Below are positions 1 to 64,000 of a stretch of DNA of 64,000 nucleotides, one piece after another. Numbering within the stretch: position 1 is the first letter of the stretch; each line of letters begins with the position of its first letter. This DNA is from Falsiroseomonas bella (GTDB taxonomy: Bacteria; Pseudomonadota; Alphaproteobacteria; Acetobacterales; Acetobacteraceae): NCBI RefSeq assembly GCF_003173615.1, contig NZ_QGNA01000005.1:496001-560000 (forward strand), read 5' to 3'. The position numbers were made by a program, and so were the translations under genes. The notes under the pieces were generated by a model that saw nothing but the letters and a program-made list of their open reading frames with translations, made no database searches and had not been told where the DNA came from.

Positions 1-108
1 CGCCGCCGCGTGCGGCTGCCTGCCGTCCCGCTCGAGCTGCTCGCCGCCACCCTGCATTGGGCCGGCGTGTGGGCGCTGCTGCTGCTCGTCTGGCTGTTGA
101 CCGCCTGA
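1..108 (+). CDS. C-terminal end of a hypothetical protein (truncated by window edge)
   Basis: The first frame is open from the window edge to a TGA at 106-108, giving 35 residues. The tail is strongly hydrophobic (LHWAGVWALLLLVWLLTA), so it could be a membrane anchor or C-terminal transmembrane helix. The start and most of the protein lie outside the window and no family can be assigned. It is co-directional with the phage replication genes and ends 61 bases before the next start, so it may belong to the same phage operon. Confidence 0.45.
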   Translation, partial: RRRVRLPAVPLELLAATLHWAGVWALLLLVWLLTA

Positions 109-169
109 CGCACACGGCGCCGCGCGCCCGCCGCGTCTGGCGCGCACCCCATTCGCAGAGGAGAGGCGC

Positions 170-877
170 ATGGCCCTCGGCCTGAACACCAGCACCAACG
201 GTGCCGACTTCATCCCGCACATTCGCTACGACGCCCGCGCCGGGCGGCTATTCCGCGCCGATAGGGCGCAGGGCTCGGACGGGCGGTGGGAAACCACCAT
301 GGTGGACATCACCACCCCGCCGCCGCAGTTCCTGATGGATCTGGCGCAGATCGAGGTCGGCTGGCTGTCCTATGCCGGCGGCACGCCCGATCTGCGCATG
401 GTGCCCTTCGGAACGCCGCTGCCGCCGGTCCCGAGCAAGGATCACAAGCAGGGCTTTCGGGTCCGGGTCTATGCGCCGAAGCTGCTCGGCGGTCTGCGCG
501 AGTTCGCCTCCTCCGCCAAGGTGGCGATCGCGGCGATGGACGCCGTGCACAGCCAATTCGAGGCGGCGCCGGAGCGCGGCCAGGGGCTCGTGCCGGTGGT
601 GTCCTTCGTCGGCACGACGCCGGTCACGACGAAGACGCCGCAGGGCAGCAGCACGAACTACGCCCCGGTGTTTCGGATCGAGAAGTGGGTGACGCGGCCG
701 GCGGATCTGCCGATCGGGGCAGTGCCGACCGCGGCCACAGCGACGGCGTCCGCTCCCGCACAGCCTCCCGCCGCGCCGCCGCGTCACGTGTCGCCGCCGG
801 CGCCGGTGGCTCCGCCTGCGCCGGCGCCCGCCGCGGCACCGGCGCCCGCGCTCGCCACCCACGACACGGAGTTCTGA
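170..877 (+). CDS. Phage protein with SSB-like disordered acidic tail
   Basis: This 235-residue protein has a well-placed start: GAGGAG lies about ten bases before the ATG. Residues 1 to about 175 look globular. From about 185 to 228 the protein is almost only Ala and Pro, as in a disordered linker, and it ends in ATHDTEF, an acidic tip closed by phenylalanine. Bacterial and phage single-stranded-DNA-binding proteins have the same layout (core, low-complexity linker, acidic-Phe tip that recruits repair and replication enzymes). The gene stops one base before the start of the prim-pol/helicase gene, which supports a replication role. I do not recognise an OB fold, so the function is inferred from layout and position. 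A shadow-free hypothetical phage protein remains possible. Confidence 0.6.
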   Translation: MALGLNTSTNGADFIPHIRYDARAGRLFRADRAQGSDGRWETTMVDITTPPPQFLMDLAQIEVGWLSYAGGTPDLRMVPFGTPLPPVPSKDHKQGFRVRVYAPKLLGGLREFASSAKVAIAAMDAVHSQFEAAPERGQGLVPVVSFVGTTPVTTKTPQGSSTNYAPVFRIEKWVTRPADLPIGAVPTAATATASAPAQPPAAPPRHVSPPAPVAPPAPAPAAAPAPALATHDTEF

Positions 878-878
878 G

Positions 879-3101
879 ATGGACGGCACGGCGAGCCTGC
901 CGCCGCGCGACGGCGACGGGCTGATCTGCCCGCTGCCGGAGGCGCTGCGCGCGCTCGCCGCGCTGCCGCATTGGGTGATCTGGCGCTGGACCGAGGCGAC
1001 TCCGGGCAGCAAGCCCGACAAACCACTGTTCCGCGCCGGCGATCCCTGGCGGCACGCATCCACGCAGGACCCCGCCTCCTGGGACACGTTCGGCGCCGCC
1101 ATGGGCGCGGTGGCCGCGGCGGAGGCCGACGGCGCTGGCTACGTCCTGCGCGACGACCCGACACACATCTTTCTCGACCTGGACAACTGCCGCGATCCCG
1201 TCACCGGCGCGCTCTCCGACTGGGCGCTGCGGCTCGTCGAGGAGGCCGGCAGCTACGCCGAGGTCACGCCCTCCGGCCGTGGCCTGCGCATCATCGGCAC
1301 CAACGAGAGTCTCCGCGCCCCGGTGCATCGCCGCATCGCCATGCCGGCGGGCGGCAGCGTCGAGATCTTTCACCGCTGCCCCCGCTACGTCACCGTCTCC
1401 GGCCGCCTGCTGCGCGAGGCACCCGACGCGCTGCGCCCGATCTGCGACATCGCCGCCGATCTGCTGCTGCTGGCGCAGCCGACCGCAGCCACGACGCCCG
1501 ACGCGGCGCCGCCACGGTCGAACCCCGATCCTGCCGGCTCGCCGCAGGACATCGCCTCGGCGCTGGCGCAGATCCCGAACCCCGACCTGCCCTGGGACGA
1601 GTGGTCGAACATCGGCATGGCGGTCTGGCGCGCCTCGGCCGGCAGCGCCGCGGGCCTCGCCGCCTGGACCGCCTGGTCGGCAAAGTCGGGCAAGCACCAG
1701 GACGCGGCCTGCCAGGAGCGCTGGCAGCACTGGTTCCGCAGCCCGCCCGACCGCATCGGCTACGCGTCTCTGCATCGCCTTGCGCGCGAGGCCAATCCGC
1801 TCTGGGTGAAGCCGTCTCTGGTCACCGCCCTGATGCCCTCCGCCGCGGCGCCGACGCGCGCACAGGGCGCCTCGGCCGAGTGGGAGGGGGACGTGCCGCA
1901 CGCAACGCCCACCCCGCCCAGCGGCGCCCAGAACGCGCCCGTGGCCAGCCTCGTCGCGACCCCCTTCGACCCGGCCGACCTGGCGGCACTGCGCCCCCGC
2001 GAATGGGTCTACGGCCATTTCCTGATCCGGCGGTTCGTCTCCGTCCTCGGCGCGCCGGGCGGCACGGGAAAGACCGCCTACGCCCTCGCCGTGGCGCTCT
2101 CCGTCGCGCTCGGCCGGCCGCTGGTCGAGGAGCCGGTACACAGCCCGGGCCGCGCTTGGATCTACAACCTGGAGGACCCGCGCGACGAACTGCTGCGCCG
2201 CGTCCAGGCGGCGCTGATCGCCCACCGCATTCCCGCGACCGACCTCGCTGGCCGGCTGTTCCTCGACAGCGGCCGCGACCAGCCGCTCGTTGTCGCCGCG
2301 CGGTTGCCGGACGGCACCGTCGTCGCCACGCCCATCGTCGAGGCGCTGATCAAGGAGCTGCGGCGTCGGCAGGTGACGCTCCTGGTGGTCGACCCCTTCG
2401 TGAAATCGCACCGCCTCGAGGAGAACCGCAACGAGCAGATCGACTTCGCCGCCGCGCTCTGGTCGCGCGTCGCGGACGCCGCCGGCTGCGCCGTGCTGCT
2501 GGTGCACCACTTCCGCAAGGGCGGCATCGCCGGCGACGCCGACGCCTTCCGCGGCGCCTCCGCGCTGGTCGATGCGGCCCGTGCGGCGGTGGCGCTGCGG
2601 TCCATGGACGAGAAGGAAGCCGAGCGCTTCGGCCTCGACGAGGAGGAGCGTTGGTTCTTCGTCCGCGCCGATAACGCGAAGCTCAACCTCGCGCCGCGCC
2701 CGCTCGACGCCACCTGGCTGCAGCTGCGCTCCATCGCGCTGCCGAACGGCGATCATGTCCAGGCTATCGCGCGCTGGCGCCCCGCCTCGGTGTTCAAAGA
2801 GCTGACCCTCGCCGCATCCGCCGATCTGATCGAGCAGCTCGGCACGCCGCGCGAGGATGGGGAGCGCTGGTCCAAACGTAAGCAGGACAGCGAACGCTGG
2901 GCAGGTAGCCTCATCACCAAGAGCGTCGGCTGCACCGAAGCACAGGCGCGCGCGATTCTCGACGGCTACTTCGCGAGCAAGGCGCTCCGCACCGTCGAAT
3001 ACCAGAGCCCCAAGCAGCGCAAGCCGCGCATGGGGCTCGAACATGACCCGCAGGTCGTCGCCGGCATGCGGCTCCATGCGAAGGAGGACCACGACGAATG
3101 A
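879..3101 (+). CDS. Phage primase-polymerase / PriCT-2 / RepA-type helicase fusion
   Basis: This 740-residue replication protein has three parts. Residues about 20-190 resemble archaeo-eukaryotic primase-polymerase domains, with a DxD metal pair in FLDLDNC (D100, D102) and a TPSGRGLRI strand near residue 132. Residues about 220-300 match the PriCT-2 primase C-terminal domain. Residues about 370-600 are a RepA/AAA_25 ATPase with Walker A GAPGGTGKT (G391-T399), Walker B ending in D505 (LLVVDP) and an HH motif in LLVHHFRKG. The expected roles are primer synthesis or initiation plus DNA unwinding. It starts one base after the previous gene and overlaps the next by ATGA, so all three are probably translated together. 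The repeat cluster 0.3 kb downstream is the likely template. Function is confident; the exact primase chemistry is inferred. Confidence 0.88.
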   Translation: MDGTASLPPRDGDGLICPLPEALRALAALPHWVIWRWTEATPGSKPDKPLFRAGDPWRHASTQDPASWDTFGAAMGAVAAAEADGAGYVLRDDPTHIFLDLDNCRDPVTGALSDWALRLVEEAGSYAEVTPSGRGLRIIGTNESLRAPVHRRIAMPAGGSVEIFHRCPRYVTVSGRLLREAPDALRPICDIAADLLLLAQPTAATTPDAAPPRSNPDPAGSPQDIASALAQIPNPDLPWDEWSNIGMAVWRASAGSAAGLAAWTAWSAKSGKHQDAACQERWQHWFRSPPDRIGYASLHRLAREANPLWVKPSLVTALMPSAAAPTRAQGASAEWEGDVPHATPTPPSGAQNAPVASLVATPFDPADLAALRPREWVYGHFLIRRFVSVLGAPGGTGKTAYALAVALSVALGRPLVEEPVHSPGRAWIYNLEDPRDELLRRVQAALIAHRIPATDLAGRLFLDSGRDQPLVVAARLPDGTVVATPIVEALIKELRRRQVTLLVVDPFVKSHRLEENRNEQIDFAAALWSRVADAAGCAVLLVHHFRKGGIAGDADAFRGASALVDAARAAVALRSMDEKEAERFGLDEEERWFFVRADNAKLNLAPRPLDATWLQLRSIALPNGDHVQAIARWRPASVFKELTLAASADLIEQLGTPREDGERWSKRKQDSERWAGSLITKSVGCTEAQARAILDGYFASKALRTVEYQSPKQRKPRMGLEHDPQVVAGMRLHAKEDHDE

Positions 3102-3376
3102 GGAAGCTGATCACCCTGCCCGGGCGTCCCGATATCGGCAGCGTAGCCTTCGTGCAGCACCAGCGTTTCGAGTGCGTCGAGATCCGACCGCACATAACGC
3201 GCACCGGGCGCGACGTCGAACTCTCGATCTGGATGGGTGGCTGCGCGGATTGCGGAGCTCCATTCGACTTGGTGACGCCGCGGCGCGCCGGTCCAGTTCG
3301 AGTAGATCGGCGCCGCTGCGCGGAGCACCGCGATCCAAAGCGCCGGGTCAAGGTGCCTGCTGGGGCATCGGCATGA
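3098..3376 (+). CDS. Small phage protein with Cys/His zinc-site-like motif
   Basis: The 92-residue product begins in a 4-base ATGA overlap with the helicase gene, with AAGGAGGA about ten bases upstream, so expression is coupled to replication. Its middle contains GGCADCGAPF, a CxxC knuckle, followed about 25 residues later by RRCAEH. Together these could hold a zinc ion. The C-terminus is basic (DPKRRVKV), which would suit nucleic-acid contact. I do not recognise a family. Reading frame, ribosome site and coupling make it a real gene; a DNA-binding accessory role is only inference. Confidence 0.65.
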   Translation: MRKLITLPGRPDIGSVAFVQHQRFECVEIRPHITRTGRDVELSIWMGGCADCGAPFDLVTPRRAGPVRVDRRRCAEHRDPKRRVKVPAGASA

Positions 3377-3393
3377 GCGGTGCTCCGAGTGCT

Positions 3394-3620
3394 TGCGCCA
3401 CTGACCTGCGCCACTGGCACATCACTGGCGCAGCGGTGCGGCGACCGGTTGCCGGGGAGGGTTGCGCCTCTGCGCCACTGGCAAGGCCCATGCCCTCATG
3501 CCCCCTAGGGGGCATGGGGCAGTGGCGCAGTGGCGCAGCCCGGACCGGTGGGGCAGCGGCGCAGGATCCAGGGCGGATTTCGAGGCATCGGCCGCCATCC
3601 AGTGGCGCAGCAGTGGCGCA
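3394..3620. repeat. Iteron-like 10-bp repeat cluster, candidate phage replication origin
   Basis: The 10-mer CAGTGGCGCA or its complement TGCGCCACTG occurs repeatedly in this gene-free stretch. Exact copies start at 3394, 3407 and 3471 (complement) and at 3520, 3528, 3600 and 3611 (direct). One-mismatch copies start at 3423 and 3554. Copies left of the 3497-3516 palindrome are mostly in one orientation, and those to the right are all in the other. An eighth exact copy lies inside the next gene at 3798-3807. Arrays of short repeats around a palindrome next to a primase/helicase gene are typical of iteron origins, for example the primase/RepA-helicase plasmids of the RSF1010 type. An operator array is the main alternative. 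Confidence 0.6.
3497..3516. promoter_or_regulatory. Perfect 20-bp palindrome at centre of the repeat cluster
   Basis: CATGCCCCCTAGGGGGCATG is a perfect inverted repeat with no spacer. Imperfect symmetry continues outward (CCCT before, GGGG after). It sits where the flanking 10-bp repeats change orientation. It could be an initiator or repressor dimer site, or a cruciform in a replication origin. There is no T-run, so it is not a typical terminator. Confidence 0.55.
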
Positions 3621-3641
3621 GATCACCACGGAGGCAGAAGC

Positions 3642-4271
3642 ATGAGTTGGGCGACAACCGATCGCTCCGGCATCACCATGGCCATCCAGGGCCTGGTGCA
3701 GTCCGTCGACCTGCTGACCGACAGCTTGGAGCGCAAATGGGGCGTCGGCCGGCTGCGCCTGCTGGTCGACGACGCGCTGCGCGAGCGCTTCGACCGGCAG
3801 TGGCGCAAGTGGCAGGCCGCCTATGCCGCGCAAGACCTAGATGCCGTGCGGGCACACTCGGAGGCGATGCGCCGCGCCTGGGACGCGCTGGACCAGGCGG
3901 CCACGGCGGCGGGTCACACGCCGACGGCGCCGGAGGTGTGGGAGACGCGGATGCCGGACGGCACCGTGCTCGCCATCGTGCGGAGCCCCGCCGAGCAGCA
4001 CGTCCTGGCGCGCGCCGCGCGGCACGAGGGCGACAGCCGCGCTCGCGAGGTGTGGTCGCTGGACGAGATCGGCCGCGTCATCTGCGCCTGGGAAGGCCGA
4101 AACTGGGTGGACGCCATTCGCGCGGAGTTCCCTGGAGCGACGGTGGAAGCACTGCGGCTGACGCCGCGCGGCGCGGAGTTCGACTGGTTGCGCGGCGACG
4201 AGATCCCGTTCGGCCACAACCACGGCGACACGCACGCCCACACGCCTCTGTCGCGGAGTGCTGCACGATGA
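3642..4271 (+). CDS. Hypothetical phage protein, helical N-terminus
   Basis: I chose the ATG at 3642 because GGAGG lies nine bases upstream. The frame stays open further left, but that extension would translate the repeat cluster. The 209-residue product has a charged, helix-rich first half (about residues 15-95, likely coiled coil) and a mixed second half ending in a His-rich segment (GHNHGDTHAHT) that might bind metal. One exact copy of the 10-bp repeat lies in its coding sequence at 3798-3807. It ends in an ATGA overlap with the next gene. No family is recognised. Position suggests an accessory replication or regulatory role. Confidence 0.6.
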   Translation: MSWATTDRSGITMAIQGLVQSVDLLTDSLERKWGVGRLRLLVDDALRERFDRQWRKWQAAYAAQDLDAVRAHSEAMRRAWDALDQAATAAGHTPTAPEVWETRMPDGTVLAIVRSPAEQHVLARAARHEGDSRAREVWSLDEIGRVICAWEGRNWVDAIRAEFPGATVEALRLTPRGAEFDWLRGDEIPFGHNHGDTHAHTPLSRSAAR

Positions 4272-4498
4272 CCCTGCCCGGCGCTCCCCGTCCGCCGCGC
4301 TCCTGCCTCGATCGCGGCACGCGCACGGCTTCGAACGACAACGAGCTCAACGCCATGCGCGCCGCCGCTTGGCATCGGCACGGCGTCGCTGCCCTGGCCG
4401 TGGAGGACATCACCGATCCCTGGCTCCGCCAGGCGATCATCAACGAGGCCAGTCGCCGCTGGGGTCGGCGCAACGGAGGGTCAGGCCATGGCCGGTAA
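4268..4498 (+). CDS. Small hypothetical phage protein
   Basis: This 76-residue frame starts in a 4-base overlap (ATGA) with the preceding gene and overlaps the next by 11 bases. That pattern of translational coupling is the main support. After a basic N-terminus the product has a helical core (AAWHRHGVAALAVEDITDP) and a basic end (SRRWGRRNGG). It is too short for a safe family call. Confidence 0.5.
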   Translation: MTLPGAPRPPRSCLDRGTRTASNDNELNAMRAAAWHRHGVAALAVEDITDPWLRQAIINEASRRWGRRNGGSGHGR

Positions 4499-5042
4499 GC
4501 GGAACACGGCACGTCGCAAGGTTGAGCGCGAGGATCTGTCGAAGCCCTCGAAGTGGCGGCTGCAGCACGGCGACTTCTCCGCGCCAGTCCGCGGAGCGGA
4601 TCCCGAGACCGGCAGCCCCGTCGAGCACCGCCGCGCCGTGGATACGCTCGGCACTATGCTGGCGAACGACACCATCACGCCGCAGATGCACGAGGCCGGC
4701 AGCATCTTCCGCACGCTGTTCCGCTCCGCCGCGCTGGACGGCATCGCCACGTCGCAGCTGATCCGACTGGCGGGCGCGACGAACGACGACATGCCGAACC
4801 GGCAGATTGACGCGCGGCGTCGCGTCGCCAACGCCATCGACGCGCTCGGCGGCCACGACAGCCCGGCCGGCTCCTGCGTGTGGTTCGTCGTCGGGCTTGA
4901 ATTCTCGGTGCGCGAATGGTCTCAGCGCCAGGGCTGGTCGGGCCGGCCTGTGCATGGCCCGGTGGCGCAGGGCATCCTGGTCGGCGCACTCGGCACGTTG
5001 GCGATGCACTTCGGGCTCACGCCGCAGCAGCGGGCGGCGTGA
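4488..5042 (+). CDS. DUF6456-like phage protein
   Basis: The 184-residue product contains a central helical block (residues about 45-110) with a HEAGSIFRTLFRSAALDG stretch. This resembles the DUF6456 domain found in alphaproteobacterial phage and regulatory proteins. The assignment is by memory of motif shape and is moderate. The basic N-terminus (KRNTARRKVERED) could contact nucleic acid. It overlaps the preceding small gene by 11 bases and ends the replication-side operon. Behind it lie 271 bases without a convincing gene, which include the promoter and leader of the PEP-CTERM gene. Confidence 0.6.
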   Translation: MAGKRNTARRKVEREDLSKPSKWRLQHGDFSAPVRGADPETGSPVEHRRAVDTLGTMLANDTITPQMHEAGSIFRTLFRSAALDGIATSQLIRLAGATNDDMPNRQIDARRRVANAIDALGGHDSPAGSCVWFVVGLEFSVREWSQRQGWSGRPVHGPVAQGILVGALGTLAMHFGLTPQQRAA

Positions 5043-5313
5043 AATGGACAGTAGCCAATCGAGCCATGAGCATGAGCTCCGCTCGCTGCGCTCACATCAA
5101 GTGGCAAAGCGCGATGTCGAGGCAACGTGCCCTCAGCGCAATTGCTGTCCTTCCGCGCGGCCGCGACATCTGTAAAGATTTTCGACGCCCCGACAGGCGT
5201 TCTGGCTGACGCATTCGACTTGCTCGGAAGCGGGACTATGCGCAAATATTGTTTGTCAGCCTGAGGGCTGATTGTCGGTGCTACGGCACAAACTGGCAGC
5301 GCGGGAGGAATCC

Positions 5314-6210
5314 ATGAGCGGTCGGAACGGCCACCCGAGGAAGCGGACCCTCGCAGATGGCGCCGGCTGGGTGCGCGGTCTTCTGCTGGCGGCGGCGCTC
5401 GCCATCTCAGGCGCAAACTCCGCCGAGGCCGGCTACTGGAACGTCTTCAACATCGAGGGCGAGAACTCGATCTCGGCCGGAATCGTCACCTACGCCACCT
5501 TCTCCGACATGCTCGCCGACACCAATCGGACCGGCGTGTTCGAGCCCAACACCGCCGGCTTCGGCCGAAACGTCGTCGGCGGCGGCTCGGACGGCACCAC
5601 CTATTGGAACGTCTTCAACATCGAGGGCGAGAACTCGATCTCGGCCGGGATCGTCACCTACGCCACGCTCGCCGACATGCTCGCCGACACCAATCGGACC
5701 GGCGTGTTCGAGCCCAACACCGCCGGCTTCGGCCGAAACGTCGTCGGCAGCGGGTCGGACGGCACCACCTACTGGAACGTCTTCAACATCGAGGGCGAGA
5801 GCTCGATCTCGGCCGGGATCGTCACCTACGCCACGCTCGCCGACATGTTGGCTGACACCAATCGCACCGGCGTGTTCGAGCCCAACACCGCCGGCTTCGG
5901 AAGAAACGTCGTCGGCAGCGGCTCGGATGGCACCACCTACTGGAACGTCTTCAACATCGAGGGCGAGAGCTCGATCTCGGCCGGGATCGTCACCTACGCC
6001 ACGCTCTCCGACATGTTGGCTGACGTCAATCGCACCGGCGTGTTCGAGCCCAACACCGTCGGCTTCGGCCGCAACGTCGTCGGCAGCGGGGCCGTGATCT
6101 CTGCAGAAGTGACCATTCCTGAACCCCTCAGCCTCTCCCTGTTCGCCTCGGGCATCCTGACGCTCACGCTTCTGCGGTGGGGGCGACGGACTGTTTCGGC
6201 GTCCAGCTGA
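5314..6210 (+). CDS. PEP-CTERM sorting-domain protein with four 56-residue tandem repeats
   Basis: The ATG at 5314 is preceded by GGGAGGA; an in-frame TTG at 5272 has no such site. The 298-residue product has a signal peptide (about 1-39, ending NSAEA) and four copies of a 56-residue repeat from Y41, each starting YWNVFNIEGE and containing TGVFEPNT. The last copy is cut short near residue 259. The tail is a PEP-CTERM signal: IPEP at 268-271, a hydrophobic helix, then RWGRR. Such proteins are exported, processed at PEP by an exosortase and kept in the envelope or released into exopolysaccharide. There is no exosortase gene here, so one elsewhere in the host would be needed. It lies between phage replication genes and phage methyltransferases and looks like cargo. 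Confidence 0.85.
   Translation: MSGRNGHPRKRTLADGAGWVRGLLLAAALAISGANSAEAGYWNVFNIEGENSISAGIVTYATFSDMLADTNRTGVFEPNTAGFGRNVVGGGSDGTTYWNVFNIEGENSISAGIVTYATLADMLADTNRTGVFEPNTAGFGRNVVGSGSDGTTYWNVFNIEGESSISAGIVTYATLADMLADTNRTGVFEPNTAGFGRNVVGSGSDGTTYWNVFNIEGESSISAGIVTYATLSDMLADVNRTGVFEPNTVGFGRNVVGSGAVISAEVTIPEPLSLSLFASGILTLTLLRWGRRTVSASS
5434..6090 (+). repeat. Four tandem 168-bp coding repeats
   Basis: Units begin at 5434, 5602, 5770 and 5938, exactly 168 bp (56 codons) apart. The last lacks its final five codons. Units are almost identical in DNA as well as protein. Units 1-2 share GENS where units 3-4 share GESS; unit 4 alone has ADVN and NTVG. The shared changes suggest stepwise duplication. The array could expand or contract by slippage. 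Confidence 0.92.
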
Positions 6211-6526
6211 CCGCCACCATTACCGGGTGCCTAAAGCTGCGCCGTCACCGCTTCAGGTGCGCTGTTACAATTCACCCTGTAGCGGCGCGCGAATCAGCGG
6301 GGCTATGACCACGCTACGTCGAGACGATGCGACGCGGCGGTGGCGAACGAGCCACTGAGCCAGACAATCCGGAGCGTGGCTCGCGAGCCGCAGGGTCCTT
6401 CCTGGCCCCGCTGATGCGGGGGGCGGAAGCGCGCAAGGTTTCTAGCGCCAGGCCAGTTTTCCAGGTTGCCAGCGTCGCGCAGTTGCCAGCCGCGCCGGCC
6501 ACCATTCCACGATCACGCAGGTGCAG
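6211..6526. other. 316-bp spacer between PEP-CTERM and first methyltransferase gene
   Basis: I see no convincing gene here. A plus-strand frame opens at 6327 but runs into the methyltransferase gene in the wrong frame. Two copies of GTTGCCAG lie near the right end (about 6464-6490), and the same word recurs in both orientations inside the methyltransferase linker near 6965-7020. They could be sites for the ParB-like domains or only compositional. The promoter for the methyltransferase pair should lie here. Confidence 0.4.
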
Positions 6527-7993
6527 ATGCCCCAGGCCCCATGGTCTGCGAGCGCCGTCGAGGCGCGCGCGGTCGCCGCGCTGCTGCCCTATGCCGGCAA
6601 CGCGCGCACGCACTCCGCCGAGCAGGTGGCGCAGATCGCGGCCAGCATTCTCGAGTTCGGCTTCGTCGCGCCGGTCCTGGTGGACGAGTGCGGCGAGATC
6701 ATCGCCGGCCACGGCCGGCTGCTGGCCGCGAAATCCCTCGGCCTCGAGACCGTGCCGACCATCGTCCGCGCCGGCCTGACCGAGGCGCAGAAGGCAGCGT
6801 ATCGACTGGCGGACAACCGCATCGCGTTGAACGCCGGCTGGGACGAGGCGCTGCTGGCGGCCGAGGTCGCGAGGCTGCAGGAGATGGGCGGCGTCGACCT
6901 GGCGCTGACCGGCTTCGACGGCGCGGAGATCGAGCGCCTCCTGGCCGGCCTGGAAACCGAGGCCGGCAACCTGGCGACGCCGGCAGTTGCCAGCGGCGCC
7001 GAGCCGACTCCTGGCAACCAGCCGGACGTGGAGGGCGCGGAGCCGGCAGAGGATCCCGCGGATGCCGAACCGGAGCCGCCGCGCCAGGCCGTCGCGCGGG
7101 TCGGTGACATCTGGCTGCTGGGTGAGCACCGGCTGGCCTGCGGCGACAGCACGAACCGCAGCACTGTGGCGCGCGTCATGGCTGCGGATCGCGCGGCGCT
7201 GCTCTTCACCAGCCCGCCCTACGGAAACCAGCGCGACTACACCACGGGCGGCGTCTCGGATTGGGACGCGCTGATGCAGGGCGTGTTCCAGCATGTCGAC
7301 GCGGCGCTCGGCCGCGACGGCCAGGTGCTGGTGAACCTCGGGCTGATCCATCGCGAGGGGGAGTGGCAGCCCTATTGGCAGGGCTGGCTGGACTGGATGC
7401 GCGGCCAGGGCTGGCGCCGCTTCGGGCTGTATGCGTGGGATCAGGGCCCCGGCCTGCCCGGCGACTGGAACGGCCGCCTGGCCCCCGCCTTCGAGCTCGT
7501 CTTCCATTTCAACCGAGAGGCGCGGCAGGCGAACAAGATCGTGCCGTGCAAGTGGGCCGGAACGCCGAACAAGGGCAGCGGGCTCCGCGCCGCCGACGGC
7601 GAGGTGAAGGCCTACACCCACATCGGCCTGCCGGTGCAGGAGATGCGGATCCCGGACAGCGTGCTGCGCATCACGCGCCACAAGGGCCGCGGCATCGAGA
7701 CCGAACACCCGGCGGTGTTCCCCGTCGCGCTGCCGGAGTTCCTGATGCGCGCCTACACGGACGAGGGTGACGTCGTGTTCGAGCCGTTCGCGGGGAGCGG
7801 CACCACCATCCTGGCGGGTCAGCGCACGGGCCGGCGCGTCCGCGCAATCGAGCTCGCGCCGGCGTATGTCGACTTGGCGATCGCCCGCTGGTGCATGCTG
7901 CACCCCGACCTGCCGGTGACGCTGGCCGACGACGGCCGCGATTACGACGCCGTCGCCGCGGCGCGCGCGGAGGCGCTGGCCGATGCTGCCTGA
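6527..7993 (+). CDS. ParB-like domain fused to DNA methyltransferase, SPPY type
   Basis: The 488-residue product has two domains. Residues about 10-140 are a ParB/Srx-like N-terminal domain (NARTHSAEQVAQIAASI, then IIAGHGRLLAAKSLG, then RLADNRIALNAGWDE). After a Pro/Glu-rich linker, residues about 190-480 form a methyltransferase with catalytic S229-P-P-Y and S-adenosylmethionine motif FEPFAGSG (F418-G425). That order is the beta class. SPPY is usual for N4-cytosine enzymes, while DPPY marks N6-adenine enzymes, so cytosine is the better guess. An in-frame GTG at 6521 is an alternative start. It overlaps the next, paralogous gene by 11 bases. Phages use such orphan enzymes to protect or mark their DNA. 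No cognate nuclease gene is seen. Confidence 0.85.
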   Translation: MPQAPWSASAVEARAVAALLPYAGNARTHSAEQVAQIAASILEFGFVAPVLVDECGEIIAGHGRLLAAKSLGLETVPTIVRAGLTEAQKAAYRLADNRIALNAGWDEALLAAEVARLQEMGGVDLALTGFDGAEIERLLAGLETEAGNLATPAVASGAEPTPGNQPDVEGAEPAEDPADAEPEPPRQAVARVGDIWLLGEHRLACGDSTNRSTVARVMAADRAALLFTSPPYGNQRDYTTGGVSDWDALMQGVFQHVDAALGRDGQVLVNLGLIHREGEWQPYWQGWLDWMRGQGWRRFGLYAWDQGPGLPGDWNGRLAPAFELVFHFNREARQANKIVPCKWAGTPNKGSGLRAADGEVKAYTHIGLPVQEMRIPDSVLRITRHKGRGIETEHPAVFPVALPEFLMRAYTDEGDVVFEPFAGSGTTILAGQRTGRRVRAIELAPAYVDLAIARWCMLHPDLPVTLADDGRDYDAVAAARAEALADAA

Positions 7994-9263
7994 TCTCCGC
8001 GTCGAGATGATGCCGGTGGCATCGCTCGCGCCGTACGCCGCGAATGCCCGGCTGCATCCGACCGAACAGGTGGCGCAGCTGGCGGCATCGATCGGTGAGT
8101 TCGGGTTCAACGTCCCGGTGCTGGTGGACGACGCGGGCGTGCTGATCGCCGGCCACGGTCGCGTACTGGCGGCGAAGGCGCTCGGGCTGGAGGAAGTGCC
8201 GGCGATCCGGCTCGGGCATCTCACGGAGGCGCAGGCGCGGGCCTTCCGGCTGGCCGACAACCAGCTGGCGCTCAACTCCACCTGGGACGAGAGCCTGCTC
8301 GCCGCCGAGCTCCGCGCGCTGCGCACGGACGAGTTCGACCTCGGCCTGATCGGCTTCGACGGCGCGACGCTCGACAGGCTCCTAGGTGAGGCTGTGCCAG
8401 AGGCCCCGGCCACACCCGCCGGGGATCCGGACGCGCCGGCGCCCGAGCCACCAGAGGCTCCCGTCACCCGGCCCGGCGACCTCTGGCTGCTCGGCCCGCA
8501 TCGGCTGCTGTGCGGCGACGCCACCAGCGCGGCGGACGTCGCGCGGCTGCTGAACGGCACGCGGCCGCACCTGATGACCAGCGATCCTCCGTATGGGGTG
8601 AACTACGATCCCGAGTGGCGGAACGAGGCCGGCGTCTCGGCCACGATGCGGACCGGGAAGGTGGCGAATGACGACCGCGCCGACTGGCGCGACGCCTGGG
8701 CGCTGTTCCCGGGCGACGTGGCGTATGTCTGGCACGCCGGCGTGCACGCGCGCACGGTGATCGAGAGCTTGGAGGCGGCTGGCTTCGCGGTGCGCAGCCA
8801 GATCATCTGGGCGAAGCCACGCTTCGTGCTCGGGCGGGGCGACTACCACTGGCAGCACGAGCCCTGCCTCTACGCCGTGCGTAAGGGCGCGACCGGCCAC
8901 TGGCAGGGCGCGCGGGACCAGGCGACGCTCTGGCCGATCAGCACGGCGGGCGACGAGGATGCCGCCACCGTCCACGGCACGCAAAAGCCGGTGGAGTGCA
9001 TGCGGCGGCCGATGGTGAACAACAGCGCGGTGGGGGATTTGATCTACGAGCCGTTCTGCGGCAGCGGCAGCACCATCATCGCGGCAGAGACGACGGGGCG
9101 CGTCTGCTACGCGATGGACATCGACGCGCGCTACGTCGATGTCACCGTGCGGCGATGGCAGGCCTTCACCGGGCGGGCCGCGGTCCTGGCCGGCGAGGAC
9201 CGGCTGTTCGACGACGTCGCCGCAGCGCGTGGTATGCAGGGGGCAGCGCAGGCCGTCGTCTGA
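7983..9263 (+). CDS. ParB-like domain fused to DNA methyltransferase, DPPY type
   Basis: This 426-residue paralogue of the preceding protein has the same plan. A ParB-like domain covers about residues 5-130 (IIAGHGR-like IAGHGRVLAAKALG), followed by a Pro-rich linker and a beta-class methyltransferase with D201-P-P-Y and YEPFCGSG (Y355-G362). DPPY indicates N6-adenine methylation. The two genes overlap by 11 bases, so both enzymes are made from one message. They probably modify different bases or sequences. It ends 11 bases before the stop of a convergent gene. The family is confident; target sequence and ParB-domain role are unknown. Confidence 0.87.
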   Translation: MLPDLRVEMMPVASLAPYAANARLHPTEQVAQLAASIGEFGFNVPVLVDDAGVLIAGHGRVLAAKALGLEEVPAIRLGHLTEAQARAFRLADNQLALNSTWDESLLAAELRALRTDEFDLGLIGFDGATLDRLLGEAVPEAPATPAGDPDAPAPEPPEAPVTRPGDLWLLGPHRLLCGDATSAADVARLLNGTRPHLMTSDPPYGVNYDPEWRNEAGVSATMRTGKVANDDRADWRDAWALFPGDVAYVWHAGVHARTVIESLEAAGFAVRSQIIWAKPRFVLGRGDYHWQHEPCLYAVRKGATGHWQGARDQATLWPISTAGDEDAATVHGTQKPVECMRRPMVNNSAVGDLIYEPFCGSGSTIIAAETTGRVCYAMDIDARYVDVTVRRWQAFTGRAAVLAGEDRLFDDVAAARGMQGAAQAVV

Positions 9264-9274
9264 CGCCTCGCCTT

Positions 9275-10051
9275 CTAACCGGTGCTGTCCAAGATTAGTC
9301 CCGTTGTCTCGCCTGGCTTGTCCCAGTGCGGGAAGTGCCCGCAAGCCTCAAACCAGTGAATCCGGGCATCCGGGAAAAGTGCCTTGGCGCGGCCTGCCTG
9401 GACCGGGAAGCACACACGGTCCTGTCGGCCCCAGCCGATCACCAACCTGCCAGGAAGGGATCTCGGTGCCGCGCCCTCCTGGGCTGGTCCATAAGCGAGG
9501 CTGCGCAGCAACTCGTCGAAGGAGGGCGCGGCCGCGTAGCTGCGCATCTCCTCGAGTGTCACTACCGGCGAAAGCCGCCATGGCCGCGGCGAGAATTGCG
9601 GGAACAGCAGCGTCCGGCCGATCGCGCTGCCGGTGATGGCCGGCATGATCGGCTGCAGCAGCCGGACCAGCCGGATCGACACCGCGATCGAGGTGTAGAA
9701 GAACCGGCGCTCCCATCCCTGCCAAAAACCGCCGGGGTCGAGCGAAACGGTGGACCCCACCACGCCGCGCCGTGCGAGCTCCAGCACGAGCCGCGCGCCC
9801 ATCGAGCTGCCAACGGCATTGACCCCGGTCAGGCCCTCGGCGGCGAGGAACTCGGTGACCGCCCGGGCAAGCGTGTCGATGGACACCTCACCCTGCAAAG
9901 GCGGGCTTTCGCCAAATCCGGGGAGATCGACGGCGATGACCTCTCGCTCGCGGGCAAGGTCGTGGAGGATCGGGCCCCAGGATCGCCATGAGCCGCCCAG
10001 GCCGTGGATCAGCAGCAGGGGCCTTCCCCGGCCAAGCCGGACGGAGTGCAT
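9275..10051 (-). CDS. Alpha/beta-hydrolase, probable prophage cargo
   Basis: The 258-residue product shows a classical alpha/beta-hydrolase fold. It has the oxyanion HGLGG (16-20), nucleophile elbow GSSMG with S83, an acid in GRQDRV and the catalytic His in ACGHFPHWDKP near the C-terminus. Substrate class cannot be told: esterase, lactonase or C-C hydrolase are all possible. It has no signal peptide, so it should be cytoplasmic. It is transcribed against the surrounding phage genes, facing the methyltransferase pair tail to tail. Such single genes in reverse orientation are typical of phage morons that benefit the host. The start at ATG 10051 fits domain length; the open frame extends upstream. 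Confidence 0.82.
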   Translation of the reverse strand: MHSVRLGRGRPLLLIHGLGGSWRSWGPILHDLAREREVIAVDLPGFGESPPLQGEVSIDTLARAVTEFLAAEGLTGVNAVGSSMGARLVLELARRGVVGSTVSLDPGGFWQGWERRFFYTSIAVSIRLVRLLQPIMPAITGSAIGRTLLFPQFSPRPWRLSPVVTLEEMRSYAAAPSFDELLRSLAYGPAQEGAAPRSLPGRLVIGWGRQDRVCFPVQAGRAKALFPDARIHWFEACGHFPHWDKPGETTGLILDSTG

Positions 10052-10137
10052 GGCACTCAACGGCCGCACTCCACGCGCGCAACGATCGCATTCTTGGACA
10101 GCATCGAGAGGCTTCCCTGTCAAAGGCGAACTGGAAC

Positions 10138-10169
10138 GCCGGCCGGGACCTGAACGTTGCCCGGCCGGC
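10138..10169 (-). terminator. GC-rich hairpin downstream of the DUF3489 gene
   Basis: GCCGGCCGGG (10138-10147) and CCCGGCCGGC (10160-10169) form a perfect 10-bp stem with a 12-base loop. It lies 40 bases past the stop of the minus-strand DUF3489 gene and ahead of the hydrolase start. No U-tract follows, so it may slow or stabilise RNA rather than terminate alone. Confidence 0.4.
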
Positions 10170-10209
10170 CAAGATCGTAGCCGCGGCGCCGCCGGGCGCC
10201 GCACCCCAC

Positions 10210-11094
10210 TCAGCCGGTGATGCGGTACACCGTGTAGGAGCCCCGAGCGCCTTCCTTGTTCGGGCCGACCTGGCGCACCCGCTCCAGCACCTCGACCGCG
10301 TGGCCCTTCTTCTTCAGCCCGGCGAAGAACCCGCGCACCGTGTGCTGCTGCCAGCCCGTCGCCTCGCAGATCTGCGCGATGGTGGCGCCCTCCTCGCGGC
10401 GGAGCAGGGCGAGCACCGCCTCCTGCTTCGTCCCCTCGCGCGGCTTGCGCTTGGCGCCGGCCTCCCGTGTGGCGCGGGGCGGCTTGCCGGCGAGCGCGGC
10501 GCGGAGGGCCTGCATCGGGCCGTCGAGGGCGGTGATCATGTCTGCTTCGCGGTTGGCCTCGTCGTCCCAGGCAGCGAGCACCGCGGCGGCGGCGGCGCGC
10601 AGACTGGTGCGCGGCGCGGGCGTGGCGAGGGCGGCGTCCAGCAAGGCGAGGTCCTCGGCGCGGTCGCCCGCACCGGGCGCCGCGGGCGCGCCTTGGGCGG
10701 CTTCCGTCTCCGGGGCGTCCTCCCCGCTCGTGGGCGCCGTGTCCGCGTCCGTCCCGGCCGCCTGCGCGGCGGCGTGGCGCTCGGCGTTGCGGCGCAGGAT
10801 CGCCGCCTCGCTCTGCTCGTCCTCCTCCGGCGCGTCGCCTGCGTTCGAGTCGATGCCGATGGCGCGCAGCCCGTCGTCGGTGATCTTCAGCAGCATCTCC
10901 TCGCCGTCCACCGTCCACTTTGCGATGGCGTCGTAGGCCGGGCGGTGCACCGCAATCACCAGGTCCTGCTTCAGTAGCGCCTGCGCCACCTTCTGGCGGG
11001 CTCCGGCGGGCAGGCGCTCGGGCGGGTAGGCCAGGTGCTCTGGGTGCTGCGCGGCGGCGGTGAGGATCGCGGCCTGGGTGTCGGTGAGCTTCAT
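10210..11094 (-). CDS. DUF3489 domain-containing phage protein
   Basis: The 294-residue product has a globular N-terminal domain (1-75), a long Ala/Asp/Glu-rich disordered middle (about 85-195) and a C-terminal DUF3489 domain (about 220-292). The last contains KQEAVLALLRREEGATIAQI and GWQQHTVRGFFAGLKKKGH, a winged-helix pattern with a clear recognition helix. DUF3489 proteins are common in alphaproteobacterial phages and are thought to bind DNA. GGAG lies nine bases before ATG 11094. It is transcribed away from the terminase genes, so the 186-bp region between them holds two divergent promoters. A regulator of late genes is an attractive guess. Confidence 0.85.
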   Translation of the reverse strand: MKLTDTQAAILTAAAQHPEHLAYPPERLPAGARQKVAQALLKQDLVIAVHRPAYDAIAKWTVDGEEMLLKITDDGLRAIGIDSNAGDAPEEDEQSEAAILRRNAERHAAAQAAGTDADTAPTSGEDAPETEAAQGAPAAPGAGDRAEDLALLDAALATPAPRTSLRAAAAAVLAAWDDEANREADMITALDGPMQALRAALAGKPPRATREAGAKRKPREGTKQEAVLALLRREEGATIAQICEATGWQQHTVRGFFAGLKKKGHAVEVLERVRQVGPNKEGARGSYTVYRITG

Positions 11095-11144
11095 CGTCGA
11101 GGTCTCCGGTTCCGCACCCGAACAGCCGGGTGCTACCGCCCCGA

Positions 11145-11170
11145 GCCCCGCCGGCAGGGCCGGTCGGGGC
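11145..11170. promoter_or_regulatory. Strong hairpin in the divergent DUF3489/terminase control region
   Basis: GCCCCGCCGGC (11145-11155) and GCCGGTCGGGGC (11159-11170) pair over eleven base pairs with one bulged T and a 3-base AGG loop. It sits between the divergent starts at 11094 and 11281. It could be an operator or an attenuator in the terminase leader. No T-run follows. Confidence 0.35.
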
Positions 11171-11280
11171 AGATGCTACGTCTGCGCATCGCGTGACGGA
11201 GCATTCGCGCTGTGCCGCGCGCCAGCCAAGCGCCAACAGCGCGGCCCGGATTGCGTTCTTCGAGGGGGCTGGATCAGATC

Positions 11281-11844
11281 ATGATCGCTGCCGCGCAGCC
11301 GGGCCGCGTGGCCTCGCAGCGCGAGGTGGCGCGCCGCCTCGGCGTTTCCCACACGGCGCTGCAGAAGGCGCAGCGCGCCGGCCGCATCGCGCCCGAGGCC
11401 GATGGCGCTTGGGACGTGGAGAAGATCCGCGCGCGGCTGGCTGAGAGCAGCGATCCGACGCGGAAGACTGCTGCCTTCGTCGCACCGGCACCACCGCGGC
11501 CGGTCTCGCCCCCGATCGCGGCGTCTGCGCCCGATCCGCTGCCGCGCGCTGCCGGCAGCACGTTCCACGACGCGCGCACGGCGAACGAGGTGCTGAAGGC
11601 GCAGGAGCGCCGACTGCGGCTCGACGAGCGCAAGGGCAAGCTGGTCGACAAGGCCCGCGCGCTGCTCCTGGTGCACCGTCTCGCCAAGGAGGAGCGCGAT
11701 GCCATCCTCGCCTGGCCGGCCCGCGTGGCTGCCGAGATGGCGGCCGAGCTCGGCGTCGATGCGCATCGGCTGCAGACGATGATGGACACACGCCTGCGCG
11801 AGCATCTTGCGGCCCGGCACGATGTCCGGGTGAGCGTCGGCTGA
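11281..11844 (+). CDS. Phage terminase small subunit-like protein
   Basis: Starting at ATG 11281 the product is 187 residues. Residues about 8-45 hold a helix-turn-helix (ASQREVARRLGVSHTALQKA) that would recognise the packaging site, then a Pro/Ala linker. Residues about 100-165 are helical with KGKLVDKARALLLVHRLAKE, as in Nu1/DNA-packaging small subunits of gpA-type phages. It overlaps the large-subunit gene by one base (TGATG). A longer form from 11212 would add a low-complexity extension and seems less likely. The role is to bind phage DNA and load it onto the large subunit. Confidence 0.75.
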   Translation: MIAAAQPGRVASQREVARRLGVSHTALQKAQRAGRIAPEADGAWDVEKIRARLAESSDPTRKTAAFVAPAPPRPVSPPIAASAPDPLPRAAGSTFHDARTANEVLKAQERRLRLDERKGKLVDKARALLLVHRLAKEERDAILAWPARVAAEMAAELGVDAHRLQTMMDTRLREHLAARHDVRVSVG

Positions 11845-13808
11845 TGGCGGGCGAGCATCTCTTGGAGGAGCTCGGCCGCTTCGACGGCGACGCCGAGATC
11901 CTGCAGGCCTGGCGCGACGGCATGGCGCCCGAGCCGGCGCTGCTGGTCTCGGAATGGGCGGACAAGCACCGCGTGCTCGGCAGTCGGGGTTCGGCGGAGC
12001 CCGGCCCATGGCGCACCGTGCGCACGCCGTATTTGCGCGAGATCATGGATTCGCTGTCGCCGGCGCAGGCCGCGCGGCGCGTGGTGTTCATGAAGGGCGC
12101 GCAGGTCGGCGGCACGGAGTGCGGTAATAATTGGATCGGCTACGTAATACATCATGCACCCGGCCCGATGCTCGCGGTGCAGCCGACGACGGAGCTGGCG
12201 AAGCGCTTCTCCGACCAGCGCATCGACCCGCTGGTGGAGGAGACACCAGCGATCCGGGAGCGCGTCGCGCCCGCGCGCAGCAGAGATTCGGGCAATCGGC
12301 AGCTCTCGAAGGAGTTCCCTGGCGGGCAGCTGGTGATGACCGGCGCCAACAGCGCCGTCGGCCTGCGCTCGATGTCGGCCCGCTTCCTGTTCCTGGACGA
12401 GATCGACGCCTATCCCGGCGATGTCGAGGGCGAGGGTGACCCGATCGCGCTGGCCGAGGCGCGCGCGCGGACCTTCGGCTGGCGCCGGAAAATGCTGCTG
12501 GTCAGTACGCCGACGATCGCGGGCCTGTCGCGGATCGAGCGCGAGTATCTCGCCACCGACCAGCGGCGCTACTTTGTGCCCTGCCCGCATTGCGGCCACC
12601 GCCAGCATCTCCGTTTCGAGCGCCTGCTCTGGGACGAGGGCGAGCCGGAGACGGCGCGGTATCTCTGCGAGGATTGCGACGGGGCGATCGGCGAGCAGCA
12701 CAAGGCGGCGATGCTGGCCGGAGGCGAATGGCGGGCCACGGCCACGGCGACGGACCCGCACGCGATCGGCTTCCACATCTCGGCGCTCTACTCGCCGCCG
12801 GGCTGGATGCCCTGGTCCGAGATTGCACGGCTCTGGCTCGCGGCGCAGGGCGACGACCGGGCGATCAAGACCTTCCGGAACACCGTCCTCGGCGAGACCT
12901 GGCAGGAAGCGGGCGAGGCGCCCGACTGGCAGCGACTCTATGACCGCCGCGAGCACTGGCCTGCGGGCACGGTGCCGATGGGCGGGTTGCTGCTGACAGC
13001 CGGCGTCGACGTGCAACGGGATCGCCTCGAGGCGAGCCTCTGGGCCTGGGGCCAGGACCGGCAGTCCTGGCTGGTCGAGCACCGCGTGCTCGCAGGGAAC
13101 CCCTTCGAGGCGGCGGTGTGGGAGGAGTTGCGGCTGCTGCTGGGCGAGACCTGGCGGCACGCCAGCGGGCATCGGCTGCCGGTGGCCATGGCGGCGATCG
13201 ACAGCGGCGACGGCATGACCACAGCGGAGGTGTATTCGTTCGTGCGCCGGGCTGGTGCCGGCCGCGCCATCGCCGTGAAGGGCCAGGACGGGCTGCGCGC
13301 TGCGATCGGCCAGCCGGCCGCGACGGAGGTTCGGCGGAACGGGCGGAAGATGGGCGGTCTGAAGGTCTGGCCGGTGGGCTCGTCCTTCCTGAAGGGCGAG
13401 ACCTATGGCTGGCTGAAGCTGGAGCGGCCCACGGAGGAGAGCGGCGATCCGTTCCCGCCGGGCTACGTGCACCTGCCGCTCCACGCCGCCGGCGAAGAGT
13501 TCTGCCGCCAACTCACCGCGGAACAGTTGGTGGCTCGGGCGGGGCGCAACGGCTTCCGCCGCCTCGAATGGGTCAAGACGCGCGAGAGGAACGAGGCGCT
13601 GGACTGCCGCGTGTATGCGCGTGCCGCCGCAGCCGCCCTCGGGATGGATGGCTGGGGCGAAGGTCGCTGGGCGCGCATGGCCGATGCGCTGTCGCTGCCG
13701 GCGGCCGAGCTTCCCACCGGCGGGAATGTCGCGCCGCTGTCGCCGGCCGCGTCCGACGCCCATCGCCCGCGCGGCTGGCTCGCGCCGCGCTCGGGCTGGC
13801 TGCGCTAA
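11844..13808 (+). CDS. Phage terminase large subunit, GpA family
   Basis: The 654-residue product matches lambda GpA-type packaging motors in length and motifs. The ATPase has a Walker A-like segment KGAQVGGTE (84-92) and Walker B FLFLDEID (D185, E186). A zinc knuckle follows (C247, C250, C275, C278). The C-terminal nuclease region begins near GVDVQRDRLE and continues through the acidic AAIDSGDGMTT. It cuts concatemeric DNA and pumps it into the prohead. The small subunit lies directly upstream and a gpW-like joining protein follows. There is no sign of damage in this gene, although the next large phage gene is truncated. Confidence 0.95.
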   Translation: MAGEHLLEELGRFDGDAEILQAWRDGMAPEPALLVSEWADKHRVLGSRGSAEPGPWRTVRTPYLREIMDSLSPAQAARRVVFMKGAQVGGTECGNNWIGYVIHHAPGPMLAVQPTTELAKRFSDQRIDPLVEETPAIRERVAPARSRDSGNRQLSKEFPGGQLVMTGANSAVGLRSMSARFLFLDEIDAYPGDVEGEGDPIALAEARARTFGWRRKMLLVSTPTIAGLSRIEREYLATDQRRYFVPCPHCGHRQHLRFERLLWDEGEPETARYLCEDCDGAIGEQHKAAMLAGGEWRATATATDPHAIGFHISALYSPPGWMPWSEIARLWLAAQGDDRAIKTFRNTVLGETWQEAGEAPDWQRLYDRREHWPAGTVPMGGLLLTAGVDVQRDRLEASLWAWGQDRQSWLVEHRVLAGNPFEAAVWEELRLLLGETWRHASGHRLPVAMAAIDSGDGMTTAEVYSFVRRAGAGRAIAVKGQDGLRAAIGQPAATEVRRNGRKMGGLKVWPVGSSFLKGETYGWLKLERPTEESGDPFPPGYVHLPLHAAGEEFCRQLTAEQLVARAGRNGFRRLEWVKTRERNEALDCRVYARAAAAALGMDGWGEGRWARMADALSLPAAELPTGGNVAPLSPAASDAHRPRGWLAPRSGWLR

Positions 13809-13822
13809 CAGGGAGGGCGAGC

Positions 13823-14059
13823 ATGGATCCGACCGTCCTCGCCTGGGCGCTGGCGCAGCCGGCCGGTAGCCGGGCGGCCGCACTCGCGGCGGCCTACACC
13901 GGCGGCACCACGCGCGTGACCTTCGACGGGCGCACCGTGGAATACCGCAGCCTGGATGAGCTCGGCCGGGCACTGGCGGTGCTGCGCGGGGCAGAGATGA
14001 CGGCAGCCCGCCGCCCGTCCGTCACGCTGGCCTGCTTCCCCCGCGGGGGAAGCAGGTGA
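13823..14059 (+). CDS. gpW-like head-tail joining protein
   Basis: This 78-residue product lies between terminase and portal genes, where lambdoid phages encode gpW. GGGAGGG precedes the ATG by five bases. The segment TRVTFDGRTVEYRSLDELG is typical of gpW, with a beta hairpin then a helix. gpW plugs the portal after packaging and allows tail attachment. The stop overlaps the portal start (TGATG). Confidence 0.78.
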   Translation: MDPTVLAWALAQPAGSRAAALAAAYTGGTTRVTFDGRTVEYRSLDELGRALAVLRGAEMTAARRPSVTLACFPRGGSR

Positions 14060-14580
14060 TGGGCCGGCTGCGAGATACGTGGAACGCGCTGCGCGGCTAC
14101 GCAGCGGCGCAGGACAGCCGTGCCTCCGCCTGGGCGCCCTCCGCCGGCAGCGCTACCGCCGAGGTCGGGATGGCCGCGGCGACTGTGGCGCGCCGCCCCC
14201 GCGATGCTGTGCGCAACGATCCCTATGCCAGCCGCATCGTCGATCTGTGGACTGGCAATGCCGTCGCGCCCCGGTATCACGACGCGCTGGCCGGACGCGG
14301 CACACAGCCGCGCGTGGCAGCGTTGGGCAGCGGCTGCGACGCGGACGGCCGGCTCGACCTCTACGGCTTGCAGGCGCTGGTGATGCGGGCCGTCGTCGAG
14401 AGCGGCGAGTGCTTCGTCCGCTTCCTGATGGCGGAGCCCTCGCCGGCAAACCCGATCGACTTGCGGCTGCAGGTGCTGGAGCACACTGCGCGGCTATCGC
14501 AGGCACCCACCGCAGTCGACTATAGAGACGCGGCGCCAATGCCACGACAAGTCAGTGCCCACCAAGCACCAGCGTCTTGA
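14059..14580 (+). pseudogene. Truncated phage portal protein gene (lambda GpB family)
   Basis: The first about 140 residues look like the N-terminus of lambda-type portal proteins: DAVRNDPYASRIVDLWTGNA, then an ALVMRAVVESGECFVRFL helix and an LRLQVLEH strand. Portal proteins of this family run to about 500 residues. Here similarity stops near 14480, the remaining residues look random and the frame ends at 14580, about a third of normal length. The end overlaps the 3' end of the opposed HlyD-family gene. The missing part, and all head and tail genes expected next, are absent. A deletion or recombination junction therefore lies between about 14480 and 14552. The protein could not form a portal ring. 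Confidence 0.82.
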
Positions 14581-15784
14581 AAGGAAGCAATGCGACCTGG
14601 ATCCGCAACAGGATCGCATGCACCAAGCCGACGGCGTCAACAACGTGCAACGCCAGCCACCGCCCGGTGCCGATGCCGGGCTGCTGCAGCGCCTCGTGGT
14701 TCGAGGTGTAGGCATTGGCAATGCAGTTGCTGCCCGGCACAACGTCGTCGAGTGCACCTTCGTGGAGCGGCTCCAGCACCGCCAGGACGGTGCCTGGCTG
14801 CCGGAACTGCTGCAAGTCGATCAGCTGGTCCGTACTGCGGATCTGACCGCTCGCGATGAACCCCTGAACGCTTGTCACGACCATCGGGATGACCCTCCAG
14901 GGCAGCGACGCGCAGCTCGCCTCGGCCAGCATGCCTGGCCGCATCACCTGCGCCTCGATCTGCCCGAATCCGGCCGCCAGCACCGGGCGCAAGATGCCCT
15001 GGTCCTCCGGGAGCAGGACGCCGGCAGGGCGCATCAGCGGGTTCACGATGTCGCCGGGCTGAAGGAGGAACTGCTCGACGCGGCCCGTGACGCCGGCGCG
15101 GACGACGGTCTTGGCGAGTTCCGCCTCGGCCTGGGCCAGCGTGGCCACCGCGCTCGCGCGCTCGGCCGGAAGTTGCTCGTTGAGGCGCGCCTCGACAGCC
15201 CCCTTCGCCGCTTCGGCCGCGGCGACGCCCGCCTGGCGCGAACGCACCAGAATCTCGAGACGTTCCGCCTCTCGGCGCGCCACGACGTCGCGCTGGGCAA
15301 GCTGCGATTTCGTTTCGAATTCGTCGATCGCCTGCTGCAGGTTCCACTGGGCTTCCAGCATACGGGCCTCCGACTGCAGCAGGTCGGCGCGGGCGAGTGC
15401 GAAGGCTGCATCCACCTCCGCCACGCCGCGATGCGCCGTTTCAACGGCTGTGCGCTGCGTGCTGTCGTCCAGGCGGAACAGGGGCTGCCCGATCTCCACC
15501 CTCTCGCTGCCGCGCACATAGACCTCCGCGACGCGACCGATACCCTCCGACAGCACGGGCACGCTCCGATAGACCGCGCTGACATAGGTCGAGGACGGGT
15601 GGAAGTAGAACACCAGCGTGATCAGGCTGATCGTCAGGACCAGGCAGCCGACGATGCCCCACCGCAGTTCGAACCAGACGGAGAACAGCGTGATCTCGCG
15701 GCCGATCCGCTTGCCTTGCGCGTAGCGGCGAAAGAGGTAGTCGGGGAAGATCGTGAGAAGGGAGCAGACGATCAGTTCGAGCAT
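14552..15784 (-). CDS. HlyD-family membrane-fusion/adaptor protein
   Basis: The 410-residue product has an N-terminal membrane segment, a second helix at about 45-63 (WGIVGCLVLTISLITLVFYF) and then the HlyD layout. A first lipoyl half (VSEGIGRVAEVYVRGSERV-like, about 78-105) is followed by a long helical hairpin (about 110-225, rich in Ala, Glu, Arg) and a second barrel half (GVTGRVEQFLLQPGDIV). Such adaptors bridge an inner-membrane transporter and an outer-membrane channel. No transporter is adjacent. Its start lies three bases after the stop of a small membrane protein gene, which is probably its partner. Its 3' end meets the broken prophage but appears complete. Confidence 0.82.
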   Translation of the reverse strand: MLELIVCSLLTIFPDYLFRRYAQGKRIGREITLFSVWFELRWGIVGCLVLTISLITLVFYFHPSSTYVSAVYRSVPVLSEGIGRVAEVYVRGSERVEIGQPLFRLDDSTQRTAVETAHRGVAEVDAAFALARADLLQSEARMLEAQWNLQQAIDEFETKSQLAQRDVVARREAERLEILVRSRQAGVAAAEAAKGAVEARLNEQLPAERASAVATLAQAEAELAKTVVRAGVTGRVEQFLLQPGDIVNPLMRPAGVLLPEDQGILRPVLAAGFGQIEAQVMRPGMLAEASCASLPWRVIPMVVTSVQGFIASGQIRSTDQLIDLQQFRQPGTVLAVLEPLHEGALDDVVPGSNCIANAYTSNHEALQQPGIGTGRWLALHVVDAVGLVHAILLRIQVALLPFKTLVLGGH

Positions 15785-15787
15785 CGG

Positions 15788-16267
15788 TCAGCCCTCCTGA
15801 TGCGCTGCGACGGCGCCGCGTTGCGAGGGCGGGGCTGGCGCCGGCGAGTCGGGCATCGCTGTGCCTTCATCCGGCATCATCGGGGCGGCGCCGCCGTTCT
15901 CCACGGTGTCGCCCGAGCCTGGTGGCAGGCCGGCGATGCGCTCCGTCGAGCCGGCGATGCGGCGCATCGGCCCGCTGAAGTCCGGGATGTCGATCAGCGC
16001 GAGCAAAAGCCCGGCCACCCAGAAGATGTGCATGTGGGTGAAGAGCGCGAGGAGGCCAAGCACCGCGACGATCTCGAACTGCAGCTTGTGGCCGCGATGC
16101 GCCATGCGTTCCGGAAGCGTGTGCAGGCGCAGGAAGATCAGGCCGAAGGCGACCACGGCGACGATGAGGAAGATCCCGGTCCCGACAAGAAGCGGGTCGG
16201 ATCCATCCGGCCCCGGCATGAAGAAAGGCACTTGGTGCGACGCGGCCGGATGCAGCGATGTGGTCAC
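15788..16267 (-). CDS. Small inner-membrane protein paired with HlyD adaptor
   Basis: The 159-residue product has two or three hydrophobic helices (about 28-46, 65-80 and 82-92). A Pro/Ala/Glu-rich soluble tail follows, from about residue 100. Three bases separate it from the downstream HlyD gene, so the two are expressed together. I know similar small proteins next to HlyD adaptors but no defined function. A membrane partner or substrate-specificity subunit of the export system is plausible. Confidence 0.65.
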   Translation of the reverse strand: MTTSLHPAASHQVPFFMPGPDGSDPLLVGTGIFLIVAVVAFGLIFLRLHTLPERMAHRGHKLQFEIVAVLGLLALFTHMHIFWVAGLLLALIDIPDFSGPMRRIAGSTERIAGLPPGSGDTVENGGAAPMMPDEGTAMPDSPAPAPPSQRGAVAAHQEG

Positions 16268-16301
16268 GTCGATACTCCTCCCGTGCGGCGCTGCGGTGTC
16301 T

Positions 16302-17087
16302 CTAGGCGAGGATGTGGTAGCCGCCGTCGATGTAGAGCGTCTCGCCGGTCATGGCGGCGGCGTAGTCGCAGGCCAGGAACACGCAGGCGGCGCCGACTTC
16401 CTCGATCGTCACCAGCCGCCGCGCCGGCGCGCGGGAGGAGACGCGCTCCATCAGCTCGTCGAAATCCCTGATGCCGGATGCGGCGCGCGTGGCCAGCGGG
16501 CCGGGGCTCACCGCATGCACGCGGATGCCTTTCGGGCCAAGCTCCGTCGCGACATAGCGCACGGCCGATTCCAGCGCTGCCTTCACGGGCCCCATGATGC
16601 CGTAGTTCTCCACCACCTCGTTGGCGCCGAGATAGGACATGGTCAGCACCGTGCCGCCATCCTTCATCAGCGGCTCCGCGCGGCGCGCGAGGTCGAGGAG
16701 GGACCAGCAGGAGACGTCCATCGCGGTCAGGAAACCGTCGCGCGGGCAGTCCACCACGCGGCCCTGCAGCGCCTCCTTCGGCGCGAAGGCGATGGCGTGC
16801 ACCAGGATGTCGAGCCTGCCCCAGCGCTGCGCGATGGCCTCGAAGACGGCGTCCACCTGCGCGCCGTCCCGCACCTCCATCGGCAGGAAGATCGGCACGT
16901 CGAGCTGCTTCGCGAGCGGCTCGACATGCGGCTTCGCGCGCTCGTTCAGGTAGGTCATGGCGATCTCGGCGCCGGCCTTGCGCATCGCCGCGGCGCAGCC
17001 CCAGGCGATGGAGCGGTCGTTGGCCACGCCGACGACCAGCGCCTTCTTGCCGGTCAGCACGGGCGGCAGGCGATCGGGGTCGGGCAT
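16302..17087 (-). CDS. fabI: Enoyl-[acyl-carrier-protein] reductase FabI
   Basis: The 261-residue product is a FabI-type short-chain reductase. It has the NAD-binding start ALVVGVANDRSIAWGCA (FabI-specific, not GxxxGxG), the catalytic Y-x6-K in NYGIMGPVKAA, and the end GETLYIDGGYHI. FabI reduces enoyl-ACP in the last step of fatty-acid elongation. GAGGAG lies five bases before ATG 17087, and the gene follows ackA by nine bases. The operon pta-ackA-fabI is seen in other alphaproteobacteria. It may be a second, condition-specific FabI, perhaps acting on crotonyl-type substrates, but that is inference. Confidence 0.92.
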   Translation of the reverse strand: MPDPDRLPPVLTGKKALVVGVANDRSIAWGCAAAMRKAGAEIAMTYLNERAKPHVEPLAKQLDVPIFLPMEVRDGAQVDAVFEAIAQRWGRLDILVHAIAFAPKEALQGRVVDCPRDGFLTAMDVSCWSLLDLARRAEPLMKDGGTVLTMSYLGANEVVENYGIMGPVKAALESAVRYVATELGPKGIRVHAVSPGPLATRAASGIRDFDELMERVSSRAPARRLVTIEEVGAACVFLACDYAAAMTGETLYIDGGYHILA

Positions 17088-17096
17088 GCTCTCTCC

Positions 17097-18266
17097 TCAG
17101 CGCACCAGCGCGCGCGTGTGGCGCGCGATCATCAGGTTCTCGTCGGTCGGGATGACATGGACGCCGACGCGGCTGCCGGGCGTCGAGATGCGCTTCCCGC
17201 GCGCGGCGTTCGCCGCCTCGTCGAGTTCGACACCCATCCAGCCGCAGGCGCGGCACACCGCCTCGCGGATCGCCACGGCGTTCTCGCCGACGCCGGCGGT
17301 GAAGACGAGCCCGTCGAGGCCGCCCATCGCGCCGGCCAGGGAGGCGACGTTGCGCGCGACCTGGTGGACGAAGACCTCGATCGCGAAGCGCGCACGCGGC
17401 TTCTCGCTCGCCAGCAGGTCGCGGAAGTCGGAGGAGACGCCGGAGAGACCCAGCATGCCGGACTTGCGGTAGAGCAGCGCCTCCACCGCCTCGGCGTCCA
17501 TGCCTTCCGTCGTCATCAGGTGCAGCACGACGGCGGGATCGAGCTGCCCGCAGCGCGTGCCCATCGGCAGCCCGTCGAGCGCGGAGAAGCCCATCGTCGT
17601 CGCCATGCTGCGCCCGGCCCGCATGGCGCAGAGCGAGGCGCCGTTGCCGAGATGCGCCACCACCACGCGCCCGGCGGCGATCTCCGGTGCCGCGCGCGGC
17701 AGGACAGAGGCGATGTACTCGTAGGAAAGCCCGTGGAAGCCGTAGCGCCGGATGCCGCGCTCGGCCATCTCCCAGGGCAGCGCGAAGACCTGCGCGACCT
17801 CGGGGATGGTGCGGTGGAAGGCGGTGTCGAAGCAGGCGACCTGCGGCAGGCCGGGATTGCGCGCGAGCGCCGCGCGGATCGGGGCGAGGTTGTGCGGCTG
17901 GTGCAGCGGCGCGAGCGGCACGAAGGCTTCCAGCTCATCGAGCATGGCCGGCGTGACGCGCGCGGGCGCCGCGTGGTTCGGCCCGCCATGCACCACGCGG
18001 TGGCCGATCGCGGACAGGCGGCGCCCGGCGAGCCATTCCTGCAGCCAGGGCATCAGCGCGACGAGCGCATCGGCCGGCGTCGCGGGCGGGGCGGCGGAGA
18101 GGTCGGGCGGCGGCAGCGCCTCGCCCGCGCCGGTCCTGGCCTTCGCCGCCGGCCGCACGCCGATGCCGTCCACCTGGCCGTTCAGCAGGCAATCGTCGCC
18201 CGCATAGATCGAGAATTTCAGCGAGGAGGAGCCGGCATTGACGACGCCGATCAAGCCATCGGTCAT
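17097..18266 (-). CDS. ackA: Acetate (propionate) kinase
   Basis: The 389-residue product has the acetokinase landmarks: VNAGSSSLKFSIY at the N-terminus, ACFDTAFHRTIP, RRYGFHGLSYEY and the phosphate loop VVAHLGNGASLCA. The C-terminal signature FTAGVGENAVAIRE is also present. It interconverts acetyl phosphate and acetate with ATP/ADP. Its ATG overlaps the stop of pta by four bases (ATGA), so Pta and AckA are made in step, giving acetyl-CoA to acetate with ATP synthesis. Length is close to the usual 390-400. Confidence 0.95.
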   Translation of the reverse strand: MTDGLIGVVNAGSSSLKFSIYAGDDCLLNGQVDGIGVRPAAKARTGAGEALPPPDLSAAPPATPADALVALMPWLQEWLAGRRLSAIGHRVVHGGPNHAAPARVTPAMLDELEAFVPLAPLHQPHNLAPIRAALARNPGLPQVACFDTAFHRTIPEVAQVFALPWEMAERGIRRYGFHGLSYEYIASVLPRAAPEIAAGRVVVAHLGNGASLCAMRAGRSMATTMGFSALDGLPMGTRCGQLDPAVVLHLMTTEGMDAEAVEALLYRKSGMLGLSGVSSDFRDLLASEKPRARFAIEVFVHQVARNVASLAGAMGGLDGLVFTAGVGENAVAIREAVCRACGWMGVELDEAANAARGKRISTPGSRVGVHVIPTDENLMIARHTRALVR

Positions 18267-19636
18267 GCGCGCTTCCCCTGCGCCGCCGCCAGCAGCCGGG
18301 CCAGCGCGATGGACGCCAGGCGGGATGCCACGCTGTCCGCACGACTGGTCAGGATGATCGGCACCTTCGCACCCAGCACGATCCCTGCGCTGTCGGCACC
18401 CGCCAGGTAGCTCAGCTGCTTGGCCAGCATGTTCCCCGCCTCGAGGTCGGGCACGACGAGGATGTCGGCATCGCCCGCCACCGGCGAGACGATCTTCTTG
18501 ATCTCGGCGGCGGCGCGGCTGATCGCGTTGTCGAAGGCGAGCGGCCCGTCGAGCAGCGCGCCGGTGATCTGGCCGCGATCGGCCATCTTGCACAGCAGCG
18601 CGGCGTCCAGCGTGCCCGGGATCTTGGGGTTCACCGTCTCCACCGCCGAGAGGATCGCCACCTTCGGCTGCGGATTGCCCAGCGCGTGCAGCATGTCCAC
18701 CGCGTTCTGGACGATGTCCACCTTGGTCATCAGGTCGGGCGCGATGTTGATCGCGGCGTCCGTCACGAACAACGCCTTCGGGTAGGAAGGGACGTCCATC
18801 GCGAAGACATGGCTGATGCGCCGCACGGTGCGCAGCCCGCCCTCGCGCGAGACGACAGCCCCCATCAGCTCGTCGGTGTGCAGGCTGCCCTTCATCAGCG
18901 TCTCGGCACGGCCTTCCTTGCACAGCCTGACCGCGGCCATGGCGGCTTCGACCGGCGTTGCGGCTTCCAGCAGTTCCGCGCCATCCAGCGAGACGCCGGC
19001 GGCGGCGGCGGCCTTCTCGATCTCCGCGCGCGGACCGACCAGGATCGGCTTCAGCCCGCCCTCGCGCATCGCCTGCAACGGCCCGAGCAGACTGTCGCGG
19101 TCGCAGGGCCAGGCGACGGCGGCGGTCACGGCCGGGGCGCGCGCGGCGCTTTGCATCAACCGCTCGAGATGGCGGTGGCTGTGCAGGATGATGTCGGGCC
19201 GCGCCTCCGGCCGGAGCGTGACGGGCTCCGCCGGCAGGCGCACCAGCACGCTGCCTTCCGCCAGCCGGCCGCGGGCGCAGTCCACGCTCAGCGCGATGCT
19301 TGCCGTCTCCTCGCTCGGCCGCGCGGCGATCGTGCCCGCGACCACCACCTTGTCGCCGACCGCGGGGTCCATGGCGAAGCGGATCTCCTGCGCCAGCACC
19401 TCGCTGCCCGGGCCGGGCAGGCGGCGCGCGACGAAATCCAGGATGATCCCGTGCATCAGCATCGCAAGCGCCGCGTCGGGCAGCTTGCCGGGCGGCGCGT
19501 CCGGCGTGCCGAACAGCGCAGCGACCACGTCGAAGCCGCGTTCCTGCAGCACATGCTCGCTGCTCGCCGACATGCCCGGCGCGGCGTCACGGCGAGACAG
19601 CCCTACCAGCGATCCGTCGTCGTTGAAGCTGCTCAA
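18263..19636 (-). CDS. pta: Phosphate acetyltransferase with degenerate N-terminal hydratase-like domain
   Basis: I chose TTG 19636 because AGGAG stands seven bases before it; the frame continues upstream without a site. The 457-residue product resembles bifunctional enoyl-CoA hydratase/phosphate acetyltransferases. Residues about 30-140 keep the MaoC-type strand LPGPGSEVLAQEIRF but lack the NPxH...D active-site segment normally found ahead of it. The C-terminal PTA domain (about 150-455) is complete, with AETLMKGSLHTDELM and the end-region SYLAGADSAGIVLGAKVPIILTSRAD. It should transfer acetyl between CoA and phosphate. The hydratase half is probably not catalytic. It is coupled to ackA by ATGA. 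Confidence 0.9.
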   Translation of the reverse strand: MSSFNDDGSLVGLSRRDAAPGMSASSEHVLQERGFDVVAALFGTPDAPPGKLPDAALAMLMHGIILDFVARRLPGPGSEVLAQEIRFAMDPAVGDKVVVAGTIAARPSEETASIALSVDCARGRLAEGSVLVRLPAEPVTLRPEARPDIILHSHRHLERLMQSAARAPAVTAAVAWPCDRDSLLGPLQAMREGGLKPILVGPRAEIEKAAAAAGVSLDGAELLEAATPVEAAMAAVRLCKEGRAETLMKGSLHTDELMGAVVSREGGLRTVRRISHVFAMDVPSYPKALFVTDAAINIAPDLMTKVDIVQNAVDMLHALGNPQPKVAILSAVETVNPKIPGTLDAALLCKMADRGQITGALLDGPLAFDNAISRAAAEIKKIVSPVAGDADILVVPDLEAGNMLAKQLSYLAGADSAGIVLGAKVPIILTSRADSVASRLASIALARLLAAAQGKRA

Positions 19637-19823
19637 GGCATTTCTCCTCGATCCCGCTTGATTGGCGTGCGGCCCACCCGCTGTTGATCGCCAAGCAAGC
19701 GCAGCACATCCCGGCCATGGTAGTGGATACATACACGCGTCTCGTGCTCAGTACTGCCGGCCACGGGCGCCGTGCGTTGATCTCTCGCATTCGCGAATAC
19801 GCCTGCCGTCACGCTCGCATCCC

Positions 19824-21539
19824 TCATGCCCTGGCGCCCTCCGCCTCCTCGAGAACGGCCGCGAGCGTCGTGGCACGCGAGATGCCGCCGACCACATCCG
19901 CGAAGCCGTCGCGCCGCAGCAGGTCGCGCACACGGCCATGCGCGCCGGTGATCACGAACCTGATCCCCTGGCCGGCCAGCGTCGCATGCAACTTCCGCAG
20001 CATGCCCAGCGCCGACAAATCCATGTTCGGTGAGCTCGACAGGTCGCAGACCACCAGCCGGACGGATCCTTGCGGCTGCGCGGCGAGTCGCGCGAGAACC
20101 GCGTCCTGGACGTTCTCGGCATTCACGTAGAGCAGCGATCCTTCGGGGCGGAACGCCAGCGCGCCGGGGATCGTCTCATTCTCCGGATGGCGCGCCATGT
20201 CGCTGTAGTGCGACGTGCCGGGCACGCGGCCGAGGAAGGCGACATGCGGCCGGCTCGCCCGGACCAGCATCATCAGCACCGAGGCGAGTGCGGCGAGCAG
20301 GATGCCCTGCAGGATGCCGAGCAGCAGCACGCCGACCAGCGCCACGGCAGCGGCGGCGAAATCCACGCGGCTGACGCGCCAGAGGCGGAGCAGTTCCGGG
20401 ATGTTGATCAACCCCGCAACCGCCGTCAGCACCACGGCAGCCAGCGTCGCCTTCGGCAGGTTGGCGAGCAGACCGGTCAGGAACACCAGGCAAAGGGCCA
20501 GCGTCGCCGAGGCGAAGACCAGCGTCAGCGGCGTGCGCGAGCCCGCCTTCTCGGCCACCGCGGATTGCGACAGCCCGCCTGCGACCGGATAGCCGTGGCC
20601 AAGGCCCGCCATCAGGTTGGCCGCCCCGATGCCGAGGAATTCCTGCCTGGGGTTCAGCGCGTAGCCATGCTTCTCCGCGAAGCTGCGAGCCGCGGAGACG
20701 CCCTCGATGTAGGCGAGCAGCAGGCAGCCGGCGGCGAGCGGGACGATGCCCTCGACCTCGGAGAGCCGGAGCGACGGGAGACCGATCTCGGGCAAGCCCG
20801 CAGGTATGGATCCCGTGATCACCACGCCCTGCGAGGCGAGGCCGAACAGGCTTGCCGCCAGGATCGACAGCACCACCACGCCGAGCGCGATCGGCCGGCC
20901 GGGCAAGGCCTTGCCGCCCGCGACGAGCAGCACGAGTCCGGCGAGGCCGACGCCGAGGGTGAGCGGCTTGAGCCCCGGCAACTGACCAGCGAGCATCACC
21001 AGGCGCTCGATCGTGTTGTGCCCGCCGCCCGCGACGCCGAAGAGCGCGGGCAGCTGCGTCACCGCGATGGTGATGCCTGCGCCCGCCTTGAAGCCCACGA
21101 GGATGCTGTCGCTGATCAGCTTCACGAGGACACTGAGCCGCAGAGCCCAGGAGATGACGCACAGCAGGGCAACCGTGAAGGCGGCGAGGCTGGCGATCTC
21201 GGCGTATCGCGCGGCGTCCCCGCCCGCCATGACGCCGACATTCGCCGCCACCATCAGCGAGATCGCGGACGTCGGCCCGATGGCGAGGTGCCGCGAGGAG
21301 CCGAGCAGCGCATAGCCCAGCCCGCCCAGCATGTAGCCATAGACGCCGACCTGCGGCGGCAGGCCGGCGAGAGTGGCATAGGCGAGTGCGACCGGCAGCG
21401 CATAGGCGGCGAGCGTCACGCCAGCCACGAGGTCGCCGCGCAGCCATTCCCGTGAATAGCCGCGCAGCCATCCGAAGGGCGGGAACAGCGCGGTGCGGCG
21501 CGCCGGCACGGGAACGGCGTCGGGGCGCGAAAGGCTCAT
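19824..21539 (-). CDS. SulP-family anion transporter with STAS domain
   Basis: The 571-residue product has 10-14 membrane helices (about 30-430) with SulP features: ALPVALAYATLAGLPPQVG, GPTSAISL and a LGIGAANLMAGLGHGYPVAGGLSQSAV block. A cytoplasmic STAS domain follows (about 455-565, LVVCDLSSSPNMDLSALGML). The STAS Ser of sulphate permeases is represented within DLSSSPNMD. Substrates could be sulphate, bicarbonate or a dicarboxylate. It begins 27 bases after the DUF2252 gene and is followed by a 187-bp gap before pta in which I see nothing clear. Confidence 0.9.
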   Translation of the reverse strand: MSLSRPDAVPVPARRTALFPPFGWLRGYSREWLRGDLVAGVTLAAYALPVALAYATLAGLPPQVGVYGYMLGGLGYALLGSSRHLAIGPTSAISLMVAANVGVMAGGDAARYAEIASLAAFTVALLCVISWALRLSVLVKLISDSILVGFKAGAGITIAVTQLPALFGVAGGGHNTIERLVMLAGQLPGLKPLTLGVGLAGLVLLVAGGKALPGRPIALGVVVLSILAASLFGLASQGVVITGSIPAGLPEIGLPSLRLSEVEGIVPLAAGCLLLAYIEGVSAARSFAEKHGYALNPRQEFLGIGAANLMAGLGHGYPVAGGLSQSAVAEKAGSRTPLTLVFASATLALCLVFLTGLLANLPKATLAAVVLTAVAGLINIPELLRLWRVSRVDFAAAAVALVGVLLLGILQGILLAALASVLMMLVRASRPHVAFLGRVPGTSHYSDMARHPENETIPGALAFRPEGSLLYVNAENVQDAVLARLAAQPQGSVRLVVCDLSSSPNMDLSALGMLRKLHATLAGQGIRFVITGAHGRVRDLLRRDGFADVVGGISRATTLAAVLEEAEGARA

Positions 21540-21566
21540 GCCGCGCTGTCTCCTGCCCGCATGAAG

Positions 21567-23027
21567 TCAGGCTTCCGAACGGATCTCGAGGCGGCCGGCG
21601 CGCACGGCGGCGACCATCGCCTCGTGGTCGCGCTCAGCCTGGTCGGCATAGCTGGCGGCGAAATCCGCCATCGCATCCTCGAAAGCATCGCTGTCGCCCA
21701 TATAGGCGCTGAGCAGCACCGGATCGCCCGAGCGGCAATGCGCCCGGGCCAGTGTCATGCCCGTGTAGCGGGCATAGACCTTGGTGCCCGAGGGAATGGC
21801 AACCTCGATCTGCGGCTTGATCTTCACGTCGTTCAACTGTCGCACATACAGGTTCGGGTGGCCCTTCCCGGCGCCGGTCAGCCAGCCCAGGAACATGTCG
21901 CTCGCACCCTGCATCAGTCGCTGGCCGCGCACCACGCGCTCGCCCGGATGCGTCACGGGGTTGGCGCCCGCATAGGGCTCGAGCACCGAGCGCCGTGCCT
22001 CCTTCACCTGCAGGAAGAGCGGGTCGCCGTTGCCCGACATCAGCAGGACCACGGCGCAGAGCGTGCCGACGCTGCCCACGCCCACGACTTTGATCGCGAT
22101 ATCCACGAGCCGGTAGCGCTCGAGCAGGGTGGCAACCGACGGCAGCACCGACTCCCTGTAGCGACGGAAGGATTCCGCGATGTCGTCGCGGAAGTGCCGG
22201 CCACGTTCGTCGTCGATGTGATAGACGAGCGGCGGCTGGTCGCGGATGCGCGGCTCCGGGCGGCTGCGCACCGCGAGCTTCTCGAATTCCAGCTCATGGC
22301 TGGCGGTCTCGGTGCCGTCCTTGATCTTCTTCTGGAGCTTCTTCTGCAGCGCGGTGTTGCCCGTCGCCTCCAGCAATTCCTCCAGGTCGAAGCTGTCGTA
22401 CCAGGCGTCCAGTATGGGCATTTCCGCATAGCGCGCCATGCGCTTGCGGTAGGCGCGCGCGGCGCGCCAGGCGCATTCGCGCGTGTCGTCGAGCGAGAAG
22501 TTCCGGTAGCGGCCGAGCAGCACGAAGCTCGCGACCAGCCGCTTGACGTCCCATTCCCATGGCGCGGGGGAGGTCTCGTCGAAGTCGTTGATGTCGAACA
22601 CGATGCGCCGTTCCGGCGTCGCGAAGCCGCCGAAATTCACGGCGTGGCAGTCACCGCAGGCCTGCACGCGGACGCCGCTGGACGGCGTGCGCGACAGGTC
22701 CGCCGCCATCACGGCGGCCGAGCCCCGAAAGAAGGCGAAGGGGTTGGCAAGCATGCGGCCGTAGCGGATGGGCACGAGGTGCTCGATGCGCCCCTTGCTG
22801 CTCTCGATCAACAGGTCGATCGGGTCGTGCTGGCGCTGCGCCGCACGCCAGGCGGCGTGGTTCTTCAGCGGGGTGTGCTTCGCCAGGGCGCGGCCAGCGG
22901 CCTGGCGATCCCGCACGGATGCGGTTTGCGGCGGCGCCGAGGCGGCCGCGACATGCGCGGGGGCGCCCGCCTTTGCCGCGCCTGGTTCGCGGGTGGGGCC
23001 ACCCTTGTGCTTCGACGTCTTGGCCAT
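21567..23027 (-). CDS. DUF2252 protein, kinase-like fold
   Basis: ATG 23027 gives 486 residues, preceded by AAGGACGG. After a Lys/Ala-rich start the product matches DUF2252, with DPIDLLIESSKGRIEHLVPIRYGRM, then GDCHAVNFGGF (about residue 130) and FDINDFDE. The GDxHxxN and DFD pair resembles the catalytic loop and metal site of aminoglycoside-phosphotransferase-like kinases, so a small-molecule or protein kinase role is likely but untested. It lies between DUF1622 and SulP genes in one orientation. A role in the envelope or stress response is suggested only by neighbours. Confidence 0.85.
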   Translation of the reverse strand: MAKTSKHKGGPTREPGAAKAGAPAHVAAASAPPQTASVRDRQAAGRALAKHTPLKNHAAWRAAQRQHDPIDLLIESSKGRIEHLVPIRYGRMLANPFAFFRGSAAVMAADLSRTPSSGVRVQACGDCHAVNFGGFATPERRIVFDINDFDETSPAPWEWDVKRLVASFVLLGRYRNFSLDDTRECAWRAARAYRKRMARYAEMPILDAWYDSFDLEELLEATGNTALQKKLQKKIKDGTETASHELEFEKLAVRSRPEPRIRDQPPLVYHIDDERGRHFRDDIAESFRRYRESVLPSVATLLERYRLVDIAIKVVGVGSVGTLCAVVLLMSGNGDPLFLQVKEARRSVLEPYAGANPVTHPGERVVRGQRLMQGASDMFLGWLTGAGKGHPNLYVRQLNDVKIKPQIEVAIPSGTKVYARYTGMTLARAHCRSGDPVLLSAYMGDSDAFEDAMADFAASYADQAERDHEAMVAAVRAGRLEIRSEA

Positions 23028-23159
23028 GTCAGTGCCGTCCTTTGTGGGTGTCCACTGAATTGGTGTGCAGGGTCGAGGCCGGGTCGACGCTCGGTCCCAT
23101 GGACCGGGCATCCTCTCGGATCCGATCCGTGCGGCGGGAGAGTCTGCTTCGTGCGTGCA

Positions 23160-23525
23160 TCAGGCGCGCAACGCCGGCCGCGGGGCCTGCTCCTCCGCCA
23201 GTTCGCGCTGCAGGAAGAAGTTCAGGAAGGTGCGGATGGCCGCGACTGCCGCCAGCTTTCCGATCTGGTCCCAGTCCGGCGAGATCGCCGTGCCGACGAT
23301 GTCGGCGGCGAGTTGGAACTCCAGCGCCAGCGACAGGCCACGCGCAAGGCCCATGCGCACGTCGCCTGTCACCCGGCCAAGCGCCTGACCAACCAGCCTC
23401 GAAAGTGCCACGAGCATGGCCACGAGGATGATGGCGACGCTGACCGCCTCGATACCGAGCTTGAGCCACGACGCCGCGGCGATGACCGCGGCTTCGAGTC
23501 CCTCGGGAAGTGCGGCGACGTGCAT
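23160..23525 (-). CDS. DUF1622 membrane protein
   Basis: The 121-residue product has two clear membrane helices (about 28-48 and 85-105) around GRVTGDVRMGLARGLSLALEFQLAADIVGTA, which is the DUF1622 signature. The family is small, membrane-bound and of unknown function. It heads the minus-strand series that runs through DUF2252 and SulP. The 606-bp region upstream carries two copies of the GTTAC-N-GTRAC motif, so it may be the first gene of a regulated operon. Confidence 0.85.
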   Translation of the reverse strand: MHVAALPEGLEAAVIAAASWLKLGIEAVSVAIILVAMLVALSRLVGQALGRVTGDVRMGLARGLSLALEFQLAADIVGTAISPDWDQIGKLAAVAAIRTFLNFFLQRELAEEQAPRPALRA

Positions 23526-23784
23526 GCGCGTGCTCCTGGATGGCCCGCTCGTCGGGCAGGCATGGCGCCCAAGGACCGGGCTCAGCCCACGAGAAAGCCC
23601 CCAGGCTCGCGGCCCGATCGATTTCCAAGAACTGGCAGCCGCAGGGACCGCGGGATCATCAGACAGGGGCAGCGCTTCATGGCGTTCTCTCCCAGATCGA
23701 CAGCATCAGCGCGATCATGGTGAGTTGACCACTTAGCACCGCGGAGACACTGCCGGGCGGCTCGAGAGCCCGCGCCCTGGGTAA

Positions 23785-23795
23785 GTTACGGTGAC
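23785..23795. promoter_or_regulatory. GTTAC-N-GTRAC motif, copy 1
   Basis: GTTACGGTGAC matches the consensus GTTAC-N-GT(A/G)AC, an 11-bp near-palindrome. It lies 260 bases upstream of the DUF1622 start and about 336 bases before the BASS-permease start. It is probably a dimeric repressor or activator site. The binding protein is unknown. Confidence 0.45.
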
Positions 23796-23880
23796 ATGCG
23801 GCCGGCCCGGGCTGCGTCCGCGCTGGGCGGGGTGAAAGCGCGAAGCGGGGGATGGCCGCCATGAAGGCGCGGACGGCGGA

Positions 23881-23891
23881 GTTACCGTAAC
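23881..23891. promoter_or_regulatory. GTTAC-N-GTRAC motif, copy 2 (perfect palindrome)
   Basis: GTTACCGTAAC is perfectly symmetric around its central base. It lies 96 bases from copy 1 in the same spacer, so the two sites could be bound together. Confidence 0.5.
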
Positions 23892-24131
23892 GTACTCCGG
23901 GCTGGCCCGGCCGGCGCCATGCTGAACGCACCCAGGGACGTCGACCTTTATGAACGAGATACGACACTCCCCATCCGATGCCGGGCTCGTTTCGGCCAGC
24001 TTTCCGTCTGAAGCGGCGCACCGGTCGCCCTGGCGACGGGGGCCACGGCCATCGACGACGCCTGTGCCCGGATGCGGGCGCGACGCTTCGGGAACGGCCG
24101 CAGCGCCGCCTGCCAGGCAATCCTGACGCCG

Positions 24132-24998
24132 ATGGATGGCATGGATGGCGCCCTCGCGTTGGCGCTCAAGGTTCTGCTGCTCATCTTCATGGCGGGCTCG
24201 CTGCTCGAGATGGGGCTCGGGCTGAGCGTCACGGAGGCGCTGAAGGGGCTGCGCAATCCCCGCTTCCTCGCATACGGCGTGCTGTTCGCCTTCATCCTTG
24301 GGCCGCTCGTCGCCTGGGTCCTGACCCGTATCATCCCGCTTGAGGAACCCTATGCGGCTGGGCTGCTGCTACTCGCGATGGCACCCTGTGCGCCCTTCCT
24401 GCCGATGATGGTGGGCCGTGCGCGGGGCGACATCGGATATGTGCCGGCCATGCTTTTGCTGTCGGCCGTCGGCACGCTGATCCTGATGCCAGCCGGGGTG
24501 CCGTTGCTGGTCCCGGGCCTGGCCGTCGATGCCTGGACGATCGCGCGCCCGTTGATCGTGATGGTCCTGCTGCCGCTGCTGGCCGGCCTGGTCCTGTTCC
24601 GCACCGCCCCAGGCTTCGCGGCTGCCATCCGGCCCAGGGTCAAGCGCGTGACGGGGATCGCCGCGATCGGGCTGCTCGCGCTCTGCGTCGTGATGTACGG
24701 CCGCGGCTTCGCAAGCACCTTCGGAAGCTTCGCGATCGGCACGCAGCTTCTGTTCCTGGGCCTGCTGACGACGGCGGGCTATGCCTTCCCGCGCGGGCTC
24801 GCGCAGGCGCAGCGCAGCGTCCTCGGCCTTGGCCTCGGCACGCGGAACGTGGGGGCGGCCGTCGCGCCGCTGCTTGCGGTGGCCGATATCGATCAGCGCG
24901 CGATCGTCATGGTGGTGCTCGGCGTTCCGCTGCAGCTCCTCTGCAGCCTTGTGGCTGCCGCCTGGTTCGCACGCGACGCGAAGCGCGCCGAGCTCTGA
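24132..24998 (+). CDS. Bile acid:sodium symporter (BASS)-family permease
   Basis: The start at ATG 24132 is chosen from domain length; no strong ribosome site is visible and ATG 24141 is possible. The 288-residue product has 9-10 hydrophobic helices. It carries BASS landmarks: LLLLAMAPCAPFLPMMVGRARGD with the conserved Pro-rich bend, and LGLGTRNVGAAVAPLLAV near the C-terminus (the GxRNxxxA sodium-site helix). Members carry organic anions with sodium, and some remain uncharacterised. It is followed 12 bases later by a DUF2254 gene, probably in one operon. Confidence 0.82.
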   Translation: MDGMDGALALALKVLLLIFMAGSLLEMGLGLSVTEALKGLRNPRFLAYGVLFAFILGPLVAWVLTRIIPLEEPYAAGLLLLAMAPCAPFLPMMVGRARGDIGYVPAMLLLSAVGTLILMPAGVPLLVPGLAVDAWTIARPLIVMVLLPLLAGLVLFRTAPGFAAAIRPRVKRVTGIAAIGLLALCVVMYGRGFASTFGSFAIGTQLLFLGLLTTAGYAFPRGLAQAQRSVLGLGLGTRNVGAAVAPLLAVADIDQRAIVMVVLGVPLQLLCSLVAAAWFARDAKRAEL

Positions 24999-25010
24999 AG
25001 GATACGCCGC

Positions 25011-26261
25011 ATGCCGGTCTGGCTCATTCCCATGATCTACACGGTGGTCAGCCTCGTATGCGCCACCGCACTGCCGCGCATAGAGTATGGACTTGCCCTG
25101 CCCTTCGACCTCGGGATCTCCGCCTCGGCGGCTCTCGCCGTGCTGTCCTCGATCGCGTCAGGGATGATGGCGCTGACGGGTATCGTCTTCTCGATCGCCT
25201 TCGTCATGCTGCAGTTCAGCGCGGTGACCTATTCGCCACGCTTCGCCAATCGCTTCGCGCGCGATCCCGTGCTGTTCCATGCGCTCGGCATCTTCTTCGC
25301 CACTTTCACCTATTCGCTCGCTGCGGCCGCCTGGTCGGACCGCGGCGGTTCCGGGCAGGTGCCGGCCGTCTCGGCCCTGGTCGCCGTTGCGCTGCTGTTT
25401 GTCAGTCTCATGGCCTTCGGGCTGCTGATGCGGCGCCTGGGCGACCTGCAGATCACCAACACGCTGCGCTACATCGGGGACCAGGGACGGGCCATCATCG
25501 GGCAGACCCTGGCGACCTCCGCGCAAGGAAGTGCCGGCCGCGGCGGCAGCCGGGCCGTGGAGGCGCCCTCGCCGGGAGCTGTGACCCAGATCCTCCGCCA
25601 TGCCGGGCCGCCGGGCTACGTGCAGCGTTACGACATCCCCGCCCTCATCGGCCTCGCGCAGGGCGCGGGGGCGCGCATCAAGGTGGAATGCGCCGTGGGC
25701 GACATGATGATGGATGGCAGCGTCATGCTGCGCGTGCTCGGCGGCGCAGGGACGGTGCCGGAAACCGCGCTGCGCAAGGCGGTCAGGCTCGGCTCGGACC
25801 GCACCTTCGAGCAGGATCCGAAATACCCGATCCGGCTGCTCGTGGACATCGCAATCAAGGCGTTGTCGCCCGCGATCAACGACCCGACCACAGCGGTGCA
25901 GGCGCTCGACCAGATCGAGGATCTGCTGCGACGGCTGGCGCGGCACGATCTCGCGGACGGGCGCCTTGCCGATGCGGAAGGGGTGCTGCGCGTCGTCTTT
26001 CCTACGCCCGACTGGGACGACTACCTCGCCCTCGCCTTCGACGAGATCCGCGTGTTCGGCGCAACATCGGTGCAGGTAATGCGGCGACTTCGCTCCGCGC
26101 TGCGCGGCCTCGCGGAGCTGGTCGGCGAGAGCGACCGTGCGGAAGGCGTCCAACGCTACCTCGAGCACGTGGACGCCGCGATCGAGAACTCCGCCTTCGA
26201 CGAGCGGGACCGTGCCGCCGCCCGGCAGGAGGATCCGCAGGGGCTCGGCCTGACACGGTAG
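25011..26261 (+). CDS. DUF2254 membrane protein
   Basis: The 416-residue product has four N-terminal membrane helices (about 5-25, 33-65, 85-105 and 118-140). A cytoplasmic region follows with the DUF2254 pattern: SAVTYSPRFANRFARDPVLFHALGIF, then AIKALSPAINDPTTAVQALDQIEDLL (about 280-305). The family is of unknown function and resembles gated membrane proteins. It starts 12 bases after the permease gene. The 3' end faces the DUF3141 gene over a 40-bp gap holding a hairpin. Confidence 0.87.
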   Translation: MPVWLIPMIYTVVSLVCATALPRIEYGLALPFDLGISASAALAVLSSIASGMMALTGIVFSIAFVMLQFSAVTYSPRFANRFARDPVLFHALGIFFATFTYSLAAAAWSDRGGSGQVPAVSALVAVALLFVSLMAFGLLMRRLGDLQITNTLRYIGDQGRAIIGQTLATSAQGSAGRGGSRAVEAPSPGAVTQILRHAGPPGYVQRYDIPALIGLAQGAGARIKVECAVGDMMMDGSVMLRVLGGAGTVPETALRKAVRLGSDRTFEQDPKYPIRLLVDIAIKALSPAINDPTTAVQALDQIEDLLRRLARHDLADGRLADAEGVLRVVFPTPDWDDYLALAFDEIRVFGATSVQVMRRLRSALRGLAELVGESDRAEGVQRYLEHVDAAIENSAFDERDRAAARQEDPQGLGLTR

Positions 26262-26280
26262 CGGCCTTCAGGTGGCCTCG

Positions 26281-26296
26281 GCGCCCGGAAGGGCGC
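26281..26296. terminator. Hairpin between convergent DUF2254 and DUF3141 genes
   Basis: GCGCCC-GGAA-GGGCGC is a perfect 6-bp stem with a stable GNRA-type tetraloop, placed in the 40-bp gap between two stop codons. It could stop transcription from both sides. No T-run is present on either strand, so help from Rho may be needed. Confidence 0.4.
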
Positions 26297-26301
26297 GCAG
26301 G

Positions 26302-28578
26302 CTATCGATGCTGGCCCTTCCTGTTGCCGCGCGCGCCCGCCGCCGCCCGGTCGGGCCGCGGCGACATCTTGAAGCGCAGCGCGGGGCCGCCTTGCGGCAG
26401 CGTGCCCTGATCGCCTGTCGGCCGCTCGAGCAACGCCCGGTCATCGCTGCCGAACATCCTCTCCACCTCCGCCATGCGCCGCGCCGCTTCCTCCGGCATC
26501 TCGCCCGCCGCCTCCACGACGCTGCGGAGCACCGCCAGCGCCTTGGCCCGAACCGCCGGGTCGTCGGGGAGAAGTGCTGGCAGGGTCTCGATCGCTCGCG
26601 CCTCGTCGATCAGCAGCATGAAGAATTGCTGGCGGATGGTCCGCTTGAACTCCGCAAGCGGCAGCCTTTCCCGCCCCAGCGCCGCGCGGATGCGCCGGAT
26701 GATGGCGAAGGAGCGCTCATCCGCACTGGCCGTCGGCAGCCGCACCCACATCAGAGCGCGCAGCACCGCCTCATTCAGGCCGCCCTCGGCCATGGCGGCG
26801 CGCAACCGCTCGGTCGCCAGGGCCACGAAGCGGGCATGGTCCGGAATTTGGCCGGGCCGCGCGCGCGGCGGCGCCGTTTCCGCCGCAAGGCCGGTCGCCG
26901 CCTGCACCAGCGGCGAGGAATAGACCTCCTGGAAGACCCGTTCGCTCAGTGCGTCGCGCTGGCGGCCATAGGCCTCCAGCATGCGCGTGACGGCCTCGGA
27001 CACCTGGCGTTCGGCGACCCGGCCGGGATTGTCGTCCGCGACGGGCCGGCGGTCGGCGCGCGCGAACTCCGCTGCCCAGCGCACCCATGCCATGGCCGGG
27101 TTGCGATCCGAGAACAGCGTGTAGGACATGCGCGCCGGGTGCAGCTGTTCCATCGCCCAGGTGACGGGCGGGGTCGCCAGCGCACGCACCGCGGGCTGGG
27201 CGAACTGCCGGTAGAGCGCGAGGTTCGCCTCCGACACCCGACGCGCCGCGGCGAAGCGCTTCTCGTCCTCCGCATCGGTGCCGCCATGCCGGGCGAGGTC
27301 GGCGAAGCGGCGCGCCTCGAAGTTCACCAGCCACTCCCCGCCGATGAGCTCCGCCCGCGCCTCTTCCTTCGCAGGCCGCAGCACCGCCTCGTAGAGGCCG
27401 GGCGGCAGCACGTCGATCATGTCCATGTTGGACGCGAACTCGTTGTGCTCCTTCCGCGCCACGCCGCCCGAGACGAAGATGCCAAGGTGGCCGATGCTGC
27501 CATGCACGGAATAGACGATGGTCTGGCCATGCGTGCGCAGGTCGTTCTCGTCGCCGTAGAGATCGGTGATCCAGGACAGCGCCTGGGCGGGCGGCGTGAT
27601 GTCGTCGCCCTCGGAACAGAAGACGATGATCGGCGACTGGATGGCGCGCGGATCCACGCGCGTGCCGTCGGAGAAGATCAGCTCGCCCGTCGCCAGCCGG
27701 TTGCCGACGAAGAGCTGGTCCACGATGAACTGCATCTCCTCGGCGTTGAGGCGGACATGCCCGCCCCACCATTTCTCGAAGCCGAGGTAGCGGTCGGCCG
27801 CCTTGTCCACGTCGGCCCAGACCTCGTACTGCTTGGTCCAGTAGGTGTTCGCCGGATTGCCGCTCTCGAAGTTCGTCACCAGCCAGGCGCCATCGAACTT
27901 GCCGCCGCCGATGTCACCCGTCATCGCGGTCAGCCAGGATCCGCCGAGCAGACCGCCGAGGTAGCGCATCGGCGCCTTGCCCGGCACGCCGGCCCAGGTG
28001 GAGATGGGCGAGCCGGCGACCATGATCGGGCCGAAGGCCTCGGGCCGGATCGCGGCGGCCATCAGCAGCGCCCAGCCGGCCTGGCAGTTCCCGATGGCGA
28101 CCGGCTTGCCTTCGGCGTCATGGTGCCGGCGGCCGACCTCCTCGGCGAAGGCGACGATGGCGCGGACCACGTCTTCGATCGTCTGGCCGGGTTCGGGCTC
28201 GGGACGGAAGCCGACGAAGTAGCAGGGATGGCCGGCGTTGATCGCGACGCCGATCTCGCTGTCCGCCTTGAAGCCGCCGATGCCCGGCCCGTGGCCCGCG
28301 CGCGGGTCGATGACGATGAAGGGGCGGGCGAGCGGATCGGTCGGGGGCGCGCCCTCCGGCGGCGTCACGCGCGCCATCCAGTAGTTCACCGGCCGCGGCA
28401 GGTCGCGGCCATCCAGCACGAGGTCGAAGCCGAAGGTCAGGACGTGCCGCATCGGGTCGTCCTCGCGCTCCAGGAATGCGTTGCCGCGCTCGCGAAGCAC
28501 GTCGAGGAACAGCACCGAACGCTGCCAGGCGTCGAGGCCGTAGGCGGCCCAGGGGAACAGCGACGGGTGGGCGGGCAT
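26302..28578 (-). CDS. DUF3141 protein, PHA-synthase-like alpha/beta-hydrolase
   Basis: Two nearby ATGs compete. I chose 28578 because GAGGAG lies seven bases before it; it is almost touching 28584. The 758-residue product matches DUF3141. The N-terminal half is an alpha/beta-hydrolase with the nucleophile elbow GNCQAGW, a Cys in place of Ser as in polyhydroxyalkanoate synthases (GxCxG), and later VFCSEGDDITPPAQAL and SVHGSIGHLGIFVSGG with likely Asp and His. The C-terminal half is helical. The family often travels with PHA or acetyl-phosphate genes but its reaction is unknown. A GTTAC-N-GTRAC motif lies 144 bases upstream. Confidence 0.88.
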   Translation of the reverse strand: MPAHPSLFPWAAYGLDAWQRSVLFLDVLRERGNAFLEREDDPMRHVLTFGFDLVLDGRDLPRPVNYWMARVTPPEGAPPTDPLARPFIVIDPRAGHGPGIGGFKADSEIGVAINAGHPCYFVGFRPEPEPGQTIEDVVRAIVAFAEEVGRRHHDAEGKPVAIGNCQAGWALLMAAAIRPEAFGPIMVAGSPISTWAGVPGKAPMRYLGGLLGGSWLTAMTGDIGGGKFDGAWLVTNFESGNPANTYWTKQYEVWADVDKAADRYLGFEKWWGGHVRLNAEEMQFIVDQLFVGNRLATGELIFSDGTRVDPRAIQSPIIVFCSEGDDITPPAQALSWITDLYGDENDLRTHGQTIVYSVHGSIGHLGIFVSGGVARKEHNEFASNMDMIDVLPPGLYEAVLRPAKEEARAELIGGEWLVNFEARRFADLARHGGTDAEDEKRFAAARRVSEANLALYRQFAQPAVRALATPPVTWAMEQLHPARMSYTLFSDRNPAMAWVRWAAEFARADRRPVADDNPGRVAERQVSEAVTRMLEAYGRQRDALSERVFQEVYSSPLVQAATGLAAETAPPRARPGQIPDHARFVALATERLRAAMAEGGLNEAVLRALMWVRLPTASADERSFAIIRRIRAALGRERLPLAEFKRTIRQQFFMLLIDEARAIETLPALLPDDPAVRAKALAVLRSVVEAAGEMPEEAARRMAEVERMFGSDDRALLERPTGDQGTLPQGGPALRFKMSPRPDRAAAGARGNRKGQHR

Positions 28579-28721
28579 TGTCATTCTCCTCGGGCGCGCC
28601 GCCTGCCGGTCGGAGGGGATTTGCAGGCGGACCGCTTGGCCAGCCAGCGAGCACGCCACCACGCATCCCCTAGCAGATGGGCAGGCCCTGGCGACACCGC
28701 GACCGCTCAGCCGGCAGGTAC

Positions 28722-28732
28722 GTTACCGTGAC
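28722..28732. promoter_or_regulatory. GTTAC-N-GTRAC motif, copy 3, upstream of the DUF3141 gene
   Basis: GTTACCGTGAC lies in the 178-bp gap between the TPR gene and the DUF3141 gene, both on the minus strand. It differs from copy 2 by one base. Its position 144 bases ahead of the DUF3141 start suggests an operator or promoter element shared with the DUF1622/BASS spacer. Confidence 0.45.
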
Positions 28733-28756
28733 GTGCCGCAGGCAGGCGCGGCGGCA

Positions 28757-30478
28757 TCATTCTGCGGCGCGGGGCGCTGCACGGCCCTCCGCCGGCATGC
28801 TGGTGTCCTGGCCCGGCAATCCCGCCAGGCGCAGGCCTTCGACCATGGCGGCGATGATCTCCGGGTGGACATTGCGCGACCTGAGATCGGCCAGGGCGTG
28901 ATCCCCATAGGCAGGATCGATGCGCAGGATCGCCTGCACCGCCGCGGAGGCCTCGGCAGCGAGGCCAAGCTGCGCCGCGGCGGACGCCACGACGACGAAG
29001 GCCGGCACCGCATGCTCCACCGTCATCCGACGCATCTCGGCGAGCGCGTCCGCGTAGCGCCCGTGCATGTAGTGGTACAGGGCCAGCCCGATCCGGTAGT
29101 TGCCCGGCTGGGCCGGGTTGCGTGCATAGGAGTCCCGCAGGAGCGGCAGCGCCTCGTCCCACTCCATCCGGGCGGCATGCCGGACGCCGAGATCGGACAT
29201 GATCTCCGTGTCGTTCGGATTGAGCGCAAGGCCTGTCCGGAGCTCGGCGAGGCCGGCGGCGACGTCGCCGGCGAACCAATAGGCCAGTGCGAGCGCATGA
29301 TGGCCGCGGCTGCAATGCGGGGCGAGCTCCACCGCCCGGAGGGCCAGATCCCGGGCGCGTTTCAGGAGGTCCATCGCACTCGTCGGCGGTTCATGGCCGA
29401 AGCGCAGCAGGTTCACATAGACCTGCGACAGGCACGCGAAGGCTTCGGCATAGTCGGGGTCGCGCCGGATCGCCTGTTCGAGCCCTTCGCGGACGGCGTG
29501 GATCAGGGCGCGATCGTAGGTGCGCCAGTACTGGTAGAAGCGGATCACGCTGTCATAGGAGGATAGGCTTTCCGGCGGCTTGCCCTCCACCTCCCGCGCC
29601 CGCTCGCTGAAGATCACGCCATAAGGCTGAGCCAGGCTGCGCACCACGCTGTTCGCCACCTCGTCCCGCACGCGCAGGATCTCTCGGGGATCCAGCATGC
29701 GGTCGAAGGTCTCGCCCCAGATGTAGCGTCCGGTCCGCGCGTCGCTCAGCAGCACTTCCAGCCTGAAACGATCGGCAGAAACAGTCGTGCCGCCGGTCAG
29801 CAGGAGGTCCACGTCGAGCGGCCCGCAGGAGCCCACGGCATCCTCCCGGGCGACGTCGCGGCTGAAGACGGTGTCCGAACCGAACACGAACAGGTCCGTG
29901 AAGCGCGTCAGCCCCACGATCACCTGGCGCGTCAGGCCGCGCGAGAGGTTCGGAAAGGCGGAACGGTCGCCATCCTCCTCGAAAGGGCAGACGAGGATTG
30001 CGCAGCCGTTGCGGCGGCTCGTTCCGCCGCGCGTGACCGGCGCCGGCCCTTCCTGGGGCGTCGCGCCGGAGTGGTGCGCGAAGGCCGGCACATACCCGCC
30101 GCGTGGAATCGTGATCCGCACGCCATCCGCCTGCCCGGCCGTGAGGTAGTAGCGCTCGAGCGCGCGTCGCAACCGCCCGGCCTCGATGCGGACGATCGAA
30201 TCGACCTGGGGATCGAAGTCCGCTGCCCGGCCGAACACGGAGGTCGCAATATTGTAGGCCTTTATGCGCTCCCCGCGCCCACCGAGTGTTTCCTCGACCA
30301 CGTAGGCGAGGAACTGCCGGTTCCGGTCGGAGGCCTCGAAGTCGCGGGACGCAAGAATGCGCCGCAGTTCCGTGCGAACCGCCTCCGCATCGTCGTTGTG
30401 CCCGCCGCCATTCATTCCAGATCCACGCGACCATGAAGGCTTGGCATCGAGGGGGTCGAGAGACCATCCATTAAACAT
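28757..30478 (-). CDS. TPR protein with winged-helix-like N-terminus and TolB-like middle
   Basis: The 573-residue product has three parts. Residues about 40-125 (DRNRQFLAYVVEETLGGRGE ... RIEAGRLRRALERYY ... IPRGGYVPAF) match the winged-helix-like module found in alphaproteobacterial TPR and cyclase-like proteins. Residues about 145-265 resemble the TolB-like segment of adenylate-cyclase/TPR proteins (ILVCPFEEDGD, LLLTGGTTVSADRFRLEVLL). From about 290 there are TPR-like helix pairs (HHALALAYWFAGDVAAGLAE, GLALNPNDTEIMSDLG). It may sense or regulate. No cyclase catalytic domain is present. The start is uncertain: ATG 30478 has no ribosome site and lies beside AT-rich DNA; ATG 30415 is the alternative. 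Confidence 0.75.
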   Translation of the reverse strand: MFNGWSLDPLDAKPSWSRGSGMNGGGHNDDAEAVRTELRRILASRDFEASDRNRQFLAYVVEETLGGRGERIKAYNIATSVFGRAADFDPQVDSIVRIEAGRLRRALERYYLTAGQADGVRITIPRGGYVPAFAHHSGATPQEGPAPVTRGGTSRRNGCAILVCPFEEDGDRSAFPNLSRGLTRQVIVGLTRFTDLFVFGSDTVFSRDVAREDAVGSCGPLDVDLLLTGGTTVSADRFRLEVLLSDARTGRYIWGETFDRMLDPREILRVRDEVANSVVRSLAQPYGVIFSERAREVEGKPPESLSSYDSVIRFYQYWRTYDRALIHAVREGLEQAIRRDPDYAEAFACLSQVYVNLLRFGHEPPTSAMDLLKRARDLALRAVELAPHCSRGHHALALAYWFAGDVAAGLAELRTGLALNPNDTEIMSDLGVRHAARMEWDEALPLLRDSYARNPAQPGNYRIGLALYHYMHGRYADALAEMRRMTVEHAVPAFVVVASAAAQLGLAAEASAAVQAILRIDPAYGDHALADLRSRNVHPEIIAAMVEGLRLAGLPGQDTSMPAEGRAAPRAAE

Positions 30479-30644
30479 AAATATAGTGGAATTTCGGCCG
30501 CCACGATACCGGAAATCCGTCCGCGGGCGGAGGGCGGACCGCCGGCGCTAACAGTGACGTACTTAGCGACGGCCAACCGTGGATGTCTCCTGGCAGCGCC
30601 TTGATTCAGCCGTTCCCGATCAGGCTTCTGGGAGCCAGGAAGCC

Positions 30645-30953
30645 ATGCCCGATGAGCCCGCGGTCCGCTCCGAACTGGACTGGGTCCTTGCCCGATTTCC
30701 AGAAGATGAGGCGCTGGTCCGGCGCCTGTTCCTGACGCAACCGGCCTTCCGCAGCACCTGCGAGGACTATCGCCTCGCACGGGAGGGCCTTTCGACCTTC
30801 GAGGAACTCGCTGTGAGCGGGCCCCGCGCCGAAGTCGGGGAATACCGCACGCTCGTTCGGGAACTTGAGGCCGAACTCCTGGCGATGTTCCGCGCCGCCA
30901 GAGACGGGGCCTCGCCGCCGGATGCGCCCCGACCGGGAACCCGGAACCCGTGA
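30645..30953 (+). CDS. Small acidic hypothetical protein
   Basis: ATG 30645 is preceded by AGGA at five bases and gives 102 residues. An in-frame GTG at 30579 lacks a site. The product is helical and acidic (ELDWVLARFPEDEALVRRLF, then a GEYRTLVRELEAELLAMF helix) and ends in a Pro-rich tail. No signal peptide or family is recognised. It is transcribed divergently from the TPR gene across an AT-rich region (about 30465-30500) and leads into the porin gene 155 bases downstream. Confidence 0.55.
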   Translation: MPDEPAVRSELDWVLARFPEDEALVRRLFLTQPAFRSTCEDYRLAREGLSTFEELAVSGPRAEVGEYRTLVRELEAELLAMFRAARDGASPPDAPRPGTRNP

Positions 30954-31108
30954 GGCGTGACGCTCAACACCCCGGGCGTTCAGGCGGGCTGGCCAGGCCC
31001 GAGCGCTCGATCCTGTCGGGAAGCGGTCAGGCAGCAGCCAACCCACCCCACGATCCAGCGAACGACATGGCCGGGGCGGTTGGCCTGGCCCCCCTCTGGA
31101 GATGGCGC

Positions 31109-32731
31109 ATGCGACAGGGACACGGCATCCGCGCGACGATCGCAGCGGGACTTTGCGGCGCTGCACTGCTGGCATCGCCGGCCTCGGCGCAGACCAACGA
31201 AGAACTTCTCCGGCGCCTGGACGCGATGCAGCGACGCATGGATGAGCTGGAGACGGCGCTGCGCGAAGCCACGCGCGCGCCCAGGCCGGCGGCGCAGGCT
31301 CCCGCAGCCGCAGTCGCGCCCCCTCGCGCGCGGCGGCCGGCCGCGCCGCCGGCTGCCGTCGCCCAGGCGACCGCTCCTGTCGTGACGCCGGCGCCGGCGC
31401 CTGCCGCCGCGCCCCGCGTGACGCGCGAAGAGGTGGACGAGGCGCTGCGCGGCAGCATGCCGAACTCCTGGCGCATCCCCGGCACGGACACCTCCGTGCG
31501 GCTGTATGGCTTCGTCAAGGCGAATCTGTTCAGCGACCTCGACATGGTGAACCGCAGCGATGCGCCCTCGGTCCAGGGCATCCCGCTCGCGGGCAGCGCG
31601 GCAACCGAACGGTCGGGCGACACCTCCTTCAGCGCGCGGCGCTCGCGCATCGGCTTCGATACCCAGACCCCGACGCTGTGGGGCCCGCTGAACAGCCGGA
31701 TCGAGTTCGACTTCGCCGGCGACCAGCCGAGCGCCTCGGGTGCCGCCACCTCCTCCGGCTACATGCCGCGGCTGCGCCAGGCCTATGTCGAGGTGGGCGG
31801 CGAGGTGTTCCGCGTCCTCGTCGGGCAGGCGAACAGCGTCTGGAACGACGGCCTGGTCGAGACGCTGACGGATGCGACCTTCCTGAACGCCTCCGCCGTG
31901 CGGCAGGCGCAGGTGCGGGCGACCGGCCGGCTCGCGCCCGGCGTGACCGGCATGGTCTCGCTGGAGGCGCCCTACACCGACTACACGAGCAGCGCGGGCG
32001 TCTTCTATCCGGACAGCAGCCTGGATGGCGGCGCCAGCCCCTCCACCAGCACCTTCCCCGATCTGGTTGGCCGGGTGACCTGGCGCGGCGAGATGGGTGA
32101 CATCTCGCTTCGTGGCCTGCTGCGGCAACTGCGCATCGACACGAACGGCACCGAGGCGACCCCGAAGGGGTCTGCGGACACCGTCGGCTACGGCCTCGCC
32201 CTCGGCGGCAACTTCAACCTGGCCCGGCTGTGGGGCGGCTTCGGCGCCGACCAGCTCTTCGGCATGGCGTATTACGGCGAAGGGATCGGTCGCTACTTCG
32301 ACTCCGCGACCTCAGGCCAATCGGCCTACAGCCGCATCGGCCTGGCCGGCGCCACGGATGTCTCGCTCACGCCGGTGCCGACCTATGGCGCGACGATCGG
32401 CTATCGCCACTACTGGGCACCGAGCCTGCGCACCAACATGGCCTATGCCTATGCGCGGCTCGACAATCCCGCCTTCGTCTCGGAGTTCGCCGCAGGCGGA
32501 TCCGGCGCGGTCGCGGCGAACCGCGAGATGCAGATGGGCGTGGTCAACCTGATCTGGAGCCCGTTCGCCACCGAACGCGAAGGCCGGATCGGCAATGGCT
32601 GGCTCGATGTGGGCGTCGAATACATCTACTTCCGCCGCGACCTGCAGGACGGGGCCATCGCCTCGCCGGTCGGCCAGGGCGGCCACGGCATCGAGCAGCG
32701 CATCCAGGCGTCGGCCATCGTGCGCTTCTAG
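31109..32731 (+). CDS. DcaP-like trimeric outer-membrane porin
   Basis: ATG 31109 is preceded by GGAGA at eight bases. The 540-residue product has a signal peptide (1-27, cut after PASA), a coiled coil (about 30-55, EELLRRLDAMQRRMDELETA), an Ala/Pro linker (about 55-110) and a beta-barrel domain that starts at VRLYGFVKANLFSDLDM and ends in Phe (ASAIVRF). DcaP-type porins admit dicarboxylates and other small anions. It lies 39 bases before the decarboxylase gene and on the same strand as the carriers, so it may be the outer-membrane gate for their substrate. Confidence 0.85.
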   Translation: MRQGHGIRATIAAGLCGAALLASPASAQTNEELLRRLDAMQRRMDELETALREATRAPRPAAQAPAAAVAPPRARRPAAPPAAVAQATAPVVTPAPAPAAAPRVTREEVDEALRGSMPNSWRIPGTDTSVRLYGFVKANLFSDLDMVNRSDAPSVQGIPLAGSAATERSGDTSFSARRSRIGFDTQTPTLWGPLNSRIEFDFAGDQPSASGAATSSGYMPRLRQAYVEVGGEVFRVLVGQANSVWNDGLVETLTDATFLNASAVRQAQVRATGRLAPGVTGMVSLEAPYTDYTSSAGVFYPDSSLDGGASPSTSTFPDLVGRVTWRGEMGDISLRGLLRQLRIDTNGTEATPKGSADTVGYGLALGGNFNLARLWGGFGADQLFGMAYYGEGIGRYFDSATSGQSAYSRIGLAGATDVSLTPVPTYGATIGYRHYWAPSLRTNMAYAYARLDNPAFVSEFAAGGSGAVAANREMQMGVVNLIWSPFATEREGRIGNGWLDVGVEYIYFRRDLQDGAIASPVGQGGHGIEQRIQASAIVRF

Positions 32732-32770
32732 CCACAGCAGACCAACGAACACGACAGAACGGAGCGGCAC

Positions 32771-35485
32771 ATGAGCAGCAGCGCACCACGCATCGACCAG
32801 TTCACGCTGGCGCATGCGGGCCGGGCCGATGGCTGGCGGGAGCTCACACATCTCGCCGATGCCTGGGCGCGCGGCGCCGCCGCACGCTCGGACCTCGAGG
32901 CTGCGGTGTCGGCGCTCGGCCCGACCGAGGCCTTTCACGCCTATCCCGGTCCGCGTCTCTTCGGCGTTCTGGCCGAGCGTATCGCCAGCGACGATCCCGG
33001 CGGCGTCGCACGCCTGGCGCGCCGCATCTCCAACGCGCTGCTGACGCGTTCCTACCGCACTCGGCCGAGCGACTGGGATGTCCACGACGACCGCGCCGGA
33101 TCGGAACTGGCGGAGGTATTGCCGCCCGCCCTCGACGAGGACGTCGGCGGACACCGACCCTATTTCGAGGCGCTGTTCGTCACGAGCCAGCCGGCGTCGC
33201 GCTGGTCCGCTCTGGCGGCGGAGATCCGCCGCCTCCGCCGGCCGGAGGACGCCTTCGTCTACGAGCCCGTCTTCGTCGGCTCCTTCGAGGACGCCTTCTG
33301 CGCCGCGGCGATCAACACGGCGATCGCCTCCGTCGTCGTCGCCGAAGGCTTCCCCTATCGCTCGCGCCACGACGCGCCCGTGCTGCGCGCGGTGCTGGAG
33401 CCGTTCGGCGAGCCGGAAGACACCGACGTCTCCGCGCTTCGCCTTGCCGGCGCGCTGAAGCGCATCCGGCCGGAGCTCGACATCTTCCTGCTCTCTGACC
33501 GGGAGGTGGAAAAGCTTGCCGGCAATCCGGCCGCCGACTGCGTCCGGCGCATCTTCTACGCCATCGAGGAGCCGCTGGAGCTTCACCTGGCCGTGCTGGA
33601 AGGCGTGCGCGACCGCTACGAGACGCCCTTCTTCGACAACCTCAAGCGCTACGCGCAGCGTCCGATCGGCACCTTCCACGCCCTGCCCATCGCCCGCGGC
33701 AAGTCGGTGTTCCGCTCCGACTGGATCCGCGACATGGGCGAGTTCTACGGCATCAACCTTTTCCTCGCCGAGAGCAGCGCGACGACGGGCGGCCTCGACA
33801 GCCTTCTCGAGCCCACCGGCAACATCAAGAAGGCGCAGGAGATGGCGGCGCGCGCCTTCGGCGCCGACCACGTCTTCTTCGTCACCAACGGCACCTCCAC
33901 CAGCAACAAGATGGCGGTGCAGGCGCTCACCAAGCCGGGTGACATCGTCGTGGTGGACCGCAACTGCCACAAGTCGCACCACTACGGCATGGTGCTGACC
34001 GGTGCGCAGCCCTTCTACGTCGAAGCCTTCCCGATGACCGAGTACTCGATGTACGGCGCCGTGCCGCTGCGCACCATCAAGCGCGCGCTGCTGACGCTGC
34101 GCGCCGAGGGGCGCCTCGATCGCCTCAAGATGCTCGACCTCACCAACTGCACCTTCGACGGCCACATGTACAACGTGCGCCGCGTGATGGAGGAATGCCT
34201 GGCGATCAAGCCGGACCTCATCTTCCTTTGGGACGAGGCGTGGTCCGGCTTCGCGCGCTTCTCGCCCTTCCTGCGGCCGCGCACCGCGATGGGCGCCGCC
34301 GCCGACATCGAGGCCTGGCTGCGCGACCCCGCCTCCGTCGCCGCGCATGAGAAGCAGCGCGCGGCCCTCGGCGAGAACCCGACCGACGAGGCGCTTCTGG
34401 AGACGCGGCTGGTCCCCGATCCGCGCCGGGTCCGGTTGCGGGTCTACCAGACCAACTCGACGCACAAATCCATGTCCGCCATCCGGCAGGGTTCCATGCT
34501 TCTGGTGAAGGATGTGGACTTCCACACGGTGGAGGCGCAGTTCCACGAAGCGGTCTTCACCCATGCCTCCACCAGCCCGAACCAGCAGCTCATCGCCAGC
34601 CTCGACGTCGCGCGCCGCCAGATGGAGCTGGAGGGCTACGGCCTGGTGATGAACGCGATCGAGATCGCGCTCGCCATCCGCAAGTCGGTCAACGAGCATC
34701 CGCTGATCTCGCGCTACTTCCGGGTGCTGGGGGCGGACGCGATGATCCCGGCGGAGTACCGGCAGTCGGGCTTCACGGACTACCTCTCGCCGGGCGTCAA
34801 CTGGGCGACCGTTGCGCAGGCCATGCGGGAGGACGAGTTCTACCTCGATCCCACGCGCATGACGCTGGTGTGTGGCACCGCGGGCTTCGACGGCACGCAG
34901 TTCAAGGGGCTGCTGGCCAGCGAATACGACATCCAGCTCAACAAGACCTCGCGCAACTCGGTGCTGCTGCAGTCCAACATCAACAACACGCGCAGCGACG
35001 TGGCGCACCTGATCCGCGTGCTGGTGGAGATCTGCCACGGCATCGAGAAGCGGCTGGAGAGCGGCGGCGACGTGGCGCGGCAGGCCTTCGCCGCGCGTGT
35101 GAAGGCGCTGATGACCGACGTGCCGGACCTGCCCAACTTCTCCCGCTTCCACGACGTGTTCCGCGCCGATGCCGGCCGCGACTCGCCGGAAGGCGACATG
35201 CGCGCGGCCTTCTTCGGCGCCTATGAGCCGGAGCTCTGCGAATACGTCCCGCTGTTCGGCGCCGAATGCGACCGGCGCCTGCGGGAAGGGCCGGAGATGG
35301 TCTCGGCCAACTTCGTCATCCCCTATCCGCCGGGCTTCCCGATCATGGTGCCCGGCCAGGTGCTGACGCAGGAGACGATCGACTTCATGCGCAAGCTCGA
35401 CGTGAAGGAGATCCATGGCTACGAGCGCGAGCGCGGCCTCAAGCTGCTGAGGCCCGACGCCATCGCGGCCCGGTCGAAGCGCTGA
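32771..35485 (+). CDS. Large fold-type I PLP amino-acid decarboxylase (Orn/Lys/Arg family)
   Basis: The 904-residue product is longer than the about 710-760 usual for inducible Orn/Lys/Arg decarboxylases. Residues 1 to about 110 form an extra N-terminal region. A wing-like domain follows (about 130-275), then the catalytic domain with FFVTNGTSTSNKMAV, D488 in LIFLWDEAWSG (pyridine-nitrogen contact) and the PLP lysine K566 in TNSTHKSMSAI. The C-terminal domain includes YPPGFPIMVPGQVLT. GGAG lies seven bases before the ATG. Decarboxylation consumes a proton, and the following genes encode aspartate/alanine- and glutamate-type carriers. Neighbours thus hint at acidic amino acids, while family membership suggests basic ones. 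The substrate is unresolved. Confidence 0.9.
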   Translation: MSSSAPRIDQFTLAHAGRADGWRELTHLADAWARGAAARSDLEAAVSALGPTEAFHAYPGPRLFGVLAERIASDDPGGVARLARRISNALLTRSYRTRPSDWDVHDDRAGSELAEVLPPALDEDVGGHRPYFEALFVTSQPASRWSALAAEIRRLRRPEDAFVYEPVFVGSFEDAFCAAAINTAIASVVVAEGFPYRSRHDAPVLRAVLEPFGEPEDTDVSALRLAGALKRIRPELDIFLLSDREVEKLAGNPAADCVRRIFYAIEEPLELHLAVLEGVRDRYETPFFDNLKRYAQRPIGTFHALPIARGKSVFRSDWIRDMGEFYGINLFLAESSATTGGLDSLLEPTGNIKKAQEMAARAFGADHVFFVTNGTSTSNKMAVQALTKPGDIVVVDRNCHKSHHYGMVLTGAQPFYVEAFPMTEYSMYGAVPLRTIKRALLTLRAEGRLDRLKMLDLTNCTFDGHMYNVRRVMEECLAIKPDLIFLWDEAWSGFARFSPFLRPRTAMGAAADIEAWLRDPASVAAHEKQRAALGENPTDEALLETRLVPDPRRVRLRVYQTNSTHKSMSAIRQGSMLLVKDVDFHTVEAQFHEAVFTHASTSPNQQLIASLDVARRQMELEGYGLVMNAIEIALAIRKSVNEHPLISRYFRVLGADAMIPAEYRQSGFTDYLSPGVNWATVAQAMREDEFYLDPTRMTLVCGTAGFDGTQFKGLLASEYDIQLNKTSRNSVLLQSNINNTRSDVAHLIRVLVEICHGIEKRLESGGDVARQAFAARVKALMTDVPDLPNFSRFHDVFRADAGRDSPEGDMRAAFFGAYEPELCEYVPLFGAECDRRLREGPEMVSANFVIPYPPGFPIMVPGQVLTQETIDFMRKLDVKEIHGYERERGLKLLRPDAIAARSKR

Positions 35486-35498
35486 GGAGAAGACAGCG

Positions 35499-37199
35499 AT
35501 GGACGCCTTCTTCGCCTGGCTCGCCGCCAACCCCTACATCCTGCTCTTCGTCACCGTCGGCATGGCCGTCTGGTTGGGACGGCAGAGCGTCGGCGGCTAC
35601 GGCCTCGGCATGGTCGCGGCGGCGATCATCGTCGGCTGCGGCCTGTCCGTCTGGGCCTCCCTCTACGGCCACAAGCTGGAGCTGAACAACTTCACCAAGA
35701 GCCTGTTCTACTACCTCTTCATGTACGGGGTCGGGCTGCGCGTCGGGCCGTCCTTCGTCAACAGCCTGGGCGGGGACGGCATCAAGTTCACGGTTCTCGC
35801 GATCGTCTCCTGCTTCGCCGGCCTGCTGCTCGTCGTCGGTGGCGTCAATCTCCTCGACCTGCCGCCTGGTGCCGCGGGCGGCATCCTTGCCGGTTCGCAG
35901 ACCATGTCGGCGGCGATCGGCTCGGCCGAGCAGGCGGTCACCGCCGGCGCGGTCGCGCTGCCGCCGGGGACGGACCCGAACAGCGTCACCGCGATGATCG
36001 CGCTGTCCTACGGCATCACCTACATCTGGGGCACGGTCGGCATCATCCTGATCACCAAGTACCTGCCGAAGTGGTGGGGCATCGATGCGAAGGCCGCGGC
36101 GCGGGAATACGAGAAGGAGCACGGCGTCGCCTCCGGCGACACGCCGGCGCTGTCGGGCTGGACGGCGGGCGGGCTGCGCGCCTACCGCCTCGAGAACGAC
36201 GCCTGGGTGGGGCGGACCATGCGCGACATGCTGCATGAGAATCCCGAGTACCGCTTCGTCAATCTGGTGCGCGACGGCCAGGCGCTCGGCGCGCTGGACC
36301 AGGAGCGGCTGCAGCGCGGCGACATCATCGCCCTCGGCGGCCGGCGGGAGGCGATGACGGAGAAGATGGGCCTGATCGGCCCTGAGGTCTCGGACCGCGT
36401 GGCGCTCGACCTGCCGCTCGACCGCGCCGAGATCCTCGTGACCAACAAGGAGATGCTGAAGAAGACGCGCGAGGAATGGCGCGCGCTTCCGGGCGCGGAC
36501 CACATCCAGGTCGTCTCGCTGGAGCGTTCCGGCGTGCCGATCCCGATCGGCCACGACACGACGCTGCAGCGGATGGACCTCGTCACCGTGGTCGGGCTGA
36601 AGTCCGCGGTGGAGAAGATCGGCAACGCCTTCGGCCGTGTCGTGCGCCCCTCGACGGCGACCGACCTGCTGACCCTCTCGCTCGGCATGATCCTCGGCTT
36701 CCTGATCGGCGCCATCGAGTTCCCTGCCTTCGGCGCGAAAGTGGGCCTGGGCAATGCCGGCGGCCTGCTGGTCTCCGGCGTGATCGTCTCCTCCCTCGCC
36801 TCGCGGCTGCGCTTCTTCGGCAACACCCCGGCGGCCGCGCGGAACGTGTTGGAGGATCTCGGCCTGATCGTCTTCGTGGCGATCGTCGGCATCAACGCCG
36901 GTAACTCGCTGCTGGCGCAGCTGACCGGCATGCTGGCGCTGAAGATCTTCCTCGTCGGCTTCATCGCCTGCAGCGTGCCGCCCTTCATCGTGTGGATGGT
37001 CGGGCTCTACGTCTTCAAGTTCAATCCGGCGATCCTGATGGGCGGCGTCGCGGGTGCGCGCAGCCATTCGGGCCCCTGCCGGGAAGCGGCGGTGGAGATC
37101 CAGTCCAACGTGCCGTGGATCGGCTTCCCCGTGGCCTATGCGGTCTCGGGCGTGCTGCTCACCGTGTTCGGCTACTTCGCCATGGTGCTGGCGCAGTAG
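35499..37199 (+). CDS. Aspartate:alanine exchanger (AAEX) family carrier 1
   Basis: The 566-residue product has the AspT/YidE plan: five or six helices (1 to about 180), two central RCK_C/TrkA-C domains (about 215-290 and 300-380) and a second membrane half (about 385-566). Conserved parts include GILAGSQTMSAAIGSAEQA in the first half and GVAGARSHSGPCREAAVEI in the second. AspT exchanges aspartate for alanine electrogenically, and with a decarboxylase it generates proton-motive force. It begins 13 bases after the decarboxylase stop, with GAGGAG upstream, so the two are co-expressed. Confidence 0.9.
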   Translation: MDAFFAWLAANPYILLFVTVGMAVWLGRQSVGGYGLGMVAAAIIVGCGLSVWASLYGHKLELNNFTKSLFYYLFMYGVGLRVGPSFVNSLGGDGIKFTVLAIVSCFAGLLLVVGGVNLLDLPPGAAGGILAGSQTMSAAIGSAEQAVTAGAVALPPGTDPNSVTAMIALSYGITYIWGTVGIILITKYLPKWWGIDAKAAAREYEKEHGVASGDTPALSGWTAGGLRAYRLENDAWVGRTMRDMLHENPEYRFVNLVRDGQALGALDQERLQRGDIIALGGRREAMTEKMGLIGPEVSDRVALDLPLDRAEILVTNKEMLKKTREEWRALPGADHIQVVSLERSGVPIPIGHDTTLQRMDLVTVVGLKSAVEKIGNAFGRVVRPSTATDLLTLSLGMILGFLIGAIEFPAFGAKVGLGNAGGLLVSGVIVSSLASRLRFFGNTPAAARNVLEDLGLIVFVAIVGINAGNSLLAQLTGMLALKIFLVGFIACSVPPFIVWMVGLYVFKFNPAILMGGVAGARSHSGPCREAAVEIQSNVPWIGFPVAYAVSGVLLTVFGYFAMVLAQ

Positions 37200-37231
37200 G
37201 CCACGGCGTGTCGCGTCGCATGCCAAGAGGC

Positions 37232-37257
37232 GCTGCCGCGGGCGGTCCCGCGGCAGC
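37232..37257 (+). terminator. 11-bp-stem hairpin between exchanger 1 and gltS-like gene
   Basis: GCTGCCGCGGG and CCCGCGGCAGC form a perfect 11-bp stem with a 4-base loop. It lies 32 bases after the exchanger stop and 30 before the next start. No T-run follows. It may partly terminate or protect the 3' end of the decarboxylase-exchanger message, giving the carriers unequal expression. Confidence 0.5.
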
Positions 37258-37287
37258 TCCCGTCGCCGATAATGGGAGCACGCCTTG

Positions 37288-38514
37288 ATGGTGCGCTACG
37301 AGCTGGATGAGCTCACGACGCTTCTGGTGGGCATCGCTGCGCTGTTCGCGGGCAAGGCCATCCGGCAGGCCGTCCCCCTGCTCCGCCGGATCGACATGCC
37401 GAATGCGGTGGTCGGCGCCCTGGTCGTGGCGCTGCTTGTGCTGTTCGGGCAGCTCGCGCTCGGCGTCGATGTCGCCTTCGGTGCACGAACCCGCGACGCG
37501 CTGCTGCTGATCTTCTTCACCACCATAGGCCTCTCGGCGAAGCTCAGTGCGTTGCTCAGCGGCGGCAAGCCACTCCTGATCCTCTGCGCCGTGACCGTGG
37601 CGGCGCTGATGGCGCAGAACCTCGGCGGGGCCGCCTTCGCCGCGGCCTGGGGCGCGCACCCGGCCTATGGCGTGCTTGCCGGATCGCTTTCCTTCGTCGG
37701 CGGACCCGGAACCGCGATGGCATGGGCGAAGGAACTCGAGGCCCAGGGCCTCGCCGGGGCGCAGGTCGTGGGCGTTGGCGCCGCGACGCTGGCCGTGATC
37801 AGCGGCGCCCTGGTGGCAGGCCCCATCACCGGCTGGATCGTCCGGCGGCACAACCTGGCCGCCGGTGCGGCTGCCGGTGCGCCCACGGAACCCGCTGTTG
37901 TCCCTGCCGGCCCGCCCGCTGAGCCGAAGGAGGGCGGCGATCAGCTCGAATCGCTCCTCGCGTCGGTCTTCGTGATCGCGCTTGCGGTCTATATCGGTGA
38001 GTACCTGAACGATGTCGCGCGCGGCGCGGGACTGCTGCTGCCAGGCTTCCTCTCGGCGATGATAGCCGGTGTCGTCATCACCAACCTGGCCGACGCGCTG
38101 CGCATGAAGCTCGCCTTCGCGCCGATCGAGCGCGGCGGTGCGATTGCCCTGCAGCTCTTCCTGGTGATCGCGCTGATGGCTACGCCGCTGATCTCGGTGG
38201 CGCAGATCCTCCTCCCCCTGGTCATCAACGTCGTCATCCAGATCGGGGTGACGGTCGCAATCGCCTATTTCGTCCTGTTCCGCCTGCTGGGGCGCGACTA
38301 CGAGGCGGCCGTGGCGGCCGGCGGGTTCCTCGGCTTCGGCCTGTCCTCCATGCCGGTCGCCATGGCTACCATGGACGAGGTCGTGCGGCGCTACGGCCCG
38401 GCGCCGAAGGCCTTCCTGCTGATCACGCTGGCCGGATCCTTCTTCGTCGATCTCGCCAACGCCTTCGTGGCCAAGGGATTCCTCGCCTTGCCGTTCTTCG
38501 CCATCGCGCGATGA
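37288..38514 (+). CDS. gltS: Sodium:glutamate symporter, GltS family
   Basis: The 408-residue product has about ten membrane helices and the GltS pair of reentrant signatures: AGSLSFVGGPGTAMAWAKEL in the first half and GGFLGFGLSSMPVAMATMDE in the second. It carries glutamate with sodium into the cell. The central loop (about 185-220) is Ala/Pro-rich. The start is ATG 37288 with GGAG ten bases upstream; an in-frame TTG lies just before. It lies between two AAEX carriers, an arrangement that suggests supply of an acidic substrate to the decarboxylase. Confidence 0.88.
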   Translation: MVRYELDELTTLLVGIAALFAGKAIRQAVPLLRRIDMPNAVVGALVVALLVLFGQLALGVDVAFGARTRDALLLIFFTTIGLSAKLSALLSGGKPLLILCAVTVAALMAQNLGGAAFAAAWGAHPAYGVLAGSLSFVGGPGTAMAWAKELEAQGLAGAQVVGVGAATLAVISGALVAGPITGWIVRRHNLAAGAAAGAPTEPAVVPAGPPAEPKEGGDQLESLLASVFVIALAVYIGEYLNDVARGAGLLLPGFLSAMIAGVVITNLADALRMKLAFAPIERGGAIALQLFLVIALMATPLISVAQILLPLVINVVIQIGVTVAIAYFVLFRLLGRDYEAAVAAGGFLGFGLSSMPVAMATMDEVVRRYGPAPKAFLLITLAGSFFVDLANAFVAKGFLALPFFAIAR

Positions 38515-38534
38515 TGCGCGGGCAGGAGGCAAGG

Positions 38535-38550
38535 GCGCCGGTGCCGGCGC
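38535..38550 (+). terminator. Short hairpin between gltS-like gene and exchanger 2
   Basis: GCGCCG-GTGC-CGGCGC is a perfect 6-bp stem with a 4-base loop, 20 bases after the gltS-like stop. There is no T-run. With the hairpin at 37232 it separates the three carrier genes. Confidence 0.3.
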
Positions 38551-38585
38551 ACCTGCCCTGGACTTGACCGCGAGGGGGGGCGGCG

Positions 38586-40280
38586 ATGCTCGAATGGCTC
38601 AGCCATTTCCTGGAGAGGTATCCCGAATTCGCCGTCTTCCTGGCGATCGGCCTCGGCTACTGGCTTGGCGCGCTGAAGTTCGGCGGCTTCAGCTTCGGCG
38701 CCGTCACCGGCTCGCTCTTCGCCGGCGTGCTGATCGGCCAGTTCGCGCATGTCCCCGTCTCGTCGCAGGCGAAGTCGTTCCTTTTCCTGCTTTTCCTCTT
38801 CGGCATCGGCTACTCGGTCGGGCCGCAATTCATGTCCGCGCTCAAGCGCGACGGGGCCAGGCCGATTGCGCTCGCCGTGATCATGGCCTTCACCGGTCTC
38901 GCGACTGCCTATGTCGTGGCGCGCGTTCTCGGGCTCGATGCCGGCTTCGCTGCGGGCCTGGTGTCCGGAGCTCTCACCGAGAGCCCTGCGATGGGCACCG
39001 CGACGGAGGCGATCAACGCGCTGCCGCTGCCGGAGTCCGAACGTGCGCGGCTGGTGGCGCACATCGCTGTCGCTGATGCGGTCTGCTACCTGTTCGGCGC
39101 GATCGGCGTGATCGTCTTCTGTGGCACTGTCGGCCCACGGCTGCTCGGGATCGACCTCAAGGCGGAATCGCTCGCGCTGGAGAAGAAGCTCGGCATCACA
39201 CGAGCACAGCCGGGCGTCGTCTCCGCATGGCGGCGGGTGGAACTGCGCGCCTTCCGTATCCCGCCCACTGCGCCCGTGGTCGGCATGACGCTGGCCGAGG
39301 CACGACAGCTCAAGCCCGGGCATCGCCTCTACATCCAGCGCATCCGTCGTGATCGCGAGATCATCCCGGCCGACCCTGCGCTGCGGCTGCAGGCGGGCGA
39401 CGTGATCGCGCTCGCTGGCCTCCGCGAGGTGCTGGTGCAGGAGATCGGCCCGCAGGCGGAGGAAGTCGAGGACCGCGAGCTGCTCGACATTCCCCTTGCC
39501 GCGCGCCAGGTGCTGGTGACCCGCGGCGAGGCGGCCGGGCGCAGCCTGGGCGAGATGGCCCAGGCGGACTGGGCGCGCAGCATCTACCTCAACGGTATCA
39601 CGCGCGGCGGGGAGGCGATCCCGTTCTCGCTCGAGACGATCGTCGAACGGGGCGATCTTCTGAGCATCGTGGGTCCGGATGCGGTGATCGCGGATGTGGC
39701 GGAACGCATCGGCCCGGTGGTGCAGCCGACCGAGACGACGGATTTCGTCGTGCTGGGCCTCGCGATCTTCCTTGGCGGTGTCGTCGGCGTGCTGGTGCAA
39801 CTGCCGATCGGTGGCATGCACATCTCCCTCAGCACCAGCGTGGGTACGCTGCTGGCCGGCCTCCTGGTGGGGCATCTGCGCACGCGCATGCCGCTGTTCG
39901 GGCGCATCCCGGATGGCGCGATCTCCCTGATGACCTCGCTCGGCCTCGCCGCCTTCGTGGCGATGACCGGCCTGCACGCCGGACCGATCTTCTTCGAGGC
40001 GCTCGCGGAGGCAGGGGTCGGCCTTTTCCTCGGAGGTGTCCTGGTGACGCTCGCGCCGCTCTTCGTCGGCCTGTATGTCGGGCGCTATCTGCTGAAGATG
40101 AACCCCGTGCTGCTGCTCGGCAGCCTGGCTGGCGCGCAGACCATGACCGCGGGACTCGCCGCTGTGCAGGACAAGTCGGGCAGCACCGTCGCAGTGCTCG
40201 GCTACACCCCGGCCGTACCGATCGGGCACATCCTGCTGACCACATGGGGGACTGTCATCGTCGGCCTGGTTGCCCGATAA
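38586..40280 (+). CDS. Aspartate:alanine exchanger (AAEX) family carrier 2
   Basis: This 564-residue product has the same plan as carrier 1, with a membrane half, two RCK_C domains (about 210-365) and a second membrane half. Its signatures are clearly diverged: VSGALTESPAMGTATEAINAL and GSLAGAQTMTAGLAAVQDKSGSTV. GAGGGGGG precedes the ATG. Two paralogous exchangers in one cluster suggest different substrate pairs or direct competition for the same amino acid. Carriers of this family other than AspT have few proven substrates. Confidence 0.9.
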   Translation: MLEWLSHFLERYPEFAVFLAIGLGYWLGALKFGGFSFGAVTGSLFAGVLIGQFAHVPVSSQAKSFLFLLFLFGIGYSVGPQFMSALKRDGARPIALAVIMAFTGLATAYVVARVLGLDAGFAAGLVSGALTESPAMGTATEAINALPLPESERARLVAHIAVADAVCYLFGAIGVIVFCGTVGPRLLGIDLKAESLALEKKLGITRAQPGVVSAWRRVELRAFRIPPTAPVVGMTLAEARQLKPGHRLYIQRIRRDREIIPADPALRLQAGDVIALAGLREVLVQEIGPQAEEVEDRELLDIPLAARQVLVTRGEAAGRSLGEMAQADWARSIYLNGITRGGEAIPFSLETIVERGDLLSIVGPDAVIADVAERIGPVVQPTETTDFVVLGLAIFLGGVVGVLVQLPIGGMHISLSTSVGTLLAGLLVGHLRTRMPLFGRIPDGAISLMTSLGLAAFVAMTGLHAGPIFFEALAEAGVGLFLGGVLVTLAPLFVGLYVGRYLLKMNPVLLLGSLAGAQTMTAGLAAVQDKSGSTVAVLGYTPAVPIGHILLTTWGTVIVGLVAR

Positions 40281-40339
40281 GGTGGCAGCGGTGCGCAATC
40301 GGCGCCGCGCCGCGGGCGCGCGATGCATGGGAGATGGGA

Positions 40340-40780
40340 ATGACCCGCCACGCGCCGCGCCGGGCGCTGCTGACCGCTGCCGGCGCCTTGTTCCTCGGCG
40401 CCGCCGAGGATCCGAATCCGGATGCCAGCTTGTGGATCGAGGAGGTCCGGATCGGCCTGTTCGGCCGCAGCGGCGCGATCGGCGGCGGCCGGCTGCGCTA
40501 CCAGGGGGAGGTGCACGCCTTCGCGATCGAGGGGCTGAGCGCAGCCGGCGCCGGGGTCAGCACCGTCCGCGCGCAGGGCGAGGTCTTCAACCTGCGGCGC
40601 CTGTCCGATTTCCCCGGCACCTACACCCAGATCGAAGGCGGCCGCGGTGCGGCCGACGGCCCGGTGGAAGTGCACTCGTTGCGAAACCAGCGCGGCGTTC
40701 GCCTCCGGCTGCGCTCTGCACGCGCCGGCGCAACGCTGCGCATCGGGGAAGGCGGCCTGGTCATCAGCCTGGAGGAATGA
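40340..40780 (+). CDS. Small exported protein, Tat-like leader
   Basis: ATG 40340 has GGAG seven bases upstream; an in-frame ATG at 40334 is too close to that site. The 146-residue product starts with MTRHAPRRALLTAAGALFLG, a twin-arginine-containing signal-like segment. The mature part is Gly-rich and probably beta-structured, with a GEVFNLRRLSDFPGTYTQIE core. It recalls EipA or SYLF-type envelope proteins, but I cannot assign a family. It lies between exchanger 2 and MarC on the same strand. Confidence 0.55.
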   Translation: MTRHAPRRALLTAAGALFLGAAEDPNPDASLWIEEVRIGLFGRSGAIGGGRLRYQGEVHAFAIEGLSAAGAGVSTVRAQGEVFNLRRLSDFPGTYTQIEGGRGAADGPVEVHSLRNQRGVRLRLRSARAGATLRIGEGGLVISLEE

Positions 40781-40824
40781 CGAGCCTGGCGACCTGCCCG
40801 CTATCGCAGGCAGAGGGGTAGCCG

Positions 40825-41505
40825 ATGCTGTTGGACGGCTTCGTGGCGGCACGCGTGCTTGGCGACGTGCTGTTCGGCTTCGGCACGCTGTTCGCCATCA
40901 TCAACCCCTATGGCCTGGCCTTCGTGTTCCTGGACCGCACGATCGGCCTGAACCAGGCCGATCGCGCGAAGCTGGCGCGGCGGATTGCGCTGAACGCATT
41001 CGCGGTGCTCATCGTGTCGCTGTTCTTCGGCAGCGCCATCCTTGGCTTCTTCGGCATCTCGCTGCCCGCGCTGCGTTTGGCCGGCGGGCTTGTGGTGGCT
41101 GTGGCCGGCTGGAACATGCTGAACGCGGAACTGCAGCCGCCGGACCGAGCGGCGGCAGGGCCGGGCAGCTTCGACCATGCGCGTCGGACGGCGTTCTTCC
41201 CGCTGACCATCCCGTTGACCACCGGACCGGGCTCGATCGCCGCGGCGATTGCGCTTGGCGCTGGGCGGCAGGGCGACCTGCCGGATCTTCTCCTGGCATC
41301 CGTTGCCTCGGTCATCGTCGCCGTCCTGATTGCACTGACGATATGGCACGCCTACGGACGCGCAGGTGGCATGGCGCGCCTGCTCGGCGCGGAAGGCACG
41401 CTGGTGATCACGCGCCTTTCGGCCTTCCTCCTTCTCTGCGTCGGTGCCGAGATCATGCTGACTGGTGCCTCTGATTGGCTGAGGCCCATGCTTGCGCTAC
41501 GATAG
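40825..41505 (+). CDS. MarC-family membrane protein
   Basis: The 226-residue product has six hydrophobic helices and the MarC landmarks: FATLFAIINPYGL-like GTLFAIINPYGLAFVFLD at about 20-37, and FFPLTIPLTTGPGSIAAAIAL at about 125-145. The family is of uncertain function, though once linked to antibiotic resistance; some act as amino-acid-related exporters. AGAGGGG precedes the ATG. It closes the plus-strand carrier cluster. Confidence 0.9.
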   Translation: MLLDGFVAARVLGDVLFGFGTLFAIINPYGLAFVFLDRTIGLNQADRAKLARRIALNAFAVLIVSLFFGSAILGFFGISLPALRLAGGLVVAVAGWNMLNAELQPPDRAAAGPGSFDHARRTAFFPLTIPLTTGPGSIAAAIALGAGRQGDLPDLLLASVASVIVAVLIALTIWHAYGRAGGMARLLGAEGTLVITRLSAFLLLCVGAEIMLTGASDWLRPMLALR

Positions 41506-42155
41506 CCAGGCTTCGCTTGCGGTCTGTTCGCGGCCGCGCAGGCAAACTGCGCCGCCGTCAGACCCTGGTCGATAGCCAGGACATGCTCACCGATTGAGCG
41601 CGACGGCGTTGGCGTTAGCCGCACAAGGCGAGCCAGCGGCGACGGTTCGAATCCGGGAGCACTTCCTCCGCCAGTTCCCTGAGGTATGCCGCCCTCCGCC
41701 AAGCTTGCGGCGCCGTTTCTTTGCGGCTTCGCCACCGACGCGTTGGCCACCCCGGCCGGCGGATGTCGCGGGAATTGCTTTCCGACGGCCCAGCTCTCTC
41801 CGCGAGCGTTCTCCCTCCACTGCCTTGCGGCGGCGCGGCGCTGATCGGCTGACCTGCCGACGACTGGACGGCGGGGAGGCGCGTTGCCGTCCTTCATGCG
41901 ACACGGCGCGCGTGACGCGACCTGATCGGCTCGTGCGCGACTTGCGTGCGCCTTGGCGCGGGGCTGCCGGACCGGGTGAGTGGAGGCGACGGCCACGCGC
42001 CGCGGCGTCCGACGATGAGCGCCGCGCAGCGCGGAGAGAGGTGACGGTTTCCACGGCTTGCATGCCCCAGGCAGCGTTACCCCGCCGATGGCCGGGTCTT
42101 GCGGATGCGTGGCGCCTCCGCTTCAGTGCCGGCGACCGGGAGGAGCGGATCGCGC
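41506..42155. other. 650-bp spacer with no convincing gene
   Basis: Open frames on both strands here are Arg/Pro-rich and look like GC-driven shadows. An 11-bp direct repeat CGATAGCCAGG occurs at 41500-41510 (across the marC stop) and 41570-41580, exactly 70 bases apart. GGTTCGAATCC at about 41644-41654 resembles a tRNA T-arm but has no matching stems. The right end holds the GGGAGGA ribosome site of the hydroxylase gene. The spacer divides the carrier island from the catabolic locus and may be an old insertion scar. Confidence 0.5.
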
Positions 42156-44507
42156 ATGACTGCATCGGCCATTGGCCGCGCCATGCCGAGGCCGGAGGCG
42201 CGGCGCCTTGTTGCAGGGGGCGGCCGCTACCTCGACGACCATGCCGAGCGCGGCGAGCTGCAAGCCTGCTTCCTCCGCAGTCCCCTGCCGCATGCACGCT
42301 TCGCGCTGGATGTCGCCGCCGCGAAGACGCTGCCGGGAGTGGAGGCGGTGCTGACCGCTTCCGACCTCGCTGCCGTCTGCCGGCCCTGGCGCACGGAATC
42401 GCGCAGCTTCCCGGGCCTCGTCTCGCCGCGGCAGGCGCCGCTCGCGGAGGGGCGCGCGACCTGGCAGGGTGAGCCGGTGGCGATGGTGCTCGCCGCCACG
42501 CGCGCCATCGCCGAGGATGCGGCGGAGGCGATCCTCGCGGAGTGGGAGGAACTGCCCGCCGTCACCGCGCCCGAGGCGGCGCTCGTGCCCGGCGCGCCGC
42601 CGGTGCATCCGGGCAGCGAGACCAACCGCGCCTGGGGTGCGACGATCGGCGGCGGCGATCCCGACGCCGCCTTCGCCGCCGCGGCGCTGGTGGTGGAGGA
42701 GCGCCTCGTCTTCACCCGCCACACCGGCGTCCCGCTCGAGCCGCGCGGCGCGCTGGCGACATGGGAGCCGGGCACGGGCGCGCTGACGGTGCGCCTCTCG
42801 CACCAGATGCCGCACCAGATGCGGCTGCATCTGGCCGAGCAGCTCGGCCTGCCGGTCAACCGCGTGCGCGTGATCTGCAGCGATGTCGGAGGCGGCTTCG
42901 GCATCAAGATGCATGTCTACCAGGACGAGATGGCGGTGGCCGCCGCCGCGCGGCTGCTCGGCCGCCCGGTGCGCTGGGTCTCGGACCGGATGGAGGCGCT
43001 GCTGGCCGACATCCATGCGCGCGAGCATGTCGTCACCGCGCGGATGGCGGTGGATGCGGAGGGCCGGATCCTCGGCTTCGACCTGCACGATTTGCAGGGG
43101 CTCGGCGCCTATTCGGTGTATCCGCGCAGCAGCACGGTGGAGGCGATCAGCGTGGTGCGCAGCATCGGCGCGCCCTATCGCTTCGCGCATGGCCGCGCGC
43201 GCGTGGACAGCGTGCTGCAGAACAAGGTCGCCACGGGCCAGTATCGCGCGGTCGGTGCGCCGGTCGGCTGTGCGGTGACGGAGCGCCTGGTGGACAAGGC
43301 GGCTCGGGCGCGGGGCGAGGATCCCCTCGCCTTCCGTGCGCGCAACCTGCTGCGCACCGCGGAGATGCCCTGGGTCAACCCGTTCGGCGCCGCGCAGCAC
43401 GGCATGGATCATCACGCCGTGCTGGAGACGGCGAAGGCGCTGATCGACCTGCCGGCGCTGCAGGCGGAGATCGAAGCCGGCCGCGCCGCGGGGCGGCTGC
43501 TCGGCCTCGGCCTGGCCTTCACGGTGGAATACACCGCCTCCGGCCCCGCCGTGTACGGCGCGGGCCATGTCGCGGTCGCGGCGACGGACACGGTGGTCGC
43601 GACGCTGGAACCGACCGGCGAGATCAGCGCCCAGGCCTCGATCACCGAGATCGGCCAGGGCATCACGCAAGGGCTGGCGCAGGTGCTGGCCGATGCGGTC
43701 GGCGTCGCGCCGGAGGCGGTGCGCGTCGGCGCCGGCGACACGCAGGCGGCGCCGCATGGCGGCGGCGCCTGGGCCAGCCGGGGTGCGGCGATCGGGGGCG
43801 AGGCCGCCTGGGGCGCCGGGCGCGCGCTGCGTGCGCAACTGCTCGAGGCCGCCGGCGCGTTGCTGCAGGCGGCGCCGGACAGCCTCGACATCCGCGAGGG
43901 CGTGGTGACGGACGCGGCCGGCGCGGCGCGGATGACGCTCGCGGAGCTCGGCACGCTCATGCTGTTCCGCGGGCATGAGATGCCGAAGGGCGTGACACCC
44001 GGCCTCTCCGCCACCTTCCATTACCGGCGCGAGCAGGATGTGACGCTCGCCAATAACGGCCTGCAGGCGGCGCTGGTCGAGATCGACGGCGAGACCGGGC
44101 TGGTGCGCGTGCTGCGCCACTGGATGGTCGGCGATTGCGGCCGCGTGCTGAACCCGCTGCTGGTGGACGGCCAGTATCGCGGCGGCGTCGCGCAGGGCAT
44201 CGGCGAGGCGCTGCTCGAAGCGTGCCGCTATGACGCGGAGAGCGGGCAGTTCCTGTCGGGCACGCTGGCGGACTACCTGCTGCCGATGGCCACCGACATC
44301 CCCGACATCGCGCTGGCGCATGTCGAGGTGCCCTATGCCGGCAGCGCGGTGGGCGCGAAGGGCGCGGGCGAATCCGGCACCTGCGGCGCGCCGGCGGCGA
44401 TCCTGAATGCGGTGAACGATGCGCTGCTGGCCGCGGGCGGCGGCGTGGTGACGGAGTTGCCGATCCATCCCGTCGCGGTGCTGCGCGCGCTGGGTCGGCT
44501 CGCATGA
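42156..44507 (+). CDS. Molybdenum hydroxylase large (Mo-binding) subunit, xanthine dehydrogenase/CoxL family
   Basis: ATG 42156 is preceded by GGGAGGA; longer forms lack a site. The 783-residue product has the family hallmarks: the aldehyde oxidase/xanthine dehydrogenase start RRLVAGGGRYLDD, GGGFGIKMHVYQDEM near 250, QYRAVGAPVG near 370 and GAKGAGESGTCG near 735 with the catalytic Glu. It lacks the CO-dehydrogenase loop with selanylated Cys (AYRCSFR), so it is not a CO oxidiser. It hydroxylates a carbon next to nitrogen in a heterocycle, or an aldehyde. The stop overlaps the FAD subunit start by four bases. Confidence 0.93.
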   Translation: MTASAIGRAMPRPEARRLVAGGGRYLDDHAERGELQACFLRSPLPHARFALDVAAAKTLPGVEAVLTASDLAAVCRPWRTESRSFPGLVSPRQAPLAEGRATWQGEPVAMVLAATRAIAEDAAEAILAEWEELPAVTAPEAALVPGAPPVHPGSETNRAWGATIGGGDPDAAFAAAALVVEERLVFTRHTGVPLEPRGALATWEPGTGALTVRLSHQMPHQMRLHLAEQLGLPVNRVRVICSDVGGGFGIKMHVYQDEMAVAAAARLLGRPVRWVSDRMEALLADIHAREHVVTARMAVDAEGRILGFDLHDLQGLGAYSVYPRSSTVEAISVVRSIGAPYRFAHGRARVDSVLQNKVATGQYRAVGAPVGCAVTERLVDKAARARGEDPLAFRARNLLRTAEMPWVNPFGAAQHGMDHHAVLETAKALIDLPALQAEIEAGRAAGRLLGLGLAFTVEYTASGPAVYGAGHVAVAATDTVVATLEPTGEISAQASITEIGQGITQGLAQVLADAVGVAPEAVRVGAGDTQAAPHGGGAWASRGAAIGGEAAWGAGRALRAQLLEAAGALLQAAPDSLDIREGVVTDAAGAARMTLAELGTLMLFRGHEMPKGVTPGLSATFHYRREQDVTLANNGLQAALVEIDGETGLVRVLRHWMVGDCGRVLNPLLVDGQYRGGVAQGIGEALLEACRYDAESGQFLSGTLADYLLPMATDIPDIALAHVEVPYAGSAVGAKGAGESGTCGAPAAILNAVNDALLAAGGGVVTELPIHPVAVLRALGRLA

Positions 44508-45340
44508 CGCCGGCCCGCTTCGCCTATGCAAGGCCGACGACGCTGGAGGAGGCGCTTGGCATCCTCGCGCGCGGCGGCGAGGAGGCCGCGCCGCTCGCCG
44601 GCGGGCAGAGCCTGATGCCGATGATGGCGATGCGCGTCGCGCGGCCGGCGCTGCTGGTGGATCTCAACCGCGTGGCCGGGCTCGACGCGATCGCGCTGGA
44701 GGGCGGGGTGCTGCGGATCGGCGCGATGGCGCGCCACGCCGCGGTGCTGGCGCATCCGCTGGTGGCGGCCGAGGCGCCGCTGCTGCCGCGCGCGCTGGAG
44801 GAGGTGGCGCATCCGGCGATCCGGAACCGCGGCACGCTTGGTGGCAGCCTCGCCCTGGCCGATCCCGCGGCCGAGCTGCCCGCCTGCATGGTGGCGCTCG
44901 ATGCGACGATCGTGCTGGCCTCGGCGGGCGGCGAGCGGCGCGTGCCGGCCGCGGACTTCTTCCAGGGCCTCTACGCAACGGCGCGGCGCAGCGACGAGTT
45001 GCTGCTGCGCGTGGAGATCCCGCGCGCGGCCGGCTGGACGCCCTGGTTCGCCGAGGTCGCGCGCCGACGGGGCGACTATGCGCTGGCGGGGCTTGCGGTG
45101 ATGGCGCGATGCACCGCGGGCCGCATCGTGGAAGCGCGCCTCGGCTTCTGCGGCGTCGAGGCGGCGCCGCGGCGGCTGCCGGCGGTGGAGGCGGCGCTGG
45201 TCGCTGGAGAGGATGCCGCCTCGCGCCTTCCCGCCCTGCTGGAACCGCTCGGCTCGGCCGAGGCGCCGGCCGGATACCGCCTGCATCTCGCACAGGTGCT
45301 GCTGCGCCGCGCGACGGAGGCCCTGCATGCTGCCGCCTGA
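44504..45340 (+). CDS. Molybdenum hydroxylase FAD-binding medium subunit (CoxM-like)
   Basis: The 278-residue product carries the FAD_binding_5 pattern: LAGGQSLMPMMAMRVARPALL near 27-47 and HPAIRNRGTLGGSLALADPA near 105-124. The CO_deh_flav_C region follows (about 175-270). It passes electrons from the 2Fe-2S subunit to an acceptor. It overlaps the large-subunit gene by ATGA and the small-subunit gene by 14 bases, so the complex is made from one coupled message. Confidence 0.93.
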   Translation: MTPARFAYARPTTLEEALGILARGGEEAAPLAGGQSLMPMMAMRVARPALLVDLNRVAGLDAIALEGGVLRIGAMARHAAVLAHPLVAAEAPLLPRALEEVAHPAIRNRGTLGGSLALADPAAELPACMVALDATIVLASAGGERRVPAADFFQGLYATARRSDELLLRVEIPRAAGWTPWFAEVARRRGDYALAGLAVMARCTAGRIVEARLGFCGVEAAPRRLPAVEAALVAGEDAASRLPALLEPLGSAEAPAGYRLHLAQVLLRRATEALHAAA

Positions 45341-45830
45341 CGAGCCCCTGGCCGAGATCGCCTGCACCGTGAACGGCCGTCGCGTCGCCGGCCGCGCGCC
45401 GCTGCGCCAGACGCTGGTGGAATGGCTGCGCACCGAGCTCGGCCTGACCGGCAGCCATGTCGGCTGCGCGCATGGCGTCTGCGGCGCCTGCCACATCCGG
45501 CTCGACGGCGCGGTGGTGCGCGGCTGCCTGGTGCTGGCCGTACAGGCCGATGGCAGCGCGGTGGAGACGATCGAGGCGGCGACCGGCCCCGAGGTCGCGG
45601 CGCTGCGGGAGGCCTTCGTCGCCCATGCCGGGCTGCAATGCGGCTTCTGCACGCCGGGGATGATCCTGCAGGCGGCCGAGCTGCTGCAGCGCGAGCCGTC
45701 GCCTTCGCGCGAGGCGATCCGCGACCACCTCTCCGGCAACTACTGCCGGTGCACCGGCTACCACCAGATCGTGGATGCCGTCGCCTCAGCCGCCGCGGCG
45801 CTGCAGTCCGGCGGCGTAGAAGGCGCGTAG
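45327..45830 (+). CDS. Molybdenum hydroxylase 2Fe-2S small subunit (CoxS-like)
   Basis: The 167-residue product has both cluster motifs. The plant-ferredoxin-type set is GCAHGVCGACHI with a later RGC (about 45-68). The second, alpha-helical set is QCGFCTPGM and NYCRCTGYHQI (about 108-150). It relays electrons from molybdenum to FAD. Its 3' end overlaps the 3' end of the opposed amidohydrolase gene by 45 bases (45786-45830), a tail-to-tail overlap that leaves no room for a terminator. Confidence 0.93.
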   Translation: MLPPDEPLAEIACTVNGRRVAGRAPLRQTLVEWLRTELGLTGSHVGCAHGVCGACHIRLDGAVVRGCLVLAVQADGSAVETIEAATGPEVAALREAFVAHAGLQCGFCTPGMILQAAELLQREPSPSREAIRDHLSGNYCRCTGYHQIVDAVASAAAALQSGGVEGA

Positions 45831-47231
45831 CCCGTCCGCGTAGCGGCGCGCCACCTCGCGCCAGGCGCGCGCCTCCGCCGCGCCGGCGCGCACCTGCGCA
45901 TCGAGCTCGGCGCGAGCGGAATCGAGGTCGAGGCCGGTCAGGCGGCCGTCGCGCACCACCTCACGGCCCGCGACGACCAGGCGGCGGACATGCGCGCGCG
46001 TGGCGCGCTGCGCGAGCAGCGCCGGCTCCTCGGCCGGGATCAGCACATCCGCCGCGTCGCGGCGCAGCACGAGCAGGTCGGAAGCGGCGCCGGGCGCGAG
46101 CGGGGTCGGGTCGCGCCCGCCGCCCAGCGCCTCCCGCCCCGCGACGGTGGAGGCCTCGAGCAGCGCGTGCAGCGGCCAGCCATCCTCGAGCCCGACGCCG
46201 CGATGCAGCATCCAGTTCAGCCGCAGCTCGCGCAGCGCGTCGTCGTCGTCGTCCACGCTGAAGCCGTCGAGGCCGGTCACCAGGCGCACGCCTTGGCGGT
46301 GCATCTCGGCCGCCGGCGCGATGCCGTTGCGCAAATTCAGGTTCGAGGAGGTGTTGATGCTGACCGCGACGCCGCGTTCGGCCAGCAGCGCAATCTCCTC
46401 CGGCCGCAGATGCGCCGCATGCGCGATGGACAGCCGCGGCGAGAGCAGGCCGATCTCGTCGAGGAAGCGCAGCGGCCCCTGCGGAAAGGCGGCGTCGAGA
46501 TAGGCGCGCTGGATCGGGCTCTCCAGCAGGTGCATGTGCACGCGCCGCCCGGTCAGCACGCTGCGCTCCGCAACCAGCCGCAGCAGCGCTTCCGAACACC
46601 ACTCCAGGCCGTAGGGGCCGTACTGCACGTCCACCAGCGGATCGTCGAGCTCGGCGGCGAGGTCCTCCACCAGCCGGATCTGCGCCGCGGGCGGGGCGGG
46701 GGCGCGAAGCAAGCGGTGGCGCACCGCCTCGGCGACCTCGGGCGGCAGGGCGCCCAGCACCGTCTCGTCCGGCGCGTAGCCCAGCGCGTTCTCGTCGCGC
46801 AGCGCGACCGCGATGGCCACGCGCACCCCGACCGTGCGGCCGGCGCGCGCGACCTCGCGCAGTTCGGCGGCGACGCGGGCCGGATCCTGCGGGCGCGTGT
46901 AGTGCACCATGATCGCGCCGAGGCCGGACAGGGCCTGCCGGCCGAGCGCATTGGCCACCACCAGCCAGGGATCGGCGACCGGCGCGCCCGTCATCACGGC
47001 GAGCCACATCTCGAGCGGCAGGTCGAAGGCGCCGAGCGAGGTGGGGCGGACGCCGCGCGCATGGTCATGCGCGTTCGCAAGCGGCGGCAGGATCCAGTGC
47101 GCGGCCGCATCCTCCGCGGCGACGGACGCGGCCTCGGTCACGCGGTCCGCCGCGAAGCCGATGCGCTGCGCGGCACAGCAGAGGCAGGCGCCGCCCGGCC
47201 GGATCACCCAGCCCGTCGCCGGCTCAGCCAT
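45786..47231 (-). CDS. Metal-dependent amidohydrolase, deaminase-like (ATZ/TRZ type)
   Basis: The 481-residue product has the metal-site series of cyclic-amine deaminases: HDH in LANAHDHARG (about residue 55), HMHLLES, IAHAAHLRPEEI and the acidic GLDGFSVDDDDD. The family includes guanine, 8-oxoguanine and chlorotriazine deaminases. It should hydrolyse an exocyclic amine or ring amide. Its start overlaps the TRAP large-permease gene by eight bases, so it is co-expressed with a DctPQM transporter. The molybdenum hydroxylase faces it. A joint role in breakdown of an N-heterocycle is likely but not proved. Confidence 0.85.
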   Translation of the reverse strand: MAEPATGWVIRPGGACLCCAAQRIGFAADRVTEAASVAAEDAAAHWILPPLANAHDHARGVRPTSLGAFDLPLEMWLAVMTGAPVADPWLVVANALGRQALSGLGAIMVHYTRPQDPARVAAELREVARAGRTVGVRVAIAVALRDENALGYAPDETVLGALPPEVAEAVRHRLLRAPAPPAAQIRLVEDLAAELDDPLVDVQYGPYGLEWCSEALLRLVAERSVLTGRRVHMHLLESPIQRAYLDAAFPQGPLRFLDEIGLLSPRLSIAHAAHLRPEEIALLAERGVAVSINTSSNLNLRNGIAPAAEMHRQGVRLVTGLDGFSVDDDDDALRELRLNWMLHRGVGLEDGWPLHALLEASTVAGREALGGGRDPTPLAPGAASDLLVLRRDAADVLIPAEEPALLAQRATRAHVRRLVVAGREVVRDGRLTGLDLDSARAELDAQVRAGAAEARAWREVARRYADGLRAFYAAGLQRRGG

Positions 47232-48495
47232 GCAGCCCCATCAGCCGCGGCAGCAGCAGCGCGAGGTCGGGCCAGAGTGCCACGACCACCGCGACCACCG
47301 ACATGGTCAGCAGATAGGGCGCGAGCGCGCGCGAGATCGCCGGCAGCGAGCTGCCCGAGATGCCGAGCACGATGTAGAGCCCGACGCCGAGCGGCGGCAG
47401 GAACAGCGCGATGCCCATCACCGTGGTCATCACCAGCCCGTAATGCAGCGGGTCGATGCCGAGCTCCTTCGCGATCGGCACGAAGACGGGGATGATCATC
47501 AGCATGCCCGGGATGCCATCCAGCAGCGCGAAAAGCACCACGAAGACCACCAGGCTGAACAGCAGGAAGCCGATGCGCCCGCCGCCCGTCTCGGTCATCA
47601 GCGCGGCGAGCGCCTGCGGCACCTGCTCCACCGTCAGCAGCCAGGCGAGGATGTTGGCGCCGGCGATCATCAGCATCACCGCGCCGGTCGCGATGCCGGA
47701 GCGCACCAGCGCGCCCCAGAAGAAGGGCCAGGTCAGCTCCCGATGCAGCATGCCGGCGAGCACGGCATAGGCCACCGCGACCACCGCCGCCTCGGTGGGC
47801 GTGAAGGCGCCGCCGAGGATGCCGCCGAAGATGATCACCGGCAGGCCGAGCGCGAGGCCGGCATCGCGCAGGTGCCGCAGCCGCCCCGCGAGCGGCACCC
47901 GCTGCTCCGGCGCCGGGCCCGCGCCTTCCAGGCGGATGTGCAGCAGCAGCGCGCCCGCCATCACCACCGCCGGCAGCAGCCCCGCGGCGAAGAGCGCGGC
48001 GATCGAGGTGTTGGTGACGGAGCCGTAGACCACCATGGTCAGGCAGGGCGGCACCAGGATGCCCATGCCCGCCGCGGCGGCCACCACCGCGCCGGCCCGC
48101 GCCGGGTCCCAGCCCTTCTGCCGCATGCTCGGGATCATCACCGAGCCGACGGCCGCGGCATCGGCGTTGGTGCTGCCGCTGACGCCGGAGAACAGCATCA
48201 TCGCCACCACGGTCACGTTCGCGAGGCCGCCGCGCACATGCCCGACCAGCGCGGTGGCCAGCGCGATCAGGCGACGGGAGATGCCGCCGGTCTCCATCAA
48301 CTCGCCGGCCAGGATGAAGAACGGGATGGCGAGGAAGGTGAAGCTGTCGATCGCGCCGAAGGTGCGGCTGGCGACGATGGACAGCGGCACGCCGTCCATC
48401 AGCCACAGCCCGATCGCCGCCGCCGCGCCGATGCCGAAGGCGATGGGCACGCCGAGGGCGACGAAGGCCGCGAAGGCCACCAGCGCGCCGATCAT
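47224..48495 (-). CDS. TRAP transporter large permease (DctM)
   Basis: ATG 48495 overlaps the small-permease stop by ATGA. The 423-residue product has about twelve hydrophobic helices and DctM signatures: FFILAGELMETGGISRRLI, FSGVSGSTNADAAAVGS and GGAFTPTEAAVVAVAYA. It forms the sodium-driven channel of a tripartite transporter that uses the DctP protein encoded at 48953. GSTNADAAAVGSVM holds the usual conserved helix break. It is followed by the amidohydrolase gene with an 8-base overlap. Confidence 0.93.
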   Translation of the reverse strand: MIGALVAFAAFVALGVPIAFGIGAAAAIGLWLMDGVPLSIVASRTFGAIDSFTFLAIPFFILAGELMETGGISRRLIALATALVGHVRGGLANVTVVAMMLFSGVSGSTNADAAAVGSVMIPSMRQKGWDPARAGAVVAAAAGMGILVPPCLTMVVYGSVTNTSIAALFAAGLLPAVVMAGALLLHIRLEGAGPAPEQRVPLAGRLRHLRDAGLALGLPVIIFGGILGGAFTPTEAAVVAVAYAVLAGMLHRELTWPFFWGALVRSGIATGAVMLMIAGANILAWLLTVEQVPQALAALMTETGGGRIGFLLFSLVVFVVLFALLDGIPGMLMIIPVFVPIAKELGIDPLHYGLVMTTVMGIALFLPPLGVGLYIVLGISGSSLPAISRALAPYLLTMSVVAVVVALWPDLALLLPRLMGLHG

Positions 48496-48956
48496 GCCCG
48501 CTGGCCGAAGCCGATGGCGCGCAGCACCAGGTGGAACAGCATCAGCGCCGCGCCAACCGGCAGCGCCGCATAGGGCAGCGACATGCGCATCGGCAGCGTC
48601 GCCGCGTCCTGCAGGTGGGCCTGCATCATCTCCTCGATGCCGGTGACCAGCAGCACGAGCAGGAAGCACGCCGCCACCACGATGCAGACCACCCCGGCCG
48701 CGCGCTGCGCGGCGGGCGGCAGGCGTTCCGCCAGCGCGGTGAGCGCGTAGTGCGCGCCCTGGCGCACCGCCAGCGCCGCGCCGAACATGGACACCCAGAC
48801 GAAGAGGTAGCGCGCCGCCTCCTCGCTCCAGATCAGCGGCGCGCCGAACACGTAGCGCGCCACCACCTGCGCGAGCGTCACGCCCGTCATCGCCATCACG
48901 AGAAGGCCGAGCAGCGCGGCCTCGATCCGCGCCACCCAGTCGTCCAGCCGCCTCAT
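48492..48956 (-). CDS. TRAP transporter small permease (DctQ)
   Basis: The 154-residue product has four membrane helices with the DctQ pattern WSEEAARYLFVWVSMFGAALAV at about 42-63. It pairs with DctM in the inner membrane. It overlaps the neighbouring TRAP genes by four bases on each side (starts at 48956 and 48495), a compact dctP-Q-M order. Confidence 0.92.
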   Translation of the reverse strand: MRRLDDWVARIEAALLGLLVMAMTGVTLAQVVARYVFGAPLIWSEEAARYLFVWVSMFGAALAVRQGAHYALTALAERLPPAAQRAAGVVCIVVAACFLLVLLVTGIEEMMQAHLQDAATLPMRMSLPYAALPVGAALMLFHLVLRAIGFGQRA

Positions 48957-49939
48957 CCGCGCACGGCGGCGGCGAACTTGGCGACCAGCTCCTTACCGAG
49001 CCGCTCCTCGCTCTGCGCGTAGGTGCGGCGGCCGGCCTCGACGAAGGGGGCGAGGTCGGGGCGGGTGATGGTCACGCCGGCCGCCGCGATGTCGGCCAGG
49101 GCGCGTGCTTCGCGCTTGCCGCGCTCCTCCGTCACCGCCTCGCGGCCGGTGAGCGAGGCCTGGCGCACCCAGCCCTGCTGCTCGGCCGACAGGCGGCCGA
49201 ACTGCCGCTCGCTCATCACGAAGGCGTTGACCAGCATCATGTGGTTGGTGATGGCGAGGTTGCGCGCGACCTCGGCATGGCGGACGGAGAGATAGGTGAC
49301 GTTGTCGTTCTCCGCCCCGTCGATGACGCCCTGCTGGAGCGCGGTGTAGACCTCGCCGAAGGCCATCGGCGTCGGCGCTGCGCCGAGCGCGCGGAACAGC
49401 GCGATGAAGGACGGGTTCGGGATGACGCGGATCTTCATGCCGGCGAGGTCGCCCATCGCGTTGACCGGGCGGCGTGTGTAGATGTTCCGGAAGGTCACTT
49501 CCCAGAAGTTCACCACGCGGAAGCCGGAGCGCGTGCCGCGCGCCACCAGCTCCTCCTGCGCCACGGGGCCGTCGAGCAGGCGGAAGGCGGCCGCCTGGTC
49601 GGGCACCAGATAGGGCAGGTCGAGCACGCCGAACTGGCTGACGAAATTCACCATGCTGGCGGTGGCGTCGATCACGCCGTCCAGCACGCCGGCCTGCACG
49701 TTCTGCCACATCTCGCGCTGCGCCCCGAGCTGCGAGGAGGGGAAGATCGCGGCCTTCAGCCTGCCGCCAGAAAGCTCCTCCAGCCGCGCGGCCATGCGGT
49801 TGGCGCCGATGATGATCGGGTGCTGCTGGTCGAGCGCGCTGCCGATGCGCAGCGTCCGCGCCTCCTGCGCGCGCGCCACTGGCGGCGCGGCGAGCATGGC
49901 GGCCGAGGCCAGGAGAAGGCGGCGGCGGGGGAAGGTCAT
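48953..49939 (-). CDS. TRAP transporter solute-binding protein (DctP)
   Basis: The 328-residue product has a leader with Arg triplet (MTFPRRRLLLASAAMLAAPP, Tat-like) cut near ARAQ. A DctP domain follows, with ASSQLGAQREMW-like FPSSQLGAQREMWQNVQAGV, GMKIRVIPNPSFIALFRALG (with the carboxylate-binding Arg) and GEVYTALQQGVIDGAEND. It binds a carboxylate or related solute in the periplasm. ATG 49939 gives the leader; the frame extends a little further. A 138-bp gap precedes it and separates it from the fused TRAP gene, so it may have its own promoter. Confidence 0.92.
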   Translation of the reverse strand: MTFPRRRLLLASAAMLAAPPVARAQEARTLRIGSALDQQHPIIIGANRMAARLEELSGGRLKAAIFPSSQLGAQREMWQNVQAGVLDGVIDATASMVNFVSQFGVLDLPYLVPDQAAAFRLLDGPVAQEELVARGTRSGFRVVNFWEVTFRNIYTRRPVNAMGDLAGMKIRVIPNPSFIALFRALGAAPTPMAFGEVYTALQQGVIDGAENDNVTYLSVRHAEVARNLAITNHMMLVNAFVMSERQFGRLSAEQQGWVRQASLTGREAVTEERGKREARALADIAAAGVTITRPDLAPFVEAGRRTYAQSEERLGKELVAKFAAAVRG

Positions 49940-50077
49940 GTCCAGGCTCCGTTCGTTCGTGGCGAGTGAAGAACCCGGCCGCCCCGCATGCAAGGGCATG
50001 CCGCGCGCGCAACTGGGCAGGGCGGGCGCGTCATGCCGAGGCGGGCGGCATCGCGCACGATTCCTGTGCAGGCCCGC

Positions 50078-51964
50078 TCATGCGCGCCCCACCGCCAGGG
50101 ACGCGACCTGGCGCCGGTTCAGCAGACCCACCGCCAGCACGGCGGCGCCGCCGGCGAGGTCCGTCGCGAGCCCGGCATCCACCAGCGCCACGCCTGCGGT
50201 GGCCAGCACCAGGCGAGACACGGGCCCGAGCGGTCCGAACCACGCGCCCGCCACCGCGAGGCCGAAGGCGGAGACGCCGACGAAGCCCGTGACGAAGGAG
50301 AGCGCGATACTCGCCGCGCTGCCTTCGAGCAGCAGAAGCTGCGGCTGCAGCACCATGAAGAAAGCGAGCAGATAGGCGGGTGCGGCGATCAGCATCGAGA
50401 GGAAGCCGGTGCGGAAGGGATCGGAGCCTGCGATGCCCGCCGCGGCGAAGGCAGTCAGCGCGACGGGCGGCGTCAGCCCGGCGAAGAGCGAGAAGTAGAA
50501 GATGAACATGTGCGCCGCGAGCAGCGGCACGCCGAGCTCCGCCAGCGGCGCCGCGGCGACCGAGGCGGCGATGATGTAGGCGGCGATGCCCGGCACGGCC
50601 ATGCCGAGCAGCATCACCACCAGCATCGTCGCCACCAGCGCCAGCAGCAGCGAGCTGCGCCCGAGCTCGACCACGAAGGCCGACAGATCGATGCCGAGGC
50701 CGGTGACCAGGATCACGCCGACCAGCACGCCGGAGACCGCGCAGGCCAGGCCGATCTCGAGCGTGCCGTCGATCAGACCGGCGAAGGCATCGCGCAGGCG
50801 GGGGAGGGTGTAGCGGGCCGGCCCCATGACGAAGCCGCCGACCAGGATGATGGCGGTCGCCTGCAGCGCCGCATGCTCCAGCGGATAGGCGTCGGCGATG
50901 CGCCAGATCAGCCAGGTGACGCCGAGCAGCACCGGCCAGTTCGCCAGCAGGATGCGCCAGGCCGGGAGTTCCTCCGCCAGGTCGCCGGCACCGATGCCGA
51001 GCCGCACCGTCGCGCCGTACACATAGGCCGTGACCGCGACGTAGAAGAGGATCGCCGGCAGCACGGCGGACGCGACGACGGTGGCGTAGGGCACATTGGC
51101 GAGTTCCGCCATGATCAGCGCGGCCGCGCCCATGATCGGGGGCGTCAGCGCGCCGCCGGTTGAGGAGACGGCCTCGATCGCCGCGGCGCGCGTGCGGCCG
51201 TAGCCGACCTTGTCCATCAGCGGGATCGTCACCTGCCCGCCCATCATCACGTTCGCGACGTTGCTGCCCGAGACGGTGCCGAACAGCGCCGAGGAGACGA
51301 TCGAGATGTAGGCAGGCCCGCCACGCAGCCCGCCGGCGAGCCGGACCGAGATTCGCTCGAAGAAGACGTCGCCGCCGATCAGCGCCAGCGCCTGGCCGAA
51401 GGCGACGAAGAGGAAGATCCAGCGCAGCGCCACCTGCGTCGGCTCGCTGAACAGGCCGAGCTCCGTCATGGTGAGCGTGCCGACCACGCGGCGCAGCGAC
51501 AGGGTCGGGCCGACATCCCAGGATTCCGGCAGGATCAGGCCCGACAGCGCGTAGAACATTGCCGCGATGCCGATCACCGGCAGGATCCAGCCCACCGCGC
51601 GCCGCCCTGCCTCCAGCAGCAGCGCCACGAAAAGCAGCCCGATCCAGATGTCGGGCGGGCGCGGGATGGCGGCGCGGCGGACGAACTGCGCGTAGTCGAG
51701 ATTGGCGTGGACCAGCAGCGCGAGCGAGGCGGCGGCGAGCAGCCAGTCGTGCCACGGAACCCGGTGCGACGCGCCCGGCCGCAGCGGCCGCGCCGCATAG
51801 CGCATGAAGGCCAGCACCATGACGACGGAGAGGAACCCCATCGCGTGCAGCAGCGGGCTGATCGGGTTGAGATAGATCAGCCATAGCTGCAGCGCGAACC
51901 CGACGAGCCCGACCGTCAGCCAGACGGCCAGGTCGAAGCCCGCGAGCTCGCGCCGGTTGCTCAT
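50078..51964 (-). CDS. Fused TRAP permease (4TM/12TM), TAXI type
   Basis: The 628-residue product joins a DctQ-like part (about 1-170) to a DctM-like part (about 175-628). The latter has SSALFGTVSGSNVANVMMGG and AIEAVSSTGGALTPPIMGAAA. Fused permeases work with TAXI binding proteins, and the gene for one lies nine bases upstream. Substrates of this class include glutamate-like acids and other organic acids. It is the second TRAP system in 6 kb. Confidence 0.92.
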   Translation of the reverse strand: MSNRRELAGFDLAVWLTVGLVGFALQLWLIYLNPISPLLHAMGFLSVVMVLAFMRYAARPLRPGASHRVPWHDWLLAAASLALLVHANLDYAQFVRRAAIPRPPDIWIGLLFVALLLEAGRRAVGWILPVIGIAAMFYALSGLILPESWDVGPTLSLRRVVGTLTMTELGLFSEPTQVALRWIFLFVAFGQALALIGGDVFFERISVRLAGGLRGGPAYISIVSSALFGTVSGSNVANVMMGGQVTIPLMDKVGYGRTRAAAIEAVSSTGGALTPPIMGAAALIMAELANVPYATVVASAVLPAILFYVAVTAYVYGATVRLGIGAGDLAEELPAWRILLANWPVLLGVTWLIWRIADAYPLEHAALQATAIILVGGFVMGPARYTLPRLRDAFAGLIDGTLEIGLACAVSGVLVGVILVTGLGIDLSAFVVELGRSSLLLALVATMLVVMLLGMAVPGIAAYIIAASVAAAPLAELGVPLLAAHMFIFYFSLFAGLTPPVALTAFAAAGIAGSDPFRTGFLSMLIAAPAYLLAFFMVLQPQLLLLEGSAASIALSFVTGFVGVSAFGLAVAGAWFGPLGPVSRLVLATAGVALVDAGLATDLAGGAAVLAVGLLNRRQVASLAVGRA

Positions 51965-51973
51965 GCTGGCCCC

Positions 51974-52972
51974 TCAGCCCTGTGCGCTGCGCAGGATGCC
52001 AGCTTCGACGAAGTAGCGCGCGGCCCCGGGATGGAAAGGCACCATCGCGGCCTGGGCGCGCACCATGTCGGCCGAGAGCAGGCGCTGCGAGGCATGGCGG
52101 GTCACCAGCTCCTCCCGCGCTTCCCAGATCGCCTTGGTGGCGCGGTAGACCAGCTCCTCCGGCACGCGGTCGCTGATCCAGTGGTGCACGCCGGCGTTGG
52201 GCCAGAGCATGTCGGTCGTCTGCGTCGCATAGACGCCGGCCGGCAGGCGCGCGGCGTTGACGTAGGGCAGGTCGCGCGCGACCGGCGCCAGCTCCTCCGC
52301 GGTGAAGGAGACAAAGCCGATGTTGCGCGTGGTCACCTGCTCGGTAATGGCGCCCGCCGGCGGCGCGGTGCCCCAGATCACCGCATCCACGTTGCCGGCG
52401 GCCAGCGCGTTGAAGGCCTGGCGCGGATCGGTGCGGAGCACGTTGGCGAAGTCGCGGTCGGTCATGCCGAGCGCCTTGATCGTGGCGGTGACGACAGCCT
52501 CCGCGCCGGAACCGACGGGGCCGAGCGCGATGCGCTTGCCGCGCAGGTCGGCGAAGCTGCGGATGGGGCTGTTGGCATTCACCATGATGCCCTGCGGCGC
52601 GTCGTAGCCGGGCATCCAGGAGAGCAGGCCGGGGTAGGGCCGCTCGCCCTCGGCCTCGAAGCGGCCGTGATGGACCGAGTAGGCGCCGGCGACGTTGCCG
52701 TTGGCGGCTTCCACGTCACCCGCCTTGATCAGGTTGGCATTCTCGATGCCGCCCTGGGTCGCGATGATCTCCACGCGCACGCCGGGCAGCGCGCGCTCGA
52801 CGATGGTCTTCTGCCCGACGCTGATGGCGTAGATCGGGTGCACCGGCTGACTCGCCGCGATGCGGATGGTGAAGCGCTCGCCCGGCTGCCAGCGCCGCTG
52901 CGCGAGGGCGGGCGTGGCAAGCGCCGCGGCGGGCAGCGCGGCCAGCAGGGAACGTCGGCTGAATCCGGTCAT
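51974..52972 (-). CDS. TAXI-family TRAP solute-binding protein
   Basis: The 332-residue product has a Tat-like leader (MTGFSRRSLLAALPAAAL, cut after ALAQ) and a TAXI domain with RIAASQPVHPIYAISVGQKT, GNVAGAYSVHHGRF and DLRGKRIALGPVGSGAEAV. It delivers solute to the fused permease encoded nine bases downstream. The mature protein should be periplasmic. Confidence 0.92.
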   Translation of the reverse strand: MTGFSRRSLLAALPAAALATPALAQRRWQPGERFTIRIAASQPVHPIYAISVGQKTIVERALPGVRVEIIATQGGIENANLIKAGDVEAANGNVAGAYSVHHGRFEAEGERPYPGLLSWMPGYDAPQGIMVNANSPIRSFADLRGKRIALGPVGSGAEAVVTATIKALGMTDRDFANVLRTDPRQAFNALAAGNVDAVIWGTAPPAGAITEQVTTRNIGFVSFTAEELAPVARDLPYVNAARLPAGVYATQTTDMLWPNAGVHHWISDRVPEELVYRATKAIWEAREELVTRHASQRLLSADMVRAQAAMVPFHPGAARYFVEAGILRSAQG

Positions 52973-53002
52973 GTCCTCGTCTCCTTCTCGGCGGTTCGGG
53001 CT

Positions 53003-53989
53003 TCAGGTGCCCAGGGTGGTGCGGACAAACAGCTCCTCGACCGCGAGCGGCCGGGGCGAGAGACCCTGCGCGTGGTGCCAGCGCGTGAGCGCCTCCAGCG
53101 CGCGGCGATTGCGGGCGACGCCATAGGGCCAGTAGTCGTCACCCAGCGCTTCGCGCGTGCGGGCGAATTCGGCTGGCGCCCAGGGCAGCGCGACCTTCAG
53201 CGCCTGCACGATGGAGAGGTCGGCGATCGCCAGATCCTTCGCCGCGGTGAAGGCCGCCATCAGCGACATGGCGAGCCAGGGCTCGGCCTCCGCCAGCTCG
53301 CGGCGGATGCCCATCAGGTGCATGACCGGGAAGATGCCGGTGCGGCGGGCGTAGTCGCGCTCCCGCGCCTCGTAGTCCGGGAAGAGGCGGATGATGCGCG
53401 GATCGCCCTTCACGAAGGCCTTGGGCGGCTTGTAGGCGAGCAGCGCATCGAGCTCGCCCTCCATCAGCATGTCCGCCAGCATCCGTCCCTCCGGCGCGCG
53501 TTCCACGCGGAAGCCTTCGGGAAGGTCGGGCAGCGGGATGTGGGTGCGTTCCCTTTCGTCCACGTCGCCCATCACCCAGGTGACGTCGCGCCCGCCGATC
53601 CCGTGCTCGTCCTCCATCAGGCCGCGCGCGACGACGGCAGCCGTCATGGAGTATTCGCGCACGCCGATGCGCCGTCCCTTCAGCGCCTCCGGCCGCGTGA
53701 TGCCGGCATCCGCGCGCAGGAACCAGGCGCCGTGGCGGAAGCTGCGGGAGGGGAAGATCGGCAGGCCGAGATAGCCGTTCGTGCCGCGCGCCACCTGCGC
53801 CATGTAGTTGGAGAAGGACAGCTCCGAGACGTCGAACTCCGCGCCGCCTAGCGCACGCGAGAACATCGTCTCGATCGGCATGTCGTGCAGCCAGATCGGA
53901 TCGCAGCCCTCCACGGTCACGCGGCCGTCGATCAGCGGGCGCGTCCGGTCGTAGTCCCACACGGCGATGGTCGGGCGCAGTCGGCCCAT
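53003..53989 (-). CDS. 4,5-dihydroxyphthalate-decarboxylase-like / substrate-binding-fold protein
   Basis: The 328-residue product has no signal peptide and matches the Pht5-like family with a periplasmic-binding-protein fold: TIAVWDYDRTRPLIDGRVTV, then GAEFDVSELSFSNYMAQVAR and GRRIGVREYSMTAAVVARG. One relative decarboxylates 4,5-dihydroxyphthalate. Many others are annotated as ABC substrate-binding proteins. The lack of a leader and its place between a TAXI system and a Liv transporter suit a cytoplasmic enzyme, but this is not certain. The gap to the LivF-like gene start is small, and transcription is shared. Confidence 0.78.
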   Translation of the reverse strand: MGRLRPTIAVWDYDRTRPLIDGRVTVEGCDPIWLHDMPIETMFSRALGGAEFDVSELSFSNYMAQVARGTNGYLGLPIFPSRSFRHGAWFLRADAGITRPEALKGRRIGVREYSMTAAVVARGLMEDEHGIGGRDVTWVMGDVDERERTHIPLPDLPEGFRVERAPEGRMLADMLMEGELDALLAYKPPKAFVKGDPRIIRLFPDYEARERDYARRTGIFPVMHLMGIRRELAEAEPWLAMSLMAAFTAAKDLAIADLSIVQALKVALPWAPAEFARTREALGDDYWPYGVARNRRALEALTRWHHAQGLSPRPLAVEELFVRTTLGT

Positions 53990-54008
53990 GGTCCTCTCCC
54001 CCTTCGAT

Positions 54009-54734
54009 TCACGCCTGGACGGCGCCCAGATAGGCTTCGCGGATCATCGGGTCCGCGGCCAGCGCCGCGCTGCTGCCCGCGCCCACCACGCTGCCGCGGT
54101 CCAGGATGTAGCCCGCATGCGCGACGTCGAGCGCGGCCATCACGTCCTGCTCCACCAGCAGGATGGCGACGCCCGCTGCGTTGATCGCGCGCAGCGCGTC
54201 CATCAGCAGGTCCACCGCCGCCGGCGCGAGGCCGAGCGAGAGCTCGTCGATCATCAGCACGCGGGGATCGGCCATGATTCCGCGGCCGATCGCGCACATC
54301 TGCTGCTCGCCGCCCGACAGGGTGGAGGCGTCCTGATGGCGGCGCTCCGCGAGGCGCGGGAATGTCTCGTAGACGCGCTCGAGGTCACGGCGGATCGCGG
54401 CCTGGTCGCGGCGGAGATAGGCGCCCATCAGCAGGTTGTCGCGCACGCTCATCGCGGCGAAGAGGCGGCGGCCTTCCGGCACGTGGACGACTCCGGCGCG
54501 CACCATCGCCTCCGGCCCTGCATTCGTCAGGTCCTGCCCTGCCGCGCGCACGCGGCCGGCGCGGGCGGAAACGAGGCCGGATACGGCGCGCAGCAGCGTC
54601 GTCTTGCCCGCGCCGTTGGAGCCGATGATGCAGGTGATCGCGCCGGCCGCGACGGAGAGCGAGACGCCGCGCAGCACCGCGACGTCGCCATAGCCCGCGT
54701 GCAGCTCCTCGACCTCGAGCGCCGCGTCGCTCAT
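54009..54734 (-). CDS. livF: Branched-chain-type ABC transporter ATP-binding protein (LivF)
   Basis: The 241-residue product has Walker A GSNGAGKTT (about 37-45), signature LSGGEQQMCAIGRG and Walker B VLMIDELSLGLAP, in the LivF form. It powers the LivHM permease. Its start overlaps the LivG stop by ATGA. Liv-type systems in such loci often carry aromatic acids or amides rather than amino acids. Confidence 0.93.
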   Translation of the reverse strand: MSDAALEVEELHAGYGDVAVLRGVSLSVAAGAITCIIGSNGAGKTTLLRAVSGLVSARAGRVRAAGQDLTNAGPEAMVRAGVVHVPEGRRLFAAMSVRDNLLMGAYLRRDQAAIRRDLERVYETFPRLAERRHQDASTLSGGEQQMCAIGRGIMADPRVLMIDELSLGLAPAAVDLLMDALRAINAAGVAILLVEQDVMAALDVAHAGYILDRGSVVGAGSSAALAADPMIREAYLGAVQA

Positions 54735-55474
54735 GCCGCACCGCGCTCCGCGTAGCGCCGGCCGAGATAGGCGGCGACGACCTCCTTGTCGCGCACCACC
54801 TCCTGCGGGGCGCCGTCGGCGATCAGGCGGCCATGGTGCAGCACGGCGATGCGCGTCGAGACGCCGAGGACCACCTTCATCAGGTGCTCGATGATGACGA
54901 TCGTGATCCCTTCCGCGGCGATGCGGCGGATCAGGGCCAGCGCCTCGTCGATCTCGGCGGTGTTGAGGCCGGCATTCACCTCGTCCAGCATGATCAGGCG
55001 CGGCTTCATCGCCAGCGCGCGCGCGAGTTCCAGCCGCTTCCGGCGGGCGAGCGTGAGCGTCGCCGCGGGCGCGTCGGCCAGATCGGCGAGGTTGACGAAG
55101 CCGAGGCTCTCGCGCGCCGCGGCCAGCGCGGAGGCGACATCCGCGGCGCCACCCGCGAAGAGAGCGCCGGCGGCGACGTTCTCCGCCACCGTCATGCGCG
55201 GGAAGGGCTGCACGATCTGCCAGGTGCGCGCGAGCCCAAGCCGCGCGACGCGGTGCGGCGGCAGGCGGGTGATGTCCTGCCCCTCGAAGGTGACGCGGCC
55301 CGATGTCGCGGTGTGGACGCCGGTGACGACATTGACCAGCGTCGTCTTGCCCGCGCCGTTCGGGCCGATCAGGCCGAGTATCTCGCCGCGGCCGAGTTCA
55401 AGTGAGACGGAATCGAGCGCCGCCAGCCCGCCGAAGCGGCGGGAAACGCCCTCGAGGCGGAGCAGCGCGCTCAT
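54731..55474 (-). CDS. livG: Branched-chain-type ABC transporter ATP-binding protein (LivG)
   Basis: The 247-residue product has Walker [10 protein letters not shown], Walker [15 protein letters not shown] and the LivG C-terminus. The signature loop is unusual: [15 protein letters not shown] stands where LSxGQ is expected. Similar loops occur in part of the LivG family, so it is probably still active when paired with the canonical LivF. It overlaps livM and livF by four bases each. Confidence 0.92.
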
Positions 55475-56412
55475 GCGGCGCCTCGTCCACGGCGGCCGAG
55501 CAGGCGGCGCGTCGCGTCCATCAGCCCGTTCGGCAGGAACAGCACCAGCACGACGATGATCACGCCGAGCACGGCGGCATGCAGCGTCAGGAAGCTGCGC
55601 CACACCGCTTCCTCGAACAGCAGCAGCAGGCCGGCGCCGACCACCGGCCCGAAGACGGTGCCGAGGCCGCCGAGCAGCACCATCACCAGCGGCTTGACGG
55701 AGAGCAGCACGTCGAAGACGTCGGGCGGCTCGATGTAGTGCGTCCAGCTGGCATAGGCGCCGCCGGCCAGCCCCGGGAAGATCGCGGAGATCGCGAAGGC
55801 GAGCGTCTTGGCGCGGCGGGTGTCCACGCCGAGCATGCCGGCCGCGTCCTCGTTCTGCTGGATGCAGCGCAGCGCGAAGCCGAGCCGCGATCCGCGCAGC
55901 AGCAGCGTCGCCGCGCCGGCAAGCGCCGCGACGCCGAGCATCAGGTGCAGGAAGAACGCCGCCTGCGCGTGCAGTTCCATCGCCGGCACGGGCAGATTCA
56001 GCCCCATGCCGCCACCGGTGAGCCATTCGAGCTTGGTCGCGAGCTCGCGGAGCACCTCGGCCAGCGCCAGGCTCGCGATGGCGAAGTAGTGGCCGCGCAG
56101 ATGCAGGATCGCCCCGCCCACCGCCGCCGCAAACAGCCCGGCCAGCGCGCCGCCGGCGGCGAGCGCCGGCAGCATCGGCCATCCGGCGGATTGCAGGATC
56201 GCGCAGGTGTAGGCGCCAAGACCGAAGAAGGCGGCGGTGGCGAAGGAGGGATAGCCCGCGAAGCCGCCGATCACGTTCCAGGACAGCGCGAGCGCGGCAT
56301 ACATGCAGAACACGGTGCCGAGCCGCAGCGTGTAGTTGTCCGCCACCATCGGCAACGCCGCCAGCACGGCGACGCCGAGCACGAGCAGCGCCCAGTCGCG
56401 CAGCCCGCTCAT
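55471..56412 (-). CDS. livM: Branched-chain-type ABC transporter permease (LivM)
   Basis: The 313-residue product has about nine membrane helices and LivM signatures: [21 protein letters not shown] in the first half, then [19 protein letters not shown] and the cytoplasmic coupling segment [21 protein letters not shown]. It forms the channel with LivH. Overlaps of ATGA type link it to livH and livG. Confidence 0.92.
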
Positions 56413-57275
56413 GCGTAGCCCCGGCGGCCGAGCAATCCGTCCGGCCGGAGCGCGAGGACCGCGATCAGCACCATGAAGGAGATGGTGATCGCCCATTCCG
56501 GCCCGAGCCAGAGCGCGCCGAAGCTCTCGATCAGCCCGAGCGCGATGCCGCCGACCAGCGCGCCGGGCACGCTGCCGAGCCCGCCGAGGACGCAGACCGT
56601 GAAGGCCTTGCCCAGGAAAAGGCCGCTGTTGAGCGGCGAGACCGGGAAGATCAGCGCCAGCAGCACGCCCGCCGCCCCCGCCATGGCAGCGCCGAGACCG
56701 AAGGTGACGGCATTGATGCGCGGCACGTTGACGCCCATCAGCGCCGCCGCGTCGCGGTCCATGCGTACCGCGACCACGGCGCGCCCGAGCCGCGTGCCGC
56801 GCAGCAGCAGCCAGAGCCCGCCCGTCAGCAGCAGCGCCAGCGCCATCGCTGCCACGCGGTCGCCCGGCAGCACGACGTCGCCAAGGAACAGCACGCCGAG
56901 CGGCGTTTCCAGGTTGAGCCGCCGGTAGTCGGCAGTGAAGGCGACGATCATCGTGTTGTTCAGCATCAGGTCGAGGCCGAAGGTCAGCGTCAGCGTCATC
57001 AGCACTGGCGCCGCGATCACCCTGTTCACCAGCAACCCCTGCGTCGCGTGGCCCACCGCGTAGAGTGCGGCGGCCACCGGCAGGATCGCCAGGAAGGGAT
57101 GCAGCCCGAGCACCTGGTAGGCGAACAGCGCCAGGTAGCTGCCCAGCACGATGAAGGAGCCGTGCAGGATGTTGATGACGTTCAGCACGCCCCAGACGAG
57201 GGAGAAGCCGACCGCGATGCACGCATAGAGACCGCCGAGCACCAGCCCGTTGGCCGCGACCTGGAGGTAGAGCAT
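56409..57275 (-). CDS. livH: Branched-chain-type ABC transporter permease (LivH)
   Basis: The 288-residue product has eight membrane helices with LivH signatures: NGLVLGGLYACIAVGFSLVWG, VNILHGSFIVLGSYLAL-like INILHGSFIVLG and the coupling segment RMDRDAAALMGVNVPRINAVT. Its ATG shares one base with the stop of the upstream livK-like gene (TGATG). Confidence 0.93.
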   Translation of the reverse strand: MLYLQVAANGLVLGGLYACIAVGFSLVWGVLNVINILHGSFIVLGSYLALFAYQVLGLHPFLAILPVAAALYAVGHATQGLLVNRVIAAPVLMTLTLTFGLDLMLNNTMIVAFTADYRRLNLETPLGVLFLGDVVLPGDRVAAMALALLLTGGLWLLLRGTRLGRAVVAVRMDRDAAALMGVNVPRINAVTFGLGAAMAGAAGVLLALIFPVSPLNSGLFLGKAFTVCVLGGLGSVPGALVGGIALGLIESFGALWLGPEWAITISFMVLIAVLALRPDGLLGRRGYA

Positions 57276-58489
57276 CAGCCCACGCCGAAGCGCAGATCCG
57301 CCTGCTTGATCCCCTGCGGGAAGATGACGCGCGGCTGCCCGCCCTGGATCTGGAACACCGGCGGCTCGAGCGAGGTGATCTGTCCGGTCGGGCCGAACTT
57401 CACGCGGCCATAGAAGGTGGTCGCGTCCATCGCCGCCAGCGCGTCGCGCACCTTGGCCGGCTCGATCGTGCGAGCGGCTTCGACCGCCATCTGCAGGATC
57501 GCGCCGGCAGCCGCGGCGGAGGCCTCGGCATAGTCGGGCTCGGCGTTGAAGCGCTGTTCCCAGGCCTGGTTGAAGGACTCGGTCGTGCCGAAGAGATCCT
57601 GGCCCTGGTAGCGCACCGCGGGATGCCACCAGGCGGCGCTGGTGATGTTCTCCGCCTGGCGGCCGGTGGCGCTGATGAACTCGCGATAGGCCGGGCCGGC
57701 GATCATCGTGACCACCGGCGCGCGCAGGCCGAGATCGGCCATCTGCTTGCGGATCAGGATCAGGTCGTTGGTGTAGCCGGTGGCGAAGACCCAGTCCGGG
57801 CGCTGCGCGCGCATCTGGGTGATGGCGCTGGCGTGGTCCATGGTGCCGATCGCGTATTTCTCGTCGAACACCACCTGCAGGTTCCGCTTGCGCGCGCTGG
57901 CCACCATCTCCTGCCCGATCGCCAGCGGGAAGAGGTCGTTGCGCGCGAGGACGGCAACGCGCCGCACCTGCGGATTGGCGCCGGTGACGATCTCGGCCAG
58001 AGGTTCCGTCAGGGTGCTGTTGGGCGTGAAGGTGCCGAACAGGAACTTGTAGCCCTGGTCGTAGACCTGTTCCGACGACGCGGTCGCGGCGATGGTCGGG
58101 ATGCCGTAGCGCTCGTTGACCGAGGATGCGGCCTTCGCCGCGCCCGAACCGAAGGGCGAGAAGAGGAAGTTCACCCGGTCCTGCGTGATCAGCCGCTCCG
58201 CCGTCTGCACCGCGCGCGGCGTGTTGGAGGCGTAGTCGGCATAGACGATCTCGACGCGGTGCTTCGTGCCGGCGACATCCACGCCGCCGCGCGCATTCGC
58301 CGCCGCCGCCCAGAAATCGTAGCCGTTGCGCTGCTTGATGCCCTCCGGCGCGAGCGGCCCGGTCAGCGGCAGCGGCGCGCCGACCCGGATCGTGGGCTGC
58401 TGGCCGCGCGCGGCGCCGAGCGGCGCGAGAAGGCCGGCGGCGGCGAAGCCGAGCGCCGAGCGGCGACCGAAGGCCGGAAGCGTCGTCAT
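57275..58489 (-). CDS. Branched-chain-type ABC transporter substrate-binding protein (LivK-like)
   Basis: The 404-residue product starts with MTTLPAFGRRSALGFAAAG, a twin-Arg leader cut near ARGQ. A Peripla_BP_6 domain follows, with VGAPLPLTGPLAPEGIKQRNG, FLFSPFGSGAAKAASSV and VFATGYTNDLILIRKQM. ATG 58489 is chosen because it gives the leader; the frame continues upstream. It heads the livKHMGF unit. The 155-bp region to the divergent gene at 58645 is its promoter region and contains the palindrome GCCGATCGGC at 58559-58568. Confidence 0.9.
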   Translation of the reverse strand: MTTLPAFGRRSALGFAAAGLLAPLGAARGQQPTIRVGAPLPLTGPLAPEGIKQRNGYDFWAAAANARGGVDVAGTKHRVEIVYADYASNTPRAVQTAERLITQDRVNFLFSPFGSGAAKAASSVNERYGIPTIAATASSEQVYDQGYKFLFGTFTPNSTLTEPLAEIVTGANPQVRRVAVLARNDLFPLAIGQEMVASARKRNLQVVFDEKYAIGTMDHASAITQMRAQRPDWVFATGYTNDLILIRKQMADLGLRAPVVTMIAGPAYREFISATGRQAENITSAAWWHPAVRYQGQDLFGTTESFNQAWEQRFNAEPDYAEASAAAAGAILQMAVEAARTIEPAKVRDALAAMDATTFYGRVKFGPTGQITSLEPPVFQIQGGQPRVIFPQGIKQADLRFGVG

Positions 58490-58644
58490 GCTGTGTCTCT
58501 CCCCCGCGGTTGAATCCGGTGCGGCGCATGTCGGCATGCGGCGACGGTGATGGCAAGAGCCGATCGGCCGCGCGGACGCTTGCCCGCCAGGCTGCCATCG
58601 GCTTCATTGCATGGCGATCGTGCAGTTCGCGGACGGGGTTGCGC

Positions 58645-59403
58645 ATGGCTCAGACAATCGCGGTGACGGCCGCCGGCTACCGTTTCGTGCCGGGTGTCTT
58701 CCAGTACTCGGCCGGCGTGGCGGCGCTGCCCGGCTTCCGAATCGAGCGCGTGCGCTTCGAGGAGCCGGTGCCGATGGCGGAAGGCTGGCGCCGCATCGCC
58801 GCCTGGCTCGACGCGGCCGGCCGCCCGCGCAACGCCTTCTGCGCCTGCGAGCTGCGCTCGCCCGCACCCTTCACGGAGGAGGGCTTCCGCAGCTTCAACA
58901 CCGCCTATGCCGCGGTGCTGCGCGAATGGGGTGTGCTGCTCGACGGCAACGTGAACCCGGTGGCGCGCAGCAATGTCTGCCCGGAGGTCGCGCCGCCCGC
59001 CGAGCCCGGCTTCCACGCCTTCTCCTACACAGTCCCTGCGGCCGATGCGCCGCCATCCTTCGTCGTCGCCGGCAGCGGCGAGGCCGAGGAAGGGCATGCG
59101 AACTACCGCGACCACATCGTGGCGCTGGACGACACCTCCCCCGCCGGCCTGCGCAGCAAGGCGCGCTGGGTGCTCGGCGAGATGGAGCGGCGGATGGGCG
59201 CGCTCGGCGGCGACTGGGCGGGTACGACGGCGGCGCAGCTCTACACGGTGTTCGACATCCACCCCTTCCTGGCGAAGGAGATCGTCGCGCGCGGCGCGGC
59301 GCGCCATGGCCTCACCTGGCATTACTGCCGCCCGCCCGTGGTCGGGCTCGACTACGAGATGGATTGCCGCCGCGTGGCTGTCGAGCACGTCGCCTTGGCA
59401 TGA
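58645..59403 (+). CDS. CnbZ-like protein (2-amino-5-chloromuconate deaminase family)
   Basis: The 252-residue product resembles, from memory of its start AGYRFVPGVFQYSAGVAALP and the block CACELRSPAPFTEEGF, proteins annotated as the CnbZ deaminase. CnbZ removes the amino group from 2-amino-5-chloromuconate in nitroaromatic breakdown. Further conserved-looking segments are NPVARSNVCPE and FHAFSYTVP. It also recalls RidA-like folds. No signal peptide is present. It stands alone on the plus strand between minus-strand operons. A ring-cleavage-product deaminase would fit the catabolic locus, but the chlorinated substrate should not be assumed. Confidence 0.6.
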   Translation: MAQTIAVTAAGYRFVPGVFQYSAGVAALPGFRIERVRFEEPVPMAEGWRRIAAWLDAAGRPRNAFCACELRSPAPFTEEGFRSFNTAYAAVLREWGVLLDGNVNPVARSNVCPEVAPPAEPGFHAFSYTVPAADAPPSFVVAGSGEAEEGHANYRDHIVALDDTSPAGLRSKARWVLGEMERRMGALGGDWAGTTAAQLYTVFDIHPFLAKEIVARGAARHGLTWHYCRPPVVGLDYEMDCRRVAVEHVALA

Positions 59404-59408
59404 GTGCT

Positions 59409-59437
59409 GCGGACCGGTCCGCGGTGGACCGGTCCGC
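59409..59437. terminator. Inverted repeat of palindromic arms between convergent genes
   Basis: GCGGACCGGTCC (59409-59420) and GGACCGGTCCGC (59426-59437) are perfect 12-bp inverted arms around a 5-base loop. Each arm contains the self-complementary GGACCGGTCC. The element fills most of the 42-bp gap between the CnbZ-like and acyl-CoA-ligase stops, where a bidirectional terminator is expected. There is no T-run. Confidence 0.55.
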
Positions 59438-59445
59438 CGCGGCGC

Positions 59446-60891
59446 TCAGGCCTGCAGCCGCTGCGCCAGCTCGCGCTTGAGGACCTTGCCCGCGCTGTTG
59501 CGCGGCAGCTCGTCCACGACGACGACACGAAGCGGCCATTTCGGCCGCGGCAGCCGATCGCGCGCGAAGCCGAGCAGCGCCTCCGGGCTCGCGGGACGCT
59601 CCAGCCGCACGAAGGCGGCGATCTCCTCGCCGAACTCCGCCGAGGGGATGCCGACGGCCGCGCTCTCGGCAACGTCGGGATGCGCGTTCAGGACGGCCTC
59701 GATGTCGGCCGGGTAGATGTTGATGCCGCCGCGTATGATCATGTCCTTCTGCCGGCCGCGCAGCGTCACGAAGCCTTCCGCATCCACCGAGGCGAGGTCG
59801 CCCGGGTGGAACCAGCCGTCGCGGAAGGCCTCGGCGGAGGCGTCGTCGTCGCGGTGATAGGCGGTGGCGCAGCCGGGTCCGCGATAGCGGAGCAGCCCGG
59901 TCTCGCCGGCTGGCAGTGGCCGGCCGGCCTCGTCCACTACCTCGACCTCCACGCCGAAGACGGGCCGTCCCACCGTGCCGCCATGCGCACCGAGATCCTC
60001 GGGCGCGAGCAGCGACACGCCGCCCCCTTCGGTCGAAGCGTAGTATTCGAAGAAGTTCGGGCACAGGCGGTCGCGGATCGCCACGCGCTCCTCGGCCGAG
60101 AGCGGCGCGCCGGAGGAGAGCAGAAGGTGCAGCCCCCTGAGCGGCGCGAGCGCGGCGTCGTCGAGCGCGAGCAGCCGGCGGAATTGCGTCGGCACCAGGA
60201 ACAGGCTTGTGGCGCGCTCGGCGGCGACGCAGGCGATGAGCTCCTCGGGGCCGCAGGGGGGCGGGCGCAGAATCACGGTCCCGCCGGAATAGAGCACCGA
60301 CATCGCGAAGGTGCGTCCGCCGCCGAAATAGAGCGGCGTCGCGGAGACGAAGCGATCCCGTCCGTTCAGGCCGAGATTGATCCAATGCGTGCGGAAGCGC
60401 GCGAGGAAATGCGCATGCGTGATGAGCGGGCCCTTCGGCCGCCCCGTGGTGCCGGAGGAGAGCGAGAGCACGAAGGGCAGGCCGGGATCGCTCGGGAAGC
60501 GCATCACCGCGGCGACGGCATCCGGCGCTTCCTCCGGCACCAGACAATCGAGGCCTGGCAGCGCGGGCATGTCGGGCTCCACCAGGACGAGGGAGGCGCC
60601 GAAATGCGTGGCGACGTTGCGCTGCTCCTCCGTCGTCCAGCGCACATCCAGCGGCAGGATCGCGATGCCTGCGCGGGCGAGCGCGTAGAGGGCCACGACA
60701 TGCTGCGCCGTGTCGTGCAGGCAGACGCCAACGGGCCGGTCCGCGGGCAGGCCCAGCCCGGTGAGCCAGGCGGCCATCCGCCGCACGCGCGTGCAGAACT
60801 CCGCATGGGTGAGACGGAGCGCACCGTCGATCAGCGCCGGGTGGGTCGGCCGCGCCTTCGCATGGATGTCGAGCGCATCCGCGAGGCTCAC
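59446..60891 (-). CDS. AMP-dependent acyl-CoA synthetase/ligase
   Basis: I place the start at GTG 60891 because it forms a GTGA overlap with the upstream amidohydrolase-like gene and agrees with domain length. The 481-residue product has the ANL motifs: SLSSGTTGRPKGPLITH (P-loop), YYASTEGGG, DGWFHPGDLASVDAEGFVTL and NSAGKVLKREL with the catalytic Lys. It activates a carboxylic acid to its CoA thioester. With the acyl-CoA dehydrogenase in the same operon, this is a typical CoA-dependent route for an aromatic or branched acid. Confidence 0.92.
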   Translation of the reverse strand: MSLADALDIHAKARPTHPALIDGALRLTHAEFCTRVRRMAAWLTGLGLPADRPVGVCLHDTAQHVVALYALARAGIAILPLDVRWTTEEQRNVATHFGASLVLVEPDMPALPGLDCLVPEEAPDAVAAVMRFPSDPGLPFVLSLSSGTTGRPKGPLITHAHFLARFRTHWINLGLNGRDRFVSATPLYFGGGRTFAMSVLYSGGTVILRPPPCGPEELIACVAAERATSLFLVPTQFRRLLALDDAALAPLRGLHLLLSSGAPLSAEERVAIRDRLCPNFFEYYASTEGGGVSLLAPEDLGAHGGTVGRPVFGVEVEVVDEAGRPLPAGETGLLRYRGPGCATAYHRDDDASAEAFRDGWFHPGDLASVDAEGFVTLRGRQKDMIIRGGINIYPADIEAVLNAHPDVAESAAVGIPSAEFGEEIAAFVRLERPASPEALLGFARDRLPRPKWPLRVVVVDELPRNSAGKVLKRELAQRLQA

Positions 60892-61757
60892 GACGCCGCA
60901 CCGTCCAGCTTGTAGACGCGCAGCGCATTGGTGCGCAGGAACTTCTGCCGCACCGGCTCGGGCAGGTTCAGCGCGTCGATCTCGGCCATGGTGCGGCCGA
61001 AGTCGAGCACCGGGAAATCGGTGCCGAAGATCACCTTGTCCTGGCCGTAGCTGCGGATGTAGTGCACGAAGGATTGCGGCCAGTAGCGCGGGCTGTGCGC
61101 GTCGGAGCCGATGAAGACATTCGCGTGCTTCCAGGCCATCGCGATCATCTCGTCGGTCCAGGGAATGCCGACATGGATGCCGATGATGCGCAGCTCGGGG
61201 AAGTCGCAGGCGACCGCATCGAGCGCGATGGGCCGCCCGACGGAGCGCAGCGGATAGGACGGATCGTACACCATGGATTGCCCGACCTGCAGCTGCACGG
61301 GCACGTCGAGCTCCACGCATTTCGCGTAGAACGGGTACCACTTCGCGTGGTCCGGCGGCAGCTCGAACCAGTGCGGGTAGAAATGCGCGCCGATGAAGCC
61401 GTATTCCGTGACCGCGCGCGCGAGTTCGCGCACGCCGCGCATGCCTTCCGTGGGGTCGAGCCCGGCCAGGCCGTGGAAGCGGTCGGGATGCGCCTGCACC
61501 GCCTCCGCGACCAGGCGGTAGTCCACGTGGTAGCAGGCGGGATGGCCGAGCCTTCCGACCTTGGCGGCGATCAGGAAGGCGCGCTCGATGCCCGCGGCGT
61601 CCATGCGCGCGAGCATCTCCTTCAGGCTCAGCCCCTGGAAGGTCTCGGGCTTCACGCGCATCTTGCCGGTGTAGAAGGCGGTGCGGTCGGGCCGACCCGC
61701 GAGCGCCTCCGGCGTCCAGATGTTGACCACGGCGTCGATCGCCCGCAGTGCCGTCAT
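60888..61757 (-). CDS. Amidohydro_2-type protein (ACMSD/OHCU-like) with altered N-terminal metal site
   Basis: The 289-residue product has the TIM-barrel layout of the 2-pyrone-dicarboxylate/ACMSD group: GLAGLDPTEGMRGVRELARA, GAHFYPHWFELPPDHA, IGIHVGIPWTDEM and FGTDFPVLDFGRTM with the late Asp. The N-terminal HxH expected in strand 1 is absent: the start reads RAIDAVVNIWTPEAL. Metal binding may therefore be different or lost. It overlaps the acyl-CoA ligase by GTGA and the dehydrogenase by ATGA. A decarboxylase or hydrolase for a ring-cleavage product is likely, with moderate confidence. Confidence 0.8.
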   Translation of the reverse strand: MTALRAIDAVVNIWTPEALAGRPDRTAFYTGKMRVKPETFQGLSLKEMLARMDAAGIERAFLIAAKVGRLGHPACYHVDYRLVAEAVQAHPDRFHGLAGLDPTEGMRGVRELARAVTEYGFIGAHFYPHWFELPPDHAKWYPFYAKCVELDVPVQLQVGQSMVYDPSYPLRSVGRPIALDAVACDFPELRIIGIHVGIPWTDEMIAMAWKHANVFIGSDAHSPRYWPQSFVHYIRSYGQDKVIFGTDFPVLDFGRTMAEIDALNLPEPVRQKFLRTNALRVYKLDGAAS

Positions 61758-62923
61758 GTCGCGTTCCCCGCCAGCAGTCCCAATTCGCGCGCGATGCCGT
61801 CGCGCAGCACCTCGTTCGCGCCTTCGCCGAAGGTGTAGAGGCGCGAATCGCGCCACAGCCGCTGCATGTCGCTGTCGGCCGCATAGCCGGCGCTGGCCAT
61901 GACCTGCATGCCCGCATCCGTCACGTCGCGCAGCGTCTCGGTCGCGACGATCTTGGCCTGCGCCGCCTCGCGCCGGCAGGGCGCGCCCGAACCAATCAGC
62001 CGCGCGAGATGCGCAACCATCAGCCGCGACAGGTCCACCCGGATGCGCAGGTCCGCAAGGCGGTGCGCCACCGACTGGAAGGTGCCGATCGGCCGGCCGA
62101 ACTGCACGCGGCTTCGGGCATGGTCCAGCGCAAGGCCGAGCGCGGCCTCCGCCGCGCCCGTCACGGTCGCGGCCATCGAGGCGCGCGAGTAGTGCAGCGT
62201 GGACATCAGCTGCGCGAAGCCGCGGCCTTCCTCGCCGAGCAGCGCGTCCTCCGGCACCACGACTTCGTCCAGACCGATGTCGAAGGAGGGCATGCAGTTG
62301 TTGCCGATCTTCGGCAGCCGCGTCATCGCGATGCCCGGCGTCGCGGTCGGGACGAGGAACAGCGAGATGCCGCGGTGCCCCTCGCGCTCGGGCCCGGTGC
62401 GCGCGGGCAGGATCAGCCAGCGCGCCGCCTCGGCGTCGCTGATCCAGGTCTTGCGGCCGCTGATGCGCCAGCCGCCGGGCCCGCGCTCGGCGCGCGTGCG
62501 GATCGCGGCGGCGTCGCTGCCGGCCTGCGGCTCGGTCAGCGCCAGCGCGCAGAACGCCTCGCCCGCCATCAGCACGGGCAGCAGCGCGGAGCGCTGCGCC
62601 GCGCTGCCGTAGGCGAGAAGCGACATCAGGCCGAAGCCGACCACGCGGTTGAAGATGGAGGCGGCCATGTAGGCGTGCCGGCCGAGCCGCTCCTGCACCA
62701 GCGCGACGGTGAGCCACTCCGCGCCGAGCCCGCCCTGCGCCTGCGGCACGGCCAGCGCGAAGAAGCCGGCGCGGCCCATCTCGGGCAGCAGGTCGTAGGG
62801 CGGCACATGCTTCGCGTCGCGCCGCCGGATCTCCTCGGGCGGCAGGGTGCGCCGCAGGAACGCCTCCACCGAGGCGAGGATCTGCGCCTGCTCCTCCGTG
62901 GCGGCGGCGAGCATGCGCGTCAC
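61754..62923 (-). CDS. Acyl-CoA dehydrogenase
   Basis: I prefer GTG 62923, which makes a GTGA overlap with the upstream permease gene like those elsewhere in the operon; ATG 62914 is the alternative. The 389-residue product has N-terminal, middle and C-terminal acyl-CoA dehydrogenase domains with CALALTEPQAGSDAAAI, GRKTWISDAEAARWLIL, SRVQFGRPIGTFQSVAHRL and the C-terminal GEGANEVLRDGIAREL. It uses FAD to desaturate an acyl-CoA, probably the product of the ligase encoded downstream. Confidence 0.92.
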   Translation of the reverse strand: MTRMLAAATEEQAQILASVEAFLRRTLPPEEIRRRDAKHVPPYDLLPEMGRAGFFALAVPQAQGGLGAEWLTVALVQERLGRHAYMAASIFNRVVGFGLMSLLAYGSAAQRSALLPVLMAGEAFCALALTEPQAGSDAAAIRTRAERGPGGWRISGRKTWISDAEAARWLILPARTGPEREGHRGISLFLVPTATPGIAMTRLPKIGNNCMPSFDIGLDEVVVPEDALLGEEGRGFAQLMSTLHYSRASMAATVTGAAEAALGLALDHARSRVQFGRPIGTFQSVAHRLADLRIRVDLSRLMVAHLARLIGSGAPCRREAAQAKIVATETLRDVTDAGMQVMASAGYAADSDMQRLWRDSRLYTFGEGANEVLRDGIARELGLLAGNAT

Positions 62924-63756
62924 ACCTTCAGCCGCGCGGAGGCGTGCCAGGGGATCAGCATCCGCCGCAGCGCGCCGATCGAGAAGTAGAAGGTGAAGCC
63001 GAGGATGGACATGTGCATCAGCACGGCGAACATGCCGTCCGTCTCGAAGGCGTTGAGGCGGGCGATGAGCAGGTGGCCGAGGCCGGAACTGCCGCCGAGA
63101 TACTCGCCGACGATCGCGCCGATGATCGCCAGCACGATGCCGACCTCGAGCCCCGTCAGGATGTAGGGCAGCGCCGAGGGCAGCTCCAGCCGCCGGAACA
63201 CCTGCCAGCGGCTGGCGTTCAGCGACACCATCACGTCGCGGTGGCCCTCGTCGATGGACTTCACGCCGAGCGCGGTGTTGGTGAGGATCGGGAAGAAGGA
63301 GAGCACCGCCGCGACAATCACCTTGGAGGTGATGCCGAAGCCGAACCACAGGACGAACAGCGGAACCAGCGCGACCTTGGGGATGACCTGGGTCGCGACG
63401 ATGAAGGGATTGAGCGTCAGCTCCAGCCAGCGCGCGCGCGCGATCAGCACGCCGAGGCCGATGCCGAGCACACAGGCATAGGCGAAGCCGGTGAGCGTCG
63501 CATAGACCGTCATCCAGGTGTGGTGCCAGGCGCGCGGGTCGCGGAGCAGTTCCAGCCAGGCCTGCCAGACCGCGCCCGGCCGCGGCAGGATCAGCGGCGA
63601 GACACCGGCGAGCCGGACATAGAGGTCCCAGGCGAGGATCAGCAGCCCGGCCAGGACCGGCGTGGTGATCCACGGCAGCGCGCGATCCGTCATCCGCCGG
63701 CGGCGCGCGAGGGCGGCGGAGGGCGGGAGCGACGCGGCGCGCGCGTCATCGGGCAT
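62920..63756 (-). CDS. ABC transporter permease, SsuC/TauC (nitrate/sulfonate/taurine) family
   Basis: The 278-residue product has about six membrane helices and the coupling loop EAA-type segment SLNASRWQVFRRLELPSALPYIL with GLEVGIVLAIIGAIVGEYLG. A basic N-terminal extension of about 25 residues precedes the first helix. It pairs with the ATPase encoded upstream, which overlaps it by 11 bases. The binding protein is probably encoded beyond the window edge. Confidence 0.9.
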   Translation of the reverse strand: MPDDARAASLPPSAALARRRRMTDRALPWITTPVLAGLLILAWDLYVRLAGVSPLILPRPGAVWQAWLELLRDPRAWHHTWMTVYATLTGFAYACVLGIGLGVLIARARWLELTLNPFIVATQVIPKVALVPLFVLWFGFGITSKVIVAAVLSFFPILTNTALGVKSIDEGHRDVMVSLNASRWQVFRRLELPSALPYILTGLEVGIVLAIIGAIVGEYLGGSSGLGHLLIARLNAFETDGMFAVLMHMSILGFTFYFSIGALRRMLIPWHASARLKV

Positions 63757-64000
63757 GGCCGGATCCTTCCTCGCCGATCTCGTTGAGCCGATGGCGAAGG
63801 CCGCGCACGATGGCCTGGAACTCAGCGCTCGACTGCAGGTCAGGCATGCGGGGGCGCGCGAAGGCGATCCGCTCGATCCTGTCCACGCGGCCCGGACGGG
63901 GTGAGAGCAGCACGACGCGGTCGGCGAGGAACACCGCCTCCGCGATGGAGTGGGTGACCAGCACGATCGTCTTCCGCGTCTCCAGCCAGATACGCTGGAG
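63746..64000 (-). CDS. ABC transporter ATP-binding protein, SsuB/TauB family (5' part outside window)
   Basis: The frame is open to the right edge. The 84 visible residues hold the C-terminal end of the ATPase: IVLVTHSIAEAVFLADRVVLLSPRPGRV, with the switch His in THS. The Walker A, signature and most of Walker B lie outside. The stop lies inside the start of the permease gene, so the two are translated together. The class is clear from the permease family and the H-loop context. Confidence 0.87.
   Translation of the reverse strand, partial: LQRIWLETRKTIVLVTHSIAEAVFLADRVVLLSPRPGRVDRIERIAFARPRMPDLQSSAEFQAIVRGLRHRLNEIGEEGSGHAR

Follow-up and report, generated by a model that had tools for sequence, protein, structure and literature searches.

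The window analyzed here is a stretch of 64,000 nt from Falsiroseomonas bella (positions 496001–560000 of its contig, in a genome of 5.94 Mb). On its plus strand it carries the gene of a 740-aa PrimPol-helicase, a putative replication initiator (879–3101), with matches to PriCT_2, AAA_25, NrS-1 PrimPol, and RSF1010 RepA. Downstream lie a conserved 92-aa ORF (3098–3376, plus strand), a gap that holds an iteron array and forms the putative origin region (3377–3641), and the gene of a 209-aa protein (3642–4271, plus strand), relatives of which come after the array with certain long helicase forms. The preliminary description had placed the array in a gene-free stretch just after the replication protein; the gap is gene-free, and it is kept in five relatives, but the 92-aa ORF intervenes. 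Neither this ORF nor the 235-aa protein encoded just upstream of the helicase (170–877, plus strand) matched a family in Pfam, PHROGs, or NCBIfam, and no RepC family was found among the neighboring window genes scanned with the same three collections. The 235-aa protein has the position of the ssDNA-binding gene in the CRP phages, a likeness of place only: comparison with the CRP-811 protein showed no similarity (E 0.17), and kinship with the ssDNA-binding protein of the CRP phages was rejected. The 92-aa ORF contains a CADC motif and a later cysteine and possibly encodes a small zinc-binding protein.

These genes belong to a prophage element that starts with a large serine recombinase and spans window coordinates −6379 to 14580 (locus L042 together with the window); the IMG/VR copy of the prophage also stops at 14580. 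The element looks like a prophage remnant. At its end lies a 174-aa ORF that covers just the first 136 of 354 positions of a portal family, and because of this truncated portal-like ORF the window copy may be inactive. When att repeats were sought, the two flanks compared shared no repeat longer than 13 bp. Elsewhere in the element, two consecutive overlapping genes (6521–7993 and 7983–9263) both encode an N6/N4 DNA methyltransferase fused to a ParB_N-like domain; for the second gene, the Pfam match to ParB_N falls under the cut-off. Among the phage genes there is also a tandem repeat (5433–6089; 168-bp unit, 3.9 copies, 95% match) inside an ORF (5272–6210) that has only doubtful Pfam matches.

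The iteron is the 10-mer CAGTGGCGCA. As the preliminary description stated, eight exact copies lie within 414 bp (3394–3807), together with three, rather than the two reported, one-mismatch copies. Left of the perfect 20-bp palindrome CATGCCCCCTAGGGGGCATG (3497–3516), which is present as described and has a variable center, are exact minus-strand copies at 3394–3403 (exact in all five relatives), 3407–3416 (altered in L031), and 3471–3480, a one-mismatch plus-strand copy at 3423–3432 (CACTGGCGCA; exact in L029), and a one-mismatch minus-strand copy at 3463–3472. To the right are exact copies at 3520–3529, 3528–3537, 3600–3609, and 3611–3620 and a one-mismatch copy at 3554–3563, all on the plus strand. 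The reported orientation thus stands: four of the five iterons left of the palindrome are on the minus strand, and all to the right are on the plus strand. The 3520 and 3528 copies do overlap, by 2 bp, and this pair has a mirror in the overlapping left-hand pair 3463/3471. The last exact copy (3798–3807, plus strand) is coding, within the 209-aa gene, and is absent from L030, L031, and L122, though present in L029 and L121; we take it as coincidental and ruled it out as an array member. The array proper is therefore 3394–3620.

Across the window there are 24 sites with at most one mismatch to CAGTGGCGCA, compared with 11.8 on average and 21 at most in shuffles, and 11 of these 24 fall inside the 414 bp. 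Genome-wide we counted 28 exact copies, eight of them in this stretch, and 29 copies of the reversed motif as a control; with just 20 exact copies outside this stretch in 5.94 Mb, a mobile or dispersed repeat was ruled out. The inverted iteron pairs flanking the palindrome, together with outer arms, make up a conserved core of 126 bp (3440–3565), supported by identity to five relatives and by its fold: computed as DNA, it forms a large stem-loop 3′ of the gene (−51 kcal/mol, z −6.2). We found no A+T-rich unwinding stretch, A+T content being 17%–40% per 30 bp across 3340–3700.

The 740-aa protein combines three parts. Residues 6–247 (894–1619, plus strand) are a PrimPol part, matched by phmmer to NrS-1 PrimPol (6a9w, E 7e−18) and poorly modeled by AlphaFold. 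They are followed by a RepA-type helicase part of RecA fold (about residues 365–613; 1971–2717, plus strand), identified by AAA_25, by 1g8y, and by Foldseek: residues 369–613 match RSF1010 RepA (1g8y, E 3.5e−18), which is also the top structural match (1olo, E 7.5e−15), and the nearest solved helicase relatives are RSF1010 RepA and DnaB. Six PDB sequence hits of the protein did not include the RSF1010 primase. The third part, a C-terminal winged-helix domain (residues 644–737; 2808–3089, plus strand), is the putative iteron reader. AlphaFold models it as helix, bridge, helix, helix, strand, wing, strand, and helix, with block pLDDT 93–98 for residues 641–730. Submitted alone to Foldseek, this domain matched winged-helix proteins (TFE, PadR, MarR, and Orc1), none with E below 0.001, and its profile gave no convincing match among PDB sequences.

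We then compared the locus with its relatives, the closest named ones being Roseomonas and Neoroseomonas. Among 12 loci found with the 740-aa protein in named genomes, the array is present in three (L029, L030, and L031; 83%–91% identity), and the other nine have no cluster of the 10-mer. The 126-bp core occurs at 90%–100% identity in five of 397 family genomes, the source genome included; these five are the genomes whose helicase is at least 77% identical, G095 being a partial hit, and 22 more family genomes have short core matches only. Array and palindrome are kept in all five aligned relatives (L029, L030, L031, L121, and L122), in which the core is 89%–98% identical, compared with 68%–88% for the three neighboring coding stretches compared. 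The palindrome of L122 carries a compensated change, one of its stem pairs being altered on both sides.

To search from the motif alone, we scanned IMG/VR with TGCGCCACTG-N25..45-CAGTGGCGCA. The scan returned 27 stretches, one of them the window's own prophage, and all 26 other contigs (nine groups at 90% amino acid identity) encode a homologue of the helicase, 31%–35% identical over the ATPase and C-terminal part. In each of the 26, the cluster lies 3′ of the helicase gene on the same strand, with the nearest exact copy 2–392 bp and the farthest 482 bp past the stop codon. Spacing varies between contig groups; the 10-mer itself is constant. A scan with the reversed motif gave two contigs, with no such helicase in their fetched stretches. 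Among 385 genomes of the class, the inverted pair occurs in two, the source genome and G430, and the fetched G430 locus has no helicase. L099, L100, and L084 also have a small palindrome between the inverted copies, its sequence varying from group to group. The preliminary description had named as refuting outcomes an equal abundance of the 10-mer elsewhere in the chromosome and a lack of conservation beside homologous helicases; the 10-mer is rare elsewhere, and the array is conserved beside the helicase in 5/5 close relatives and 26/26 other viral contigs, so the candidate phage origin withstood both tests and is well supported by comparison.

To ask how general this arrangement is, we surveyed 113 loci: the best 80 of 521 IMG/VR loci flagged by a protein profile search and 33 genome loci (L032–L038 and L048–L073, with L040 and L039, which is cut off, excluded; L048–L073 are 26 of 30 loci returned, less four of the window's own type). 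These gave 90 non-redundant loci, 87 of them testable. At 62 of the 87, the number of repeated 8-mers in the 300 bp past the helicase stop codon put this window among the top 5%, and at 56 of those 62 the cluster was strictly above every other window tested; upstream, in the 300 bp before the gene, such a cluster occurred in 0 of 79. The remaining 25 loci have no top-5% cluster after the gene, so the rule that an array follows the helicase is not universal. The commonest 8-mer is present in 4–12 copies in the loci kept; motifs vary among loci, many sharing a core like NNTGGCGC. At Acetobacteraceae and sphingomonad ATPases of 35%–49% identity the 10-mer itself is missing, though related motifs accompany many of them. 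Searched against the 385 class genomes, the C-terminal profile gave four matches at E 1e−5, one being the source genome.

Palindromic structure recurs in part of the family. Of 104 loci, 20 have CCC(N0–3)TAGGG or its complement in the first 350 bp 3′ of the helicase, three have it in the next 350 bp, and none has it in six other 350-bp bins; the window's own copy falls in the second bin because the 92-aa ORF intervenes. Hairpins with arms of at least 9 bp occur in 17.8% of 101 downstream windows and in 1.5% of 2254 others. The helicase type is also carried, with a Toprim protein, by a 31.5-kb circular plasmid of Methylobacterium, pVL1_6, where the module is the sole replication set recognized among the ten proteins scanned of 39 annotated; unlike pVL1_6, the plasmid of L216 has repB and repC as well.

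Cultured Roseobacter phages of the CRP group allow the protein and its motif to be compared between related phages. In the same place, CRP-811 and CRP-823 carry ACTACAAA arrays, and CRP-821 and CRP-831 carry TGTATAAA arrays. Between CRP-823 and CRP-821, which differ in motif, the helicases are 99% identical in the primase and ATPase parts (95% in PriCT) and 72% identical in the C-terminal 130 residues. Between phages with the same motif the pattern is the opposite: the C-terminal part is 98% identical between CRP-811 and CRP-823 and 99% between CRP-821 and CRP-831, and the primase parts are just 80% and 78% identical. At the DNA level, CRP-823 and CRP-821 are 86%–99% identical up to helicase position 1880, 59%–80% over the C-terminal domain and array (1881–2380), 82%–99% over the next 500 bp, which hold a gene for a 190-aa protein, and at most 65% beyond. 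Because domain and array are adjacent, their joint exchange in these phages could be linkage alone; the 190-aa neighbor, too, is slightly closer within motif groups (93% and 96% identical) than between them (88%–93%).

A partial Mantel test covered loci other than the CRP phages. The commonest 8-mer occurs at least four times in 73 of 102 loci examined, CRP phages included, and leaving these out gave a set of 69 loci. Motif distance correlated with C-terminal distance given the ATPase (r 0.30, permutation p 0.0005), whereas its correlation with the ATPase given the C-terminal domain was r 0.03 (p 0.23); the loci are related, so these p-values are optimistic and overstate independence. Taken together, these comparisons point to motif variation tracking the C-terminal winged helix of the helicase rather than its ATPase.

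At the residue level, the column with the highest excess mutual information on the two bases before TGG, among those tested in 350–734, is residue 669, glutamine in the window protein (codon 2883–2885, plus strand). It is followed by 667, 662, 484 (fourth, in the ATPase), 670, and 666; in the AlphaFold model the covarying loop sits right before the helix starting at about 671. Mean excess information is 0.33 for C-terminal columns and 0.26 for ATPase columns. Of the 25 most informative columns, 17 fall outside residues 655–740; that many ATPase columns also rank high is likely among related sequences. A G directly precedes TGG at 21 of 24 loci with Gln669, compared with 5 of 42 loci with other residues, three more loci having no clear base. 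The exceptions are thus five loci without Q that have the G and three Q loci that do not.

This association was examined in new data, 55 non-redundant IMG/VR loci drawn from the best 80 of 272 flagged, of which 52 were used (two lacked sufficient downstream DNA, and a third lacked a recognizable loop). Where the residue is Q, GGTG outnumbers ACTG at 21 of 22 loci; where it is R, ACTG prevails at 11 of 16 and GGTG at four, with one tie (Fisher p 1.6e−5, tie excluded; here too, relatedness among the loci makes the value optimistic). Loops one residue longer were misread by the fixed offset, and read by eye they give GGTG with Q (read as T or A) at six of seven loci and ACTG with R (read as S) at two of five, with two ties. 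Two single loci, their loop residue read as G and L, fit neither class. All four alphaproteobacterial plasmids chosen among the highest-ranking of 92 hit records carry a loop Gln together with repeats of the AGGTG type, the arrays being strong in L215 and L218 and weak in L216 and L217 (commonest 8-mer three times). Among three new genome loci, L220 agrees with the code, L221 agrees weakly, and L222 disagrees; L222 has a TTGGCGGA array and a CCCCCTTACTACGTAAGGGGG palindrome 3′ of a helicase with a different loop. There appears, then, to be a one-residue loop code in which Gln669 goes with G 5′ of TGG and Arg mostly with C, T, or A.

We consider it likely, on these comparative grounds, that the array serves as a phage origin and that the adjacent PrimPol-RepA-type helicase binds it through its C-terminal winged helix. 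The array would be the cis half of a replication initiator-origin pair: the winged helix would bind the inverted CAGTGGCGCA iterons and thereby place helicase rings on either side of the central palindrome, the RepA-type rings would open the DNA there, the palindrome would perhaps be extruded as a hairpin and used as a priming site, and the PrimPol part would make the first primers for host polymerases. Binding, strand opening, and priming of this kind are probable by analogy with SaPI Rep and pRN1, and origin activity itself is inferred. The computed support consists of a conserved array in a fixed position, motif switching with the C-terminal domain, a code that held in new data, and, for part of the family, a palindrome at the center. 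In the prophage, cumulative GC skew reaches its minimum at 6781, away from the array; the skew rises across the array in all four close relatives looked at and in 28 of 43 other loci (p 0.17).

Among known systems, the helicases of SaPI Rep and Cch2 are of other types (SF3 or MCM-like AAA+), whereas the helicase here is of the RSF1010 RepA type and, in the window, PrimPol-fused. According to one study, the C-terminal domain of SaPI Rep reads iterons directly 3′ of its gene (PMC7581432). SaPI Rep-ori and Cch2 of pattern 2 SCCmec resemble the pair proposed here in joining an initiator helicase, a C-terminal reader of short iterons (a putative one in our case), and an origin directly 3′. The best reading is that our pair would work like SaPI Rep-ori with a different helicase. 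Its layout agrees in that iterons lie 3′ of the helicase gene in the 62 of 87 loci, whereas the window has the 92-aa ORF between. The helicase of the alpha protein of satellite phage P4, too, differs in type from the window helicase. Like the initiator proposed here, P4 alpha is a single protein that has a primase, a helicase, and a domain for binding the origin, where repeats are found, but its primase is of Toprim type (PMC4234260). The same article describes a stem-loop 3′ of the PrimPol-helicase gene that pRN1 requires, in an origin without iteron structure according to the authors (PMC4234260). There, pRN1 ORF904 and phage BIP-1 share with our protein the union of PrimPol, helicase, and C-terminal winged helix and a stem-loop just 3′ (PMC4234260), whereas their helicase is SF3 and ours is a RecA-fold RepA type accompanied by iterons (the 4–12 copies of an 8-mer). 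A precedent for joint exchange of domain and iterons comes from the RepA_N modules of the Vibrio satellites PLE, whose DNA-binding domain and iterons swap as a cassette, as PMC8263062 reports; that domain is N-terminal, the iterons are about 30 bp, and the protein family, judging by its name, is another one.

The preliminary description drew a parallel to RSF1010 and proposed a similar initiation mode. The RepA homology of the helicase bears out the first part, and iterons with short hairpins occur in both systems. To our knowledge, RSF1010 RepA has no winged helix; here, by contrast, PrimPol, helicase, and winged helix form one protein, and the primase part matches NrS-1 PrimPol. Where RSF1010 has a RepB′-type primase with ssi hairpins, the window has a palindrome, and the six PDB sequence hits include no RSF1010 primase. 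At RSF1010 oriV, as summarized in PMC4234260, three proteins (RepA, RepB′, and RepC) act, RepC being the iteron binder. The initiation mode is not clearly shared: with the helicase's own C-terminal winged helix favored, no separate RepC-like binder is indicated. NrS-1 PrimPol (6a9w) is homologous in its N-terminal catalytic part, and the opening lines of the NrS-1 paper abstracts make no mention of an iteron origin.

The array might instead be an operator, its iterons serving as repressor or activator sites for the replication genes while replication starts elsewhere. Iteron-binding initiators often repress as well, and group B contigs such as L099 (4205–4370), L100 (2101–2153), and L084 (2437–2489) have an antisense TTGACA-TAAATT/TAAAAT pair whose 17-bp spacer contains a copy of the motif, an operator-like placement. 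This promoter-like pair was, however, noticed in group B only and by eye; the array lies 3′ of the helicase, ahead of differing genes; and up to 12 copies with a central palindrome exceed what an operator needs. We regard a purely regulatory array as improbable; that the array doubles as an operator is possible, most of all in group B.

It is still less probable that a small phage protein, the 209-aa one or another, binds the iterons as a RepC-like initiator, as in RSF1010, and recruits the helicase. Relatives of the 209-aa protein do come after the array in the window group, in the CRP phages, and with other long helicase forms, and one lies downstream in 3/3 group A/B loci, but across the survey only 9 of 90 loci have one downstream and 81 have no detectable member in the fetched stretch, so we judged it unlikely as a general iteron binder. 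Moreover, the 190-aa proteins of CRP-823 and CRP-831 are 93% identical despite the different iterons of these phages, and motif variation follows the C-terminal part of the helicase. Least credible is an RNA element, an attenuator or antisense RNA in the 5′ leader of the 209-aa gene whose stem the iterons merely form: the strong fold, computed as DNA, and the compensated change in L122 would suit it, but copies occur in both orientations and beyond the stem, the 10-mer is fixed even though its spacing varies from group to group, and an Rfam search gave just two miRNA matches far under the gathering score.

With the helicase as iteron binder, a broader proposal, which we hold to be somewhat more probable than its opposite, is that these loci represent a widespread and undescribed class of phage initiator: a RepA-type hexameric helicase, PrimPol-fused in some members, with its own origin-binding winged helix, a swappable domain-iteron cassette, and a readable amino-acid/base code. 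No earlier description of the array or of the helicase-iteron pairing was found among the literature matches listed. Named hosts, IMG/VR contigs apart, are nearly all alphaproteobacteria. If the proposal is correct, the protein-DNA code would set one loop residue against one or two bases, for which the cultured CRP phages provide natural cassette-swap pairs of origin specificity, and RSF1010-type helicases would be linked to initiators that, as in SaPI and pRN1, consist of a single protein. The origins of hundreds of uncultivated phages could then be located and their motif predicted from the protein alone, making origin and initiator readable from sequence for many phages and prophages and for certain phage-like plasmids, together a large group.
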